From Clostridiales bacterium (lineage in GTDB: Bacteria; Bacillota; Clostridia; Lachnospirales; Lachnospiraceae): 52,245 nucleotides of DNA. Under the pieces are notes generated by a model. The model made no database searches. It had not been told where the DNA came from and worked only from the letters and a program-made list of their open reading frames with translations. This document shows positions 1-52,245 of the stretch, in pieces (position 1 is the first letter of the stretch; each line of letters begins with the position of its first letter). The stretch covers positions 1 to 52,245 of the forward strand of contig JAQXIM010000051.1 of NCBI GenBank assembly GCA_029007785.1, written 5' to 3'. The translations under genes were made by a program, and so were the position numbers.

Positions 1-405
1 CTGCTGGATGGTATTCAGGAAAACGGTGAGATTGCGCCGGAAGCCCTTCTGGAAATTGATCAGCTTCTGAAACGTCAGTTCCGACCGGAATTCCTGAACC
101 GACTGGACGAAATCGTTTGCTATAAGCCTCTCCAGAAAAATGAAATCGTTAAGATTGTGGATCTGATGATCGCAAACCTCCAGAAACGTCTGGATGACAA
201 GCAGCTGAAACTCAAAGTCACCGATGCAGCCAAGGATACCATCATCGAAGACAGCTACGATCCCAACTTTGGCGCCCGTCCTCTGAAGAGATATATCCAG
301 CATCACGTGGAGACACTGATTGCCCGTAAAATCATTGCCGGTGATATTTCTGAAGGAGACACTCTGATCATCGACAGCGATGGATCGAATCTTTTCCTGG
401 AATGA
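1..405 (+). CDS. clpB: ATP-dependent chaperone ClpB, C-terminal fragment
   Basis: The frame is open from base 1 and ends at the TGA at 403-405, so only the last 134 residues are in the window. They are the end of the second AAA+ module and its C-terminal small domain. FRPEFLNRLDEIV carries the sensor-1/arginine-finger region, and GARPLKRYIQ near the end is the sensor-2 motif. ClpB disaggregase works with DnaK/DnaJ/GrpE in the cytoplasm to rescue aggregated proteins. ClpC has a similar C-terminus, but the wording around GARPLKRYIQ and the short acidic tail fit ClpB better. A strong terminator follows at 493-544. The N-terminal half and promoter lie outside the window. Confidence 0.88.
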   Translation: MLDGIQENGEIAPEALLEIDQLLKRQFRPEFLNRLDEIVCYKPLQKNEIVKIVDLMIANLQKRLDDKQLKLKVTDAAKDTIIEDSYDPNFGARPLKRYIQHHVETLIARKIIAGDISEGDTLIIDSDGSNLFLE

Positions 406-492
406 AAACAGGCTGGAATTAATGAACAGACGAAAATATCAGAACAGGATGAAAATAAAAAACAGGCTTTAATACGAAAACTAATATAAGGC

Positions 493-544
493 AAAATCCC
501 CGAAAAGGAATCCTGCTGCAGGGTTTCCTTTCCGGGGATTTTTG
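493..544 (+). terminator. Rho-independent terminator of clpB
   Basis: Long inverted repeat in which AAATCCCCG plus AAAGGAA pair with TTTCCTTTCCGGGGATTT, followed by a T-rich run. It lies about 90 bases after the clpB stop and before the oppositely oriented ilvA stop, so it may also serve ilvA from the other side. Confidence 0.85.
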
Positions 545-670
545 TCCTGGTATCTCTGAATATCTGATCGCCTTTTACCATTACTCAGATATTGTTTGCT
601 TTTCTATCTGATTCTGTTCGAATCCGATACTATGGTTTTAACATTTGACGAGGAACCACTCGTCTAAATT

Positions 671-1891
671 TCAAACGGTTCTTCCCTTTCGATCAACAAG
701 CTTGGGAGAGAAACCTTCCGACTGCAGCATGGCCACCACTTCATTCTTATGATCGGTGCCGAAAGCTTCCATAGTAATACGAAGCTCTACCAGGTCATTT
801 CGATTAATGCTGTAGAACTGGTTATGCTCCAGGCTGATAACATTAGCCTGCTTTTCAGCAATGAGACTTGCTACACGAACCAGCTGACCGGGCTTATCCG
901 GCAGAAGAACAGAAACAGTGAATACACGGTCTCTGGCAATCAGACCATGCTGTACAACAGAAGACATGGTGATCACATCCATATTTCCTCCGCTGATTAC
1001 GGATACCACTTTCTTGCCGGTTACATTCATATGTTTCAAAGCAGCAATGGAAAGAAGTCCGGAGTTCTCTGCCACCATTTTGTGATTTTCCATGAGATCC
1101 AGGAATGCAACGATCAGCTCTTCATCGGGAATCGTGATGATATCATCTACATTTTCCTGAACGTAAGGGAAAAGTTTTTCACCGGGAGTCTTTACAGCCG
1201 TACCATCGGCAATGGTCTTGGCACTGGGCAGGGTCACAACATGTCCTGCTTCCAGGGAAGCCTTCATGCAGGCAGCCGGAGCCGGTTCCACACCGATTAC
1301 TTTAATCTTAGGATTCAGCATCTTTGCCAGAGTGGAAATACCCGTCAGAAGTCCGCCTCCTCCTACGGGAACCAGAATATAATCTACCGTAGGAAGCTCT
1401 TTAATGATTTCCATGGCAATGGTTCCCTGTCCGGTGGCGACATCCAGATCATCAAAGGGATGAATAAAGGTATATCCATTCTCCTCTGCCAGTTTCAAAG
1501 CGTAGGCACAGGCATCATCGTACACATCTCCATAGAGAACCACATCTGCTCCGTAGCTCTTTGTTCTGTTTACCTTCATCAAAGGAGTAACCGTAGGCAT
1601 TACAATGGTAGCCTTTACTCCGTACTGTTTTGCAGCATAAGCCACACCCTGGGCATGGTTTCCTGCCGATGCCGTAATCAAACCCTTGGCTCTTTCTTCA
1701 TCAGTCAGAGTACTGATCTTATAATATGCACCACGGATCTTGTAGGCTCCCGTTTTCTGCATATTTTCCGGTTTCAGATATACCTTATTGCCGGTCTGAC
1801 TGCTGAAATACTCACTGTAAAGGAGTTTGGTTTCCTGGGTAACTTTCTGTACGATTTCTGTTGCTTCTTCAAATTTTTCTAATGTCATCAT
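671..1891 (-). CDS. ilvA: Threonine ammonia-lyase with C-terminal ACT domain
   Basis: PLP enzyme converting L-threonine to 2-oxobutanoate and ammonia, the entry to isoleucine synthesis or to threonine catabolism. About 406 residues. The PLP lysine is K51 in GAYKIRGAYY, the glycine-rich phosphate loop is GGGGLLTG, and an ACT regulatory domain with RVASLIAEKQANVISLEH occupies roughly the last 80 residues. One ACT copy and this length match the TdcB/short IlvA class rather than the long two-ACT E. coli IlvA. The longer frame to 1927 was rejected because GAGGAA lies 10 bases before the ATG at 1891. It sits 77 bases behind ftsY on the same strand and may be read through from it. ilvC, ilvN and thrC lie about 45 kb away in the window. 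Confidence 0.9.
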   Translation of the reverse strand: MMTLEKFEEATEIVQKVTQETKLLYSEYFSSQTGNKVYLKPENMQKTGAYKIRGAYYKISTLTDEERAKGLITASAGNHAQGVAYAAKQYGVKATIVMPTVTPLMKVNRTKSYGADVVLYGDVYDDACAYALKLAEENGYTFIHPFDDLDVATGQGTIAMEIIKELPTVDYILVPVGGGGLLTGISTLAKMLNPKIKVIGVEPAPAACMKASLEAGHVVTLPSAKTIADGTAVKTPGEKLFPYVQENVDDIITIPDEELIVAFLDLMENHKMVAENSGLLSIAALKHMNVTGKKVVSVISGGNMDVITMSSVVQHGLIARDRVFTVSVLLPDKPGQLVRVASLIAEKQANVISLEHNQFYSINRNDLVELRITMEAFGTDHKNEVVAMLQSEGFSPKLVDRKGRTV

Positions 1892-1968
1892 TTCTTTTAT
1901 TCCTCGATTCTGCCGCCATGGCTCCATCCGGATTCTTATCTTACAGAAAATGAAACACGTTTTCTATC

Positions 1969-2898
1969 TTAAGACTGGAACAGAGCATCTACGTAAGAAT
2001 CCGCATCAAATTTCTGAAGATCCTCGATATGTTCTCCGATTCCAATGTACTTGACAGGAATTCCCAATTCTGCCTGAATGGCAACGGCAATTCCGCCCTT
2101 GGCGGTACCATCCATCTTGGTCAGAATAATTCCACTGACATCGGCAGCCTCCATGAACTGTCTGGCCTGTACCAATGCATTCTGACCGGTGGTTCCATCC
2201 AAAACAACCAGTGTTTCCTTATATGCATCCGGATATTCTTTATCAATAATCCGATTGATCTTTTTCAGTTCTTCCATCAGATTCTTCTTATTATGAAGAC
2301 GTCCTGCCGTGTCACAGATCAGAATATCTGTATTTCTTGCTTTGGCAGCAGCCACAGCATCAAATACAACGGCAGCCGGATCCGATCCCTCTTTCTGAGC
2401 AATAATGTCCACTCCGGCCCGATGAGCCCATTCCTGAAGCTGCTCAATGGCTCCTGCGCGGAAGGTATCCGCAGCGGCAAGGATTACCTTCCTGCCCTGA
2501 TTCTTCATCTGACTTGCAAGTTTTCCAATGGAAGTTGTCTTACCTACTCCATTGACGCCGACCACCAACAATACGGATTTGCGATTTTCAAATTCATAAG
2601 CGTTCTCGCCTACATCCATTCGTTCCTTGATATTATCAATCAAAAGCTGTCTGCAGGCAGCCGGCTCCTTAATTCGCTGTTCTTTCACCTGTTCTTTCAG
2701 ACGTTCCACAATCTCAGTCGTTGCATGAACGCCCAAATCACCCATGATCAGAATCTCTTCCAGTTCTTCATAAAAAACCTCATCAATACTGGAAGCACCG
2801 CCAAAAACCATGTCAATACTGCTGACAATATTGTCTCTGGTTTTTGTCAGACCTTCTTTCAGACGGGCAAACAGGCCTTTTTTCTTCTTTTCACACAT
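1969..2898 (-). CDS. ftsY: Signal recognition particle receptor FtsY
   Basis: SRP-type GTPase that docks ribosome-nascent chain-SRP complexes at the membrane for co-translational insertion. 309 residues, the short Gram-positive form without a long acidic N-terminus. An N domain (about 1-100) precedes the G domain with G1 at 114-122 (GVNGVGKTT), DTFRAGAIEQLQEW (insertion box region), DTAGRLHNKKN and TKMDGTAKGG. A GAGGAG Shine-Dalgarno lies 8 bases before the ATG. It follows smc, as in many Firmicutes, but has its own promoter in the 231-base gap. ffh is not next to it here; threonine ammonia-lyase is. Confidence 0.95.
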   Translation of the reverse strand: MCEKKKKGLFARLKEGLTKTRDNIVSSIDMVFGGASSIDEVFYEELEEILIMGDLGVHATTEIVERLKEQVKEQRIKEPAACRQLLIDNIKERMDVGENAYEFENRKSVLLVVGVNGVGKTTSIGKLASQMKNQGRKVILAAADTFRAGAIEQLQEWAHRAGVDIIAQKEGSDPAAVVFDAVAAAKARNTDILICDTAGRLHNKKNLMEELKKINRIIDKEYPDAYKETLVVLDGTTGQNALVQARQFMEAADVSGIILTKMDGTAKGGIAVAIQAELGIPVKYIGIGEHIEDLQKFDADSYVDALFQS

Positions 2899-2989
2899 AA
2901 GGCCCTCTCCTCATTGTTATCATTCTGCCTTGCCGGGATCCCGAAAAATCTATGGAATCCAGGTATTTCCGGCAATAATTCTGTGTTTC

Positions 2990-3018
2990 ATTTTACGTCA
3001 GTTTTATGAAATCGTCAA
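2990..3018 (-). promoter_or_regulatory. Sigma-A-type promoter of ftsY
   Basis: Minus strand: TTGACG (3013-3018), exactly 17 bases, then TAAAAT (2990-2995). It sits about 92 bases before the ftsY start. The -35 box touches the end of the tandem duplication at 3017-3074. Confidence 0.6.
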
Positions 3019-3074
3019 GAAGAAAACAATCTCCTGAATCTGAGGAAGAGGAAAACACTCTCCTGAGTCTGAGG
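3017..3074. repeat. 29-bp tandem duplication between smc and ftsY
   Basis: Two adjacent 29-base copies (3017-3045 and 3046-3074) that differ at three positions; each contains the core CTCCTGA(A/G)TCTGAGG. The copies lie after the smc stop and run into the ftsY -35 box. No coding role is visible. Confidence 0.75.
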
Positions 3075-3129
3075 CTGCTTTCTCCCGATCCTCCGATTCT
3101 GATGCATTCCTCTTCGATCTCTTTTTCAC

Positions 3130-6100
3130 CTATTCTCCGGCTCCTTCGGTCAAAGAAGGGTCGGTTAAGTCTACCGAAACAAGAGCAGACACACCTTTTT
3201 CCTGCATGGTGATTCCATAAAGCCGGTCGGCCATTTCCATGGTACCCCGGCGATGAGTAATGACAATAAACTGAGTTCTTTGTTTCAACCGATCCAGATA
3301 CAAAGCAAAACGGTCTACGTTTGGTTCATCCAATGCCGCTTCAATCTCATCCAGAAGACAGAAGGGAGACGGTTTCAGATTCTGAATGGCAAAAAGCAGA
3401 GCAATGGCTGACAAAGCCTTTTCACCACCGGAAAGCTGCATCATATTCTGAAGCTTCTTGCCCGGAGGCTGGGCATTGATGGCAATGCCGGCTTCCAGAA
3501 TATCATCGGAATCCATCAACTCCAGACGACCCTTTCCGCCGCCGAATAGTTCCCGGAATACCTGGTCAAATTCTTTTTGAATCTGCTGGAATTTCTCCTG
3601 GAACTGACGGCGCATTCCCGTTTCCAGATCCCGAATAATGGAGCGGAGCCGATCCGCTGCCTTTACCAGGTCTTCATGCTGAACCTTCAGGAACTCATAT
3701 CTTCCGGAAACTTCCCGGTATTCCTCAATGGCATTGACATTGACGGATCCCAGTTCCCGAATGGCAGTTTTCTGACGGCTTACCTGACGTCTTGCTTCCG
3801 TCAGGGTAATATCCGGACCTTCCTCCGCCATTTTTTCCGCTTCGGAGGGAGTCAGTCCATATTCATTCCATATATCATCCACCAGTTTTGTTTTCTGTTC
3901 TTCCAGTCGTTCTGCCAAAGACTGCATTCGGTAAGCATCCTTGTCCAGAGCACTGAGTCTTTCCGTCAGATTCTCCCGTTCTTCCAGGCTGGTTCTCTGC
4001 TGCTCGGACAAGCTCTCTTTTCTTTTGCTTTCCTCTGCCATCTTTTCTTCCAGTTTTTTGCAGACTTCCCCTTCTGTCCGGATTTCTTCCTGGATTTCCC
4101 CAATCCGGGATTGGCGTTCTTCCACCTGATCGTCATCACGACTGAGACTGCCTTCAACAATCTCCGCTTCCTGGACCAACTTCTCCCATTCGCCCTGAAT
4201 ACGCTGACTGTTCTCATCAAGGAAATGGCATTGCTGTTCATTGGCAAGAATAGTCTGCCGTACTTTTTCCAACCGGCGATTTTCCTGCTCCCGAAGAACC
4301 CGATCCTGATCCAGCTCTTCTTCCTGCTCTTCTGCCCTGCTTTCCCATTCTGCCAGACTCTTTTCCAGTTCCTCCCAGGCCTCTTTTTGCTTTTGCTGAT
4401 CCGAAGTCCACCGGAGAATCTGTTCCTCCAGTTTCTTTTTCTCTTCCTCCCAACCGCTGCGTCCTTTTTTCAATTCTTCCGCCTGGGATTCCATCTGAGC
4501 CAGTTCCAGGGTCCATGTATTCTGATCCAGCTCCAGATTATGCTGTCTCTTCTGCCATTCTTCCCGTTCTCTCTGACACTCTTCCTTCTGCCTCTCCAAT
4601 TCCTGAATCTTTTTCCGCATCTGATCCAGAAGGCGCTGCATTTCTTTCTGTTTTTGTTCCAGTTCCTGAATCTCACGACGACGTCCTAAAAGATTGCTGG
4701 TATTTCGATAACTGCCGCCGGTCATGGCACCTCCCGGACTGAAGGATTCTCCATCCAGGGTAACCAGATTCAGGGAATAGCTGTATTTCCGGGCAATCCT
4801 CATGGCATGATCTATGGTATCAACGACAAGAGTACGGCCCAGAAGATAATTGACAACGCCCTGAAATCTGGGATCTGTGGTCACCAGTTCGCTTGCCACT
4901 CCCAGCGCCCCCTTTTCCCGGCAGGCTTCCGGTCGGGAAAAGCTTTCTTTTCCGCGGACACTGGAAACAGGAAGGAAGGTGGCCCGTCCCATCTTATTTT
5001 CCTTCAAATACTGAATCATATCCCGGGCAGTTTCTTCCGTATCTGTCACAATATTCTGGATCCGGCCGCCTAAAGCCGTCTCCAGAGCTGTCTCATATTT
5101 CTTCTCTGTATGAATCAGATCCGCAACGACGCCCAGAATCCCCGGCATATCCCCTCTCTTTTCCATAACCCGGCGAACACTGTTTCCATAACCCTCGTAT
5201 CGTTCTGCCAGATTCAGCAAAGATTCCTTCCTGGACTTCAGTGCATGGTACTGCTGCTGACCAGTGTTCATGTCTTCCGCCTGTTTTTTACTTTCCTTTT
5301 CCAGCTGAAGCTGCCTCTCTGCCGCTTCCCGATCCTGTTCCTTACCCTCTCGTCTCTCCTTTTCATTTTCTGCCAGCATGGATTTCAGCTCATCCATTTT
5401 CCGGCTTCGCTGTTCCTGTTCATTGAGCGTATTCTCCAGACGGCGGACCAATTCCCGGCATCGACTCTGTGCCTGCTCCAATACGGCAGCTGATCTTTCC
5501 ATTCCGGCTCCCAGTTCTGCCTTTCGGCTCAGGGCTTCCATTCGCTGATTCTGAAGCTGAACCGTCCGTTCTTCTTTCCGGCGAATCTGCTGAGTCATTT
5601 CTTCCAGTCTGGCTTCTCTTTGAGCCATTTCTTTCCTTTGGATTTCCTGACTGGACAAAAGCTCTTGCCGTTCCTCTTCCAGACCTGCCAGCTCTGCTTT
5701 TTTCGCGTCTTTCTGCTCCTCCAGTTCTTCCCGGCGCTGATGAAGTTTTTCCTTATTCATATGAGCCGTTCGAATCTGCTCTTTCAGTACCAGAATCTGT
5801 CCTTCCAGGTTTTCCCGGCGCACACTTCGTTCAGCCAGGTTCCTCTGGTCTTCCGATAAAACATCGTCCAGTTCCTGAAGTTCCTGCCCCAGAGATTCAT
5901 AACGAACTTTCCATTCTTCCGCTTCTGTCCGTGTCTTTTCCGCATCGGCCTGAACAATCTCCAGCCGCTGATGGTTATCTTCCCATTTTCGGGACAAATC
6001 ACCCATTTCCAGTCGAAAAGCCTGAACATCCGCACTCTTCAGTTCCTCTTTCAGCTTCAGATATTGTCTGGCTTTCTCTGCCTGTTTCTCCAGAGGGCCA

Positions 6101-6705
6101 ACCTGCTTTTCCAGTTCCCGGAGAATGTCCGTTACCCGGACCAGATTTCCTTCTTCCGTCTCCAGTTTTTTCTGAGTCAGGTTTCGTCTCTTTTTATACT
6201 TGACAATACCGGCAGCTTCATCAAAAAGCTCTCTCCGCTCTTCGGGTTTTCCGCTTAGAATTCGATCAATCTGCCCCTGACCGATGATGGAATATCCTTC
6301 CTTACCGACACCGGTATCATAAAAGAGCTCCAGTACATCACGAAGACGGCAGATATGACCATTCATCCGGTACTCACTCTCTCCGGAACGGAAAACTCTT
6401 CGGGAAATGGTTACATCTTCAAACTCCACATCCAGTAAATGATCCCGGTTATCAATGGTTAATTCCACAAAGGCATATCCCTGGGGTTTTCTGTTTTCCG
6501 TGCCTGCAAAAATAACATCCTGCATATTGGAACCACGAAGCTGCTTCGCGCTCTGCTCTCCCAGAACCCAGCGAATGGCATCTGCCACATTACTCTTTCC
6601 GCTGCCGTTTGGTCCAACGATTCCCATAATGCCCGGCTGAAATTCCAGCACCATCCGATTGGCAAAGGATTTGAATCCCTGAGTCTCAATCTTTTTCAGA
6701 TACAT
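3130..6705 (-). CDS. smc: Chromosome segregation ATPase SMC
   Basis: Condensin-type ATPase that loops and compacts the nucleoid with ScpA/ScpB. 1191 residues, normal for bacterial SMC. The N-terminal head has Walker A GPNGSGKS at 31-38. It is followed by a long coiled coil rich in Glu/Gln/Arg/Lys, a hinge around 510-670 beginning near GDMPGILGVVADLI, and a returning coiled coil. The C-terminal head has the ABC signature LSGGEKALSAIALL at 1091-1104 and Walker B CLLDEIEAALDE at about 1116-1127. The Shine-Dalgarno TAGGAG precedes the ATG. The gene starts 9 bases after the rnc stop, so the two are almost certainly co-transcribed. Confidence 0.97.
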   Translation of the reverse strand: MYLKKIETQGFKSFANRMVLEFQPGIMGIVGPNGSGKSNVADAIRWVLGEQSAKQLRGSNMQDVIFAGTENRKPQGYAFVELTIDNRDHLLDVEFEDVTISRRVFRSGESEYRMNGHICRLRDVLELFYDTGVGKEGYSIIGQGQIDRILSGKPEERRELFDEAAGIVKYKKRRNLTQKKLETEEGNLVRVTDILRELEKQVGPLEKQAEKARQYLKLKEELKSADVQAFRLEMGDLSRKWEDNHQRLEIVQADAEKTRTEAEEWKVRYESLGQELQELDDVLSEDQRNLAERSVRRENLEGQILVLKEQIRTAHMNKEKLHQRREELEEQKDAKKAELAGLEEERQELLSSQEIQRKEMAQREARLEEMTQQIRRKEERTVQLQNQRMEALSRKAELGAGMERSAAVLEQAQSRCRELVRRLENTLNEQEQRSRKMDELKSMLAENEKERREGKEQDREAAERQLQLEKESKKQAEDMNTGQQQYHALKSRKESLLNLAERYEGYGNSVRRVMEKRGDMPGILGVVADLIHTEKKYETALETALGGRIQNIVTDTEETARDMIQYLKENKMGRATFLPVSSVRGKESFSRPEACREKGALGVASELVTTDPRFQGVVNYLLGRTLVVDTIDHAMRIARKYSYSLNLVTLDGESFSPGGAMTGGSYRNTSNLLGRRREIQELEQKQKEMQRLLDQMRKKIQELERQKEECQREREEWQKRQHNLELDQNTWTLELAQMESQAEELKKGRSGWEEEKKKLEEQILRWTSDQQKQKEAWEELEKSLAEWESRAEEQEEELDQDRVLREQENRRLEKVRQTILANEQQCHFLDENSQRIQGEWEKLVQEAEIVEGSLSRDDDQVEERQSRIGEIQEEIRTEGEVCKKLEEKMAEESKRKESLSEQQRTSLEERENLTERLSALDKDAYRMQSLAERLEEQKTKLVDDIWNEYGLTPSEAEKMAEEGPDITLTEARRQVSRQKTAIRELGSVNVNAIEEYREVSGRYEFLKVQHEDLVKAADRLRSIIRDLETGMRRQFQEKFQQIQKEFDQVFRELFGGGKGRLELMDSDDILEAGIAINAQPPGKKLQNMMQLSGGEKALSAIALLFAIQNLKPSPFCLLDEIEAALDEPNVDRFALYLDRLKQRTQFIVITHRRGTMEMADRLYGITMQEKGVSALVSVDLTDPSLTEGAGE

Positions 6706-6714
6706 ATCGGTCTC

Positions 6715-7386
6715 CTATTTCAGTTTCAGGATGGCCTGATATGCTGCACCCTGTTCTGCCAGTTTTTTATTTCTTCCGCTTCCCACACCGTAGGGAACTC
6801 CCCCGATGACAGCCTGAGAAGTGAATACCTTGCAGTGATCCGGTCCTTCCGATTTCAGAAGCTGATATTCCAGCTCTCCCAAATCTCTTTCCTGAACCAT
6901 TTCCTGCAGGATCGTCTTGCTATCATAAAAGAGTTTCTTATTCTCGATATCATTCATGATAAATTTCCACACAAATTCCTTTGCATTAGCAAAACCACCA
7001 TCCAGGTAAATCGCACCGATTAATGCTTCCAGCGCATCTGAAGTAATGGAATCACGGAAACGGCCTCCCGTTGCTTCTTCTCCTTTTCCCAGAAGAAGGC
7101 ATTCCCGAATACCGAGAGATTCCGCACAGGCTGCCAGAGTCGGTTCACAGACAATACTGGCCCGCAGTTTTGTCATCTCGCCTTCCGGGTAATTCTCATA
7201 ATTCTGATAAATAAATTCACTGGATGCCAGTTCCAGTACCGCATCTCCCAGAAATTCCAGCCGTTCATTGCACATAAGTCTCGTTTTTCCATGCTCATTG
7301 GTATAGGAACTATGCATCATGGCCTGTTCCAAAAGAGAAGGCTGATGAAAATGATATCCTATGGTATCCTGCAATTTGTTAATCAT
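6715..7386 (-). CDS. rnc: Ribonuclease III
   Basis: Double-strand-specific endoribonuclease for rRNA and mRNA processing. 223 residues. The RNase III signature ERLEFLGDAV is at 41-50, with the catalytic acidic residues there and in DALEALIGAIYLDGG near 115-130. A double-stranded RNA-binding domain covers about 155-223 and ends with the typical KKLAEQGAAYQAILKLK. The Shine-Dalgarno GGGAGG precedes the ATG. It lies between acpP and smc, the standard Firmicutes order. Confidence 0.97.
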   Translation of the reverse strand: MINKLQDTIGYHFHQPSLLEQAMMHSSYTNEHGKTRLMCNERLEFLGDAVLELASSEFIYQNYENYPEGEMTKLRASIVCEPTLAACAESLGIRECLLLGKGEEATGGRFRDSITSDALEALIGAIYLDGGFANAKEFVWKFIMNDIENKKLFYDSKTILQEMVQERDLGELEYQLLKSEGPDHCKVFTSQAVIGGVPYGVGSGRNKKLAEQGAAYQAILKLK

Positions 7387-7518
7387 ATTTTCCTCCCGTC
7401 ATTTTTTCGCTGTGTGTCTTTGCTTTTTCCTGCCAAACCTTGCCCCGGCAGTTTTTCGGATGTACAGCAGCATATAAAACCTTCTATCCGCTGCTTTTTT
7501 GCTGCACAACAACATGAC

Positions 7519-7552
7519 AACAAGAGAAACCGCAGCCGCAGTTTCTCTTGTT
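7519..7552 (-). terminator. Hairpin downstream of acpP
   Basis: Perfect 12-base arms AACAAGAGAAAC and GTTTCTCTTGTT around a 10-base loop, about 76 bases after the acpP stop. There is no clear U-tract, so it may be an RNA-stabilising hairpin or a partial attenuator that raises acpP mRNA over rnc-smc, rather than a full terminator. Confidence 0.5.
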
Positions 7553-7628
7553 CTGTCCTTTCATCCACTCTGAATTTCTTCCTTCATCAATCTCAGACCG
7601 GAACCGATCTTTCTCCATGAAATCCGGA

Positions 7629-7859
7629 TTAGTTGGAAGCTTTCTGAATCTCATCAAATGCATCTTTTACCGTAACAATATTCATAGCAGCATCGTCAGA
7701 GATTTCAATTCCCAGTTCATCTTCAATCTGCATGATGATCTCCACACGGTCCAGAGAATCGGCGCCCAGATCATCCTCGAAGGATTTATCGGGAGTAATC
7801 TCCTCCACGTTTCTATCCAATACGTTTCCAATGATTTCCTGCAGCTTTTCAAATTCCAT
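7629..7859 (-). CDS. acpP: Acyl carrier protein
   Basis: Small acidic carrier that holds growing fatty acyl chains on a 4'-phosphopantetheine arm. 76 residues, the normal ACP length. The attachment serine is in DDLGADSLDRVE, about residue 37. The start at 7859 is set by a near-perfect GAAGGAGG 7 bases upstream; the longer frame to 7889 has none. It sits between plsX (57 bases upstream) and rnc. Confidence 0.96.
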   Translation of the reverse strand: MEFEKLQEIIGNVLDRNVEEITPDKSFEDDLGADSLDRVEIIMQIEDELGIEISDDAAMNIVTVKDAFDEIQKASN

Positions 7860-7916
7860 TTCTTTTCCTCCTTCACGGAAAGATTCCATACCTTCCGTTC
7901 ATTAATCATTCATTTT

Positions 7917-8933
7917 TTATTCTTTATCGGAAACGGTCAGGCTTTCCTGAATTTTTCCGGCAATATCCTGTTCACAGAAAGTAATACACTGAAGAATGCT
8001 GTTGCAGACTTCTTTGGATTTGGAGCTTCCATGGGTCTTCACCACAAGCCCGTTCAGTCCCAGCATGGGTGCACCGCCATACTCGGAGGCATCCAGCTTT
8101 TTCATGGTCTTTTTCAATGCCGGTTTAATGAGAAGAGCTCCCAGTTTAGAACGAAGATTCATCATCAGTCCCTGTTTGATCTGACGAACCAGGGCACTGG
8201 AAGTACCTTCGTACAGTTTCAGAATAACGTTTCCGGTGAAAGCTTCGCATACAATAACGTCCGCCGCTCCGCTGGGAATTTCTCTTGCTTCAATACTGCC
8301 AATGAAATTGATATCCCGGCATTCCTTCAAAAGAGGATATGTCTCCTTAACCAGAGCATTTCCCTTTTCTTCCTCCATACCAATATTTACAATGGCAACT
8401 CTGGGACTCTTTACTCCCATAACATGTTCCATATAGATGGAACCCATCCGGGCGAACTGTACCAGATGACTGCTTCTGGCATCCACATTGGCTCCGCAGT
8501 CAATCAAAAGGGAAAATCCTTTCTCTGTGGGAATCAAGGGTGCCAGAGGAGTTCTCTCCACGCCCCGGATTCTTCCCACCAGCAGCTGTCCTCCAACAAG
8601 AACAGCACCGGTACTGCCGGCAGAAACGAAAGCATCCGCTTTCTTTTCCCGAATCATTCTCTGTCCGACTACAATAGAAGAATCTTTCTTTCGACGAATA
8701 GACTCAACGGGCGGATCGCCTGTCTCAATAATCTCCGAAGCCGGAACGATTTCCAGCTGTTCCTCCGGATAGGTGTATTTTTTTAATTCCGGTTCGATGG
8801 CTTCCGGCTGTCCTACCAGAAACACCTTTACCCGATCGCTGCGATTAATTGCTTCCACTGCTCCCTTTACGATTTCCCCAGGGGCATTATCACCGCCCAT
8901 GGCATCCACAGCTACTCTCGTCTTCTCTTCCAT
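7917..8933 (-). CDS. plsX: Phosphate acyltransferase PlsX
   Basis: Makes acyl-phosphate from acyl-ACP, the acyl donor for PlsY in phosphatidic acid synthesis. 338 residues. The N-terminus VAVDAMGGDNAPGEIVKGA, SAGSTGAVLVGG and CEAFTGNVILK are characteristic. The Shine-Dalgarno is GGGAG. It heads the plsX-acpP-rnc-smc run. rpmF (L32), often upstream, is absent; a small ORF follows a membrane protease gene there instead. Confidence 0.96.
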   Translation of the reverse strand: MEEKTRVAVDAMGGDNAPGEIVKGAVEAINRSDRVKVFLVGQPEAIEPELKKYTYPEEQLEIVPASEIIETGDPPVESIRRKKDSSIVVGQRMIREKKADAFVSAGSTGAVLVGGQLLVGRIRGVERTPLAPLIPTEKGFSLLIDCGANVDARSSHLVQFARMGSIYMEHVMGVKSPRVAIVNIGMEEEKGNALVKETYPLLKECRDINFIGSIEAREIPSGAADVIVCEAFTGNVILKLYEGTSSALVRQIKQGLMMNLRSKLGALLIKPALKKTMKKLDASEYGGAPMLGLNGLVVKTHGSSKSKEVCNSILQCITFCEQDIAGKIQESLTVSDKE

Positions 8934-8979
8934 TTTATTCTCACTCCCTGAAGCTGATGACTATTATCCTATATTTAGA

Positions 8980-9216
8980 TCATAAGATGTTGGGGTCAAA
9001 AGGATTTGACCATATATCATCATAAATGAAACGGCAGATGTTTTCATATCCAGATCTCATCTGCCACTCCAGCAAATTGATCACTATTTTCTGTATTTTA
9101 TCACAGTCTCCCTCATTGGGCAACCAGAAAGCAAATTCCTCACTCAATGGTATGAGAGAGTATCTCTCACCCAATGACTGTGAACCACCTCCCGTATCGG
9201 ATAAATACGATTTCAT
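8980..9216 (-). CDS. Small hypothetical protein downstream of the CPBP protease
   Basis: Open frame of 78 residues from the ATG at 9216, which has AGGTG a few bases upstream; an in-frame GTG at 9234 is an alternative. The frame is the same as that of the upstream CPBP protease: after its TAA (9238-9240) it simply continues, so translation coupling or readthrough would join them. The protein is acidic and aromatic-rich, with no signal peptide or membrane segment (it contains FAFWLPNEG and CRFIYDDIWSNPFDP). I recognise no family. It fills most of the CPBP-plsX gap. It could be a real small gene or the decayed tail of a longer protease. Confidence 0.45.
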   Translation of the reverse strand: MKSYLSDTGGGSQSLGERYSLIPLSEEFAFWLPNEGDCDKIQKIVINLLEWQMRSGYENICRFIYDDIWSNPFDPNIL

Positions 9217-9237
9217 ATCACCTGGATTAGTCACAGC

Positions 9238-10170
9238 TTATGAAATCAGTATGTTGCTCAGGAACATGGCTCCGCAGAGCAAAACAGTAACAATCATACC
9301 TGTATTGCAAAAAACAATGTTTCCCCATCGGTTTCCCGGCAGTTCAATCCATCCCCGGAGAAGCCTTCTTTGTCTGATCTCTGCCATAAGGAAATAAATT
9401 CCTGCAGCCATGGCAAGAAGTGTCAACAAGCCATATACAGCGGATAAAGCAAAGACAATGGGATGATTCTGATACTGGTTCAGCACCGAAGATACCACTC
9501 CGAAAAGGAAGTTGATGGACATATGGAGAAATATGGTATAACGAATGCGTCCCGTACGAACATAAATATATCCCAACAGAAGACCAATTCCCAGGGCATA
9601 GAAAAATTGATAAAAATTACCATGAAACATGGCAAACAGCAGCGCCGATACCACCATAGCAGGCCAGTCTCCCAGACGATTCAAACGGTCAATCATCATT
9701 TTGCGGAAAACCATTTCTTCAAAAAACGGTGCCAGAAGAACCGTGCCTACCATATTATAAAGAATGGAGGATTCTCCCATGACATCATCCAGAATATTGG
9801 CCGGCTGATGATTTAAAAGCAAAGCCAAGCCGTCATTCACCAACAGACCAAGAAGATTCCCAGCCAGAATCAGAAAACAGCAGACGAGAAAGCAGCGAAA
9901 CCAATGGCCTGCCCTCATACGGTACATTTCCATGGAGTCCCCGGGGACACTGCTGATAATCATCATACAGACAGGAAACCCGATCAGATATTGGGAAATC
10001 AATGCCAGCCAATTGGCCACCACCGGATCGGAAGCCAGTATGGGATCGACAATAGCTGCAATCCATGTGAACATAAGATCCGCCAACAAAGAAGTTATCA
10101 GAAGGAAAAAGAGCCCCCAGCCCATGGTGGATATACGTTTTCTTTCCTTTTTCATATTCAATGGTTCCAT
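9238..10170 (-). CDS. CPBP family intramembrane metalloprotease (CAAX/Abi type)
   Basis: Polytopic membrane protein of 310 residues with about eight hydrophobic segments. The three family motifs are present in order: EEMVFRKMM (EExxxR), FAMFHGN (FxxxH) and HMSINFLFG (HxxxN/B). The family includes Rce1-like CAAX proteases and bacterial Abi proteins linked to bacteriocin self-immunity, but the substrate is unknown. The start at 10170 has GGGAGG 7 bases upstream. A small in-frame ORF follows the stop codon. The neighbour on the other side is divergently transcribed. Confidence 0.88.
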   Translation of the reverse strand: MEPLNMKKERKRISTMGWGLFFLLITSLLADLMFTWIAAIVDPILASDPVVANWLALISQYLIGFPVCMMIISSVPGDSMEMYRMRAGHWFRCFLVCCFLILAGNLLGLLVNDGLALLLNHQPANILDDVMGESSILYNMVGTVLLAPFFEEMVFRKMMIDRLNRLGDWPAMVVSALLFAMFHGNFYQFFYALGIGLLLGYIYVRTGRIRYTIFLHMSINFLFGVVSSVLNQYQNHPIVFALSAVYGLLTLLAMAAGIYFLMAEIRQRRLLRGWIELPGNRWGNIVFCNTGMIVTVLLCGAMFLSNILIS

Positions 10171-10365
10171 TCTTTCCTCCCATCTTTCGCTTCTGCCTTT
10201 TCAAAAAGTCCTGTTATCTTTTCGTATTATAAACTTCTCCTATTCTTTTTTCAACCTGCTTTGGCATATTCCTTTCGTGCCCCGGAATCATTCTCTCTTT
10301 TGGACCTTTTTATTTTTTCATTATGGCAATCCCTGGAAGACGTCTTCTCCATTGTCTGCGCCGAC

Positions 10366-10394
10366 TTGCAGGGAAACTTTACCGGTGTTATAAT
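10366..10394 (+). promoter_or_regulatory. Promoter of the LTA synthase family gene
   Basis: TTGCAG (10366-10371), 17 bases, TATAAT (10389-10394). It lies in the 311-base divergent gap 10171-10481 and leaves a leader of about 80 bases. I see no other defined element in that gap. Confidence 0.7.
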
Positions 10395-10481
10395 AAACAC
10401 CATGCTGCCGACTGAAAATAACCAGCAAGAGAAACATCGGGAAATCGGATTAAAAGATTCCCTTCCCGGGTTAGGAGTTTT

Positions 10482-12287
10482 ATGCATTTTTTATTTCATC
10501 CAAATAATGAAAGTTCCACCGGAATCCGTTCCCGGATAAAGAAGTTCCGGCCTCTTCTGATTCTGGTTCTGGTTCCCATCACTGTTTTTTACTGCCAGGA
10601 GTGGTTCACCCACAATCCCTGGACCACCATGTTTCCGGAAGTCCAGCTTTTTGACATTCTTTTTTATGAAATGGTTTTCTTTCTGCTGTTCTTGCTGACA
10701 GGAAGACTTCGAATCGCCCTGATCCTGGGAATCCTGTTCTTTGCCCTGATAGGTCTGGTGAATTACTTTGTCATGCAGTTCCGCTCCACCCCCATTGTTC
10801 CCTGGGATATTTTCTCTCTGAGAACAGCAGTCAGTGTGGCCGACAATTATGAATATACACTAAGTACCGCTGCCATCGTTGTACTCCTGGTTTTTGCCCT
10901 TCTGCTGATCCTCAGCCTGTTCTGTCGATATCGGCTTCCCAAAATGGGAGCAAAACGAGGATTCGCCATCGCAGCCCTGATTCTTCTGCTCGGCGGCTAC
11001 ACCAGCCTCCTTCACCAGGATGCCTTCCTCGATTTTATGAATCTTGACAACACCCTGTTTACTCCCCATGTCATGGCAAGAAAGAATGGTTTCTGTACCA
11101 CCTTTCTTATGGATCTGAAATACATGACAATCAAACAGCCCAGCGGTTACTCCGCTGATGAGGCAGAAGCTCTGTTGGAAGAGTATCAGGAAAACACCGA
11201 AACAGAAAAACGTCCCAATATTCTTGTGATTATGAATGAGGCCTTTTCCGATCCTGCTGTCCTGGGAGATTTCACCACCAATGAAGATTATATGCCCTTT
11301 CTCCATTCTCTGGAGAAAGGTGCAGAAAATACCATTACGGGAACGCTTCACGTCTCTGTAAAAGGCGGAAATACAGCAAATACGGAATGGGAGTTTCTCA
11401 CCGGAAATACCATGCGTTTCCTGCCAGGCGGCAGCGTTCCTTATCAGCAGTACATATTCGGTGAAAAACCATCTCTCGTTTCCTGGCTGGAAGAACTGGG
11501 ATATGCAACGGCTTCCATTCATCCTTACAACAGTACGGGCTGGAACCGAAACAAAGTATACAAATATTTTGGTTTTGATGATATCCTTTTCAGCATCGAT
11601 TTTTCCTATCCGAAACGAATCCGAAAATATATCAGCGATGAGGCTTGTTATGACAAGATCCAGGAACTCCTCGACAAGAAAGAGGAGGATAAGCCTCTCT
11701 TTGTTTTTGCCGTCACCATGCAGAACCACAGCAGTTATTCGGAGGAATTTGACAACTTCAATCCGGATATTGAAGTGGAAGGCAGTGAGTCTTCTCTGCT
11801 CTCCCGCTATCTGTCCCTGATGAAAATCTCCGATCAGGCTCTGGAATCACTTCTTCAGGATTTATCCCAGAGTGAAGAAGAGACTCTCGTTGTTTTCTTC
11901 GGTGATCATCAGCCCAACGATTGGGTTATCGAACCCATTCTGAATCAGAACGGCACCTCCAGCGATTCTCTCACCAAGGAAGAAGCGGAACGCCGCTATC
12001 AGGTACCGTTTTTGATCTGGAGCAACTACGACATGGAATCTTCTTCCGGCGAGGATATCAGTATCAATTATCTTGCTTCCCGAATGCTCCAGGCTGCCGG
12101 CCTTCCTCTTTCTTCCTATGATCAGGCTCTGCTGGAAGTAAAAGAGGATATTCCGCTGATTACCACCCAAATCCTTACAGGCAAAGACGGTACAACTTGT
12201 GAAGAATCCGATCCTTCCATCCGTGATGCCCTTGCCCGATATCAAAAGCTTCAGTATTATCGAATGAACGATGCTGAGAAGGATTAA
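10482..12287 (+). CDS. LTA synthase family (alkaline-phosphatase/sulfatase fold) membrane protein
   Basis: 601-residue membrane enzyme. The first ~180 residues hold several transmembrane helices. An extracellular sulfatase-fold domain starts near RPNILVIMNEAFSDP, with the conserved KGGNTANTEWEFLTG loop and the metal-binding FGDHQPND. Family members transfer glycerol-phosphate from phosphatidylglycerol to lipoteichoic acid or to other envelope glycans, so this protein probably builds or decorates a cell-surface polymer. NEAFSD is the usual clostridial variant around the metal/nucleophile site. The Shine-Dalgarno AGGAG is 4 bases before the ATG. It stands alone, convergent with the efflux-HD gene. 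Confidence 0.88.
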   Translation: MHFLFHPNNESSTGIRSRIKKFRPLLILVLVPITVFYCQEWFTHNPWTTMFPEVQLFDILFYEMVFFLLFLLTGRLRIALILGILFFALIGLVNYFVMQFRSTPIVPWDIFSLRTAVSVADNYEYTLSTAAIVVLLVFALLLILSLFCRYRLPKMGAKRGFAIAALILLLGGYTSLLHQDAFLDFMNLDNTLFTPHVMARKNGFCTTFLMDLKYMTIKQPSGYSADEAEALLEEYQENTETEKRPNILVIMNEAFSDPAVLGDFTTNEDYMPFLHSLEKGAENTITGTLHVSVKGGNTANTEWEFLTGNTMRFLPGGSVPYQQYIFGEKPSLVSWLEELGYATASIHPYNSTGWNRNKVYKYFGFDDILFSIDFSYPKRIRKYISDEACYDKIQELLDKKEEDKPLFVFAVTMQNHSSYSEEFDNFNPDIEVEGSESSLLSRYLSLMKISDQALESLLQDLSQSEEETLVVFFGDHQPNDWVIEPILNQNGTSSDSLTKEEAERRYQVPFLIWSNYDMESSSGEDISINYLASRMLQAAGLPLSSYDQALLEVKEDIPLITTQILTGKDGTTCEESDPSIRDALARYQKLQYYRMNDAEKD

Positions 12288-12356
12288 GGATCCGGAATTT
12301 ACCGGAAAACACCAAAAAGAACAGAGATCTTTCCCTTGAAAAACTGAACCACCGAA

Positions 12357-13892
12357 TTACCTGCGGTCTTCCTGTATATCTCCATTCTGAATATGCTTAT
12401 GAATCAGCGTTTCCGCATATTTCCATACCTGAGGCGCTCCTTCCCAGGTACTTCGGTTCCGGTTCAGAATCTGAGCTGCCGTTACCTTGTGTTCCTTCCA
12501 TGCATCTCCATTAGTCGCATCATTCAGAAGAATGGGCTGAACCCGATCCATAGTATTGGCAAATTTTGCTTCCGGTGTTTCCTTTTTCTCAAATTCTTCC
12601 CAGACAGCTCTCATGGATTCTGCCTGCGGCCGGGGAAGGATACCAAATAAACGATTGGCTGCGGCTTCTTCCCTCTGGCGTTTCGTGGCATTTCCCTCTT
12701 CATCATAGGCATACGTATCACCGGCATCAATTTCCACCACATCATGAATCAGTACCATGGTCAGAACCTTTGTCAGATCCAATGGTACCTCGGCATAATC
12801 CGACAGAATAATGCTCATAACCGCAAGATGCCAGGAATGCTCTGCATCATTTTCCTTCCGCTGATCTCCGGTAATATATGTCTGCCTCTGAATCTGTTTC
12901 AGACGATCCAGTTCCAGAATAAAATCCATTTGTGACTGGAGTTTTTCATTTTTTTCTTTCTCTGTCTCCCTTTCCACATAAGGATTCACATGAACCATGC
13001 AGTGTTTTACATCTTCAAATTCTTCCTCAATGGCATGGTGAACCTTTTCTGCTATCCGGTGAGTTTCCTTCAGGGTACGTTCACCGTCTGCACTAATTTC
13101 CAGATCCACATAAACCCGGGATCCAAAAACCCTGGTTTTCAATTCGTCGATTCCACGAACCCCCTCCTGACGGAGAACCAGTTTCCGTATTTTTGCCACA
13201 TCCTTCTCATCCCAGGCTTCATCGGTCATCTTTCTTACTGCATCCAGAAAAATATCTGCTGCTGCTTTGATGATAAAGGCACAGATGACAATACTGGCCA
13301 CCGGATCGAGAACAGGATATCCCAGTCTGGCACCGCAAATACCGGCAAAACTGCCAATGGAAGACAGAGCATCGGAACGATGGTGCCAGGCATCCGCCAT
13401 CATAGCTCCGGATTTGATTTTTTTTGCTGCACTTCTTGTATACCAATACATGGATTCCTTCACTACAATAGAAATCACTGCCGCTGTCAGAGCAAGCAGT
13501 CCAGGTATTACAATATTCAGCTCTCCCCGAAAACTCTGCATGATCTTTTCAATACCGGAAATACCAATTCCCACACCGGTCAAACCCAGCATTACCGACA
13601 GAAGAATCGCGGCAACACACTCCAGCCTTTCATGACCGTAAGGATGTCTTCGATCCGATTCTTTTGAAGATATTTTGACACCGATGATAACAATAAAGGT
13701 ACTGAGTACATCGGAAGCCGAATGAACACCATCGGAAATCATAGCTCCGGAATGGGCGATAATACCGGCAAACAATTTGAATACAGATAAAAGGATATTC
13801 ACCACAATGCTGTATCCTGACACCCTCATAGCAATCCGTTCATTCTCAGACACATTTCTCTTTTTTCGATTTGCTGTTGCTTTTTGTTCCAT
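12357..13892 (-). CDS. Cation diffusion facilitator fused to an HD-domain phosphohydrolase (YfbR-like)
   Basis: 511 residues in two parts. Residues 1-305 are a CDF efflux protein: six hydrophobic segments, the TM2 metal site SDGVHSASD (D54, H57, D61), the TM5 site HHRSD (H170, D174), and a C-terminal ZT-dimer domain (about 220-305). After a short charged linker, residues ~320-511 form an HD_3/COG1896 domain with AEHSWH (H352), HDVVEIDAGDT (H383-D384) and a late Asp in NTMDRVQP (D449), matching the four metal ligands of the nucleotidase YfbR. The CDF half should export a divalent metal; the HD half should hydrolyse a nucleotide-like phosphate using one. The reading frame is continuous and AGGAGG precedes the ATG. 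The Ni/Co riboswitch upstream suggests Co/Ni as the exported ion. Confidence 0.9.
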   Translation of the reverse strand: MEQKATANRKKRNVSENERIAMRVSGYSIVVNILLSVFKLFAGIIAHSGAMISDGVHSASDVLSTFIVIIGVKISSKESDRRHPYGHERLECVAAILLSVMLGLTGVGIGISGIEKIMQSFRGELNIVIPGLLALTAAVISIVVKESMYWYTRSAAKKIKSGAMMADAWHHRSDALSSIGSFAGICGARLGYPVLDPVASIVICAFIIKAAADIFLDAVRKMTDEAWDEKDVAKIRKLVLRQEGVRGIDELKTRVFGSRVYVDLEISADGERTLKETHRIAEKVHHAIEEEFEDVKHCMVHVNPYVERETEKEKNEKLQSQMDFILELDRLKQIQRQTYITGDQRKENDAEHSWHLAVMSIILSDYAEVPLDLTKVLTMVLIHDVVEIDAGDTYAYDEEGNATKRQREEAAANRLFGILPRPQAESMRAVWEEFEKKETPEAKFANTMDRVQPILLNDATNGDAWKEHKVTAAQILNRNRSTWEGAPQVWKYAETLIHKHIQNGDIQEDRR

Positions 13893-14059
13893 TAAAACCT
13901 CCTGGATCTCTGAATCCCTTCCCGTATTTTATTTTACTCCGGAGACAAGTACTATGTAACCAACTGTTTCCCATCTCTCATGACGATGTCCTTTTTTTAT
14001 ACCGTTTTTATTTGCAGGAAAGAATCTGCTGACGACAGTTTCTTACTGATAAAAACAGT

Positions 14060-14114
14060 AAAAAAGACATGAAATCTACGGAACAAGAGAACTGTCCCGC
14101 AGATTCCATGTCTT
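14060..14114 (-). terminator. Regulated terminator of the Ni/Co riboswitch
   Basis: Minus strand: AAGACATGGAATCTGCGG pairs with CCGTAGATTTCATGTCTT and is followed by six T. The left arm contains the 3' part of the aptamer (AATCTGCGGGACAG), so aptamer folding and this terminator exclude each other. Metal binding should therefore turn expression on. Confidence 0.85.
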
Positions 14115-14183
14115 ATCTCATCCATGTCCTTTATCTGCTGCTGTAATCAGCCCGGCTACGCATACGCTGCCTGATCAGTTTGT
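14088..14183 (-). promoter_or_regulatory. NiCo (czcD) riboswitch aptamer
   Basis: Read on the minus strand, the leader contains ACTGATCAGGCAGCG, then GTAGCCGGGCTG, then AGCAGCAGAT, an insert, then AATCTGCGGGACAGT. These blocks match, in order, the conserved segments of the NiCo riboswitch as I know it (CUGANCAGGCA, GCAGCCGGGCUG, CAACAGAU, AUCUGUGGGACAGU). Outer stem P1 pairs AACTG with CAGTT. The variable P4 loop is longer than in the crystallised example. It lies directly upstream of a cation efflux gene, with a promoter 5' and a mutually exclusive terminator 3'. Known NiCo riboswitches are on-switches for Co2+/Ni2+ exporters. The rest of the 504-base gap is the gene leader (13893-14059) and the divergent VanW promoter. 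Confidence 0.88.
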
Positions 14184-14217
14184 ACTGTAGTTTCTCGCAG
14201 TGCAAAGAGATATAGAC

Positions 14218-14246
14218 ATACTATAATACTGCTGACGTTTTGTCAA
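14218..14246 (-). promoter_or_regulatory. Promoter of the Ni/Co riboswitch-efflux gene
   Basis: Minus strand: TTGACA (14241-14246), 17 bases, TAGTAT (14218-14223); an overlapping TATAGT at 15-base spacing is possible. Transcription would begin about 30 bases before the aptamer. Confidence 0.7.
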
Positions 14247-14296
14247 TTCCTTAATTCTTCCATCAACAACAAAACAGAAAGAATCCATCTCATCTC

Positions 14297-14324
14297 TTGA
14301 AGCATTTTCAATCCGTGATATAAT
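14297..14324 (+). promoter_or_regulatory. Promoter of the VanW-like gene
   Basis: TTGAAG (14297-14302), 16 bases, TATAAT (14319-14324) preceded by GTGA, giving an extended -10 look. It lies about 60-75 bases before the possible start codons. Confidence 0.65.
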
Positions 14325-14397
14325 GGAACATGACTTACGTTTTGGATACTACAACGGGTATCATCAGATACAAGAAAGATAGAAAGTGAACCACTCG

Positions 14398-15738
14398 ATG
14401 AAATATGTACTTTATGTTTTCCTGCTGCTTATGACCTTCTTCACCCTTCCCGAAAAGGGAATGGCTGCCGTTTCCGATTCCGCTGTAATTCACCAGGGCG
14501 TTTACGCCCAGGACATTTCGCTGGGAGGAATGACGGAGGAAGAAGCCATTCAGGCAATCAACTCTTATTTTCAGCCTATTGCAGACTCCTATCTTACACT
14601 GACCTGCAGTGATCAGCAGAAAGAAAAAATCTTAGTCAGCTCCCTGGATTTTCAGTGGGATGCGAAACAAACGGCTGAAGATGCCCTGCTTCTTGGCAAT
14701 GAGGGATCCCTGATCAAGCGTTATAAATCACAGATGAACTTAAAATATGGAAATATATACCTGGAGACATCGTATCATATCTCTCCCGATGCAGTAAAAA
14801 CCACTCTGGAAGAATTGTCAGAGCTTCACGACAACCCGGCAGAAAATGCCGTACTGTCCCGGGAACACGGGGAGTTTACCGTAGTAAGTCAGGAATCCGA
14901 GGGCATCGTTACGGAGATGGATGCCACCCTTCAGCAGATTTCTGATTTATTTGCCAATCATTTGGGTACCACCATGGAACTGGAGGCAGTCACCAGACAG
15001 GATTTTCCCACTGTCACGACAGAAGCCCTTTCCGATATCCAGGATTCTCTGGGTACCTTCACAACTTTTTATGAAAACAGTACTTCCAACCGGAAAACAA
15101 ATATCCGGGTCGCCACAAATTTTCTCAATGGAACGGTCCTGATGCCCGGGGAAAGCTTGTCTACCAGTGATGCGATCCGTCCCAGGGAAGAGGAAAACGG
15201 CTATAAGATGGCTTCCCAGTATTCCAATGGAGAATCGGAACAGGATATCGGAGGAGGCGTCTGCCAGGTTTCCACCACCCTGTATAATGCACTTCTGCGG
15301 GCAGAGCTTCAGATTGATGAACGTTATCCCCATTCCATGGTCGTTACCTACGTGGATTACGGAGACGATGCCGCCATCGCTGCCGATACAAAGGATCTGG
15401 TATTCACCAATAACCTGGACTACCCCATATATATTGAGGGCCTTGCCAACGGAGAATCTCTGACCTTCACGATTTACGGAAAAGAGACACGGCCTTCCAA
15501 CCGTCAGGTAAAGTATATAGCAGAAACCACCTTCCTGGAATGGCCTCAGGACCGCAATATTCAGTATACGTCCCAACTGGCTTCCGGCGAGAAGGAGGTT
15601 GTGGGAACACTTCGTCCGGAAGTAACTGCAACCTTAACCAAGGTCATTTACATAGACGGTGTGGAAACAGAACGAATCCTTCTTCATACGGATTACTACG
15701 CAGCTTCCAAAGAAACCTTATTATACGGAACCGGCTGA
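14398..15738 (+). CDS. VanW family protein, secreted or membrane-anchored
   Basis: 446 residues from the ATG at 14398; an in-frame GTG at 14386 is an alternative, and both have weak ribosome-binding sites. An N-terminal hydrophobic stretch (YVLYVFLLLMTFF) followed by MAAVSDS looks like a signal peptide. A peptidoglycan-binding-4-like region follows (ISLGGMTEEEAIQAI and repeats). The VanW domain contains NFLNGTVLMPGESLS, DIGGGVCQVSTTLYNAL and RYPHSMVVTYV. VanW proteins occur next to vancomycin-resistance genes but are common, uncharacterised envelope proteins in Clostridia, and nothing here suggests a resistance cluster. The usual C-terminal G5 domain is not visible. Confidence 0.88.
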   Translation: MKYVLYVFLLLMTFFTLPEKGMAAVSDSAVIHQGVYAQDISLGGMTEEEAIQAINSYFQPIADSYLTLTCSDQQKEKILVSSLDFQWDAKQTAEDALLLGNEGSLIKRYKSQMNLKYGNIYLETSYHISPDAVKTTLEELSELHDNPAENAVLSREHGEFTVVSQESEGIVTEMDATLQQISDLFANHLGTTMELEAVTRQDFPTVTTEALSDIQDSLGTFTTFYENSTSNRKTNIRVATNFLNGTVLMPGESLSTSDAIRPREEENGYKMASQYSNGESEQDIGGGVCQVSTTLYNALLRAELQIDERYPHSMVVTYVDYGDDAAIAADTKDLVFTNNLDYPIYIEGLANGESLTFTIYGKETRPSNRQVKYIAETTFLEWPQDRNIQYTSQLASGEKEVVGTLRPEVTATLTKVIYIDGVETERILLHTDYYAASKETLLYGTG

Positions 15739-15784
15739 TTTCAGTATGCGGCGAAAAGCCGCTGAAACCAGCCGGTTCTTTATG
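15729..15784 (+). terminator. Terminator between VanW gene and the CBS operon
   Basis: AACCGGCTGATTTCAG and GCGGC pair with GCCGC and CTGAAACCAGCCGGTT around a GAAAA loop, then TCTTT. The stem includes the VanW stop codon. Because the genes converge, it can serve both strands. Confidence 0.8.
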
Positions 15785-15800
15785 TTCTCATTCTTTTTCT

Positions 15801-15998
15801 TTACGGTTCTTCTTCTTTTGCCAAGGCCTGTTGAATCACAAGGCATTCCCCATTATAGACACATTTGTCGAAATCACAGTCCACGTATTCCAGACTGAAA
15901 TAACCGTCCTCGTCCCGGGAGTATTCACAGAAAATCCGTTTTGTTGAATTGTGAGACTTGCAGTATCCGGTAAAAAATTCTTCCACGATCTCACTCAT
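15801..15998 (-). CDS. Small cysteine-containing protein, function unknown
   Basis: 65 residues from the ATG at 15998. That ATG overlaps the TGA of the CBS-domain gene as ATGA, so the two are translationally coupled. There are five cysteines (YCKSHN, IFCEYS, DCDFDKCVYNGEC), and the last three are closely spaced. This suggests metal binding or a small Fe-S or zinc site, but I do not recognise a named family. The charged N-terminus and lack of hydrophobic segments point to a cytoplasmic protein. It is the last gene of the yfcE-HAD-CBS run, just before the shared terminator. Confidence 0.7.
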   Translation of the reverse strand: MSEIVEEFFTGYCKSHNSTKRIFCEYSRDEDGYFSLEYVDCDFDKCVYNGECLVIQQALAKEEEP

Positions 15999-16435
15999 TC
16001 TCCCTGATTTTCCCCCTGCTTCTTCTCTTCCATCTGATTGAATTTCTGATAGCAATACTGGAGAATATCTTTTCTTGTCACAATACCGATGAACATATTC
16101 CGGTCATCCACCACGGGAACAAAGTTCTGGGTCATGGCCAGTTTGAATACGCCTTCCATGTTCTCATTGACATTGGCCGGAACGTAATCTCTTTTACGAC
16201 GGATTTCGGAAATGGGCGATTTTTCTGCTTCTTTCAAATTCATTATATACTGGTTTTTGATTGCCCAAAGCAGATCCCCTTCCGTTATGGTTCCCAGATA
16301 GGTTCCGTCTGTTCTGATCATGGGAACACAGGTATATCGATGGTTTTCCATTTTTTCCATGGTCTGACGCAGTGTCATATCCTCTTTTATAAATGCAACC
16401 TCCGCTTTGGGAGTTAAAAAAAACAAAATATTCAT
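15995..16435 (-). CDS. CBS-domain pair protein
   Basis: 146 residues with two CBS domains (about 10-60 and 75-130): DMTLRQTMEKMENHRYTCVPMIRTDG and NFVPVVDDRNMFIGIVTRKDIL are the typical halves. Such stand-alone pairs bind adenine nucleotides and act as energy or second-messenger sensors. The N-terminus MNILFFLTPKAEVAFI fits homologues I know in Lachnospiraceae, so the start is put at 16435 although AAAGGAG is 17 bases away. It starts 22 bases after the HAD stop and overlaps the Cys-rich gene by 4 bases. Confidence 0.85.
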   Translation of the reverse strand: MNILFFLTPKAEVAFIKEDMTLRQTMEKMENHRYTCVPMIRTDGTYLGTITEGDLLWAIKNQYIMNLKEAEKSPISEIRRKRDYVPANVNENMEGVFKLAMTQNFVPVVDDRNMFIGIVTRKDILQYCYQKFNQMEEKKQGENQGE

Positions 16436-16457
16436 AATGGTACTATGTATTTCTCCT

Positions 16458-17153
16458 TTATTCGATGATCTCAGCGGCTCCCCATCCGTTTTTTTCACTG
16501 AGAAGCAGCCCTCTCAGTTCTTCCACTGTGGCTGCAATATAGTCCGCTCCTTCACGCTCCAACTCTCCCGGTTCTGCATACCCCATATATACTCCCAGGG
16601 AATCAATTCCCATGACTTTTGCTCCATGAATATCATGGAGCCGGTCACCGATCATAAGAACCTTCTCTTTCTCTTCCGAATTTATGTCAAGGCGGCAGAG
16701 AGCCTCCTCAATCACCTCAGCTTTGGTATCCCGTTCTCCGTTCAATCCGCTGCCGACAATCTCCTGAAAATATTTTGACATGTCGTACTTCTCGAGAATG
16801 GTTTTTGCCATCACTTCCGGTTTGGAAGTAGCCACTGCCAATACGGCTCCCCGGTCTTTCAAATCCTGGAGAAGTTCCGGCATTCCTTCCATCACAGCAT
16901 TTTCAAACATTCCTGCCGCAACATAACGTTCTCTGTATTTTTCTCTGGCAATCACTGCATCTTCCTGACTGAAATGATAATATTTTTGAAAGGATTCCAA
17001 CAAAGGCGGTCCGATAAAACAAACCAGATTGTCCAGATTTTCTTCCCGAATGCCGAAATGAGCCAGGGCATACTGGACACTCTTCGTAATTCCTTCTTTT
17101 GGTTCTGTCAGTGTTCCATCCAGGTCAAAGAGGAAATATTTGTATTCCTTCAT
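16458..17153 (-). CDS. HAD-family phosphatase, phosphoglycolate-phosphatase-like
   Basis: 231-residue haloacid-dehalogenase hydrolase. Motif I is FDLDGTLTEPKEG (nucleophile Asp about residue 10), motif II VATSKPE, motif III Lys in GERDTKAEVIEEAL, and motif IV MIGDRLHDI. A helical cap lies between motifs I and II. The Gph/PgmB-like class removes phosphate from small sugar or glycolate phosphates or nucleotides; the real substrate cannot be read from sequence. The Shine-Dalgarno GGGAG is upstream. It sits 29 bases after yfcE. Confidence 0.88.
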   Translation of the reverse strand: MKEYKYFLFDLDGTLTEPKEGITKSVQYALAHFGIREENLDNLVCFIGPPLLESFQKYYHFSQEDAVIAREKYRERYVAAGMFENAVMEGMPELLQDLKDRGAVLAVATSKPEVMAKTILEKYDMSKYFQEIVGSGLNGERDTKAEVIEEALCRLDINSEEKEKVLMIGDRLHDIHGAKVMGIDSLGVYMGYAEPGELEREGADYIAATVEELRGLLLSEKNGWGAAEIIE

Positions 17154-17182
17154 TTCTTATCTCCCGTCAATTTTTCTGTGAA

Positions 17183-17746
17183 TCAAATACGGTATTCCTT
17201 ATAGACTTCTCCCGTTTCCACATCTTTCCAGAGGAAGACACCGTCTTCCAATGTCATATAGCTATGGCAGCTTCCTTCCTTCGGTATGGAAAGAGAACCG
17301 GGATTGATATAGGTATATTCCTCATGGACACGGCATACCGGTACATGGGTATGTCCATGGAGCAGAATATCTCCTTTTTTCAGCATGGGAAGATTTCCCT
17401 CATGAAACAGATGACCATGGGTAAGAAAAATCATAACCTCTTCTTTGGCATCCGGTTTCTGCTGATAAAGAATGGCATAGTCAGCCAATACGGGAAATTC
17501 CAGAACCATCTGATCCACTTCCGCTTCACAGTTTCCGCGAACACATAGAATCTCATGTTTTCGCTCATTCATCATGGAGATAACCTGCTTGGGAGCATAA
17601 TCTTTTGGCAGATCATTTCTGGGACCATGATAAAGCAAATCTCCGAGAAACAGCAGTTTATCTGCCTGTTCTCTGTCATAGGCTTCCCAGAGCTTTTTGG
17701 CATAATAAGAGGATCCATGAAGATCCGATGCAATCATAAATTTCAT
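17183..17746 (-). CDS. yfcE: YfcE-type metallophosphodiesterase
   Basis: 187 residues. The calcineurin-like phosphoesterase motifs appear in order: DLHGS, FLGDLLYHGPRND, RGNCEAEVD, THGHLFHEG and HGHTHVP. E. coli YfcE hydrolyses phosphodiesters with Mn2+; the physiological substrate is unknown. The start at 17746 (MKFMIASDLHG) uses AAAGGA and is preferred over the longer frame to 17785, which runs into the tandem repeats. It is the first gene of the yfcE-HAD-CBS-Cys operon. Confidence 0.9.
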   Translation of the reverse strand: MKFMIASDLHGSSYYAKKLWEAYDREQADKLLFLGDLLYHGPRNDLPKDYAPKQVISMMNERKHEILCVRGNCEAEVDQMVLEFPVLADYAILYQQKPDAKEEVMIFLTHGHLFHEGNLPMLKKGDILLHGHTHVPVCRVHEEYTYINPGSLSIPKEGSCHSYMTLEDGVFLWKDVETGEVYKEYRI

Positions 17747-17782
17747 ATTCAAAAATCCTTTCTGTTTATTCTTTGATACTTT

Positions 17783-17873
17783 CATCTACGAGACCTATCG
17801 ATAAGAACGATCTATGAGAACGATCGATAAAAACTATCGATAAGAACGATCTATGAAAACTATCGATAAGAAC
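17783..17873. repeat. Seven-copy 13-bp tandem repeat upstream of yfcE
   Basis: Seven consecutive 13-base units of the type (T/G)ATC(G/T)AT(A/G)A(G/A)AAC: units 2, 5 and 7 are TATCGATAAGAAC, units 3 and 6 GATCTATG(A/G)(G/A)AAC, unit 4 GATCGATAAAAAC. A 39-base higher-order period is visible (copies starting at 17795 and 17834). The GATC/ATCGAT cores are partly palindromic. The array lies between yfcE and the lactonase-like gene. Confidence 0.9.
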
Positions 17874-17950
17874 ATCATTCATATAGCTTTCATTCATAAA
17901 ACAGGACGTTCTTCCGTTCATCTGTCCTGCAGCTGTATTGATCCGATTCC

Positions 17951-18721
17951 TCAGATTACCAGCCCTCTTTTCCTCAAGGCATCGATCTGATTCATATCAT
18001 GGCCAAACAGGATTTCTCCGCCAATCTCCCTCTGACGCTGCTTCAGTATCTGCAGATTCTCCAGGAAACCGGAAGCATTGGCCTGATTCGGACTGTCCGG
18101 AGGCAGTTCTCTTTCATAATTCTCCCGAAGATACACCGCATCACTGACACAAATCAAAGGAGACTGATCCGGAACATGAAGTTCCAATCCCAGAAGGGAG
18201 GGAGAATGACTGTTCTGGGCAAACACCCGCATATCATCGGCCAGCCAGCAGTCCTTTTCCAGCAGACAAAAGGAGATTCCCTCTGTCAGATACTGTTCTG
18301 CCACATAACCGGAAAGATCCTTTTTCCCGGCTGCTTCCCTGGCCCGTTCCCATTCCGCTTTCCCAATCATTACCTGTTTTCCTGCCTTTGTTCCGGAAAA
18401 CAGCCGAAGACCTCCGGCATGATCAAAATGAAGATGAGACATAATGATCAGATCCACATCTTCCGGTGTCAATCCGGCTTCCTTCATCGCCTGCTCCAGA
18501 CTCCGGTATTCCACAATGGGAAAACTCGCTTTCGTATCCTCCGTCAGTTCTTCCCGATAATGGGGAGCATTTCCTGTATCATAAATAATATTTCCCAGCT
18601 TTGGATGACGGATCCAGAGTGCGTATACAGGAATCCGAATGTTTTCTTCCCGGTGATCGGTACAAATCATGCGATATTTCCGACACTCCATGGCACCCAG
18701 ATACAGTATTCGGTAAAACAT
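17951..18721 (-). CDS. Metallo-beta-lactamase-fold lactonase-like hydrolase (AiiA family)
   Basis: 256 residues from the ATG at 18721 (Shine-Dalgarno GGAGG). It is similar in layout to N-acyl-homoserine-lactone lactonases: SHLHFDHAGG supplies HxHxDH, a later His lies in NSHSPSLLG (usually GHTPGH), with Asp in SDAVYL and His in FGHDMNQ. All dinuclear zinc ligands therefore seem present, but the usual GHTPG loop is altered. In Clostridia such proteins are unlikely to be proven quorum-quenchers; a general lactone or ester hydrolase role is as plausible. It has no operon partner. Confidence 0.82.
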   Translation of the reverse strand: MFYRILYLGAMECRKYRMICTDHREENIRIPVYALWIRHPKLGNIIYDTGNAPHYREELTEDTKASFPIVEYRSLEQAMKEAGLTPEDVDLIIMSHLHFDHAGGLRLFSGTKAGKQVMIGKAEWERAREAAGKKDLSGYVAEQYLTEGISFCLLEKDCWLADDMRVFAQNSHSPSLLGLELHVPDQSPLICVSDAVYLRENYERELPPDSPNQANASGFLENLQILKQRQREIGGEILFGHDMNQIDALRKRGLVI

Positions 18722-18877
18722 AATATAACCTCCGTTTTCCCTTTCCCATATAATAAGGGACAAAGTCATGTATTTTCATACATACATGAAACACATGACC
18801 TTTTGACTCTTATGTCATTGCAATAACAGCATAAATGAGACGAAACTGTCTGCTTCTGGAAAACAACCCCCATCTAT

Positions 18878-18885
18878 GATATACT
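18878..18885 (+). promoter_or_regulatory. Extended -10 promoter of the alcohol dehydrogenase
   Basis: TGATATACT, where TG one base before TATACT makes an extended -10; no good -35 box is visible. It lies about 55 bases before the start codon. Confidence 0.5.
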
Positions 18886-18939
18886 AAAGCGGCAAGGAAG
18901 TCCATGTTTTCCCTTTTTCTTTTCGGAGGAATTTTTATT

Positions 18940-20034
18940 ATGTATTTTAATTATAACAACCCGGTCCATATTCACTTTGGAGAAAACTGCATTCGTCAGG
19001 ATGCAGAGGATCTGATCGGACAGGGTACGCGAGCTTTGATTGTCACCGGAAAATCATCCGAAAAAAACGGCTGCCTCGACGATATCTGTGATGTTCTGGA
19101 GGATCATTCCATCCCCTATACTGTTTTTAATGATATCATCCCCAATCCCACGGTGGCCAGTGTTCGCCGGGGAACACAATTCGCAAAGGATTTCGGTGCC
19201 GATTTTATCATTGCTGCCGGAGGCGGATCTCCTATGGATACGGCAAAAGGAATTGCTCTTCTGGCCAGACAAGACCTTTCCAATGATCAGCTGTTCCATT
19301 CGGAATACTACACCCAGGATGTGCTTCCCACGGTCATGGTTCCCACCACTGCCGGAACCGGTTCGGAAGTATCCGAATACGCTGTCCTCATGGATGAAGA
19401 GGCCCAGACGAAATCCAGCATTTCCACACCACTGATTTATCCAAAAGCAGCCTATTTGGATTATCGGTATACCCGGACTCTGGGCAGAAACAGCACCGTG
19501 TATCCGGCTCTGGATGCCCTTTCCCATTCCATCGAAGGAATCCTTTCTCAGCGGGGAGATGCCATGATTACAGCCATCGCCATGGAAAGTATCCGTTCGA
19601 TTTCCCAGTGCTTCCCGGCCATGGAGACCATGGAACTCGCCGACTCCCATCGGGAACTCCTTTTATATGGTGCCTGTCTGGGAGGACTGGTTCTGGCTCA
19701 TACCAGCACCACCGTGGTTCATGCCATGGGCCATTCCCTCACCTTTTCCAAGGGAATCGTCCACGGACGTGCCAATGCTCTCTGCCTTCCTGGCTATCTT
19801 CGTTTCACTGCCGGGGCACGTCCCGATCTTGTATCCAAAATTCTGCATAATATGGGTCTGGAATCTCTCGATGAAATGGATGATGTATTCAACCGGTTTC
19901 TTGGAAAAAAAGAAGTTCTGACCGAAGAAGAGATTCTGGAATTCACCAGGATTGTCAGTCACAAGAGAAATGTACCCAATTGCCTTGTGGTTCCCACTCC
20001 CCGGGATATTGAAATCATGTTCCGCAATCTGTAA
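18940..20034 (+). CDS. Iron-containing alcohol dehydrogenase
   Basis: 364 residues from the ATG at 18940, with CGGAGG upstream; the longer frame to 18904 lacks one. NAD(P)H-dependent group III alcohol dehydrogenase. The N-terminal nucleotide domain has AAGGGSPMDTAKG; the metal region has TTAGTGSEVSEYAV and the downstream His sites in DALSHSIEG, HAMGHSL and GIVHGRANAL. It probably reduces aldehydes to alcohols in fermentation; the substrate is not predictable. It is a single gene, ending at a perfect 23-bp terminator shared with the convergent LacI gene. Confidence 0.9.
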   Translation: MYFNYNNPVHIHFGENCIRQDAEDLIGQGTRALIVTGKSSEKNGCLDDICDVLEDHSIPYTVFNDIIPNPTVASVRRGTQFAKDFGADFIIAAGGGSPMDTAKGIALLARQDLSNDQLFHSEYYTQDVLPTVMVPTTAGTGSEVSEYAVLMDEEAQTKSSISTPLIYPKAAYLDYRYTRTLGRNSTVYPALDALSHSIEGILSQRGDAMITAIAMESIRSISQCFPAMETMELADSHRELLLYGACLGGLVLAHTSTTVVHAMGHSLTFSKGIVHGRANALCLPGYLRFTAGARPDLVSKILHNMGLESLDEMDDVFNRFLGKKEVLTEEEILEFTRIVSHKRNVPNCLVVPTPRDIEIMFRNL

Positions 20035-20116
20035 TGACTCCCGTACAATATGAGAAACAGCCCTTTTACACAGGACAAGGTGCTGATTTTGAATTCTTTG
20101 GTTGATTTTAAGAGTG

Positions 20117-20166
20117 GGAATCCCCAAAAAAAGACACTGCAGACAGTGTCTTTTTTTGGGGATTCC
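20117..20166. terminator. Perfect bidirectional terminator between adh and the LacI gene
   Basis: 23-bp perfect arms starting GGAATCCCCAAAAAAAGACA around the loop CAGA. A/T runs are embedded in the stem so that each strand has a U-tract. It reaches the LacI-gene stop codon. Confidence 0.85.
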
Positions 20167-21185
20167 TAAATCATGTTATCTCCCGTGGATTCCCTGATAA
20201 TCAGATGGGATGGAATTTCCAGACGAACAAACTCCTTATGATCCCCTCTAAGCCGATCAAGCAGAAGCATCACCGCCATATGGACCATATCATTCCGCGG
20301 AATATGAACGGAGGAAAGCATGGGGGAACACCGGGATGCTTCCTCAATATCATCAATAGAAATGACAGCAGGCCGGTAAATGCTCTTTTTTCGTCCTTTG
20401 GTATAACGATTCATGGCATCAATAAAACCGAGGGCCGTCACATCATTGGCGCAGAGAACGGCAGTAGGACGTCTTCCCTCTTCAGATAGAATTTCATAAG
20501 CGTGAAATCCTTCTTGTCTGGTCTGGTGGGTGGAAACCACATAATTATATACAAAGGGAATCTGCCGCTGAAGGAGGCATTCATAATAACCGGTGTATCT
20601 GGCCTCCATACTGCAGTCCCCTACATAACCGATCTTTCGGTGTCCCAGATCGGCCAGATAATTCATGGCCTGGGCGGCCGCCCGCACACCGCTGCATACC
20701 ACCTCATCCAATTGATATTCTGTTGGATTTCTGTCAATGGCTGCAATAGCCCGATACCGTCCTTTCAGCCGTTCCACCAGGTCATAGGTACATTTACCCA
20801 GAATAATCAATCCATCCGCTTCCGGTTTCTGTTTATTTCGATCCCGTTTTACCAGATCCGGAACATTCAGAACCTCCATCATCTGACATTTCTGATGAAG
20901 AATCTCCGTCTCCAGAAACCGAAACAGCTCCAGGAAGAAATCATCTTCCTGAAGCGATTGAAAACGAGCCAACAGTACATCGATCCGATATCCGTCACTT
21001 CTGGGACTATTCCCATTTTTCAATTGTCTGGCACTGTCATTTGGTACATACTGAATGTCTCTTGCTGTCTTTCGAATCAGATCTGCCAGTTTTTCATCAC
21101 GACAATGATAATCCGGCTGATTTAATACCCGGGAGATGGTAGACACGGAAGCTCCCGTCAATTCTGCAATTTTCTTTAATGACAT
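20166..21185 (-). CDS. LacI-family transcriptional regulator
   Basis: 339 residues from the ATG at 21185, 4 bases after the permease stop. The N-terminal LacI helix-turn-helix is MSLKKIAELTGASVSTISRV; the linker includes YVPNDSARQLKNG. A periplasmic-binding-like effector domain runs through DGLIILGK, GHRKIGYVGDCS and AVLCANDVTALGFIDAMNRY. It is the last gene of the ABC operon, so it probably represses that operon through the two GAAAWCGWTTTC sites at 23831 and 23909. A LacI regulator is unusual for a sulfonate-type transporter. It is not CcpA. Confidence 0.88.
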   Translation of the reverse strand: MSLKKIAELTGASVSTISRVLNQPDYHCRDEKLADLIRKTARDIQYVPNDSARQLKNGNSPRSDGYRIDVLLARFQSLQEDDFFLELFRFLETEILHQKCQMMEVLNVPDLVKRDRNKQKPEADGLIILGKCTYDLVERLKGRYRAIAAIDRNPTEYQLDEVVCSGVRAAAQAMNYLADLGHRKIGYVGDCSMEARYTGYYECLLQRQIPFVYNYVVSTHQTRQEGFHAYEILSEEGRRPTAVLCANDVTALGFIDAMNRYTKGRKKSIYRPAVISIDDIEEASRCSPMLSSVHIPRNDMVHMAVMLLLDRLRGDHKEFVRLEIPSHLIIRESTGDNMI

Positions 21186-21189
21186 ATTT

Positions 21190-21963
21190 TTATACCAATC
21201 CCCTTTTTCTGAGAATGTGATTTTCGGCCCGTGAAAAAATACCTTTATCAATAAGAATTCCCAGCAAAACGATGATCAGCATAACTGTCATAACCTGATT
21301 GATATCTGCCAGATCGCGGCCGATCATCAGTGTATAGCCCAACCCCACGGATGCCGACATGACTTCACCGGACATAAGAGCTCTCCAGGCAAAGGACCAG
21401 CCCTGTTTCAGACCGCCCACAAAAGAAGGCAGAGCCGCCGGCAGAATGACCTTCCGATACATATTAATCGGTGTAACCCCCATGGTTTTCGCTGCCTTGA
21501 TATACACGGGAGGCACATTGTTGACGCCATTTTCTACAGCCAGAGCAATGCTGAAGGCAGATCCCATAACAATGACAAAGATAATAGCAGATTCCTTTAA
21601 GCCGAACCAAAGAATGGCAAAGGGAACCCAACAAATGCTGGGCAGTGTCTGAATTCCCAGTATCATCGGCTTCAGATTTCTTCGAAGAAAAGGGAACTGA
21701 AGAATCAGAATTCCCAGCAGAGAACCGATTACAATGGAAATACAAAATCCAATCACCGCTCTCATCATACTATATCCCACAGCACGAATCAATGTCCCAT
21801 CCGAAGCCAGACGAAGGAAGCTTTCCACAACCCCCAAAGGATTGGGGACCGCATAGGGCTTCACAATGGAAAACCACTGGGTTCCTGCTGTGTAAAACAA
21901 CTGCCACAGTAAAATCAGACCTATTGCAAATACCAATGTTTCCAGAATTCTTCTATACTTCAT
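21190..21963 (-). CDS. ABC transporter permease, SsuC/TauC/NrtB type
   Basis: 257 residues from the ATG at 21963, chosen because AGGAGG lies 6 bases upstream and because the gene then overlaps the ATPase end by 11 bases. Six membrane segments; the cytoplasmic EAA-like loop is KAAKTMGVTPINMYRKVILP. It belongs to the permeases for sulfonates, nitrate, taurine and related small anions or pyrimidines. It works with the ATPase and lipoprotein encoded immediately upstream. Confidence 0.88.
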   Translation of the reverse strand: MKYRRILETLVFAIGLILLWQLFYTAGTQWFSIVKPYAVPNPLGVVESFLRLASDGTLIRAVGYSMMRAVIGFCISIVIGSLLGILILQFPFLRRNLKPMILGIQTLPSICWVPFAILWFGLKESAIIFVIVMGSAFSIALAVENGVNNVPPVYIKAAKTMGVTPINMYRKVILPAALPSFVGGLKQGWSFAWRALMSGEVMSASVGLGYTLMIGRDLADINQVMTVMLIIVLLGILIDKGIFSRAENHILRKRGLV

Positions 21964-22741
21964 CGGAAACCTCCTCATCAAACTCCTTCTTCATGCTTTT
22001 TTCCACACCGGCTCTTACACTCTGAAGAATCTGGTGCCGCAGAGCAACAAAATCTTCATTTTCCACTTTTCTGGGCCGAGGCAGCTCAATGGGAATAATT
22101 TCTCGAATCCGTCCGGGATTCTCCGACATGACAATAACACGATCTGCAAAATAAATAGCTTCTTCCACACTGTGGGTTACATAAAGTATCGTCTTCTTAT
22201 TCTTTTCCCAAATACCTTCCAGTTCTTCCCGAAGTACATTGATGGTCTGTTTGTCCAAGGCAGAGAAGGGTTCATCCATCAAAAGAAGTTTGCTGTCCAG
22301 AGCCAAGGCCCGGGCCAGGGCCGTTCTCTGTTTCATTCCTCCGGAAATCTGATGAATCGGATAATCCTTATAATTCCATAATTGTACCATACGCAGATAC
22401 TTCTCTGCCAGCTCTTCCTGTTCTTTTTTTCCATATCCTGCCGCATCCAAACCGAACATAACATTTTCCATCACATTCAGCCAGGGAAACAGGGCTGCTT
22501 CCTGGAACATAACAACCCGATCGGCTCCGGGACCCTTCACCGGTTCCCCGTCCAATATGATTTCCCCCGAGGAGGGCTGAATTAATCCGGCAATCAAATT
22601 CAGAATGGTGGATTTACCGCAGCCGGAAGGACCAACAATACAGATAAATTCTCCCTTTTCCACTTCCAGGGAAACATTACAAATAGTCTCCCGATCGGTA
22701 TTATCAAATGTTTTATTAATTTCCTTCAGCTGTAAATACAT
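21953..22741 (-). CDS. ABC transporter ATPase, SsuB/TauB type
   Basis: 262 residues from the ATG at 22741, preceded by GGAGG. Walker A GPSGCGKST, Q-loop MFQEAALFPWL, signature ISGGMKQRTALARAL, Walker B LLLMDEPFSALD and switch His in YVTHSVEEA. It overlaps the 3' end of the binding-protein gene by 26 bases. The substrate class is that of the sulfonate/nitrate/taurine family. Confidence 0.9.
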   Translation of the reverse strand: MYLQLKEINKTFDNTDRETICNVSLEVEKGEFICIVGPSGCGKSTILNLIAGLIQPSSGEIILDGEPVKGPGADRVVMFQEAALFPWLNVMENVMFGLDAAGYGKKEQEELAEKYLRMVQLWNYKDYPIHQISGGMKQRTALARALALDSKLLLMDEPFSALDKQTINVLREELEGIWEKNKKTILYVTHSVEEAIYFADRVIVMSENPGRIREIIPIELPRPRKVENEDFVALRHQILQSVRAGVEKSMKKEFDEEVSDEV

Positions 22742-23708
22742 CGTTTTCCTCCGGCACCTGATTGATAAAGCCTTCCCTCTCACTGATTCTGGCAAACTCC
22801 ATGATGGCATCCGGATTCAGTTCGGTTGTTACTGTCATTCTGGAAAATGCGCTTCGAATCACATCTTCCTCCAGGGTTTTTCCTGTAACCTTCTGTATCT
22901 CTGTATTGACAATACCCTGAGCCTCTTCTCCGTTTTCATTGATCAGCAAAGTGGCATCCTCATGAGCTTTCAGAAAATCCTCCACCAGATCCGGATGTTC
23001 TTCCATAAATTCGCTGCGTGCAACAACCACCGCCGTGGGATAATTACCTTCAAGAAATATATCCTGATAATCCAGAAGAATCTCAGCATTTCCACTGTTT
23101 TCAATGGTAGTACCCCAGGGTTCCGGAACCAGAGCCGCATCCACACTGCCATTGTCCATTAAATTCAGAATATCGGCATTGGAACTGGCCACGATGGTCA
23201 CATCTCCCCCCTGATCCGTGGTTGCCAGATTATTTTCTTCCAGCAGATTCAAAAGACAGAGATGCTGCGTATTTCCAAGCTGAGGTACTGCAGCTTTCTT
23301 TCCTGCCAGATCACTGATATCTTCGATTCCGGCATCTTTTCTTTTCAACAGTACAGCTCCGGCATTCGTGCTGTTGGAAATAATTTTTACATCCCCATTC
23401 GATTTTACATTGGCATTCACAGCAGGAACCGGTCCGATGTATCCCAAATCCAGTTCACCGGCAAAAAATGCTTCGATTTCTTCCGGACCTGCATTAAAGG
23501 AAGTCCATGTTACCTCACAGGAATCTCCCCAAAGATTTTCCAGAGTTCTCTGATTCTTCATAACCAGTGCCTGGGTATGAGTGATATTCGGAAAATATCC
23601 TACTCTTACCTCTGTCTTCCCGGTATTTCCGGATCCACAGCCGGATAAGAGAACGGCTGCTGCCATAAAACTGAAAAGCAATCCTGCCATTTTTCTGATC
23701 TTTTTCAT
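22716..23708 (-). CDS. ABC transporter substrate-binding lipoprotein, SsuA-like
   Basis: 330 residues from the ATG at 23708. A lipoprotein signal (MAGLLFSFMAAAVLLSGC) predicts acylation at the cysteine of LSGC. The mature part is a type II binding protein of the NMT1/SsuA family: VRVGYFPNITHTQALVMK, NAGPEEIEAFFAGELDLGYIGP and AALVPEPWGTTIENS. Ligands in this family include aliphatic sulfonates, taurine, nitrate and thiamine precursors, and the sequence does not decide between them. It is the first gene of the operon, with its promoter and two operator sites upstream. Confidence 0.88.
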   Translation of the reverse strand: MKKIRKMAGLLFSFMAAAVLLSGCGSGNTGKTEVRVGYFPNITHTQALVMKNQRTLENLWGDSCEVTWTSFNAGPEEIEAFFAGELDLGYIGPVPAVNANVKSNGDVKIISNSTNAGAVLLKRKDAGIEDISDLAGKKAAVPQLGNTQHLCLLNLLEENNLATTDQGGDVTIVASSNADILNLMDNGSVDAALVPEPWGTTIENSGNAEILLDYQDIFLEGNYPTAVVVARSEFMEEHPDLVEDFLKAHEDATLLINENGEEAQGIVNTEIQKVTGKTLEEDVIRSAFSRMTVTTELNPDAIMEFARISEREGFINQVPEENDVFTAEGN

Positions 23709-23791
23709 AAATACTGACATCCTTTCGCCTTTTTCCTGTTCCTGCTTTTGTCTGTACCTTCAAAAACAGAACTTTTTTCAACTCTGCTCAT

Positions 23792-23820
23792 ATTATAGCA
23801 CAGGCAATTCACCATGTTAT
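23792..23820 (-). promoter_or_regulatory. Promoter of the ABC transporter operon
   Basis: Minus strand: ATAACA (23815-23820), 17 bases, TATAAT (23792-23797). The weak -35 with operators just upstream suggests regulated expression. Confidence 0.6.
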
Positions 23821-23830
23821 CCGATATTTA

Positions 23831-23843
23831 GAAATCGTTTTCA
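23831..23843. promoter_or_regulatory. LacI-type operator O1
   Basis: GAAATCGTTTTCA: the palindrome GAAAWCGWTTTC centred on CG, the form recognised by LacI-family proteins. It lies 10 bases upstream of the -35 box of the ABC operon that encodes a LacI-family protein. Confidence 0.7.
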
Positions 23844-23908
23844 CTTTGATTTTAAAGGCTTTTTCCGTTTGTATCCCTGATCTTATTATCTTAATTCTCT
23901 ATTTTTAC

Positions 23909-23921
23909 GAAATCGTTTTCA
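23909..23921. promoter_or_regulatory. LacI-type operator O2
   Basis: Identical 13 bases (GAAATCGTTTTCA), 78 bases from O1. A pair of identical sites at this distance would allow looping. The same half-match also resembles a CcpA cre site (TGAAAACGATTTC). Confidence 0.68.
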
Positions 23922-23951
23922 TTTCCATCTTTCTTTACATCCTGCTGTGTC

Positions 23952-24003
23952 TGTTTCCCAAATCACCTGCATATCCTTTTTGTGTTTCCCAAATCACCTG
24001 CAT
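23952..24003. repeat. Two-copy 21-bp direct repeat
   Basis: Identical 21-base copies beginning TGTTTCCCAAATCACC at 23952 and 23983, a 31-base period. They lie upstream of the operators, in the gap between the ABC operon and citF. With two copies only it is not a CRISPR array. Confidence 0.8.
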
Positions 24004-24059
24004 GACCGGCCGCTGCTTTCGACAAACGATCAAAACAGATTTCCTGCTGCACAGAATAA

Positions 24060-24186
24060 AGAGTTCCGCTTGCGGAACTCTCGCGCTGCCGCGCGGCTGC
24101 TCCTGCAGCCAAACCTCCATTGAAGCGGCATGTGCATCCTCCCGGAGGGTTTTATGCCATAGGAACGGAGTTTCCTATGGCATAAA
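24060..24186. other. Dense hairpin element in the citF-ABC intergenic region
   Basis: Successive inverted repeats: AGAGTTCCGCTTGCGGAACTCT (24060-24081), GCGCTGCCGCGC, GGCTGCTCCTGCAGCC, CCTCCCGGAGG, and a perfect 15-bp stem TTTATGCCATAGGAA / TTCCTATGGCATAAA with a 6-base loop (24151-24186). The stretch is more GC-rich than its AT-rich surroundings and shows no ORF. It may be a repeated structured element or a non-coding RNA. Together with the operators and repeats it accounts for the 599-base gap 23709-24307. Confidence 0.6.
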
Positions 24187-24187
24187 A

Positions 24188-24228
24188 AGAGCCTCCGTCC
24201 AACATATACTATGTCAAACGGAGACTCT
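24188..24228 (-). terminator. Terminator of citDEF
   Basis: Minus strand: AGAGTCTCCGT pairs with ACGGAGGCTCT and is followed by TTTTT. It lies about 80 bases after the citF stop. Confidence 0.8.
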
Positions 24229-24307
24229 CCATCATTCCTTTTTATCTATGATCTGTCTCTTTGATGGATGAAATACATCCACATGAAATTACAGATTTCT
24301 GAATGAA

Positions 24308-25870
24308 TTAATCTTCAAATTCGTATTTTTTGATCTCACGAACAACGTCGATGATGGTACCGTCACGAGATTCGATAACACCAACAACACGATCACCGAA
24401 TTTAACCGGATCGGGCTTGCCAACGATAGCATAAGCTTTGTCACGCAGCTCTTCGATGGTGCAGAAAGGCAGTTTTACGTCTTTCATGCATTCGATCAGA
24501 TCCTGACGACGAGGGTTGATTGCAATACCGTAATCAGTGATAACAACGTCAACGGTTTCACCAGGAGTGGTGATAGCAGTACACTCATCGCAGATCGCAG
24601 GAATACGTCCCTGCAGCAGAGGAGCAATAACGATAGTGCATTTTGCACCTGCAGCGGTATCAGGATGTCCACCCTGTGCACCGGTGATCATACCATCAGA
24701 TCCAACTACTACGTTACAGTTGAAGTTTACGTCAACTTCCAGAGAAGCCAGGATTACGAAATCCAGCTGGTTTACATATGCACCCTTGTTCATGGGGTTA
24801 GCATACTCGGAAGCAGTGATTTCGAAATGGTTGGGATTCTCTTTTACAGACTCAATGGCAGTCAGGTCGAAATCCTGAGTATCAACCAGTTTCTCGATCA
24901 GACCTTCCTTCAGCAGATTGCACATAGGTCCTGCGATTCCGCCCAGACCAAGTCCCATCTTAATGCCTCTTTCCTTCATGATCTTTCCAAGAGAGATCGT
25001 GGAAGCGATGGAAGCTCCGCCTACACCAGTCTGGTAGGAGAAACCATCTTTGAAGTAAGGGGTATTGATAACGAACTGAGTACAATAGTCAGCCATCATG
25101 ATCTTACGAACATCGGTGGTAGGCTTTGCAGCACCGGTAGCGATCTTAGCAGGATTACCAATCTCATCTACTTTTACTACATAGTCAACGTATACCTGAG
25201 AAATGCTGGCAGGCAGGTTCGGGTAAGGAACCAGAGTATCGGTGATAGCAACAACCTTATCTGCATACTGAGCATCAACATAAGCATAGGACAGAACACC
25301 GCAATCGGATTTTCCGCCAACAGCTCTCATGTTGCCGTAGCAGTCACAGGTAGGTGCACCGATGAAAGCGATATCAATATGTACATCGCCGGACTCGATT
25401 GCACGAACACGTCCACCGTGAGATCTCATGATAGCCAGGCCTTTCAGCTTACCGGTGGAGATAGCTTCACCGATCTGTCCACGAACACCGGAAGACTGGA
25501 TACCGGTAATGGTTCCATCTTCGATCATGGGAACGATGGGGTTATGAGCTTTACCCAGGGAACTTGCACAGATGGTGATATCCTTGATACCCATCTTGTG
25601 GATCTCTTCCATAACCATGTTAACTACGAGGTCACCCTCACGGAAATGATGGTGGAAGGAAATGGTCATACCATCTTTGATTTCGCACTTTTTCAGTACT
25701 TCAGCGATGGAATCTACCATTTTGCTTTCTTTCGGATCAACAACTCCGCGAACGGTGGGAGCTGCCTTTGTATATTTTTCATTATGACGGGCATAAGCAC
25801 CAGCGAAGGGTTTCATGCCAGTAGCTTTCAGGACTTCTTCCGGAATATCTCTTCCAACACTATTAATCAT
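24308..25870 (-). CDS. citF: Citrate lyase alpha subunit (citrate:acetyl-ACP transferase)
   Basis: 520 residues. It exchanges the acetyl group on CitD for citrate, giving citryl-ACP. CoA-transferase-family motifs are present (SFHHHFREGDLVVNMVMEE; VVGSDGMITGAQGGHPDTAAGA). The start at 25870 (MINSVGRDIPEEVL) has GAGGGGG upstream and lies one base after the citE stop. Codon use is more restricted (CGT, AAC, ATC, GGT) than in neighbours such as smc, as expected for high expression. It is the last gene of citDEF. Confidence 0.96.
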   Translation of the reverse strand: MINSVGRDIPEEVLKATGMKPFAGAYARHNEKYTKAAPTVRGVVDPKESKMVDSIAEVLKKCEIKDGMTISFHHHFREGDLVVNMVMEEIHKMGIKDITICASSLGKAHNPIVPMIEDGTITGIQSSGVRGQIGEAISTGKLKGLAIMRSHGGRVRAIESGDVHIDIAFIGAPTCDCYGNMRAVGGKSDCGVLSYAYVDAQYADKVVAITDTLVPYPNLPASISQVYVDYVVKVDEIGNPAKIATGAAKPTTDVRKIMMADYCTQFVINTPYFKDGFSYQTGVGGASIASTISLGKIMKERGIKMGLGLGGIAGPMCNLLKEGLIEKLVDTQDFDLTAIESVKENPNHFEITASEYANPMNKGAYVNQLDFVILASLEVDVNFNCNVVVGSDGMITGAQGGHPDTAAGAKCTIVIAPLLQGRIPAICDECTAITTPGETVDVVITDYGIAINPRRQDLIECMKDVKLPFCTIEELRDKAYAIVGKPDPVKFGDRVVGVIESRDGTIIDVVREIKKYEFED

Positions 25871-25871
25871 T

Positions 25872-26771
25872 TTATAAATCCCCCTCATATACGCCAGCGG
25901 CCTTGGCCATTTCGATGGTTCTCTTTGCACCAGGATAGAAAGCAATATCGATCATCTTTCCATCTACAGTGAATACGCCAATACCTTTAGCTTTCTTATC
26001 ATCAACTTCCTTAACAACCTTCTCAGCGAAAATGATTTCTTTCTGAGTAGGAGTAAAGATTTCATGGGTAACAGCAATCTGTCTGGGGTTAACAATAGAT
26101 TTACCATCAAAGCCCATCATCTTGATCATCTCAACTTCTTTACGGAATCCTTCCATATCATCCAGATTGGTGAATACGGTATCGAAGCACTGTTTTCCTG
26201 CAGCACGAGCAGCGATGATCATCATCTGTCTTGCACCAGCCAGCTCAACACCGGTACCGGTGATCTTGGTCTGCAGATCTTTGGTATAGTCACCGCCGGA
26301 CAGAGCACATCCGAACAGCAGAGGAGATGCAGTACAGATCTCGTAAGCATTCAGCACACCCTTGGTGGACTCCAGAGCAGCCATCAGAAGGATACTTCCC
26401 TTCTCAACGCCGAACTCTTCTTCTGCTTTTTCCATTTCAGCCTGTACAGCCAGAACGTCAGCAGCACTCTCAGTTTTGGAGATACGGATGGAATCGCAGC
26501 GTCCTGCTACGCAGACACGTACGTCTTCTTTCCAGTGAGCAGTCTCCAGACCATTGATACGAACAACTCTTTCTACTCCACGGTAGTCGATCTCTCTCAG
26601 TGCATGAAACAGGGAATATCTTGCAGCATCCTTCTGGTTCTCTGCTACAGCGTCTTCCAGATCAAGCATGATAGAGTCGGGTTTATAAATATAGGGATCT
26701 TTAATCAAGCTGGGTTTCTGAGCATTCAGAAACATCATACTTCTTCTTAATCTGTTTAAATTAGGATTCAT
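25872..26771 (-). CDS. citE: Citrate lyase beta subunit (citryl-ACP lyase)
   Basis: 299 residues. It cleaves citryl-ACP to oxaloacetate and acetyl-ACP. The HpcH/HpaI aldolase fold shows RRSMMFLNAQKPSLIK, SIMLDLEDAV, RINGLETAHWKED and GFDGKSIVNPRQI. The ATG at 26771 shares its A with the TAA of citD (TAATG), a tight translational coupling. The longer frame to 26792 lies inside citD. Confidence 0.96.
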   Translation of the reverse strand: MNPNLNRLRRSMMFLNAQKPSLIKDPYIYKPDSIMLDLEDAVAENQKDAARYSLFHALREIDYRGVERVVRINGLETAHWKEDVRVCVAGRCDSIRISKTESAADVLAVQAEMEKAEEEFGVEKGSILLMAALESTKGVLNAYEICTASPLLFGCALSGGDYTKDLQTKITGTGVELAGARQMMIIAARAAGKQCFDTVFTNLDDMEGFRKEVEMIKMMGFDGKSIVNPRQIAVTHEIFTPTQKEIIFAEKVVKEVDDKKAKGIGVFTVDGKMIDIAFYPGAKRTIEMAKAAGVYEGDL

Positions 26772-27088
26772 TATCGAATGGCACCTCCCCACGGTAATTT
26801 TTTACCAGCGCAGATTTCGTCTTCACTGTAACCGGATGCACGGAATACTGCACCTTCCACTCTTGCTTTCAGTGTACAGTCCAGGGCACCTTTATCAACT
26901 ACGGTAACCTTAACGTCCTTTACTTCCAGACGTTCCAGGGTTTCCAACACAGTAGCACGAATCTGCTTACCATACTGGTTGATTACGCTGCTTTCGATGG
27001 ACAATTCGATTCCAGTACCGGGTTCAACCGTAACCTGGGCATCACTGGACTCTAATGTTCCGGCCATCGCCGTACTCTTGACTTCCAT
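26771..27088 (-). CDS. citD: Citrate lyase gamma subunit (acyl carrier protein)
   Basis: 105 residues. It carries the 2'-(5''-phosphoribosyl)-3'-dephospho-CoA prosthetic group on a serine, here in AGTLESSDAQV near residue 14. GAGGAGG lies 7 bases upstream of the ATG. First gene of citDEF, with its own promoter about 150 bases upstream. Confidence 0.95.
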   Translation of the reverse strand: MEVKSTAMAGTLESSDAQVTVEPGTGIELSIESSVINQYGKQIRATVLETLERLEVKDVKVTVVDKGALDCTLKARVEGAVFRASGYSEDEICAGKKLPWGGAIR

Positions 27089-27234
27089 GAGATATCCTCC
27101 TCATTTTTAATTAGCATCTGCCGGTTTTATTGTACATGACTGCTCAAATACTCACCGGACATCTGCATTGATTTTTTTTGGAATTACAGGGCAAAAATGA
27201 CATAGTCCTGATATGTTAACCAATTATCGATTCA

Positions 27235-27263
27235 ATTATACTAATGTCAGCATGAAAATGCAA
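27235..27263 (-). promoter_or_regulatory. Promoter of citDEF
   Basis: Minus strand: TTGCAT (27258-27263), 17 bases, TATAAT (27235-27240). Just downstream, AATTGAATCGATAATTGG contains an ATCGAT-centred near-palindrome that could be an operator. The rest of the 343-base gap 27089-27431 is AT-rich leader with no other feature I can name. Confidence 0.72.
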
Positions 27264-27431
27264 TGAATTTTGCCGTTTTAAAAAATACATTTTCTTTATA
27301 AAATGATTCATACGCAAAAAGACACTTTCATTTTACAATTATTTCATCCTGCCGTTTTTTTCATCCCATTATGCTTAATCAAAGACTTTCCATGTTTATG
27401 ATGGAAACCGATGAATCTCTCATAAATCCAT

Positions 27432-28829
27432 CTATACTCCCAAACAGGAAATCTCATAGAGGAAATAGGTCAGAGCCAGAAGATCCGCACATCCTCCGGG
27501 ACTGACATTGAGACGAATAAATTCTTCATCCAGTTCCCGTACCTGACTCTCCCGGACACCTTCCGGTGCAGACAACATCTTCCTGATTTTTTCCTGAAGC
27601 TCCCGATGAACCTCCACAGAAGATCTGGCAATCATATTCGTATCGGTTACATGGGCAATCAGATTCAGAAGAGCCAACGAGCCTGCCTGATTATAATCAA
27701 TTCCCTGATCCAGAGCCTGGGAAATAATGGGCCAGGAATAACGTCCCACGGAAGGGAATCCCAACGCTGCTTCCTGACGAATTCCTCCAATGCCATACTG
27801 ACAGAACTGCTTCTCTCCTGCCGTCTTCTCTTCTTTTGCCTGGACATAGGTAAAATCATATTTCCATGCAGGTGCGGCAATCAAACCGGCTTTTGAAATA
27901 ATACCGGATAATGTAACACGTTCTTTCCCGCGGCGCCCCATGCAGTAACCGGCAGCCGCTGCAAGAATTCCCATGGAAAAAATCATTCCTTTATGGGTAT
28001 TGACACCTCCGGTGGCTTCGAACATGGCCTCCTCTGCCTCCACACCGATAGGACGAATGCAGCGAAGAATATTTTCTGCCGCCTCTTCATAGAGTTCCTT
28101 TCCGGTTTCTGCAAAGCGAATGAAGAAGGGCTCCAGCACCTCCGCACTTTTTTCAAAAAGAGCCACATCCATGTCTTTATGAGCTCCGTTATTATTTCGA
28201 TCCACCAGCCCCGGCTTGGGAGTGGTATACACCTCCAGCAGCATGGCCTGATAACAAAGTCTGCCTATCAGCCGGGAACTGACACTCTTTCTTCTCAGAG
28301 AAGTCAACAGCAATTCCACCGTTTTCAGCTGCAGCTCTTCCACTGAGTGGGTACGGTTTCGGGCACAGTCGGCGGCCTCTTTTCCGCAAATCAGACAGGT
28401 TCTGGGAGAATAACCAAGTTCGGTTCGTGAAACCTTGCTTCCATCCATCCGGAGAACATCAATATCATAAAGCCGTCCTGCCGGATCCTTTTCTTCCAGT
28501 TCCAGGAGACATCGTTTCACAGCATCCGGTTCGCCGTCGACTGCAAAATATGCTTCCCAGCCGTAGGAACAAAAATCTGTTTTCTTATCCCGGATAGAAA
28601 ATCCCTGACGCCAAAGGCGGCTGCAAATCTCATCTGCGGTCTGCAAAAATACTTCCTCCATCAAAGGAAATACCTTTACGGGACCAGCTATATTCATCGT
28701 AAAACAAACCAGAGTCCCCGTATTCTTCTCCCGAAACTCCTGCTGTTTTGCTGCCCGACGCTCTCTGCCCGCCAGCATTTCCGGAAGTTCCACCCGGTGT
28801 CCTACCACCGTCCAAATATTTGAAAACAC
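27432..28829 (-). CDS. citXG: CitX-CitG fusion: citrate lyase prosthetic group transferase and synthase
   Basis: 465 residues. Residues 1-~175 are CitX, which attaches the phosphoribosyl-dephospho-CoA group to CitD (GRLYDIDVLRMDG, SPRTCLICGKEAADCARNR). Residues ~180-465 are CitG, which makes the triphosphoribosyl-dephospho-CoA precursor (TTPKPGLVDRNNNGAHKDMD, GVNTHKGMIFSMGILAAAAG). Such fusions are known in some bacteria. The start is a GTG at 28829, nine bases after AGGAGG. It lies 27 bases after the aldo/keto reductase and upstream of citDEF. citC, the acetylating ligase, is not in the window. Confidence 0.92.
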   Translation of the reverse strand: MFSNIWTVVGHRVELPEMLAGRERRAAKQQEFREKNTGTLVCFTMNIAGPVKVFPLMEEVFLQTADEICSRLWRQGFSIRDKKTDFCSYGWEAYFAVDGEPDAVKRCLLELEEKDPAGRLYDIDVLRMDGSKVSRTELGYSPRTCLICGKEAADCARNRTHSVEELQLKTVELLLTSLRRKSVSSRLIGRLCYQAMLLEVYTTPKPGLVDRNNNGAHKDMDVALFEKSAEVLEPFFIRFAETGKELYEEAAENILRCIRPIGVEAEEAMFEATGGVNTHKGMIFSMGILAAAAGYCMGRRGKERVTLSGIISKAGLIAAPAWKYDFTYVQAKEEKTAGEKQFCQYGIGGIRQEAALGFPSVGRYSWPIISQALDQGIDYNQAGSLALLNLIAHVTDTNMIARSSVEVHRELQEKIRKMLSAPEGVRESQVRELDEEFIRLNVSPGGCADLLALTYFLYEISCLGV

Positions 28830-28856
28830 AAATCATTTCCTCCTGATTTTATTCCA

Positions 28857-29987
28857 TTATTCAAAGGTTTCCCCAACCTTCTTCAGCCACCTGGCAACAG
28901 GAATGTGCTGGGGACAAGCCGCCTCACATTGGAGACATTCGATACAATCCGATGCTTTTCCATACCCCTGAGCCACCAGATTGGTATAATATTCCTTCTG
29001 AGAAGACCAGCTGGGATTTGTATCCTGCTGTTCCACATTGTACAGCGAGAAATAGTTGGGGATCAGAATGTTCTGAGGACAGCTGCCTCCTTCCACACAG
29101 TAGCGGCAGCCTGTACAGGGAATGGCAATGGTATCATTGATCATATCCCTGGCCTGAACAATCACTTTCTGTTCTTCTTCCGTGAGGGGAACAAAGTTTT
29201 CCATGGTGGAACAGTTGTCTGCCAGCTGGTCTTCATCTCCCATTCCGGAAAGAACCATCATGACACCATCCAGACTGGCTGCAAAACGAATGGCCCAGGA
29301 CGGAACACTCCACTCTGAATGAGCCTGACGGAATAAATCCTGTGCTTTTTCCGGTACATTGTTGGCCAGAGTTCCTCCCTTAACCGGCTCCATTACAATC
29401 ACCGGTTTGCCGTATTTTCTTGCCACCTCATAACATTTTCTGCTCTGAATTCCTTCATTTTCCCAATCCAGATAGTTGATCTGAAGCTGAACAAATTCCA
29501 GATCCGGATTTTCCCGGAGAATCTGTTCCAGAAGCTCCGCTGTATCATGAAAACTGAATCCCAGCTTACGAATGAACCCTTCCTTTTTCTTTTCTCTCAG
29601 GAAATTAATGGTATCAAACCTTTTTGCCTTTTCGCAGGCTCTGCTGTTCAGATTATGAAGCAGATAGTAATCAAAATATTCCAGTCCCGTTTTCCGGAGC
29701 TGTTCGTCAAAAATCCGAACCTGATCTTCCTGTTCCTTCAGATTAACCATGGGCATCTTGTCTGCCACCGTATAGGAATCCCGGGGATGCCGCTCTACCA
29801 CGCATCGACGAAGAACATTTTCACTCTCATATTCATGATACATATAACCCGTATCAAAATATGTAAATCCACGGCGAATAAACTCATCTGCCAACGCAGA
29901 GGCTCTTTCTATATCCACAGAATCCTTATGGTTCGGATCCAATAAAGGAAGTCTCATCCATCCATATCCCAGTCTTTTCTGTTCCAT
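28857..29987 (-). CDS. Aldo/keto reductase with C-terminal Fe-S domain
   Basis: 376 residues from the ATG at 29987 (AAAGGAG upstream). A TIM-barrel aldo/keto reductase (RGFTYFDTGYMYHEYESE, KLGFSFHDTAE, VMEPVKGGTLA) is followed by a ferredoxin-like end with two cysteine clusters, PCTGCRYCVEGGSCP and CIECLQCEAACPQHIP, indicating 4Fe-4S centres. Members of this 'putative oxidoreductase of the aldo/keto family' have no firm substrate. It probably heads an operon with citXG. Confidence 0.88.
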   Translation of the reverse strand: MEQKRLGYGWMRLPLLDPNHKDSVDIERASALADEFIRRGFTYFDTGYMYHEYESENVLRRCVVERHPRDSYTVADKMPMVNLKEQEDQVRIFDEQLRKTGLEYFDYYLLHNLNSRACEKAKRFDTINFLREKKKEGFIRKLGFSFHDTAELLEQILRENPDLEFVQLQINYLDWENEGIQSRKCYEVARKYGKPVIVMEPVKGGTLANNVPEKAQDLFRQAHSEWSVPSWAIRFAASLDGVMMVLSGMGDEDQLADNCSTMENFVPLTEEEQKVIVQARDMINDTIAIPCTGCRYCVEGGSCPQNILIPNYFSLYNVEQQDTNPSWSSQKEYYTNLVAQGYGKASDCIECLQCEAACPQHIPVARWLKKVGETFE

Positions 29988-30108
29988 AGCTTCTCCTTTC
30001 ACCCCAATGCCATTCCGTTCCGCTTACCATTTCCGGCAAGGATTGGAAATCGATATGAACAAAATGTGTATCGTGTTCCTCTGTCCGGGAAAGCACTTTT
30101 ATATTCCC

Positions 30109-30137
30109 AGTATATTACAAAGTCACAGTCCAGTCAA
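30109..30137 (-). promoter_or_regulatory. Promoter of the aldo/keto reductase-citXG operon
   Basis: Minus strand: TTGACT (30132-30137), 17 bases, TATACT (30109-30114), about 120 bases before the start. Confidence 0.68.
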
Positions 30138-30185
30138 TTCCAGGACTTTCCTGTCTTCGACACCATGGGTTCCCGCTGTCTGAAC

Positions 30186-30225
30186 AAAAAGAGACCCCGT
30201 ACCAATTCTCATCCGTACGGGGTCT
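30186..30225 (-). terminator. Terminator of gltBD
   Basis: Minus strand: AGACCCCGTAC pairs with GTACGGGGTCT and is followed by CTTTTT. It lies about 100 bases after the gltD stop; with the promoter above it fills the 339-base gap 29988-30326. Confidence 0.85.
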
Positions 30226-30326
30226 GCTTTCGGCATCGTTTTTATGAAACGATCCTTTGTATGACTTATTTTGAAAGATTTACCATATTTATAACGGAAA
30301 ACTTTGTCCATTCATGATTCCTGCCA

Positions 30327-31817
30327 TTAATCCGGCAGATTACTATATCCCATCAGAAAAGTATCCACAGCCTTTGCTGTCTCTCTTCCTTCCCGGATCG
30401 CCCAAACGACCAGAGAAGCACCTCTGCGGCAGTCACCGGCGGCAAATACCTTGGGATTAGAAGTAGCATGATTCTTTTCGGAGGTGGTGGGAAGATTTCC
30501 ATTTCCATCCAGAGGAAGCTCGAAGGCATCTGCTGTACTCTTCTCAACCCCCTGGAATCCGGAGGCGATCAGTGCCAGCTCACAGGGAATTTCAAATTCA
30601 CTGCCGGCAATCTCAACCATTTTAACACGTCCTGTCTTGGCATCCTTTTTCTTTTTCAGCTTAATGCCTTTTACTCCTACCAGTTTTCCTTCTTCATTCT
30701 TCAGGAACTCTTTTACTTTGGTCTCATACATCCGGGGATCTTTGCCAAATACAGCTGCTGCTTCTTCCTGGCCGTAATCGGTCTTCAGCACTCTGGCTCT
30801 CTGAGGCCAGGGATTATCTGCCGGACGCTCCAGAGGAAGGCAAGCCTGTCTGGTAAACTGAACCACGCTCTTGCAGCCCTGACGAACTGCCGTTCCAATA
30901 CAGTCATTGGCTGTATCACCGCCGCCAATGACCAGTACATTCTTTCCTGCCGCATTGAGAACGGGAGGAATCTCGGTACCATCCAGCACGCTGCGAATAC
31001 TGCTTCTCAGATAAGGAAGAGCAAATTCTACCCCCTCCGCATCACGGCCGGCAAAATTCAGATCTCTGGGATCGGTGGCACCGCAGGCCAGAATTACCGC
31101 ATCATACTGTCTCAGCAAATCCTGAGCGGAAATATCTTTTCCGACTTCGGTATTTAAAACAAATTTGATGCCGCTGGCTTCCATCAGATGGATTCGACGC
31201 ATTACAATATTTTTTCCCAGTTTCATGGTGGGAATTCCATACATCAGCAGACCGCCGGGACGGTCATCTCTCTCATAAATCGTAACGTGATGTCCGCGGC
31301 TGTTCAGCTGATCGGCCGCGGCCAATCCTGCAGGACCGGAACCGATGATGGCAATTCTTTTATCGGTTCGTACGGAAGGAACCTGCGGCTGAATCCAGCC
31401 CTGCTCAAAACTGTATTCCACAATGGCTCTTTCATTGTCACGATTCGTGACTGCCGTATCGTGAAGGAGACCGGTGCATGCTGCTTCACAAAATGCCGGA
31501 CATACACGGGAAGTAAACTCCGGGAAATTATTTGTCTTATGGAGACGATGCCATGCCTGCTGATAATTGCCCCGATACAGGAAATCATTCCATTCCGGAA
31601 CCAGATTGTTCAGAGGACAGCCGGAAACCATTCCATCAATATAACATCCTGCCTGGCAAAAGGGAACTCCACAATCTTTGCAGCGAGCAGCCTGTTCTTT
31701 TCTTTCTTTTTCAGAAAGGGGAGTATAAAACTCCTGATAGTTTTTCACTCTTTCTGCCGGGTCTAAGGCACGGTTTCCCTTTCTTTCATATTCTATAAAT
31801 CCAGTTGGTTTTCCCAT
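30327..31817 (-). CDS. gltD: Glutamate synthase (NADPH) small subunit
   Basis: 496 residues. It passes electrons from NAD(P)H to the large subunit. The N-terminal Fe-S cysteines are in CKDCGVPFCQAGCYIDG, the FAD site is IGSGPAGLAAADQL, and the NAD(P)H site is VIGGGDTANDCIG. The C-terminal FAD motif lies in VFAAGDCRRGASLVVWAI. It starts two bases after the gltB stop. The length fits the bacterial GltD family. Confidence 0.96.
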   Translation of the reverse strand: MGKPTGFIEYERKGNRALDPAERVKNYQEFYTPLSEKERKEQAARCKDCGVPFCQAGCYIDGMVSGCPLNNLVPEWNDFLYRGNYQQAWHRLHKTNNFPEFTSRVCPAFCEAACTGLLHDTAVTNRDNERAIVEYSFEQGWIQPQVPSVRTDKRIAIIGSGPAGLAAADQLNSRGHHVTIYERDDRPGGLLMYGIPTMKLGKNIVMRRIHLMEASGIKFVLNTEVGKDISAQDLLRQYDAVILACGATDPRDLNFAGRDAEGVEFALPYLRSSIRSVLDGTEIPPVLNAAGKNVLVIGGGDTANDCIGTAVRQGCKSVVQFTRQACLPLERPADNPWPQRARVLKTDYGQEEAAAVFGKDPRMYETKVKEFLKNEEGKLVGVKGIKLKKKKDAKTGRVKMVEIAGSEFEIPCELALIASGFQGVEKSTADAFELPLDGNGNLPTTSEKNHATSNPKVFAAGDCRRGASLVVWAIREGRETAKAVDTFLMGYSNLPD

Positions 31818-31819
31818 GA

Positions 31820-34800
31820 TTAAACCCCCATTTTCTTTCTTCGATCATAAAATGCCTGATTTTTGGCAATTTCCGGTTCCACACCGTTTACCACATATCC
31901 GTGGGCCAGTTCCATCATTTCCTTATATTCTCTGGGAATAATCTTACGGAATCTGGGAACGTATGCAGAGAAATCTGCCAGGATTTTCTTACCTTTTTCC
32001 GATCCGGTGGCTTCTACATGCTCCGTGATCAGTTCTCTCAGACATTGAATGTCTTCACCATCGGTTACCATTTCCAGATATACCAGTTCTTTGTTCAGAT
32101 TCAGGTACAGTTTGCTCTCCATATCCAGTACATAGGCTACGCCGCCGCTCATACCAGCTGCAAAGTTCTTTCCGGTAGGTCCAAGAATTACTGCCACACC
32201 GCCTGTCATATATTCACAGCCATGGTTTCCGACGCCTTCTACGACTGCCGTAGCACCAGAGTTGCGCACGCAGAATCTCTCACCGGCAATACCATTGATA
32301 AAGATCTTTCCGCCGGTAGCACCATAAAGGGCAACGTTGCCGATGATTACATTATCTTCTGCCACCAGCTGGGAGTTTTCAGACGGATAAACAATAATCT
32401 TACCGCCGGACAAACCTTTTCCGATATGGTCATTACTGTCACCTTCCAGTTTCAGCGTAATGCCCTTCGGAAGGAATGCTCCAAAGCTCTGTCCGCCATG
32501 ACCCTTTGCATGAATAATCATGGTATCATCCGGCAAAGTATTTCCATATTTCTTGGTTACTTCCGAACCCAGCATGGTACCAAAGGTTCGATCGGTATTT
32601 ACCACATCCACCGTAATCTCTTTCTTCTTGCCGGTCTGAAGACTCTCAGCCATGGCAGGAATCAGAACACGGGAATCCAGTGTTTTTTCCAGTTCAAAGT
32701 TGAAACTGTTGCCTTCTTTAAAATGAAGTTCATCTTCCGGAATTCCGTCAATGCAAAGCGGTCCCAGCTGCAGAGTATTTACCCGGGGATTTTCCTTACC
32801 GATACCCTTCTTCGTTTTCAGGAACTCGGAATGTCCGCAAAGCTCATCAATGGAATGAACTCCCAGTTTCGCCATATGTTCTCTCAGATCCTGAGCAATG
32901 AAACGCATGAAGTTTTCCACATACTCCGGTTTCCCAATGAAGTTCTTACGCAGTTCCGGATTCTGTGTAGTAATTCCCATGGGGCAGGTATCCAGATTAC
33001 ACAGACGCATCATGGTGCATCCCAGAGTAACCAGGGGAGCGGTAGCAAAACCAAAACCTTCTGCACCCAGCATGCAAGCCACAGCCACATCACGGCCCGT
33101 CATCAGTTTTCCATCCGTTTCCAGACGAACTTTATTTCTCAGACCGTTCTGAATCAGTGTCTGATGAGCTTCGGAAAGGCCAACCTCCCAGGGAAGTCCT
33201 GCATTATAGATGGAACTTCGGGGTGCGGCACCGGTTGCACCGGTGGAACCGGCAACAACAATAATCTCAGCACCGGCTTTCGCAACACCGGCTGCAACCG
33301 TTCCTACGCCGGCTTCTGCAACCAGTTTTACAGAAATATCCGCATCACGATTTGCATTTTTCAGATCATAAATCAACTGAGCCAAATCCTCAATGGAGTA
33401 AATATCGTGATGAGGAGGCGGGGAAATCAAACCTACACCGGGAGTGGAATTTCTCGTAGCTGCTACCCAGGGATATACCTTTGCTCCGGGAAGGTGACCG
33501 CCCTCACCGGGTTTTGCACCCTGGGCAACCTTAATCTGAAGTTCCTGTGCATCCACCAGATAATGGCTGGTTACACCAAAACGTCCGGATGCAACCTGTT
33601 TGATGGAACAGCCACGATAAACTCCCTTCTCATTATAGCTGCTTCTCTCTTCCGGCTGACCGCCTTCACCTGTATTGGAACGGCCGCCCAAATGATTCAT
33701 AGCCACAGCCAATGCTTCATGAGTCTCGGGAGAAAGGGAGCCATAAGACATGGCACCGGTGTGGAAACGCTTTACAATCTCATCCACACTTTCTACTTCT
33801 TCCAGCGGAATGCCTTTCTCCGGATATACAATGCCAATCAGACTTCTCAGATTGACTTCTCTCTCTTCGCCAATAACAGATTCTTCGTATTTTTTGAAGA
33901 GTTCATAATCTCCCTTCCAGCAAGCCTGCTGCAGAAGATGAATGGTAACCGGATTGTACAGATGATCTTCCGTTCCGGAACGCATCTTATGTCCTCCGGT
34001 ACTCTCCAGGGTCAGATCTACATCGAGACCCAGGGGATCGAAGGCCTTGGTATGAAGCTCATCCATCTGCATATCCATATCTTTCAGACTGATACCGCCG
34101 ATTCTGCTGACAGTACCGGTGAAGTACTCATCTGCTACTTCCCGATCAATTCCCACTGCCTCAAATACTTTGGCACCTTCATAAGACTGGAGAGTGGAAA
34201 TACCCATCTTGGAAGCAATTTTAACAATACCATTCAGAACAGCCTGATTGTAATCCTTAACAGCCGTATAATAGTCCTTATCCAGGATATCCTTACGTAC
34301 CAGCTGATAAATAGTCTCATGGGCCAGATAAGGATAAATAGCAACAGCACCATAACCCATCAGCGTAGCAAAATGGTGAACTTCTCTGGGTTCTCCGGAT
34401 TCCAGAATAATGGACATATTGCTTCCCTTCTGGGTTTTGATCAGATGCTGACGAACAGCAGAAACTGCCAGCAGAGAAGGAATCGCAACATGGTTTTCAT
34501 CCACACCAATATCAGAAAGAATCACAATATTCGTTCCATTATGATAGCAATAATCCACTTCGGAACAAAGATTATGAAGAGCCTGCTTTAACTTGGTTCC
34601 TTTATAATGAAGAATGGAAACAGTTTCAACACGGATTCCCGGTGCCTCCATAGCACGAATCTTCATCATATCCGTTGCTGTCAGAATAGGACTATCAATA
34701 CACAATACATTACAGTTATCCGCTTTTTCTACCAGCAGATTGCCGGTACTTCCCAGATATACCCGGGTGGAAGTTACAATCTGTTCCCGGATCGCATCCA

Positions 34801-36370
34801 GAGGCGGGTTGGTAACCTGAGCGAACTGCTGCTTAAAATAGGTAAACAAAGGCTGACGACGCTTCGACAGAACAGGAAGAGGGTTATCAGAACCCATGGC
34901 AGCAATGGGCTCCGAACCGGTCTCTGCCATCATCATAATGGAAGTTCTGAACTCCTCATACCTGTATCCAAAGGCTTTCTGAAGACGCGCACGCATCTTT
35001 GTATCGTAATGCTCAACCTTCTCATTGGGGATCTTCAGATCCTGCATCATAATCAGGTTGTTGTCCAGCCATTCACCGAAGGGCTGACGAGTCGCATATT
35101 TGTTCTTCAACTGCTCATCATCTACCAGTACGCCGCGGATGGTGTCTACCAGCAGCATTTTACCGGGACGAAGACGATCTTTGCGGATAATATGCTCTTC
35201 CTGGAGTTCCTCCAGAGCACCTACTTCCGAAGACAGAATCAGCTGATCATCATCAGTGATATAATAACGGGACGGACGCAGACCGTTTCGGTCAAGAACA
35301 GCACCAACAAGATCACCATCCGTAAAAATAATAGAGGCAGGACCATCCCAGGGTTCCATCATCGTTGCGTAATAACGATAGAAATCTTTTTTATCCCTGT
35401 TCATGGTCTTGTCATTGGCCCAGGCTTCCGGAATCGTAATCATAACTGCCAGAGGAAGATCCATTCCATTCATAACCATGAATTCAATGGCATTATCCAG
35501 CATGGCGGAATCGGAACCGCTGTTGTCAATGGCAGGAAGGACCTTATGAAGATCTTTTGCCATAACAGGAGACTCCAGTTTCTCTTCCCGAAGAGCCATC
35601 TTATCCACGTTACCGTTGATGGTATTAATCTCTCCATTATGTACCAGGAAGCGATAAGGATGAGAGCGTTCCCAGCTGGGATTGGTATTGGTACTGAATC
35701 GGGAATGAGTAATACCGATGGCAGAATGGTATTCCTTATCCTGCAGATCTTTATAGAAGTTTCTCAGCTGTCCTACCAGGAACATTCCTTTGTATACAAT
35801 CGTTCGGCTTGACATGGAAACTACATAGGTATTATCGTTACTCTTTTCAAAAACTCGCTTGGCAACATAGAGTTTCCGATCAAAATCGAGTCCTTTCTCC
35901 ACATCTTCAGGCTTCTTCACAAAGCCCTGCCAGATCGAAGGCATGGTACTCAGCGCCTTTTCTCCCAGAATACCGGAAACCACCGGTACTTCTCTCCATG
36001 CAATAAACTCCATGCCCTCCTGCTTTACTACGATTTCAAACATCTTCTGAGCCTGTTTTCTCTGCAGCTCATTCTGAGGGAAGAAGAACATACCAATTCC
36101 GTATTCTCTTTCGCCGCCGAGGTCAATGCCTCTCTTTGCCATTTCCTTACTAAAAAAGTTATGGGAGATCTGAAGCAGAATGCCCACGCCATCACCTGTT
36201 TTGCCGTCAGCATCTTTTCCAGCCCTATGTTCCAGATTTTCAACGATTTTAAGGGTGCGGTCAACTGTTGCATAGCTGGGTCGTCCCTTAATGTCTACGA
36301 TAAGGCCGATACCGCAATTATCATGTTCGAATTCTTTACGATACAGCCCCTGCTGTGCCTGTGTATTCAT
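31820..36370 (-). CDS. gltB: Glutamate synthase large subunit
   Basis: 1516 residues. It makes two glutamates from glutamine and 2-oxoglutarate. A class II amidotransferase domain should begin at Cys19 after pro-peptide cleavage (HDNCGIGLIVD). A central domain and an FMN-barrel domain follow (GEGGQPEERSSYNEKGVYRG; VAGSTGATGAAPRSS), then the 3Fe-4S cysteines in CTMMRLCNLDTCPMG and the C-terminal GXGXG beta-helix. The Shine-Dalgarno AAGGAGG is upstream and a consensus promoter precedes it. The order after icd links 2-oxoglutarate supply to glutamate synthesis. Confidence 0.97.
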   Translation of the reverse strand: MNTQAQQGLYRKEFEHDNCGIGLIVDIKGRPSYATVDRTLKIVENLEHRAGKDADGKTGDGVGILLQISHNFFSKEMAKRGIDLGGEREYGIGMFFFPQNELQRKQAQKMFEIVVKQEGMEFIAWREVPVVSGILGEKALSTMPSIWQGFVKKPEDVEKGLDFDRKLYVAKRVFEKSNDNTYVVSMSSRTIVYKGMFLVGQLRNFYKDLQDKEYHSAIGITHSRFSTNTNPSWERSHPYRFLVHNGEINTINGNVDKMALREEKLESPVMAKDLHKVLPAIDNSGSDSAMLDNAIEFMVMNGMDLPLAVMITIPEAWANDKTMNRDKKDFYRYYATMMEPWDGPASIIFTDGDLVGAVLDRNGLRPSRYYITDDDQLILSSEVGALEELQEEHIIRKDRLRPGKMLLVDTIRGVLVDDEQLKNKYATRQPFGEWLDNNLIMMQDLKIPNEKVEHYDTKMRARLQKAFGYRYEEFRTSIMMMAETGSEPIAAMGSDNPLPVLSKRRQPLFTYFKQQFAQVTNPPLDAIREQIVTSTRVYLGSTGNLLVEKADNCNVLCIDSPILTATDMMKIRAMEAPGIRVETVSILHYKGTKLKQALHNLCSEVDYCYHNGTNIVILSDIGVDENHVAIPSLLAVSAVRQHLIKTQKGSNMSIILESGEPREVHHFATLMGYGAVAIYPYLAHETIYQLVRKDILDKDYYTAVKDYNQAVLNGIVKIASKMGISTLQSYEGAKVFEAVGIDREVADEYFTGTVSRIGGISLKDMDMQMDELHTKAFDPLGLDVDLTLESTGGHKMRSGTEDHLYNPVTIHLLQQACWKGDYELFKKYEESVIGEEREVNLRSLIGIVYPEKGIPLEEVESVDEIVKRFHTGAMSYGSLSPETHEALAVAMNHLGGRSNTGEGGQPEERSSYNEKGVYRGCSIKQVASGRFGVTSHYLVDAQELQIKVAQGAKPGEGGHLPGAKVYPWVAATRNSTPGVGLISPPPHHDIYSIEDLAQLIYDLKNANRDADISVKLVAEAGVGTVAAGVAKAGAEIIVVAGSTGATGAAPRSSIYNAGLPWEVGLSEAHQTLIQNGLRNKVRLETDGKLMTGRDVAVACMLGAEGFGFATAPLVTLGCTMMRLCNLDTCPMGITTQNPELRKNFIGKPEYVENFMRFIAQDLREHMAKLGVHSIDELCGHSEFLKTKKGIGKENPRVNTLQLGPLCIDGIPEDELHFKEGNSFNFELEKTLDSRVLIPAMAESLQTGKKKEITVDVVNTDRTFGTMLGSEVTKKYGNTLPDDTMIIHAKGHGGQSFGAFLPKGITLKLEGDSNDHIGKGLSGGKIIVYPSENSQLVAEDNVIIGNVALYGATGGKIFINGIAGERFCVRNSGATAVVEGVGNHGCEYMTGGVAVILGPTGKNFAAGMSGGVAYVLDMESKLYLNLNKELVYLEMVTDGEDIQCLRELITEHVEATGSEKGKKILADFSAYVPRFRKIIPREYKEMMELAHGYVVNGVEPEIAKNQAFYDRRKKMGV

Positions 36371-36395
36371 AGCCTACCTCCTTGTGTTAGTGTGA

Positions 36396-36424
36396 ATTAT
36401 AATGCCATAACTTTATTTTGTCAA
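36396..36424 (-). promoter_or_regulatory. Consensus promoter of gltBD
   Basis: Minus strand: TTGACA (36419-36424), 17 bases, TATAAT (36396-36401), both perfect, 26 bases before the gltB ATG. This leaves a very short leader, so no attenuator fits; control must act on initiation. Confidence 0.82.
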
Positions 36425-36540
36425 GTTTTTGCCTTAATTAAATTCATTTTCTTATGTGAAATCCTTTTTCATTTGTTTTTATTTATAAGGAGATTCTTTT
36501 TTCTTTGGCACACTGATTCGCTGAATCGTAATAACAATAC

Positions 36541-36572
36541 AAAAGCCCCCGACAGATTACTCTGTCGGGGGC
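36541..36572 (-). terminator. Terminator of icd
   Basis: GCCCCCGACAGA pairs with TCTGTCGGGGGC around GTAA and is followed by TTTT on the minus strand, about 70 bases after the icd stop. Confidence 0.88.
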
Positions 36573-36640
36573 AGAACATACTTGAACATTCATCGCCGGT
36601 ACGAATACAGGACGACCGTTCCTATATTATGCGGTAAATC

Positions 36641-37861
36641 TTACAGCATTTTCTCCAGTCTCTCTCTGATGGACTGAATGAATACAGTGGAGTTAACCTT
36701 CTGAACTTTCTCTTTGTCCATGGTGGTGATCAGAGCCAGGTCTTTGGTCATGATACCATCTTCGATGGTCTGCAGAGTAGCTTTCTCCAGGCAGTTAGCG
36801 AAGTTAACCAGTTCATCAATCTTATCCAGTTCACCACGTTTTCTCAGAGCGCCGGTCCAAGCAAAGATAGTAGCTACGGAGTTGGTAGAAGTCTCTTTGC
36901 CTTCCAGGTGCTGATAGTAATGTCTCTGAACGGTACCATGAGCAGCTTCATACTCATAGTTTCCATCGGGGGATACCAGAACGGAGGTCATCATAGCCAG
37001 AGAACCATAAGCGGTAGCCAACATATCGGACATAACGTCTCCATCGTAGTTCTTGCAAGCCCAGATGTATCCACCTTCAGAACGGATTACACGAGCAACG
37101 ATATCATCGATCAGAGTGTAGAAGTAGGTGATGCCAGCAGCTTCGAATTTCTCTTTGTATTCGGTCTCGAATACTTCAGCGAAAATATCCTTGAAGGTAT
37201 GGTCATACTTCTTGGAGATGGTATCTTTGGTAGCAAACCAAACATCCTGCTTGGTATCCAGAGCATAGTTGAAGCAGCTTCTAGCGAAGGAACGGATAGA
37301 ATTGCATCTGTTATGCATACCCTGGATTACGCCGCCTTCCGGTTCGGTGAACTCCATGATAACTTCTTCCTGTTTGGAACCATCAGCGCCTTCGAATACC
37401 AGTTTAGCGGTACCAGGCTGGAAGCATTTCATTTCTACTCCCTTATAAACATCACCGTAAGCATGACGAGCGATAGTGATGGGTTTGGTCCAGTTCTTTA
37501 CGTAGGGCTCAATACCTTTAACCAGGATAGGAGCACGGAATACAGTACCATCCAGGATAGCACGGATTGTTCCGTTCGGGCTCTTCCACATCTGGGACAG
37601 GTTGTACTCTTCTACACGAGCAGCGTTGGGGGTAATGGTTGCACACTTAACAGCTACACCATACTTCTTGGTTGCGTTAGCAGAATCAACGGTAACCTGA
37701 TCCTTGGTCTCTTCTCTCTTAGGCAGTCCAAGATCATAATATTCAGTCTTCAGATCGATGAAGGGAAGAAGCAGCTCATCTTTGATAACCTGCCACAGTA
37801 CTCTGGTCATCTCATCGCCGTCCATCTCGACCAGCGGTGTAGTCATTTTGATCTTTTCCAT
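36641..37861 (-). CDS. icd: NADP-dependent isocitrate dehydrogenase
   Basis: 406 residues. It oxidises isocitrate to 2-oxoglutarate with CO2 release. It is the eukaryote-like/type II homodimeric form: KSPNGTIRAILDGTVFR, KCATITPNAARVEEY and YEYEAAHGTVQRHYYQH are typical. The start at 37861 (MEKIKMTTPLVEMDGDEM) has AAGGAGG 9 bases upstream. Restricted codon choice, like citF, suggests strong expression. It is separate from gltBD by a terminator but next to it. Confidence 0.96.
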   Translation of the reverse strand: MEKIKMTTPLVEMDGDEMTRVLWQVIKDELLLPFIDLKTEYYDLGLPKREETKDQVTVDSANATKKYGVAVKCATITPNAARVEEYNLSQMWKSPNGTIRAILDGTVFRAPILVKGIEPYVKNWTKPITIARHAYGDVYKGVEMKCFQPGTAKLVFEGADGSKQEEVIMEFTEPEGGVIQGMHNRCNSIRSFARSCFNYALDTKQDVWFATKDTISKKYDHTFKDIFAEVFETEYKEKFEAAGITYFYTLIDDIVARVIRSEGGYIWACKNYDGDVMSDMLATAYGSLAMMTSVLVSPDGNYEYEAAHGTVQRHYYQHLEGKETSTNSVATIFAWTGALRKRGELDKIDELVNFANCLEKATLQTIEDGIMTKDLALITTMDKEKVQKVNSTVFIQSIRERLEKML

Positions 37862-37922
37862 TGGAATCATCCTCCTTAAATCGGGCATAAAGAGATAATA
37901 TATCTGCCCGTAGTATGGTTTG

Positions 37923-37951
37923 ATTATAAGTCACAAAAATATCAATGTCAA
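37923..37951 (-). promoter_or_regulatory. Consensus promoter of icd
   Basis: Minus strand: TTGACA (37946-37951), 17 bases, TATAAT (37923-37928). About 60 bases before the start. Confidence 0.82.
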
Positions 37952-38102
37952 TATAATTCCCTGCGAAAATCCGTCATTTTTCTTAGTTTTTTTATATGAT
38001 TATATTTCATATATTATGTCTCGTATCGAAAAAGCATTCTTTTTCTTGTTTCAGACAAAAACAGAGCTTTTTCATAGCAAATATCAGAATAATTTCTTTG
38101 TT

Positions 38103-39647
38103 TTAATAAATTTGACAAATATTTACGTGATTATAGAAGAAAGACAGAATATCCAGATAAGTATATCCTGCCTGATCCATCCCTTTTGCCCCATCCTGAC
38201 TCATTCCCACACCATGTCCAAAACCTCCGCCGCATATTTTCCAGCCTTCTGTTACTTTCTCCAAATAAAAATATGCACTGGGTAAAATGGACATTCCCTT
38301 GGATTCCGACCCGTCATTCCGAACCAGGGGGCAGGATGTCGATCCCAGAAATCGGCGGATTTTGTCCTGACCTGTCACAGAAAAACTTCCTGTATCACCC
38401 ACAACTTCCAATTCTTCCGCACATCCGCTGGCCGCTCGTTTCGTAACAGAAAGAGACTGAATCGTTCCGATTTGATCCGCTTTCTCACTTCCCAACCATT
38501 CTTTTGTCAGTTCCCCCAAACTTTCTGCGCTTCGCATCGTATTCCATCGAAAATACAGTGCATCCTGATCCCAGCTGGAGGGCTTCCCTTCCAGAAAACG
38601 GCGAAAATCCAGCTCTTCCGAAAGATCGATGACCTGACGGTCTGCATCCTGGGAATGGGCCGCAATCCAGCCGCAGGAATCGGCAGCGCCGCCCCATATG
38701 GAAAAGTCTGCACCATATCCATAGGAAGTGGAATAGTAAAAGGCTTCTGCAATCTGTCCTTCCCATACGAGAACCTGCCCTTTTGTCTCACGGACAGCCA
38801 GGGATGCCTTTTCTCCGTATTCCTGATTATTATAGACCTGACAGGATGTACTATCGTCCACATCTGCTCCATACTTTGTATATTTTTCGCTGCTTTGACC
38901 GCTGCAGCAATAACTTCTGGCACATACAGCCTGAGCCTTTAAGGCTTCCTCTCCATAGGACTCCGGCATTTCTCCGGCAACCACCCGTTCCAGATATGTT
39001 TCCAGAGAGAGGGAATTCACCAAAGCAATGCCATCTTCATAAAGAGCAGCCGTTACTTTTCCCGGGTAATCGGGATGACCGCAGGCCCGATCCACATTGG
39101 GAAAAAGAATTCCTTCTTCTCCATAAAAGGTGACAGAACCATTCCGTTCACGAAGAAATTCCTCTGTCACCTCCACTTCACTTCCCGCTTTCAGAAGTTC
39201 TGCTGAGGATCCATCCGGATTCTCCATAATAAAAGGGCCATCGGAAGTGACCAGGACTTTTTCATGAAGAAGGGAGCGATAATCCGACGTTTTGATCAGG
39301 ACACGGATTTCCGGCGAGCCATCTGACAAAAGCTGTCGGCTCAGCCGATAGGAAGAAAAATTTCCCGTCTCCACTGATATTCCTCCCCACTCATTATCTC
39401 TTTGATAGGATTCTTCCAGTACGTCTTCCCGGAAAGAACCTGTGCTGCCTTGTGCTGCAGGATTCTCCGTCTTTTCCTCTTCAGACATTTCCTCTGCCCA
39501 TAAACCGCAGCATTCTGCACTTTCCGCCATTTCCCGGGTAATCCCTGCTTTCTCCCACACTGTCTGGGACTTTTCTCTGTGGATCAATGTCACCAGCATC
39601 AGAGCAGCCAGTCCCACGATGAATCCCAACCTGGCTTTCCGTCTCAT
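38103..39647 (-). CDS. SpoIID/LytB-domain protein
   Basis: 514 residues from the ATG at 39647 (GGAGG upstream). The N-terminal membrane anchor or signal is RLGFIVGLAALMLVTLI. The SpoIID domain lies centrally: SLETYLERVVAGEMPESYG with the likely catalytic Glu, EALKAQAVCARSY, YYSTSYGYGADFSIWGG, and the C-terminal FGHGVGMSQDGAKGMDQAGY. SpoIID is a lytic transglycosylase that thins septal peptidoglycan during engulfment; paralogues act in vegetative wall turnover. The long N-terminal extension rich in Glu/Ser is more than B. subtilis SpoIID has, so this may be a paralogue rather than SpoIID itself. Confidence 0.85.
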   Translation of the reverse strand: MRRKARLGFIVGLAALMLVTLIHREKSQTVWEKAGITREMAESAECCGLWAEEMSEEEKTENPAAQGSTGSFREDVLEESYQRDNEWGGISVETGNFSSYRLSRQLLSDGSPEIRVLIKTSDYRSLLHEKVLVTSDGPFIMENPDGSSAELLKAGSEVEVTEEFLRERNGSVTFYGEEGILFPNVDRACGHPDYPGKVTAALYEDGIALVNSLSLETYLERVVAGEMPESYGEEALKAQAVCARSYCCSGQSSEKYTKYGADVDDSTSCQVYNNQEYGEKASLAVRETKGQVLVWEGQIAEAFYYSTSYGYGADFSIWGGAADSCGWIAAHSQDADRQVIDLSEELDFRRFLEGKPSSWDQDALYFRWNTMRSAESLGELTKEWLGSEKADQIGTIQSLSVTKRAASGCAEELEVVGDTGSFSVTGQDKIRRFLGSTSCPLVRNDGSESKGMSILPSAYFYLEKVTEGWKICGGGFGHGVGMSQDGAKGMDQAGYTYLDILSFFYNHVNICQIY

Positions 39648-39793
39648 ATTTCCTCCGAAAAACATTATTCCAGGCGTCTGCCTCTTAACCCCCGATCAAG
39701 GGACTTGTCCGCCTGTTCTTCCAATAATGTATGATCGGAGTTGTATTTTTAACACAACTTCACTCTTCCTGTTTTCAACAGCTTTTGACCAGC

Positions 39794-39822
39794 AAAAAAT
39801 CCACTCCTGAAAAAGTCAGGAT
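39794..39822 (-). terminator. Second, weaker terminator after the structured RNA
   Basis: Minus strand: TCCTGA, loop CTTTT, TCAGGA, then GTGGATTTTTT. It follows the stronger UUCG-loop terminator by about 12 bases. Confidence 0.55.
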
Positions 39823-39833
39823 TTTTCGCAACG

Positions 39834-39859
39834 AAAAAAGGAAGCCGAAGCTTCCTTTT
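39834..39859 (-). terminator. Terminator of the structured RNA
   Basis: Minus strand: AAGGAAGC, UUCG tetraloop, GCTTCCTT, then TTTT. A textbook factor-independent terminator immediately after the RNA. Confidence 0.9.
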
Positions 39860-40033
39860 CCTCCAGAATGCCGTCCCCGCTTTTGAGTCCTAGCAGAGCT
39901 AGGTGGGTAACCGCAGCCGTTCTTCAGCCTTCCACTGACAAATGGTGGCCTGACATCCAACCGGCGATATAGGAATCCCGTAAATCAAAATGTAGGTTCA
40001 AAATAACAAGGTAACGTACATCCCAGAATATGC
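39858..40033 (-). ncRNA. ssrS: Structured RNA, probably 6S RNA (SsrS)
   Basis: About 175 nt, no credible ORF. Long closing stem: GGGAUGU-CGU near the 5' end pairs with ACGGCAUUCU at the 3' end, then CCUUGU with GCGGGG, UUUUGA with UCAAAA, and CCUA with UAGG. Next comes a large open bubble. A terminal arm pairs GCCG..UU with AACGGC and ends in CCAC/GUGG. A hairpin CCUAGCUCUGCUAGG can form in the 3' side of the bubble. The closing stem GAUGU.CG / CGGCAUU echoes the conserved closing stem of E. coli 6S RNA, which binds the sigma-70 holoenzyme. The main alternative is another conserved clostridial RNA such as the raiA motif. A terminator follows directly; the promoter is not clear. It accounts for much of the gap 39648-40179. 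Confidence 0.68.
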
Positions 40034-40034
40034 G

Positions 40035-40070
40035 AAAACAGATGCAATTTCTCATGTTCATCTCTGTTTT
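40035..40070 (-). terminator. Hairpin after the deo operon
   Basis: Minus strand: AAAACAGAGATG and CATCTGTTTT around a 14-base loop, with a partial T-run; about 110 bases after the pdp stop and just before the structured RNA. Confidence 0.5.
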
Positions 40071-40179
40071 CTTATCATTTCCAAATTGAAGTTTTTCATT
40101 CGAAAAATTTTTTCCAATCTTTGCAGGAACCATTCTATTTTTCCCGCATCACAGTTCGTAGTATAGCACAGATTTCTCA

Positions 40180-41493
40180 TCACGACAAGGGATTTTTGAT
40201 AATCGAGTAGATCAAAGGTTCCCCCTTTGGCTTCATGTCATCGAAGGAAAGGCTGTCTAACAAGCGTTTTTCCGCAGGATTTTTTCTGCTTTCATCAGAG
40301 TAAAAGAATTCAGCCAAAGGATCTCCCGGCACAACATAATCCCCGCATTTTTTATATAGAAGGATTCCGGCGCCATAATCCAACACATCTGTTTTGCATT
40401 GACGGCCTGCTCCCAAAATCATGGACGCCATGCCGATACCTTCCGCATTCATCTCTGTCAGATACCCTTTTTCCTTTGATCTGACTGTATAGCGGAATGC
40501 GGCTGAGGGAAGTCTTTCCGGATCCTCCACAACAAGAGGATCTCCTCCCTGAATCCGAATCATTTCTTTCAGTTTTTCCAGGGCAGCTCCGCTTTTCAGG
40601 GCATTCTTTACCACCTGCATACTTTCTTTCTCGTCTGCACAACCGCAAAGAATCAGCATCCGGGAAGCCAGGGCCAGACATACCTCCGTCAAATCTTTCG
40701 GTCCGCGTCCTTTGAGAACTTCAATGGCTTCCTTCACTTCCAGTGCATTTCCAACGGCATTTCCCAAGGGGATATTCATATTGGAAATTACTGCTTCCAT
40801 TTTCCGTCCGGCCCGTGTACCTATGTGTACCATTAACTCTGCCAGAATTGCTGCTTCCTTTGGTGATTTCATAAAAGCACCGCTTCCGGTTTTCACATCC
40901 AGAAGAATCGCATCGCTTCCTGCTGCCAGCTTCTTACTCATAATAGAAGAAGCAATGAGGGGAATACAGTCCACCGTGGCAGTGACATCTCTCAGTGCAT
41001 ATATTTTCTTATCCGCAGGCACCAGATTTCCCGACTGACCGATTACACTGAGACCGCAGGTTTCTACCGCATGAAAGAATTCTTCTCTCGTCAGGGCAGT
41101 CTGAAAACCGGGAATGGATTCCAGCTTATCAATGGTTCCTCCCGTATGTCCCAGACCGCGGCCAGACATTTTCGCCACTTTTCCTCCACAGGCAGCCACC
41201 AGGGGAGCAACAATCAGCGTAGTCTTGTCGCCAACGCCTCCCGTACTGTGCTTATCCACTTTGCATCCGGAAATGGCAGATAAATCCATGGTATCGCCGG
41301 AATGTTCCATCTCCATGGTAAGTTCAAAGGTTTCTTCCTCTGTCATTCCCCGGAAACAAATGGCCATGAGCATTGCTGCCATCTGATAATCCGGAATCTC
41401 CCCTTCCACGAAACCCATAACCATGTCATGAATTTCCTCATGACTCAGGGACTCACCGCGTTTCTTCTTCTCAATCAACTCATACATTCTCAT
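40180..41493 (-). CDS. pdp: Pyrimidine-nucleoside phosphorylase
   Basis: 437 residues. It splits thymidine, uridine or deoxyuridine with phosphate into base and (deoxy)ribose-1-phosphate. The signature SGRGLGHTGGTIDKLESIPG and the phosphate loop KHSTGGVGDKTTL are present. GGGAG lies 6 bases before the ATG. Last gene of the deoB-deoC-cdd-pdp operon, whose products feed deoxyribose-1-phosphate to DeoB and DeoC. It could equally be named deoA. Confidence 0.95.
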   Translation of the reverse strand: MRMYELIEKKKRGESLSHEEIHDMVMGFVEGEIPDYQMAAMLMAICFRGMTEEETFELTMEMEHSGDTMDLSAISGCKVDKHSTGGVGDKTTLIVAPLVAACGGKVAKMSGRGLGHTGGTIDKLESIPGFQTALTREEFFHAVETCGLSVIGQSGNLVPADKKIYALRDVTATVDCIPLIASSIMSKKLAAGSDAILLDVKTGSGAFMKSPKEAAILAELMVHIGTRAGRKMEAVISNMNIPLGNAVGNALEVKEAIEVLKGRGPKDLTEVCLALASRMLILCGCADEKESMQVVKNALKSGAALEKLKEMIRIQGGDPLVVEDPERLPSAAFRYTVRSKEKGYLTEMNAEGIGMASMILGAGRQCKTDVLDYGAGILLYKKCGDYVVPGDPLAEFFYSDESRKNPAEKRLLDSLSFDDMKPKGEPLIYSIIKNPLS

Positions 41494-41532
41494 AAATTAT
41501 CTCCCTGCCGCCGACAGCTGCTCTTCGGATGT

Positions 41533-41943
41533 TCAACAGCTCATATCTTCTGCTGTAAAAGCTCCGGGATTCAGTTCTTTTAAGGAGTAACGATAAATGG
41601 TTCCGTCCGGTTTTCCCAGGATAACAGAAAAATCCGGGCTGCAGAACTCTGACATCACTTGCCTGCAGATACCACAGGGAAATACCGCTTCCGTCCACAC
41701 ACCCTGAGGACCGCCGACTATGGCAATTTTTCGAAATTTTCGTTCTCCTTCGCTGACTGCCTTGAAGACAGCTGTTCTCTCTGCACAATTTGTCGCTCCA
41801 AAAGACGCATTTTCCACATTACACCCCGTAAATATTCTGCCGTTCTCTGTCTCCAGAGCAGCTCCTACCTGAAAATGTGAATAGGGTGCATAGGCATTTT
41901 CCATGGCTTTCGCAGCAGCCTGAATTAACTCTCTGTCTTCCAT
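41533..41943 (-). CDS. cdd: Cytidine deaminase
   Basis: 136 residues, the tetrameric zinc form. The catalytic motif CNVENASFGATNCAERTAVF includes Cys and Glu; the second zinc pair is PCGICRQVMSEF. It converts (deoxy)cytidine to (deoxy)uridine, a substrate for the adjacent pyrimidine-nucleoside phosphorylase. Upstream AAGGTGGAG is the ribosome-binding site. Confidence 0.96.
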   Translation of the reverse strand: MEDRELIQAAAKAMENAYAPYSHFQVGAALETENGRIFTGCNVENASFGATNCAERTAVFKAVSEGERKFRKIAIVGGPQGVWTEAVFPCGICRQVMSEFCSPDFSVILGKPDGTIYRYSLKELNPGAFTAEDMSC

Positions 41944-41970
41944 GACTCCACCTTCTTTTCCGATTCTTAT

Positions 41971-42621
41971 CTATTTCTGTTCTGCCAGTTTTACCAGTCT
42001 GCTGGTCCCCAGTCTGGATGCTCCGCACTCCATCAGAGCCTTGGCATCTTCAAAAGAAGAAATTCCGCCGGCCGCTTTGATCTGTACTCCCTCACCAATC
42101 TGTTCAGCAAACAGCCGAACGTCCTCACAGGTTGCTCCTCCCCTGGAAAATCCCGTGGAGGTTTTGATAAAATCAGCACCGGCCCTGGTCACCGCCCGAC
42201 ACAGGGCAATTTTTTCCGACTCGCTGAGCAAACATGCCTCCACAATTACTTTCAGAGTATGATCTCCGCAGGCTTTTTTCAGTTCGCGTATTTCCTCTTC
42301 CACCTGTTCAAAGAGACCATCCTTCACCCATCCCAGGTTCACCACCATATCAATTTCATCCGCTCCGTTATTCAAAGCATCCTTTGTTTCAAAAACTTTA
42401 GAGGCAGTTGTCTGATATCCGTTGGGGAATCCAATCACCGTACATATTCTGACAGAATCACCCTTTCGTTCTTTTGCCTGTCTGACATAGGAGGGCGGAA
42501 TGCAGACAGAAGCCGTTTCCCATTTTTCTCCCTGGTCTAAAATCCGACAAATCTCTTCCCATGTAGCTGTCACTGTCAGTAAAGTATGATCTACCGCACT
42601 TAATATTTTTTTCTGATCCAT
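41971..42621 (-). CDS. deoC: Deoxyribose-phosphate aldolase
   Basis: 216 residues from the ATG at 42621, set by AGGAG 7 bases upstream; the longer frame to 42861 runs back into deoB. Class I aldolase that cleaves deoxyribose-5-phosphate to acetaldehyde and glyceraldehyde-3-phosphate. [15 protein letters not shown], the Schiff-base Lys in [15 protein letters not shown] and [15 protein letters not shown] are diagnostic. Confidence 0.96.
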
Positions 42622-42658
42622 TGTATGTCTCCTATTTCCTGCTGAGAACAACAGTTTT

Positions 42659-43828
42659 TTATTTACCAATCTCTTTCCAGAAACCTTCTCCGGCAATTGA
42701 TTTGTCATCCAGTCCAAAAACCTGCAGGATAGTGCTTCCCAGATCAGCAAAGCTATGTCTCGTTCCCAGATTTGTTCCCTCCTGAAGCATATTTCCGTAC
42801 ATAACAAGGGGCACATACTCCCTGGAATGATCCGTAGAGGGAGTGGAAGGATCGCAGCCATGATCTGCCGTGATCATCAAAATATCTTCCTCTCTCATTT
42901 TTGCCGTCAGTTCCGGCAGTCTTCTATCAAAATAAGAAAGTGCCTGGGCATAACCATCCACATCATTTCGGTGACCATATATCATATCAAAATCCACCAA
43001 ATTGGTAAAAACAAGTCCTTCAAAATCCCGGTCCATATACTCCAGAGTTCTGTCAATTCCCTCTGCATTTCCTGAAGTGTAAACATACTCATTCATACCA
43101 CGGCCGGCAAAAATATCATGTATTTTTCCCACAGCCAGTACAGTTTTCCCTTGTCTCACCAGGACATCCAGCATGGTATCACCCGGCGGTTCCAGAGAAA
43201 AATCATGTCGATGGGAGGTTCGCTGGAAATCTCCCGGCGTTCCGATAAAAGGACGGGCAATCACACGTCCGACACCCCATTCTCCCTGACAGATTTCCCG
43301 GGCGATCCGACAGTACCGATACAATTCTTCCGGGGGAACGAGATCTTCGTGGGCCGCAATCTGAAGAACACTGTCGGCTGAAGTATATACAATCAGCTTC
43401 CCTGTTGACAGGTGTTCTTCACCGAAATCCTGAATGACCTGGGTACCCGAGTAAGGTCGATTGCATAGAATGCCCCGACCGGTTCGCGCCTCCAATTCCC
43501 GAAGCAATGATTCAGGAAAGCCTTCCGGGAAAGTAGGCATGGGTTTTTCTGAAACAACACCTGCCAGTTCCCAATGACCTGTCGTCGTATCCTTTCCCTG
43601 GGAACGTTCACTAAGACGGGCAATCACTCCTGAAAAATCATCGACGCCCGGCTGCGCTGTCACCCCATCAATATTGAAAAGTCCCATTTTTTTCATATTG
43701 GGCATGGCAAAGTTCTTTCCTTTTGCTGCTGCCGAAAGTGTGTCACTGCCCTCATCGCCAAATGCAGCTGCATCCGGCATCTCTCCTATTCCAAAACTAT
43801 CCAGAACAATTAAGAAAACTCTCTTCAT
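42659..43828 (-). CDS. deoB: Phosphopentomutase
   Basis: 389 residues from the ATG at 43828 (GGGAG upstream). Metal-dependent alkaline-phosphatase-superfamily enzyme that interconverts (deoxy)ribose-1- and -5-phosphate. Motifs: [19 protein letters not shown], the phosphothreonine region [13 protein letters not shown], and [17 protein letters not shown]. First gene of the operon, so the four enzymes form a complete salvage path from (deoxy)cytidine to glycolysis. Confidence 0.96.
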
Positions 43829-43878
43829 TATCTCATCTCCCTGCATGGATACGATATCATGATCTGGTAAAACATATG

Positions 43879-43906
43879 ATAATAAGACCAATACAGATAC
43901 TGTCAA
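43879..43906 (-). promoter_or_regulatory. Promoter of the deo operon
   Basis: Minus strand: TTGACA (43901-43906), 16 bases, TATTAT (43879-43884). About 50 bases before deoB. Confidence 0.72.
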
Positions 43907-43908
43907 TA

Positions 43909-43935
43909 TCCTTATTATCCTTATTATCCTTATTA
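43909..43935. repeat. Three 9-bp repeats abutting the deo -35 box
   Basis: TCCTTATTA three times in a row (43909-43935), two bases from the -35 box of the deo promoter. Short perfect repeats at this place can change in number and alter promoter strength. Confidence 0.85.
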
Positions 43936-44053
43936 CTTTAGTATAGAATATAAGTCTCCCAATTACAAGACGAGAACCTTTTTTAACAGAGATTTCAAAA
44001 ATCTATTTCCGGTTTACAGATTTTTTATTTTCTTTTTCGTTTCTCATGCCGCC

Positions 44054-44082
44054 TTGCAGAACATGTGTTCTTATGCTATACT
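44054..44082 (+). promoter_or_regulatory. Promoter of the radical SAM repair genes
   Basis: TTGCAG (44054-44059), 17 bases, TATACT (44077-44082). The spacer holds the LexA box. With the deo repeats and promoter it fills the 310-base gap 43829-44138. Confidence 0.78.
44059..44070. promoter_or_regulatory. LexA (SOS) box
   Basis: GAACATGTGTTC: a perfect fit to the Gram-positive LexA/DinR core GAAC-RNRY-GTTC. It lies between the -35 and -10 boxes, where bound LexA would block RNA polymerase. Confidence 0.82.
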
Positions 44083-44138
44083 GATCTGAGAAGTGTTTTT
44101 ACTATTTTATGGGAATTACCTTGAAGGGAGAGATTGGA

Positions 44139-45656
44139 ATGCTGATTCAGGAAAGCCTTACTCTTCAGCAAAAGCTGGAGATTCTGTCGGATGCTGCCAA
44201 ATATGATGTGGCCTGCACTTCCAGTGGTGTAGATCGAAAAGGAAAAGCAAACACCATGGGGAACGCCGCATCCTGCGGAATCTGCCACAGTTTCTCTGCA
44301 GACGGAAGATGTATTTCTCTCCTCAAAATTCTGATGACAAATGCCTGCATTTATGACTGTCGATACTGTATTAATCGGGTTTCCAATGACACCCTTCGAA
44401 CCTTTTTCACACCGGAAGAAATCTGTACTCTCACCATGGAATTCTATCGAAGAAATTATATTGAAGGACTTTTTCTCAGTTCCGGAATTCTGAACACCCC
44501 CAATGAAACCATGGAAAAGATTTACCAGACTCTTTGGCAGCTTCGCGAAGTTCACCGTTTCTGGGGATACATTCATGTCAAAGCGATTCCCGGTGCCGAT
44601 CCGGAATTAATCGAACGGGTTGGTCATCTGGCAGACCGTATGAGCATCAACCTGGAGCTCCCCACCAGTCAGGGTCTGAAAACCCTGGCCCCGGCAAAGA
44701 CAAGATCCCGGATTCTCACACCCATGCGCCAGATTCAAAAAGGAATTTCCGAGAACAAACAGTATCTGAGCGAACGAAAAAAAAGCCGTTCTTCTCCCTC
44801 ACTTATCACCGGGAAACAAGTGATCACCCCGGATGATTCTGAATTTCTGCCGACGGCGTTAAATTCCCAGGCTCTTAAGCCCGACAGTGCTCCGGCCAAT
44901 GACTTTGCTTCTCTGACTTTTGATCCATCCGGAGCTTTAAAATATGAAGAAAACTCCAAATTCGTTCCTGCAGGACAAAGCACTCAGATGATTATCGGCG
45001 CCACCCAGGAAACAGATCATCAGATTCTTTCGGTTACAGAAGCACTCTATCATAACTTTGATCTGAAAAGAGTTTTCTTTTCCGCCTATACCGCCCTCAA
45101 CGATGACAGCCATCTTCCGGCTCTCGGAACACCGCCGCCCCTGCTTCGGGAACATCGTCTCTATCAGGCAGACTGGCTTCTCCGATTTTATGGTTTCACT
45201 GCTTCTGAACTTTTGTCCGAAGAGAAACCAAATTTTAACCCTCTCATCGATCCAAAATGTGACTGGGCTCTCCGCAATCTTGATATTTTTCCTGTGGAAG
45301 TAGCCAGAGCCGATTATTCCACTTTACTGAGAGTTCCCGGAATTGGTGTGAAATCGGCAAGGCGGATATTGACTGCCAGACGCTACGGAAAACTGGACTT
45401 CCAGGCATTGAAAAAGTTTGGAGTTGTTCTGAAACGAGCCGGTTACTTCATTACCTGTCAGGGAAAAATGTATCGTCCCCTCCGTTTTGAAGAGGATTTT
45501 CTGACAAGGGAACTCGTTGCCGATGATAAAAAGAAAAGATACGAACTGGAGGATACCCAGGGAAGCTATCGTCAGCTTTCCCTCTTTGACGATTTCCATC
45601 TGAATGAGCAGCCCGACTCCTCCGACCTTTTCAAAAGCCTTTCCGGTCAGTTATAG
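44139..45656 (+). CDS. Radical SAM protein, putative DNA modification/repair (TIGR03916 type)
   Basis: 505 residues from the ATG at 44139 (GGGAGAG upstream). A radical SAM domain covers about 55-350 with the 4Fe-4S motif CIYDCRYC (C70, C74, C77); extra cysteines C46, C49 and C58 lie just before and could hold a second cluster. A poorly conserved-looking segment lies at about 215-290. A helix-hairpin-helix DNA-binding motif, LRVPGIGVKSARRIL, begins at about 397. Near the C-terminus, QLSLF (about 479-483) is the consensus sliding-clamp-binding pentapeptide. The family is annotated as putative DNA repair without a known reaction. The LexA box and the adjacent TIGR03915-type gene support a damage-response role. 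Confidence 0.9.
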   Translation: MLIQESLTLQQKLEILSDAAKYDVACTSSGVDRKGKANTMGNAASCGICHSFSADGRCISLLKILMTNACIYDCRYCINRVSNDTLRTFFTPEEICTLTMEFYRRNYIEGLFLSSGILNTPNETMEKIYQTLWQLREVHRFWGYIHVKAIPGADPELIERVGHLADRMSINLELPTSQGLKTLAPAKTRSRILTPMRQIQKGISENKQYLSERKKSRSSPSLITGKQVITPDDSEFLPTALNSQALKPDSAPANDFASLTFDPSGALKYEENSKFVPAGQSTQMIIGATQETDHQILSVTEALYHNFDLKRVFFSAYTALNDDSHLPALGTPPPLLREHRLYQADWLLRFYGFTASELLSEEKPNFNPLIDPKCDWALRNLDIFPVEVARADYSTLLRVPGIGVKSARRILTARRYGKLDFQALKKFGVVLKRAGYFITCQGKMYRPLRFEEDFLTRELVADDKKKRYELEDTQGSYRQLSLFDDFHLNEQPDSSDLFKSLSGQL

Positions 45657-45756
45657 TTTATTTTTGGGTTTTTCATGAACGGCTCTGCTCCGCTGTATTT
45701 TTACGCCGGATTCACCAGAATTTCTTTGCCCGGTTATTTATTACAAGGAGACTTGC

Positions 45757-46515
45757 ATGAACGATATTACTACTGTTTTTTGCTGTCAGGACAATATGGA
45801 CTCCATTTTCACAGGGATTTATGATGCATGGGCATCCCGTCTCGGCCATTCTCATGTCCGCCTTCAGCTGGCAGCTCATTATAATTACGAATTATTCACC
45901 AAAACGGTGGAAGTCCAGCCAAACCCGGAAAAGACAGAAAAAGTTATCCGGTCTATTCGCACCAAAATTTCTTCGGAAGCATGGTCCATGGTTTACCGGG
46001 CTGTCCTGTCTCAGTATGAATCAAAGGCCGATGATATCTACCGTTTTCTGATTCTTGGATTCCACTACGGCAGCTGTGTTACAAAAATGCTTACGGAACC
46101 TGCGGTACAGCGAATTCATGAGCTGAATCGCTTTGTAGGAAATGAAGCCCATTTTTTCCGGGAATTTCTTCGTTTCGATTCTATGGAACAGAATATCCTT
46201 TTTGCCAGAATCAGACCGAAGAGCAATGTACTCACACTCCTGACTCCCCACTTTGCAGACCGTATATCCGGCGAAAACTTTCTTATATTAGATGTAGGCA
46301 GAAATCTGGCTTCCATTCATCCTGCCAATCAACCCTGGTATCTGACTGCTCTGACACGAGAAGAGGCGGAGGCCCTCCTTTCCCGGAAGCCGGACCAGTA
46401 CCGTGATCTCTGGAAGACTTTCTATGATACCATTGCCATTGAAGAACGAAAAAATCCCCGGCTGCAGAGAAACATGATGCCTCTGCGCTACCGGGAATTT
46501 ATGCCGGAAATCTAG
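45757..46515 (+). CDS. TIGR03915/DUF4130-type putative DNA repair protein
   Basis: 252 residues, AAGGAG 6 bases before the ATG. The C-terminal pattern RKPDQYRDLWKTFYDTIAIE plus ERKNPRLQRNMMPLRYREF is characteristic of this family, whose members are found beside the radical SAM protein or, in Proteobacteria, fused to a uracil-DNA-glycosylase-like domain. No catalytic motif is obvious. The 100-base gap to the radical SAM gene has no terminator, so both probably share the LexA-controlled promoter. Confidence 0.88.
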   Translation: MNDITTVFCCQDNMDSIFTGIYDAWASRLGHSHVRLQLAAHYNYELFTKTVEVQPNPEKTEKVIRSIRTKISSEAWSMVYRAVLSQYESKADDIYRFLILGFHYGSCVTKMLTEPAVQRIHELNRFVGNEAHFFREFLRFDSMEQNILFARIRPKSNVLTLLTPHFADRISGENFLILDVGRNLASIHPANQPWYLTALTREEAEALLSRKPDQYRDLWKTFYDTIAIEERKNPRLQRNMMPLRYREFMPEI

Positions 46516-46644
46516 TACAACGTTTTATTAACTGTACTTTACATCAGCATTCATTGCAGAAATCTGGTGTACTTAATCAGCGAACAGTATTAAACAGAAG
46601 AAAAACCTAATTAATATAAAGTAAAAACCCCAATTATTATAAAG

Positions 46645-46719
46645 AAAAATCCCGGAATCATTCTTTCTGAGAAATCATTTTTCACAACGATTTCCGTCAG
46701 GAATATTCCGGGATTTTTT
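46645..46719. terminator. Bidirectional terminator between the repair operon and thrC
   Basis: AAAAATCCCGGAAT and ATTCCGGGATTTTTT are the arms of a long hairpin with a partly paired interior; each strand ends in a T-run. The remaining 46516-46644 is AT-rich without a visible feature. Confidence 0.8.
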
Positions 46720-46766
46720 ATGCCGTACAAATGGCTGAATGATTCAATCTCCGATAAGGGACTGAA

Positions 46767-48260
46767 TTATTTCACACCAAGGAACTTCTTGATGGTGTCA
46801 ACCATTTCCTCTTTTTCACATTCTGTCTTATGAAGAACCTCTGCAGAACGAATGTCTTCAATTGCCTGGGGAATTGCAACGCCGGAAAGCTCATGGAGCT
46901 TATCAATCAGAGCAAAATCTTCTTCCTCATTATATTTGGCATCGATGGCTGCCATTACGCTTCTGGTGAACTTGTAGGGACTTGCTGTGGAAGCAATTAC
47001 TGTAGGAGTGGTATCTCCGGTCTCCTCACAATACTGTTTGTAAACATGAGCAGCAACTGCGGTATGAGTATCCATGATATAGTTTTCTTTTTCATAAGTC
47101 TCACGAATAATCTCAGCGGTTCCCTCTTCATCCGTATAATAGCCGCAGAAATCAGCAAGCTTTGCTTTCATCTCTTCCGGCAAAGTATATTTGCCGACAG
47201 AAGACAAATCATCCATAAACTTCTTATTCTGCTCAGCATTCTCGCCGGTGATCAGATAGATCAAACGTTCCAGGTTGCTGGAAATCAGAATATCCATGGA
47301 AGGAGAACTTGTCAAAATAAACTCACGATTGCGGTCATAGGTTCCGGTGCGGAAGAAATCGAACAGAACCTTATTTTCATTGGAAGCGCAGATCAGCTTA
47401 TTCATGGGAATTCCCATGTTTTTCGCATAATATGCAGCAAGAATATTTCCAAAGTTTCCTGTGGGAACTACTACATTCATGGGTTCCCCTTCTTTTACTG
47501 CTCCGTTGGCCAGCAGGGTTACATAAGCATAAACATAGTAAGCAACCTGAGGAACCAGACGTCCAATATTGATGGAGTTTGCAGAGGAAAACTGGAAACC
47601 AGCCTCGTCCAGCTCTTTCTCCAATTCCCGATCATTGAAAATCATCTTAACGCCGGTCTGAGCATCATCGAAGTTTCCATAAATACCAACTACATGAGTA
47701 TTTGCTCCACGCTGAGTTACCATCTGCTTCTTCTGTACAGGACTAACACCATCCTTGGGATAGAAAACAACAATCCTTGTTCCTTCTACATCAGCGAATC
47801 CAGCCAGAGCAGCCTTTCCGGTATCACCGGAAGTAGCAGTCAGAATTACGATATCATTGGTGATTCCGTTCTTCTTAGCAGAGGTTGTCATCAAATGGGG
47901 AAGAATGGAAAGAGCCATATCTTTGAAAGCAATGGTAGCACCATGGAACAGTTCCAGGAAATAAGCATCTCCTTTTTTCACCAGGGGAGCAATTTCCTTT
48001 GTATCAAATTTACTGTCATAGGCACGGTCAATACATTTTTTCAGTTCCTCTTCCGTAAAATCAGTAAAGAACAGCTTCATTACTTCATAAGCAATCTGCT
48101 GGTAATTCATGCGGGAAAGATCCTGCAGGGATACATCCAGCTGGGGAATCGATTCAGGAACAAACAAACCGCCGTCTTTGCTCAGACCTTGCAGAATTGC
48201 CTGGCTGGCAGTCATTTTAATACCTTCGCTCCGGGTACTCTTGTAATACAATTCGCTCAT
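46767..48260 (-). CDS. thrC: Threonine synthase
   Basis: 497 residues from the ATG at 48260 (GAGGA upstream). PLP enzyme that converts O-phosphohomoserine to threonine. Landmarks: YYKSTRSEGIKMTASQAI, the PLP Lys in HGATIAFKDMALSILPH, TATSGDTGKAALAGF and VPTGNFGNILAAYYAK. The length is of the longer, yeast/E. coli-like group. It lies 224 bases downstream of ilvC, with a hairpin between. Confidence 0.95.
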   Translation of the reverse strand: MSELYYKSTRSEGIKMTASQAILQGLSKDGGLFVPESIPQLDVSLQDLSRMNYQQIAYEVMKLFFTDFTEEELKKCIDRAYDSKFDTKEIAPLVKKGDAYFLELFHGATIAFKDMALSILPHLMTTSAKKNGITNDIVILTATSGDTGKAALAGFADVEGTRIVVFYPKDGVSPVQKKQMVTQRGANTHVVGIYGNFDDAQTGVKMIFNDRELEKELDEAGFQFSSANSINIGRLVPQVAYYVYAYVTLLANGAVKEGEPMNVVVPTGNFGNILAAYYAKNMGIPMNKLICASNENKVLFDFFRTGTYDRNREFILTSSPSMDILISSNLERLIYLITGENAEQNKKFMDDLSSVGKYTLPEEMKAKLADFCGYYTDEEGTAEIIRETYEKENYIMDTHTAVAAHVYKQYCEETGDTTPTVIASTASPYKFTRSVMAAIDAKYNEEEDFALIDKLHELSGVAIPQAIEDIRSAEVLHKTECEKEEMVDTIKKFLGVK

Positions 48261-48379
48261 TTTATCCTCATTTCTCTTCATTCACAAATGCCCATTGTCT
48301 GAAACAACCAAGAGGGCCTTGCTTTTCCGTCATTATTCTTGTCGGCTTTGTAAATAATAAAATGTCTGATGTACAGAGG

Positions 48380-48403
48380 AAGCGGTCAAATGGTTGACCG
48401 CTT
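48380..48403 (-). terminator. Hairpin between ilvC and thrC
   Basis: Perfect 10-bp arms AAGCGGTCAA / TTGACCGCTT with a 4-base loop but no U-tract. Either a weak terminator of ilvC or an mRNA-stabilising or processing hairpin. Confidence 0.45.
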
Positions 48404-48484
48404 CTCTCTGCTTATAAAATATCATAATGTTGTAGGCCAGATGCCATCAGAAATCCGAGTTTCCTCTTCTCTCTGTCACAATCA

Positions 48485-49537
<1,053 letters not shown>

Positions 49538-49618
49538 TTATATAATACTTCTGTCTGACAAATGATTTATTATTAAACACTGTGAATACACAACGTTTTC
49601 CATCAATCAAACAGTAAT

Positions 49619-49647
49619 GTTATACATCAGTTTGCATAAAAAGTCAA
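49619..49647 (-). promoter_or_regulatory. Promoter of ilvC
   Basis: Minus strand: TTGACT (49642-49647), 17 bases, TATAAC (49619-49624). The leader would be about 115 bases; I find no T-box motif (no AGGGTGGNACCGCG-like block). Confidence 0.6.
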
Positions 49648-49720
49648 CAAACTGAGTGGCTATTTTCCGAGGCAAATGCCACTGATTTTCGGGTTCTCCC
49701 CTTTGTGCCTCTCTTTCACT

Positions 49721-50206
49721 TTACTCGTTGGCGCCTCTGCTCAGACCGGTAATACCCGTTCTTGCGAGCTGAAGAATCTCAAAATCTCCCAGCAAATGCA
49801 GGAAAGCATCCAGTTTATTCTTATTACCTGTTAATTCCAGTATCATAGAATTGTCAGCCACATCCACAATTTTCGCACGGAAAATATCAGCAACTGCGAT
49901 TACCGCAGATCTCTGAGTGCTGTCCGCTGCTACTCTTACCAGAATCAGTTCCCGGCAAACTGACAAATCTGCAGGAAGTTCCTTAATATCTACAACATCT
50001 ACCAGCTTAGCAACCTGCTTGCGAATCTGCTCCAGTTCCTCATCTTCTCCGCTGGAAACAATGGTCATTCTGGAATAACTCGGATCCTGGGTCACACCTA
50101 CAGTCAGGCTGTCAATATTATAGCCTCTGCGGCTGAACAAGCCTGCAACACGACTCAGAACACCGGAAGAATTCTCTACCAAAACAGAAAGAACGATTGT
50201 TTTCAT
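49721..50206 (-). CDS. ilvN: Acetolactate synthase small (regulatory) subunit
   Basis: 161 residues. An N-terminal ACT domain (VLVENSSGVLSRVAGLFSRRGYNIDSL) binds valine for feedback inhibition; the second half is the small-subunit C-terminal domain (ELILVRVAADSTQRSAVIAVADIF). GGGAGG is upstream. The catalytic subunit ilvB is not adjacent, which is less usual; it must lie elsewhere. The upstream gap to the XRE gene contains no T-box that I can see. Confidence 0.94.
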   Translation of the reverse strand: MKTIVLSVLVENSSGVLSRVAGLFSRRGYNIDSLTVGVTQDPSYSRMTIVSSGEDEELEQIRKQVAKLVDVVDIKELPADLSVCRELILVRVAADSTQRSAVIAVADIFRAKIVDVADNSMILELTGNKNKLDAFLHLLGDFEILQLARTGITGLSRGANE

Positions 50207-50401
50207 CTGTTTTTCCTCCCTTCCTTACACTATCTTTTGTATATTAACATAAGTATTTTGTCGTTTCAAGTACCATTTTTCATATCCATTTCGAGCTGCC
50301 ATTTTTCAATGCAAATGAGCGGATTTCAAATGTCCGCCCAGACTTTCAGAGTTCAGACACAAAAAAACGACATCCGACTCCTTTGTCAGCAGCTCACGGA
50401 A

Positions 50402-50782
50402 TTATTCATTCCGTACCAGAAACTGGATTCTCAGTTTTGTACGAAGATCCGAGTTCTGATACCTTCTCCAGAACTCTTCATCCTCCATAAAAACCATTTT
50501 TCCAGACTCATCATACTCTTTCACGGAAGAATGAACAGGAGACGATTCCATCGGGACTGCTGTCGGGCTGTTGTTTTTCCTCTCTTCTTTGCAGCCATGA
50601 CTGCCCAGACTGATTCCGTACTCCCGGCAAATGGCCTGGCGTATTTCCTCTGACGAACAGAAAATCTCATCCTGCTCATAGCGGAACAAAGTGCTTTTGT
50701 GAATTCCCAGATGATCTGCCGCCTGCTGCAGCGTCCAGCCCCGTTTCCGTCTTGACTGATACAATTGTTCTCCAATTGTCAT
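50402..50782 (-). CDS. XRE-family helix-turn-helix protein
   Basis: 126 residues from the ATG at 50782 (AGGTG upstream; GTG 50794 and ATG 50791 are alternatives). The N-terminal Cro/CI-type HTH is about residues 1-55: IGEQLYQSRRKRGWTLQQAA and HKSTLFRYEQ. The remainder is charged and probably unstructured, ending with a short helical tail; no second domain is recognised. Two inverted repeats around its start could be autoregulatory sites. A T-run after the gene (near 50360) may be a weak terminator. Confidence 0.8.
   Translation of the reverse strand: MTIGEQLYQSRRKRGWTLQQAADHLGIHKSTLFRYEQDEIFCSSEEIRQAICREYGISLGSHGCKEERKNNSPTAVPMESSPVHSSVKEYDESGKMVFMEDEEFWRRYQNSDLRTKLRIQFLVRNE
50761..50779. 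repeat. Inverted repeat inside the start of the XRE gene
   Basis: ACAATTG-TTCTC-CAATTGT, perfect 7-bp arms overlapping the first codons of the regulator; a possible operator. Confidence 0.5.
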
Positions 50783-50809
50783 ATTCTGCATCACCTTTTA
50801 TGCCTGTCA

Positions 50810-50833
50810 AATAATAATTATGCAGTTATTATT
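50810..50833. repeat. Inverted repeat upstream of the XRE gene
   Basis: AATAATAA and TTATTATT separated by 8 bases, about 30 bases upstream of the start. AT-rich, so partly expected by chance, but it could be an operator over the promoter. Confidence 0.4.
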
Positions 50834-50881
50834 ACATATTAAAAAACTATACCCGATATTCAGCAGCATAAATCGCCTGAT

Positions 50882-51355
50882 CTAAAAACCTTCCAGACGG
50901 CGCTGCTGACGCATCTTGCGGCGTTTTAATGCTGCCTCATATTCCAGTTCCTGAGCCGGAGTTTCTATAATCAACTCCGGAACTTCGATGGGATTTCCCT
51001 GTTCATCAATGGCCACCATTACCACATAAGCCCGATTAATGACGCGTCTTGTTCCATCCAGATCTTCCGTATAAGAATCTACCCGTACTTCCATGGAGCT
51101 TTTTCCTGTATAGGTCACACGGCCCACCAAAACCACCATCTGTCCGCCATAAACCGGTGCTTTAAACTGAAGATTATCAACAGCCGCTGTCGTGATGTTG
51201 GCATTCGCATGTCTGCGGGATACGATTCCTGCCAATTCATCAATCCATTTCATCAGCTCACCGCCAAAAAGCCGTCCGTAGTGATTTACATGAGTAGGAC
51301 GAACCAGGAACTGCTGCTCCGTTAAAGAATCTTCCACTCTTTTCTTCTGTCTCAT
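50882..51355 (-). CDS. Acyl-CoA thioesterase, YkhA-like hotdog protein
   Basis: 157 residues. Single hotdog domain with THVNHYGRLFGGELMKWIDE (the catalytic helix region), RRHANANITTAAVDNLQFKAP and RAYVVMVAIDEQGNP. The family hydrolyses fatty acyl-CoAs to free acid and CoA; chain length is not predictable. AGAGG lies upstream. It is probably alone, between the XRE gene and the peptidase. Confidence 0.9.
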   Translation of the reverse strand: MRQKKRVEDSLTEQQFLVRPTHVNHYGRLFGGELMKWIDELAGIVSRRHANANITTAAVDNLQFKAPVYGGQMVVLVGRVTYTGKSSMEVRVDSYTEDLDGTRRVINRAYVVMVAIDEQGNPIEVPELIIETPAQELEYEAALKRRKMRQQRRLEGF

Positions 51356-51425
51356 TTTTTTCCTCTTTCCCTGTCAGTAATCCTCGGATTCATTCCTTTT
51401 CTCTATCGATTCCTGTTTCAATGCA

Positions 51426-51495
51426 GTTTCTGTCCATTCCCCTTACGGCAGGTTTCTGTCCATTCCTCTTACGGCAGGTTTCTGTCCATTCTTGT
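51426..51495. repeat. 26-bp tandem repeat, two full and one partial copy
   Basis: Copies start at 51426, 51452 and 51478 (GTTTCTGTCCATTCC(C/T)CTTAC...). The first two differ at one base; the third diverges after GTTTCTGTCCATTC. They lie between the prepilin peptidase and thioesterase genes. Confidence 0.85.
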
Positions 51496-51496
51496 T

Positions 51497-52156
51497 TCAG
51501 CAAAGTCTCCCTGTTCTGATTACCATAACAAGGCCGATTCCTGCTGCCAGATATGGCCCCAATGCAAAAGTCCTGCCGCCCTTTCCCTGCAGGCGCAAAA
51601 AACTCTGGATAAGCAGAACAGCAAGGCAGACATGAAAAAGCATCTTCATGGAGTCGGATCCCAGAAAGAAACCGCCGGCAAACAGCAGCTTAATGTCACC
51701 GCCGCCAATTCCTCTGCCTCCGGAAATCCCATAAACAATCAGGCACAAGAATCCGGGAAGAAAACCCGGGAAAACTTCACCTGCCCTCCAGAGTTCCCCT
51801 TTCAGCAGAAAAAAACAAACCTGCCAGGCCAAGCCCAATGCTGCCAGCCCCACATTCCATTCAGGCGAAATCTGCCCGGTCAAACTATCCTCCTTGGAAA
51901 TTGTCAGCAGTAGAGAAAGAGCCAGACATACAAGATCTGCCAGACCAGGGGAACCGGTCCGAAACAGAAGATAGAGAAAAGCAGGAAGGAAGCAAATGCT
52001 TTGCCTTGAAAGGGGATCCAAACAGCCAGAAAATTCTCTTTCAGGAATATTCGGAGAGTTCCGGTGCTTTCGGAACCATGTCGAAAACCTGTCTTCATTA
52101 AAATACCACTGAATCATTTCCCGGGCCAGTATAAAAAGAAAGGCCAGAACGATCAC
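51497..52156 (-). CDS. Prepilin peptidase, A24 family (TadV/CpaA-like)
   Basis: 219 residues with about six membrane segments. The A24 aspartates are in SKEDSLTGQISPEWN and in GIGGGDIKLL (GxGD motif), which mark an intramembrane aspartyl peptidase cutting prepilin leader peptides. The short size without the N-terminal methylase-like domain fits the TadV/CpaA class. The start is uncertain: the GTG at 52156 has a poor ribosome-binding site. Pilus genes would be expected beyond the window edge; none are visible here. Confidence 0.78.
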   Translation of the reverse strand: MIVLAFLFILAREMIQWYFNEDRFSTWFRKHRNSPNIPEREFSGCLDPLSRQSICFLPAFLYLLFRTGSPGLADLVCLALSLLLTISKEDSLTGQISPEWNVGLAALGLAWQVCFFLLKGELWRAGEVFPGFLPGFLCLIVYGISGGRGIGGGDIKLLFAGGFFLGSDSMKMLFHVCLAVLLIQSFLRLQGKGGRTFALGPYLAAGIGLVMVIRTGRLC

Positions 52157-52245
52157 CTCTCATTCTGTCCCTCACTGCCAGTACCCAACATATTTTCATT
52201 TTACCCCGAAACAGCGAGATGTCAAGAGACAAAATCTTTCATTCC

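Follow-up and report, generated by a model that had tools for sequence, protein, structure and literature searches.

The window analyzed here, a 52,245-nt stretch of contig JAQXIM010000051.1 from a Lachnospiraceae bacterium (assembly GCA_029007785.1), carries on its minus strand an element that is most likely a standard 6S RNA gene, a normal copy from an uncultured relative of gut Clostridia. 6S RNA is a small bacterial RNA that holds back the main RNA polymerase when growth slows. The element is preceded by a deoA-like gene and followed by a gene for a SpoIID-domain protein, and the Pfam matches of these two genes fit the position beside deo genes and a SpoIID-like gene that a first-pass annotation of the letters alone had proposed. 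The features of the locus are collected in Table 1.

Table 1. Position, strand and basis of assignment of the features at the 6S RNA locus (window coordinates)
Feature	Position	Strand	Basis
SpoIID-domain protein, downstream neighbour	38103..39665	-	Pfam PF08486, 97 bits
Terminator-like hairpin GGAAGC-UUCG-GCUUCC + U6	39834..39855	-	sequence; fold
6S RNA (ssrS/bsrA type), 177 nt	39856..40032	-	RF00013 match, fold, covariation in 35 copies
Hairpin, 3' side of central bubble, CCUAGC-UCU-GCUAGG	39889..39903	-	fold
Second UUUUGA, possible collapse-helix strand	39985..39990	-	constrained fold
Putative product-RNA template, 5'-UAUUUUGAACCUAC-3'	39992..40005	-	register with B. subtilis product RNA
Putative 5' leader of 6S precursor, ~120 nt	40033..40153	-	follows from candidate promoter
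Candidate sigma-A promoter TTGTCG-17-TATACT, TG before second hexamer	40160..40188	-	consensus scan, 9/12
Pyrimidine-nucleoside phosphorylase (deoA/pdp-like), upstream neighbour	40180..41493	-	Pfam PF00591, PF02885, PF07831

A full-length match to the 6S RNA family

To classify the element, we compared the window with all 4227 Rfam families, and only one match above its cut-off covers the region: RF00013 (6S RNA), with 72.7 bits (gathering score 46.4 bits; E 1.7e-12 for the whole window) and an alignment that spans model positions 1-187 of 187. A permissive Rfam search of 39700-40200 returned 10 further matches, every one below its own cut-off, and a tRNA and tmRNA search of the window found none. 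The first-pass annotation had placed a structured RNA at 39858-40033, which is right to within two bases of the match (39856-40032, minus strand), and its leading guess, 6S RNA, is supported by the score; the RF00013 search that it had proposed ended in a full-length match to a structured-RNA model. Compared with the 6S/SsrS family as modelled by RF00013, the element is alike in its full-length match, its length and its three-part structure, and no departure was found; its relatives score from 29.8 to 87.9 bits, and the 72.7 bits fall inside that span.

We put at about 0.96 the probability that the locus is a 6S RNA gene, the only one detected in this Lachnospiraceae bacterium, and that it resembles 6S-1 of Bacillus subtilis. 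What the analysis shows directly is membership in the family by sequence and structure, along with covariation, a near-invariant template sequence and a terminator-like hairpin. The class of the element is thereby settled as a member of a family of global polymerase regulators and not an unknown RNA; it brings no novelty in RNA class, being an ordinary 6S RNA by sequence, structure and setting.

Fold, covariation and conservation

The minimum-energy fold has three parts, a closing stem, a central bubble whose 3' side forms a small hairpin, and a terminal arm, in agreement with the long closing stem, open central bubble and terminal arm described earlier; the three-part 6S architecture is found both in this fold and in the pair counts of 35 aligned copies. 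The alignment comprised 35 family copies out of 60 matches, with the order-level copies and one weak match (G014, 32.2 bits) excluded, and its paired columns were those of the fold of the window's own copy after removal of one isolated pair. Standard pairs fill 83.7% of the pair cells, and a slide of the partners by one to three columns lowers this to 35.9-48.2%. Covariation scores 0.203, compared with a shuffled mean of 0.162 (0/500 shuffles reach 0.203) and at most 0.134 for slid partners, in a control that favours structure, as the fold is taken from one of the aligned sequences and the shuffles ignore relatedness. Changes on both sides occur in 19 pairs, a count that a slide of -3 equals, and 67 of the 500 shuffles have at least as many further pair types. 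The folding energy of the 6S segment lies within chance (z -1.50; 14 of 200 shuffles at least as good) and was dropped as evidence for 6S, not being significant; the above-chance support is the covariance-model match together with the covariation in the 35 family copies.

At each of 62 columns, 33 or more of the other 34 copies are in agreement, and the window's copy follows them at 59. Of its three departures, two (columns 6 and 198) make up a single closing-stem pair, changed jointly from C-G to U-A. The six-pair hairpin on the 3' side of the bubble (helix 9) is paired in 100% of cells. The consensus fold of the alignment adds a stem of three pairs between columns 40-42 and 59-61, within the 5' bubble; for B. 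subtilis, a passage of PMC8876501 describes weak 5'-bubble pairing that was predicted and that probing did not confirm.

The same source, in the part that deals with the free RNA, gives B. subtilis 6S-1 (bsrA) a hairpin in the 3' side of its bubble, and the predicted free fold of the window's RNA has this hairpin as well. For E. coli 6S (ssrS), whose overall architecture is alike, it describes the 3'-side hairpin as forming upon product-RNA synthesis (PMC8876501, same excerpt), whereas the hairpin of the window's RNA is already present in the predicted free fold.

A near-invariant putative template for a product RNA

The register of the B. subtilis product RNA suggests that the product RNA of the window's 6S would start opposite C41 (39992), would begin GUAGGUUC and would read 5'-GUAGGUUCAAAAUA. 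An extract of PMC8876501 gives the B. subtilis 6S-1 product RNA as the 14-mer GUUCGGUCAAAACU; the predicted product is in equal register and matches it at 9 of 14 positions, differing at five, and its AAAA at positions 9-12 keeps the register of that product as given there. Judged by sequence, the template lies in the 5' bubble with its start beside an adenine (C41-A42). This base after C41, A42, fits the conserved start-adjacent adenine that, in the section of PMC8414754 at hand, is listed with AA at positions 9/10 and GG at 4/5 among the features of 6S RNAs of lactic acid bacteria and reference species. The predicted product carries both the AA and the GG, the latter being described in that section for Gram-negatives and thus a point of comparison with E. 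coli 6S.

Across the 35 copies, mean identity is 0.989 in columns 33-45, a block made up of 12 of the 14 template positions and the adenine beside them (A42), against 0.657 in columns 46-58 and 0.867 in the 5' strand of the closing stem; the remaining two template positions, the last ones, are variable. The 12 nearly frozen positions could be used to probe gut metatranscriptomes for product RNAs.

Terminator-like hairpin, candidate promoter and leader

A hairpin resembling an intrinsic terminator abuts the 3' end of the 6S match, and the fold of 39826-39862 reaches -15.2 kcal/mol (z -2.85). A consensus terminator scan did not list the hairpin at 39834-39855, perhaps because A/U pairs extend its stem into the U run.

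On the 5' side, a consensus scan found three sigma-A-like sites in 701 bases, against 1.0 expected. The TTGTCG-17-TATACT site lies about 120 bases upstream of the 6S RNA, overlaps the stop codon of the deoA-like gene (40180-40182) and, judging from its sequence, is the likeliest 6S promoter (40188-40160). Within 150 bases upstream of the window's 6S RNA the scan gave only a poor site, with a score of 7.5 that 79 of 100 shuffles matched. We surveyed promoters at 51 loci, of which one had too little upstream DNA, and found a sigma-A-like site scoring at least 9 within 60 bases of the 6S RNA at 41 of the 50 loci scanned; for 29 of these 41 sites, no more than 5 in 100 shuffles of the site's own stretch scored as well, and the other 12 are less clear. 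Eight further loci or genomes (G001, G007, G008, G017, G018, G030, G056 and L054) had no such site either.

One of these, L054, an uncultured Lachnospiraceae contig, carries upstream of its 6S RNA a matching stretch, CTGTGCTATACTA..ACTGTGA, with its TATACT about 33 bases from the 6S RNA (score 8.5; 23 of 100 shuffles as good). With the TATACT so near in L054, it looks as if the promoter was retained and the leader in the window grew by roughly 90-95 bases relative to L054. The putative leader (40033-40153) has no match in 20 relatives and no second copy in its own genome, and on these grounds we rejected the idea that it is repeated or shared; for 40022-40153 the folding energy gives z -1.46, which is not significant.

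Distribution and genomic neighbourhood

The RNA is the sole 6S match in its own genome (2.35 Mb in 149 contigs, 97% complete). Among 61 genomes, comprising its own, 10 of the genus, 26 of the family and 24 of the order, 57 have a 6S match at E <= 0.001 and 55 one over the cut-off; three carry two copies, and four have no 6S match, one of them being 97% complete. In an order-level relative (G056), two matches stand in tandem, 51 bases apart (C13:340673-340848 and 340900-341075; L003/L048). A family-level genome listed as 100% complete (G014) has only a weak match, below the cut-off (L046, 4405-4590, 32.2 bits), possibly a strongly diverged 6S RNA. An exact 40-base 6S pattern found nothing in a collection of genome contigs from which the window's own records may be left out, and a degenerate pattern of the 6S core found six stretches, four from Lachnospiraceae and two from Candidatus Copromonas, which NCBI places in the Lachnospiraceae.

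Gene order at L054 (deoB-deoC-cdd-deoA-6S-spoIID) is the same as in the window. Within the fetched flanks, which differ in length and in some cases end at contig ends, a SpoIID relative lies downstream on the same strand at 15 of 50 loci (counting that of the window), and a deoA or cdd relative lies upstream in 10 of the 11 genomes of the genus (again with its own).

Alternative readings of the locus

The first-pass annotation had hedged its guess by allowing another class, for example a raiA-motif RNA, and what spoke for that motif was only its impression that the segments GGATGTCAGGCC and GGTTACCCACC were unusually specific. Both turned out to be ordinary, as they fall within the majority consensus of the 35 family 6S copies. 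The raiA-model search that it had proposed gave no match: RF03072 finds nothing in 39700-40200 at E up to 10, nothing in the window's own genome at E <= 0.001 and nothing at that threshold among the 61 genomes (its own and 60 relatives). The two genome searches were uninformative alone, because no control genome matched, and a class-wide positive control was therefore added: among 196 genomes of the class, 34 gave matches of 119-200 bits with the model. With a model that works elsewhere in the class and no match in the region, the genome or the 61 genomes, we exclude the raiA motif, whose probability we regard as negligible. It is extremely unlikely, too, that the region is not a free RNA but part of an mRNA, whether as an element at the 3' end of the deo message or as one in the 5' leader of the SpoIID-like gene. 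Its position between deo and SpoIID-like genes of the same strand would suit such an element, but upstream deo-type genes were found only in genomes of the genus (50 loci, with flanks of differing length), whereas the RNA spans the order; moreover, a terminator-like hairpin follows the 6S RNA, and the match is to a family of free RNAs (RF00013).

A 6S gene that has fallen silent in its own genome through a decayed promoter would explain why the best site within 150 bases is poor when 41 of 50 loci have a site scoring at least 9 within 60 bases. We nevertheless consider silence very unlikely, given that the RNA is intact at 59 of 62 strongly conserved columns, with two of its three changes compensating each other, and that its fold is intact, its terminator-like hairpin is present and it is the only 6S copy found in the genome. 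Upstream there is also a promoter-like site, for which L054 has a counterpart, and eight other loci or genomes share the missing nearby site, which makes its absence weak evidence of decay. The preferred reading remains an ordinary 6S RNA gene.

Proposed mode of action and a possible release switch

By analogy with characterized members of the family, from which expression, polymerase binding, product synthesis and release are carried over, the 6S RNA would be transcribed from 40188-40160 by way of a leader of about 120 nt and would fold like an open promoter. As growth slows, it would presumably occupy the sigma-A RNA polymerase holoenzyme and so lower transcription from ordinary promoters. 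Once nucleotides are available again, the polymerase would copy the short product RNA opposite C41, and this product would open the adjoining stem, refold the 6S RNA and free the polymerase. Among other Clostridia, 6S RNA of C. acetobutylicum gave strong Northern bands, according to an excerpt of PMC3879012, and for C. phytofermentans, another Lachnospiraceae member, a 6S RNA appears in a supplementary-file legend of PMC5171806.

How the refolding might proceed was explored in a constrained fold. The motif UUUUGA is present twice: the copy at 39998-40003, which a product RNA would occupy, pairs in the free fold with UCAAAA, and the other, at 39985-39990, lies in the bubble. When the 14 template bases are blocked, UCAAAA (39881-39886) pairs fully with the second UUUUGA in six pairs, at a cost of 2.8 kcal/mol relative to the free fold; shuffling the 12-base segment also gives six pairs in 9 of 500 cases. 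This possible collapse of the central bubble resembles the helix that an excerpt of PMC8876501 describes for B. subtilis 6S-1, but at least four such pairs are predicted in only 6 of the 35 Lachnospiraceae family copies, and we therefore rejected the collapse helix as a feature of the family. One could still imagine that in this 6S RNA the swap of the UCAAAA strand from the stem to the six-pair helix, as the product RNA is made, acts as a built-in release switch, and that the RNA arises from a distant promoter as a long, lineage-specific precursor with a leader that could tune processing; we think that this idea probably does not hold and offer it as tentative.

Elsewhere in the window, a NiCo riboswitch (RF02683, 60.3 bits) lies at 14090-14188 on the minus strand, about 200 bases before an open reading frame of the same strand (12357-13892) whose 511-aa product combines a cation-efflux transporter and its dimerisation domain with a C-terminal HD_3 / YfbR-like phosphohydrolase domain.
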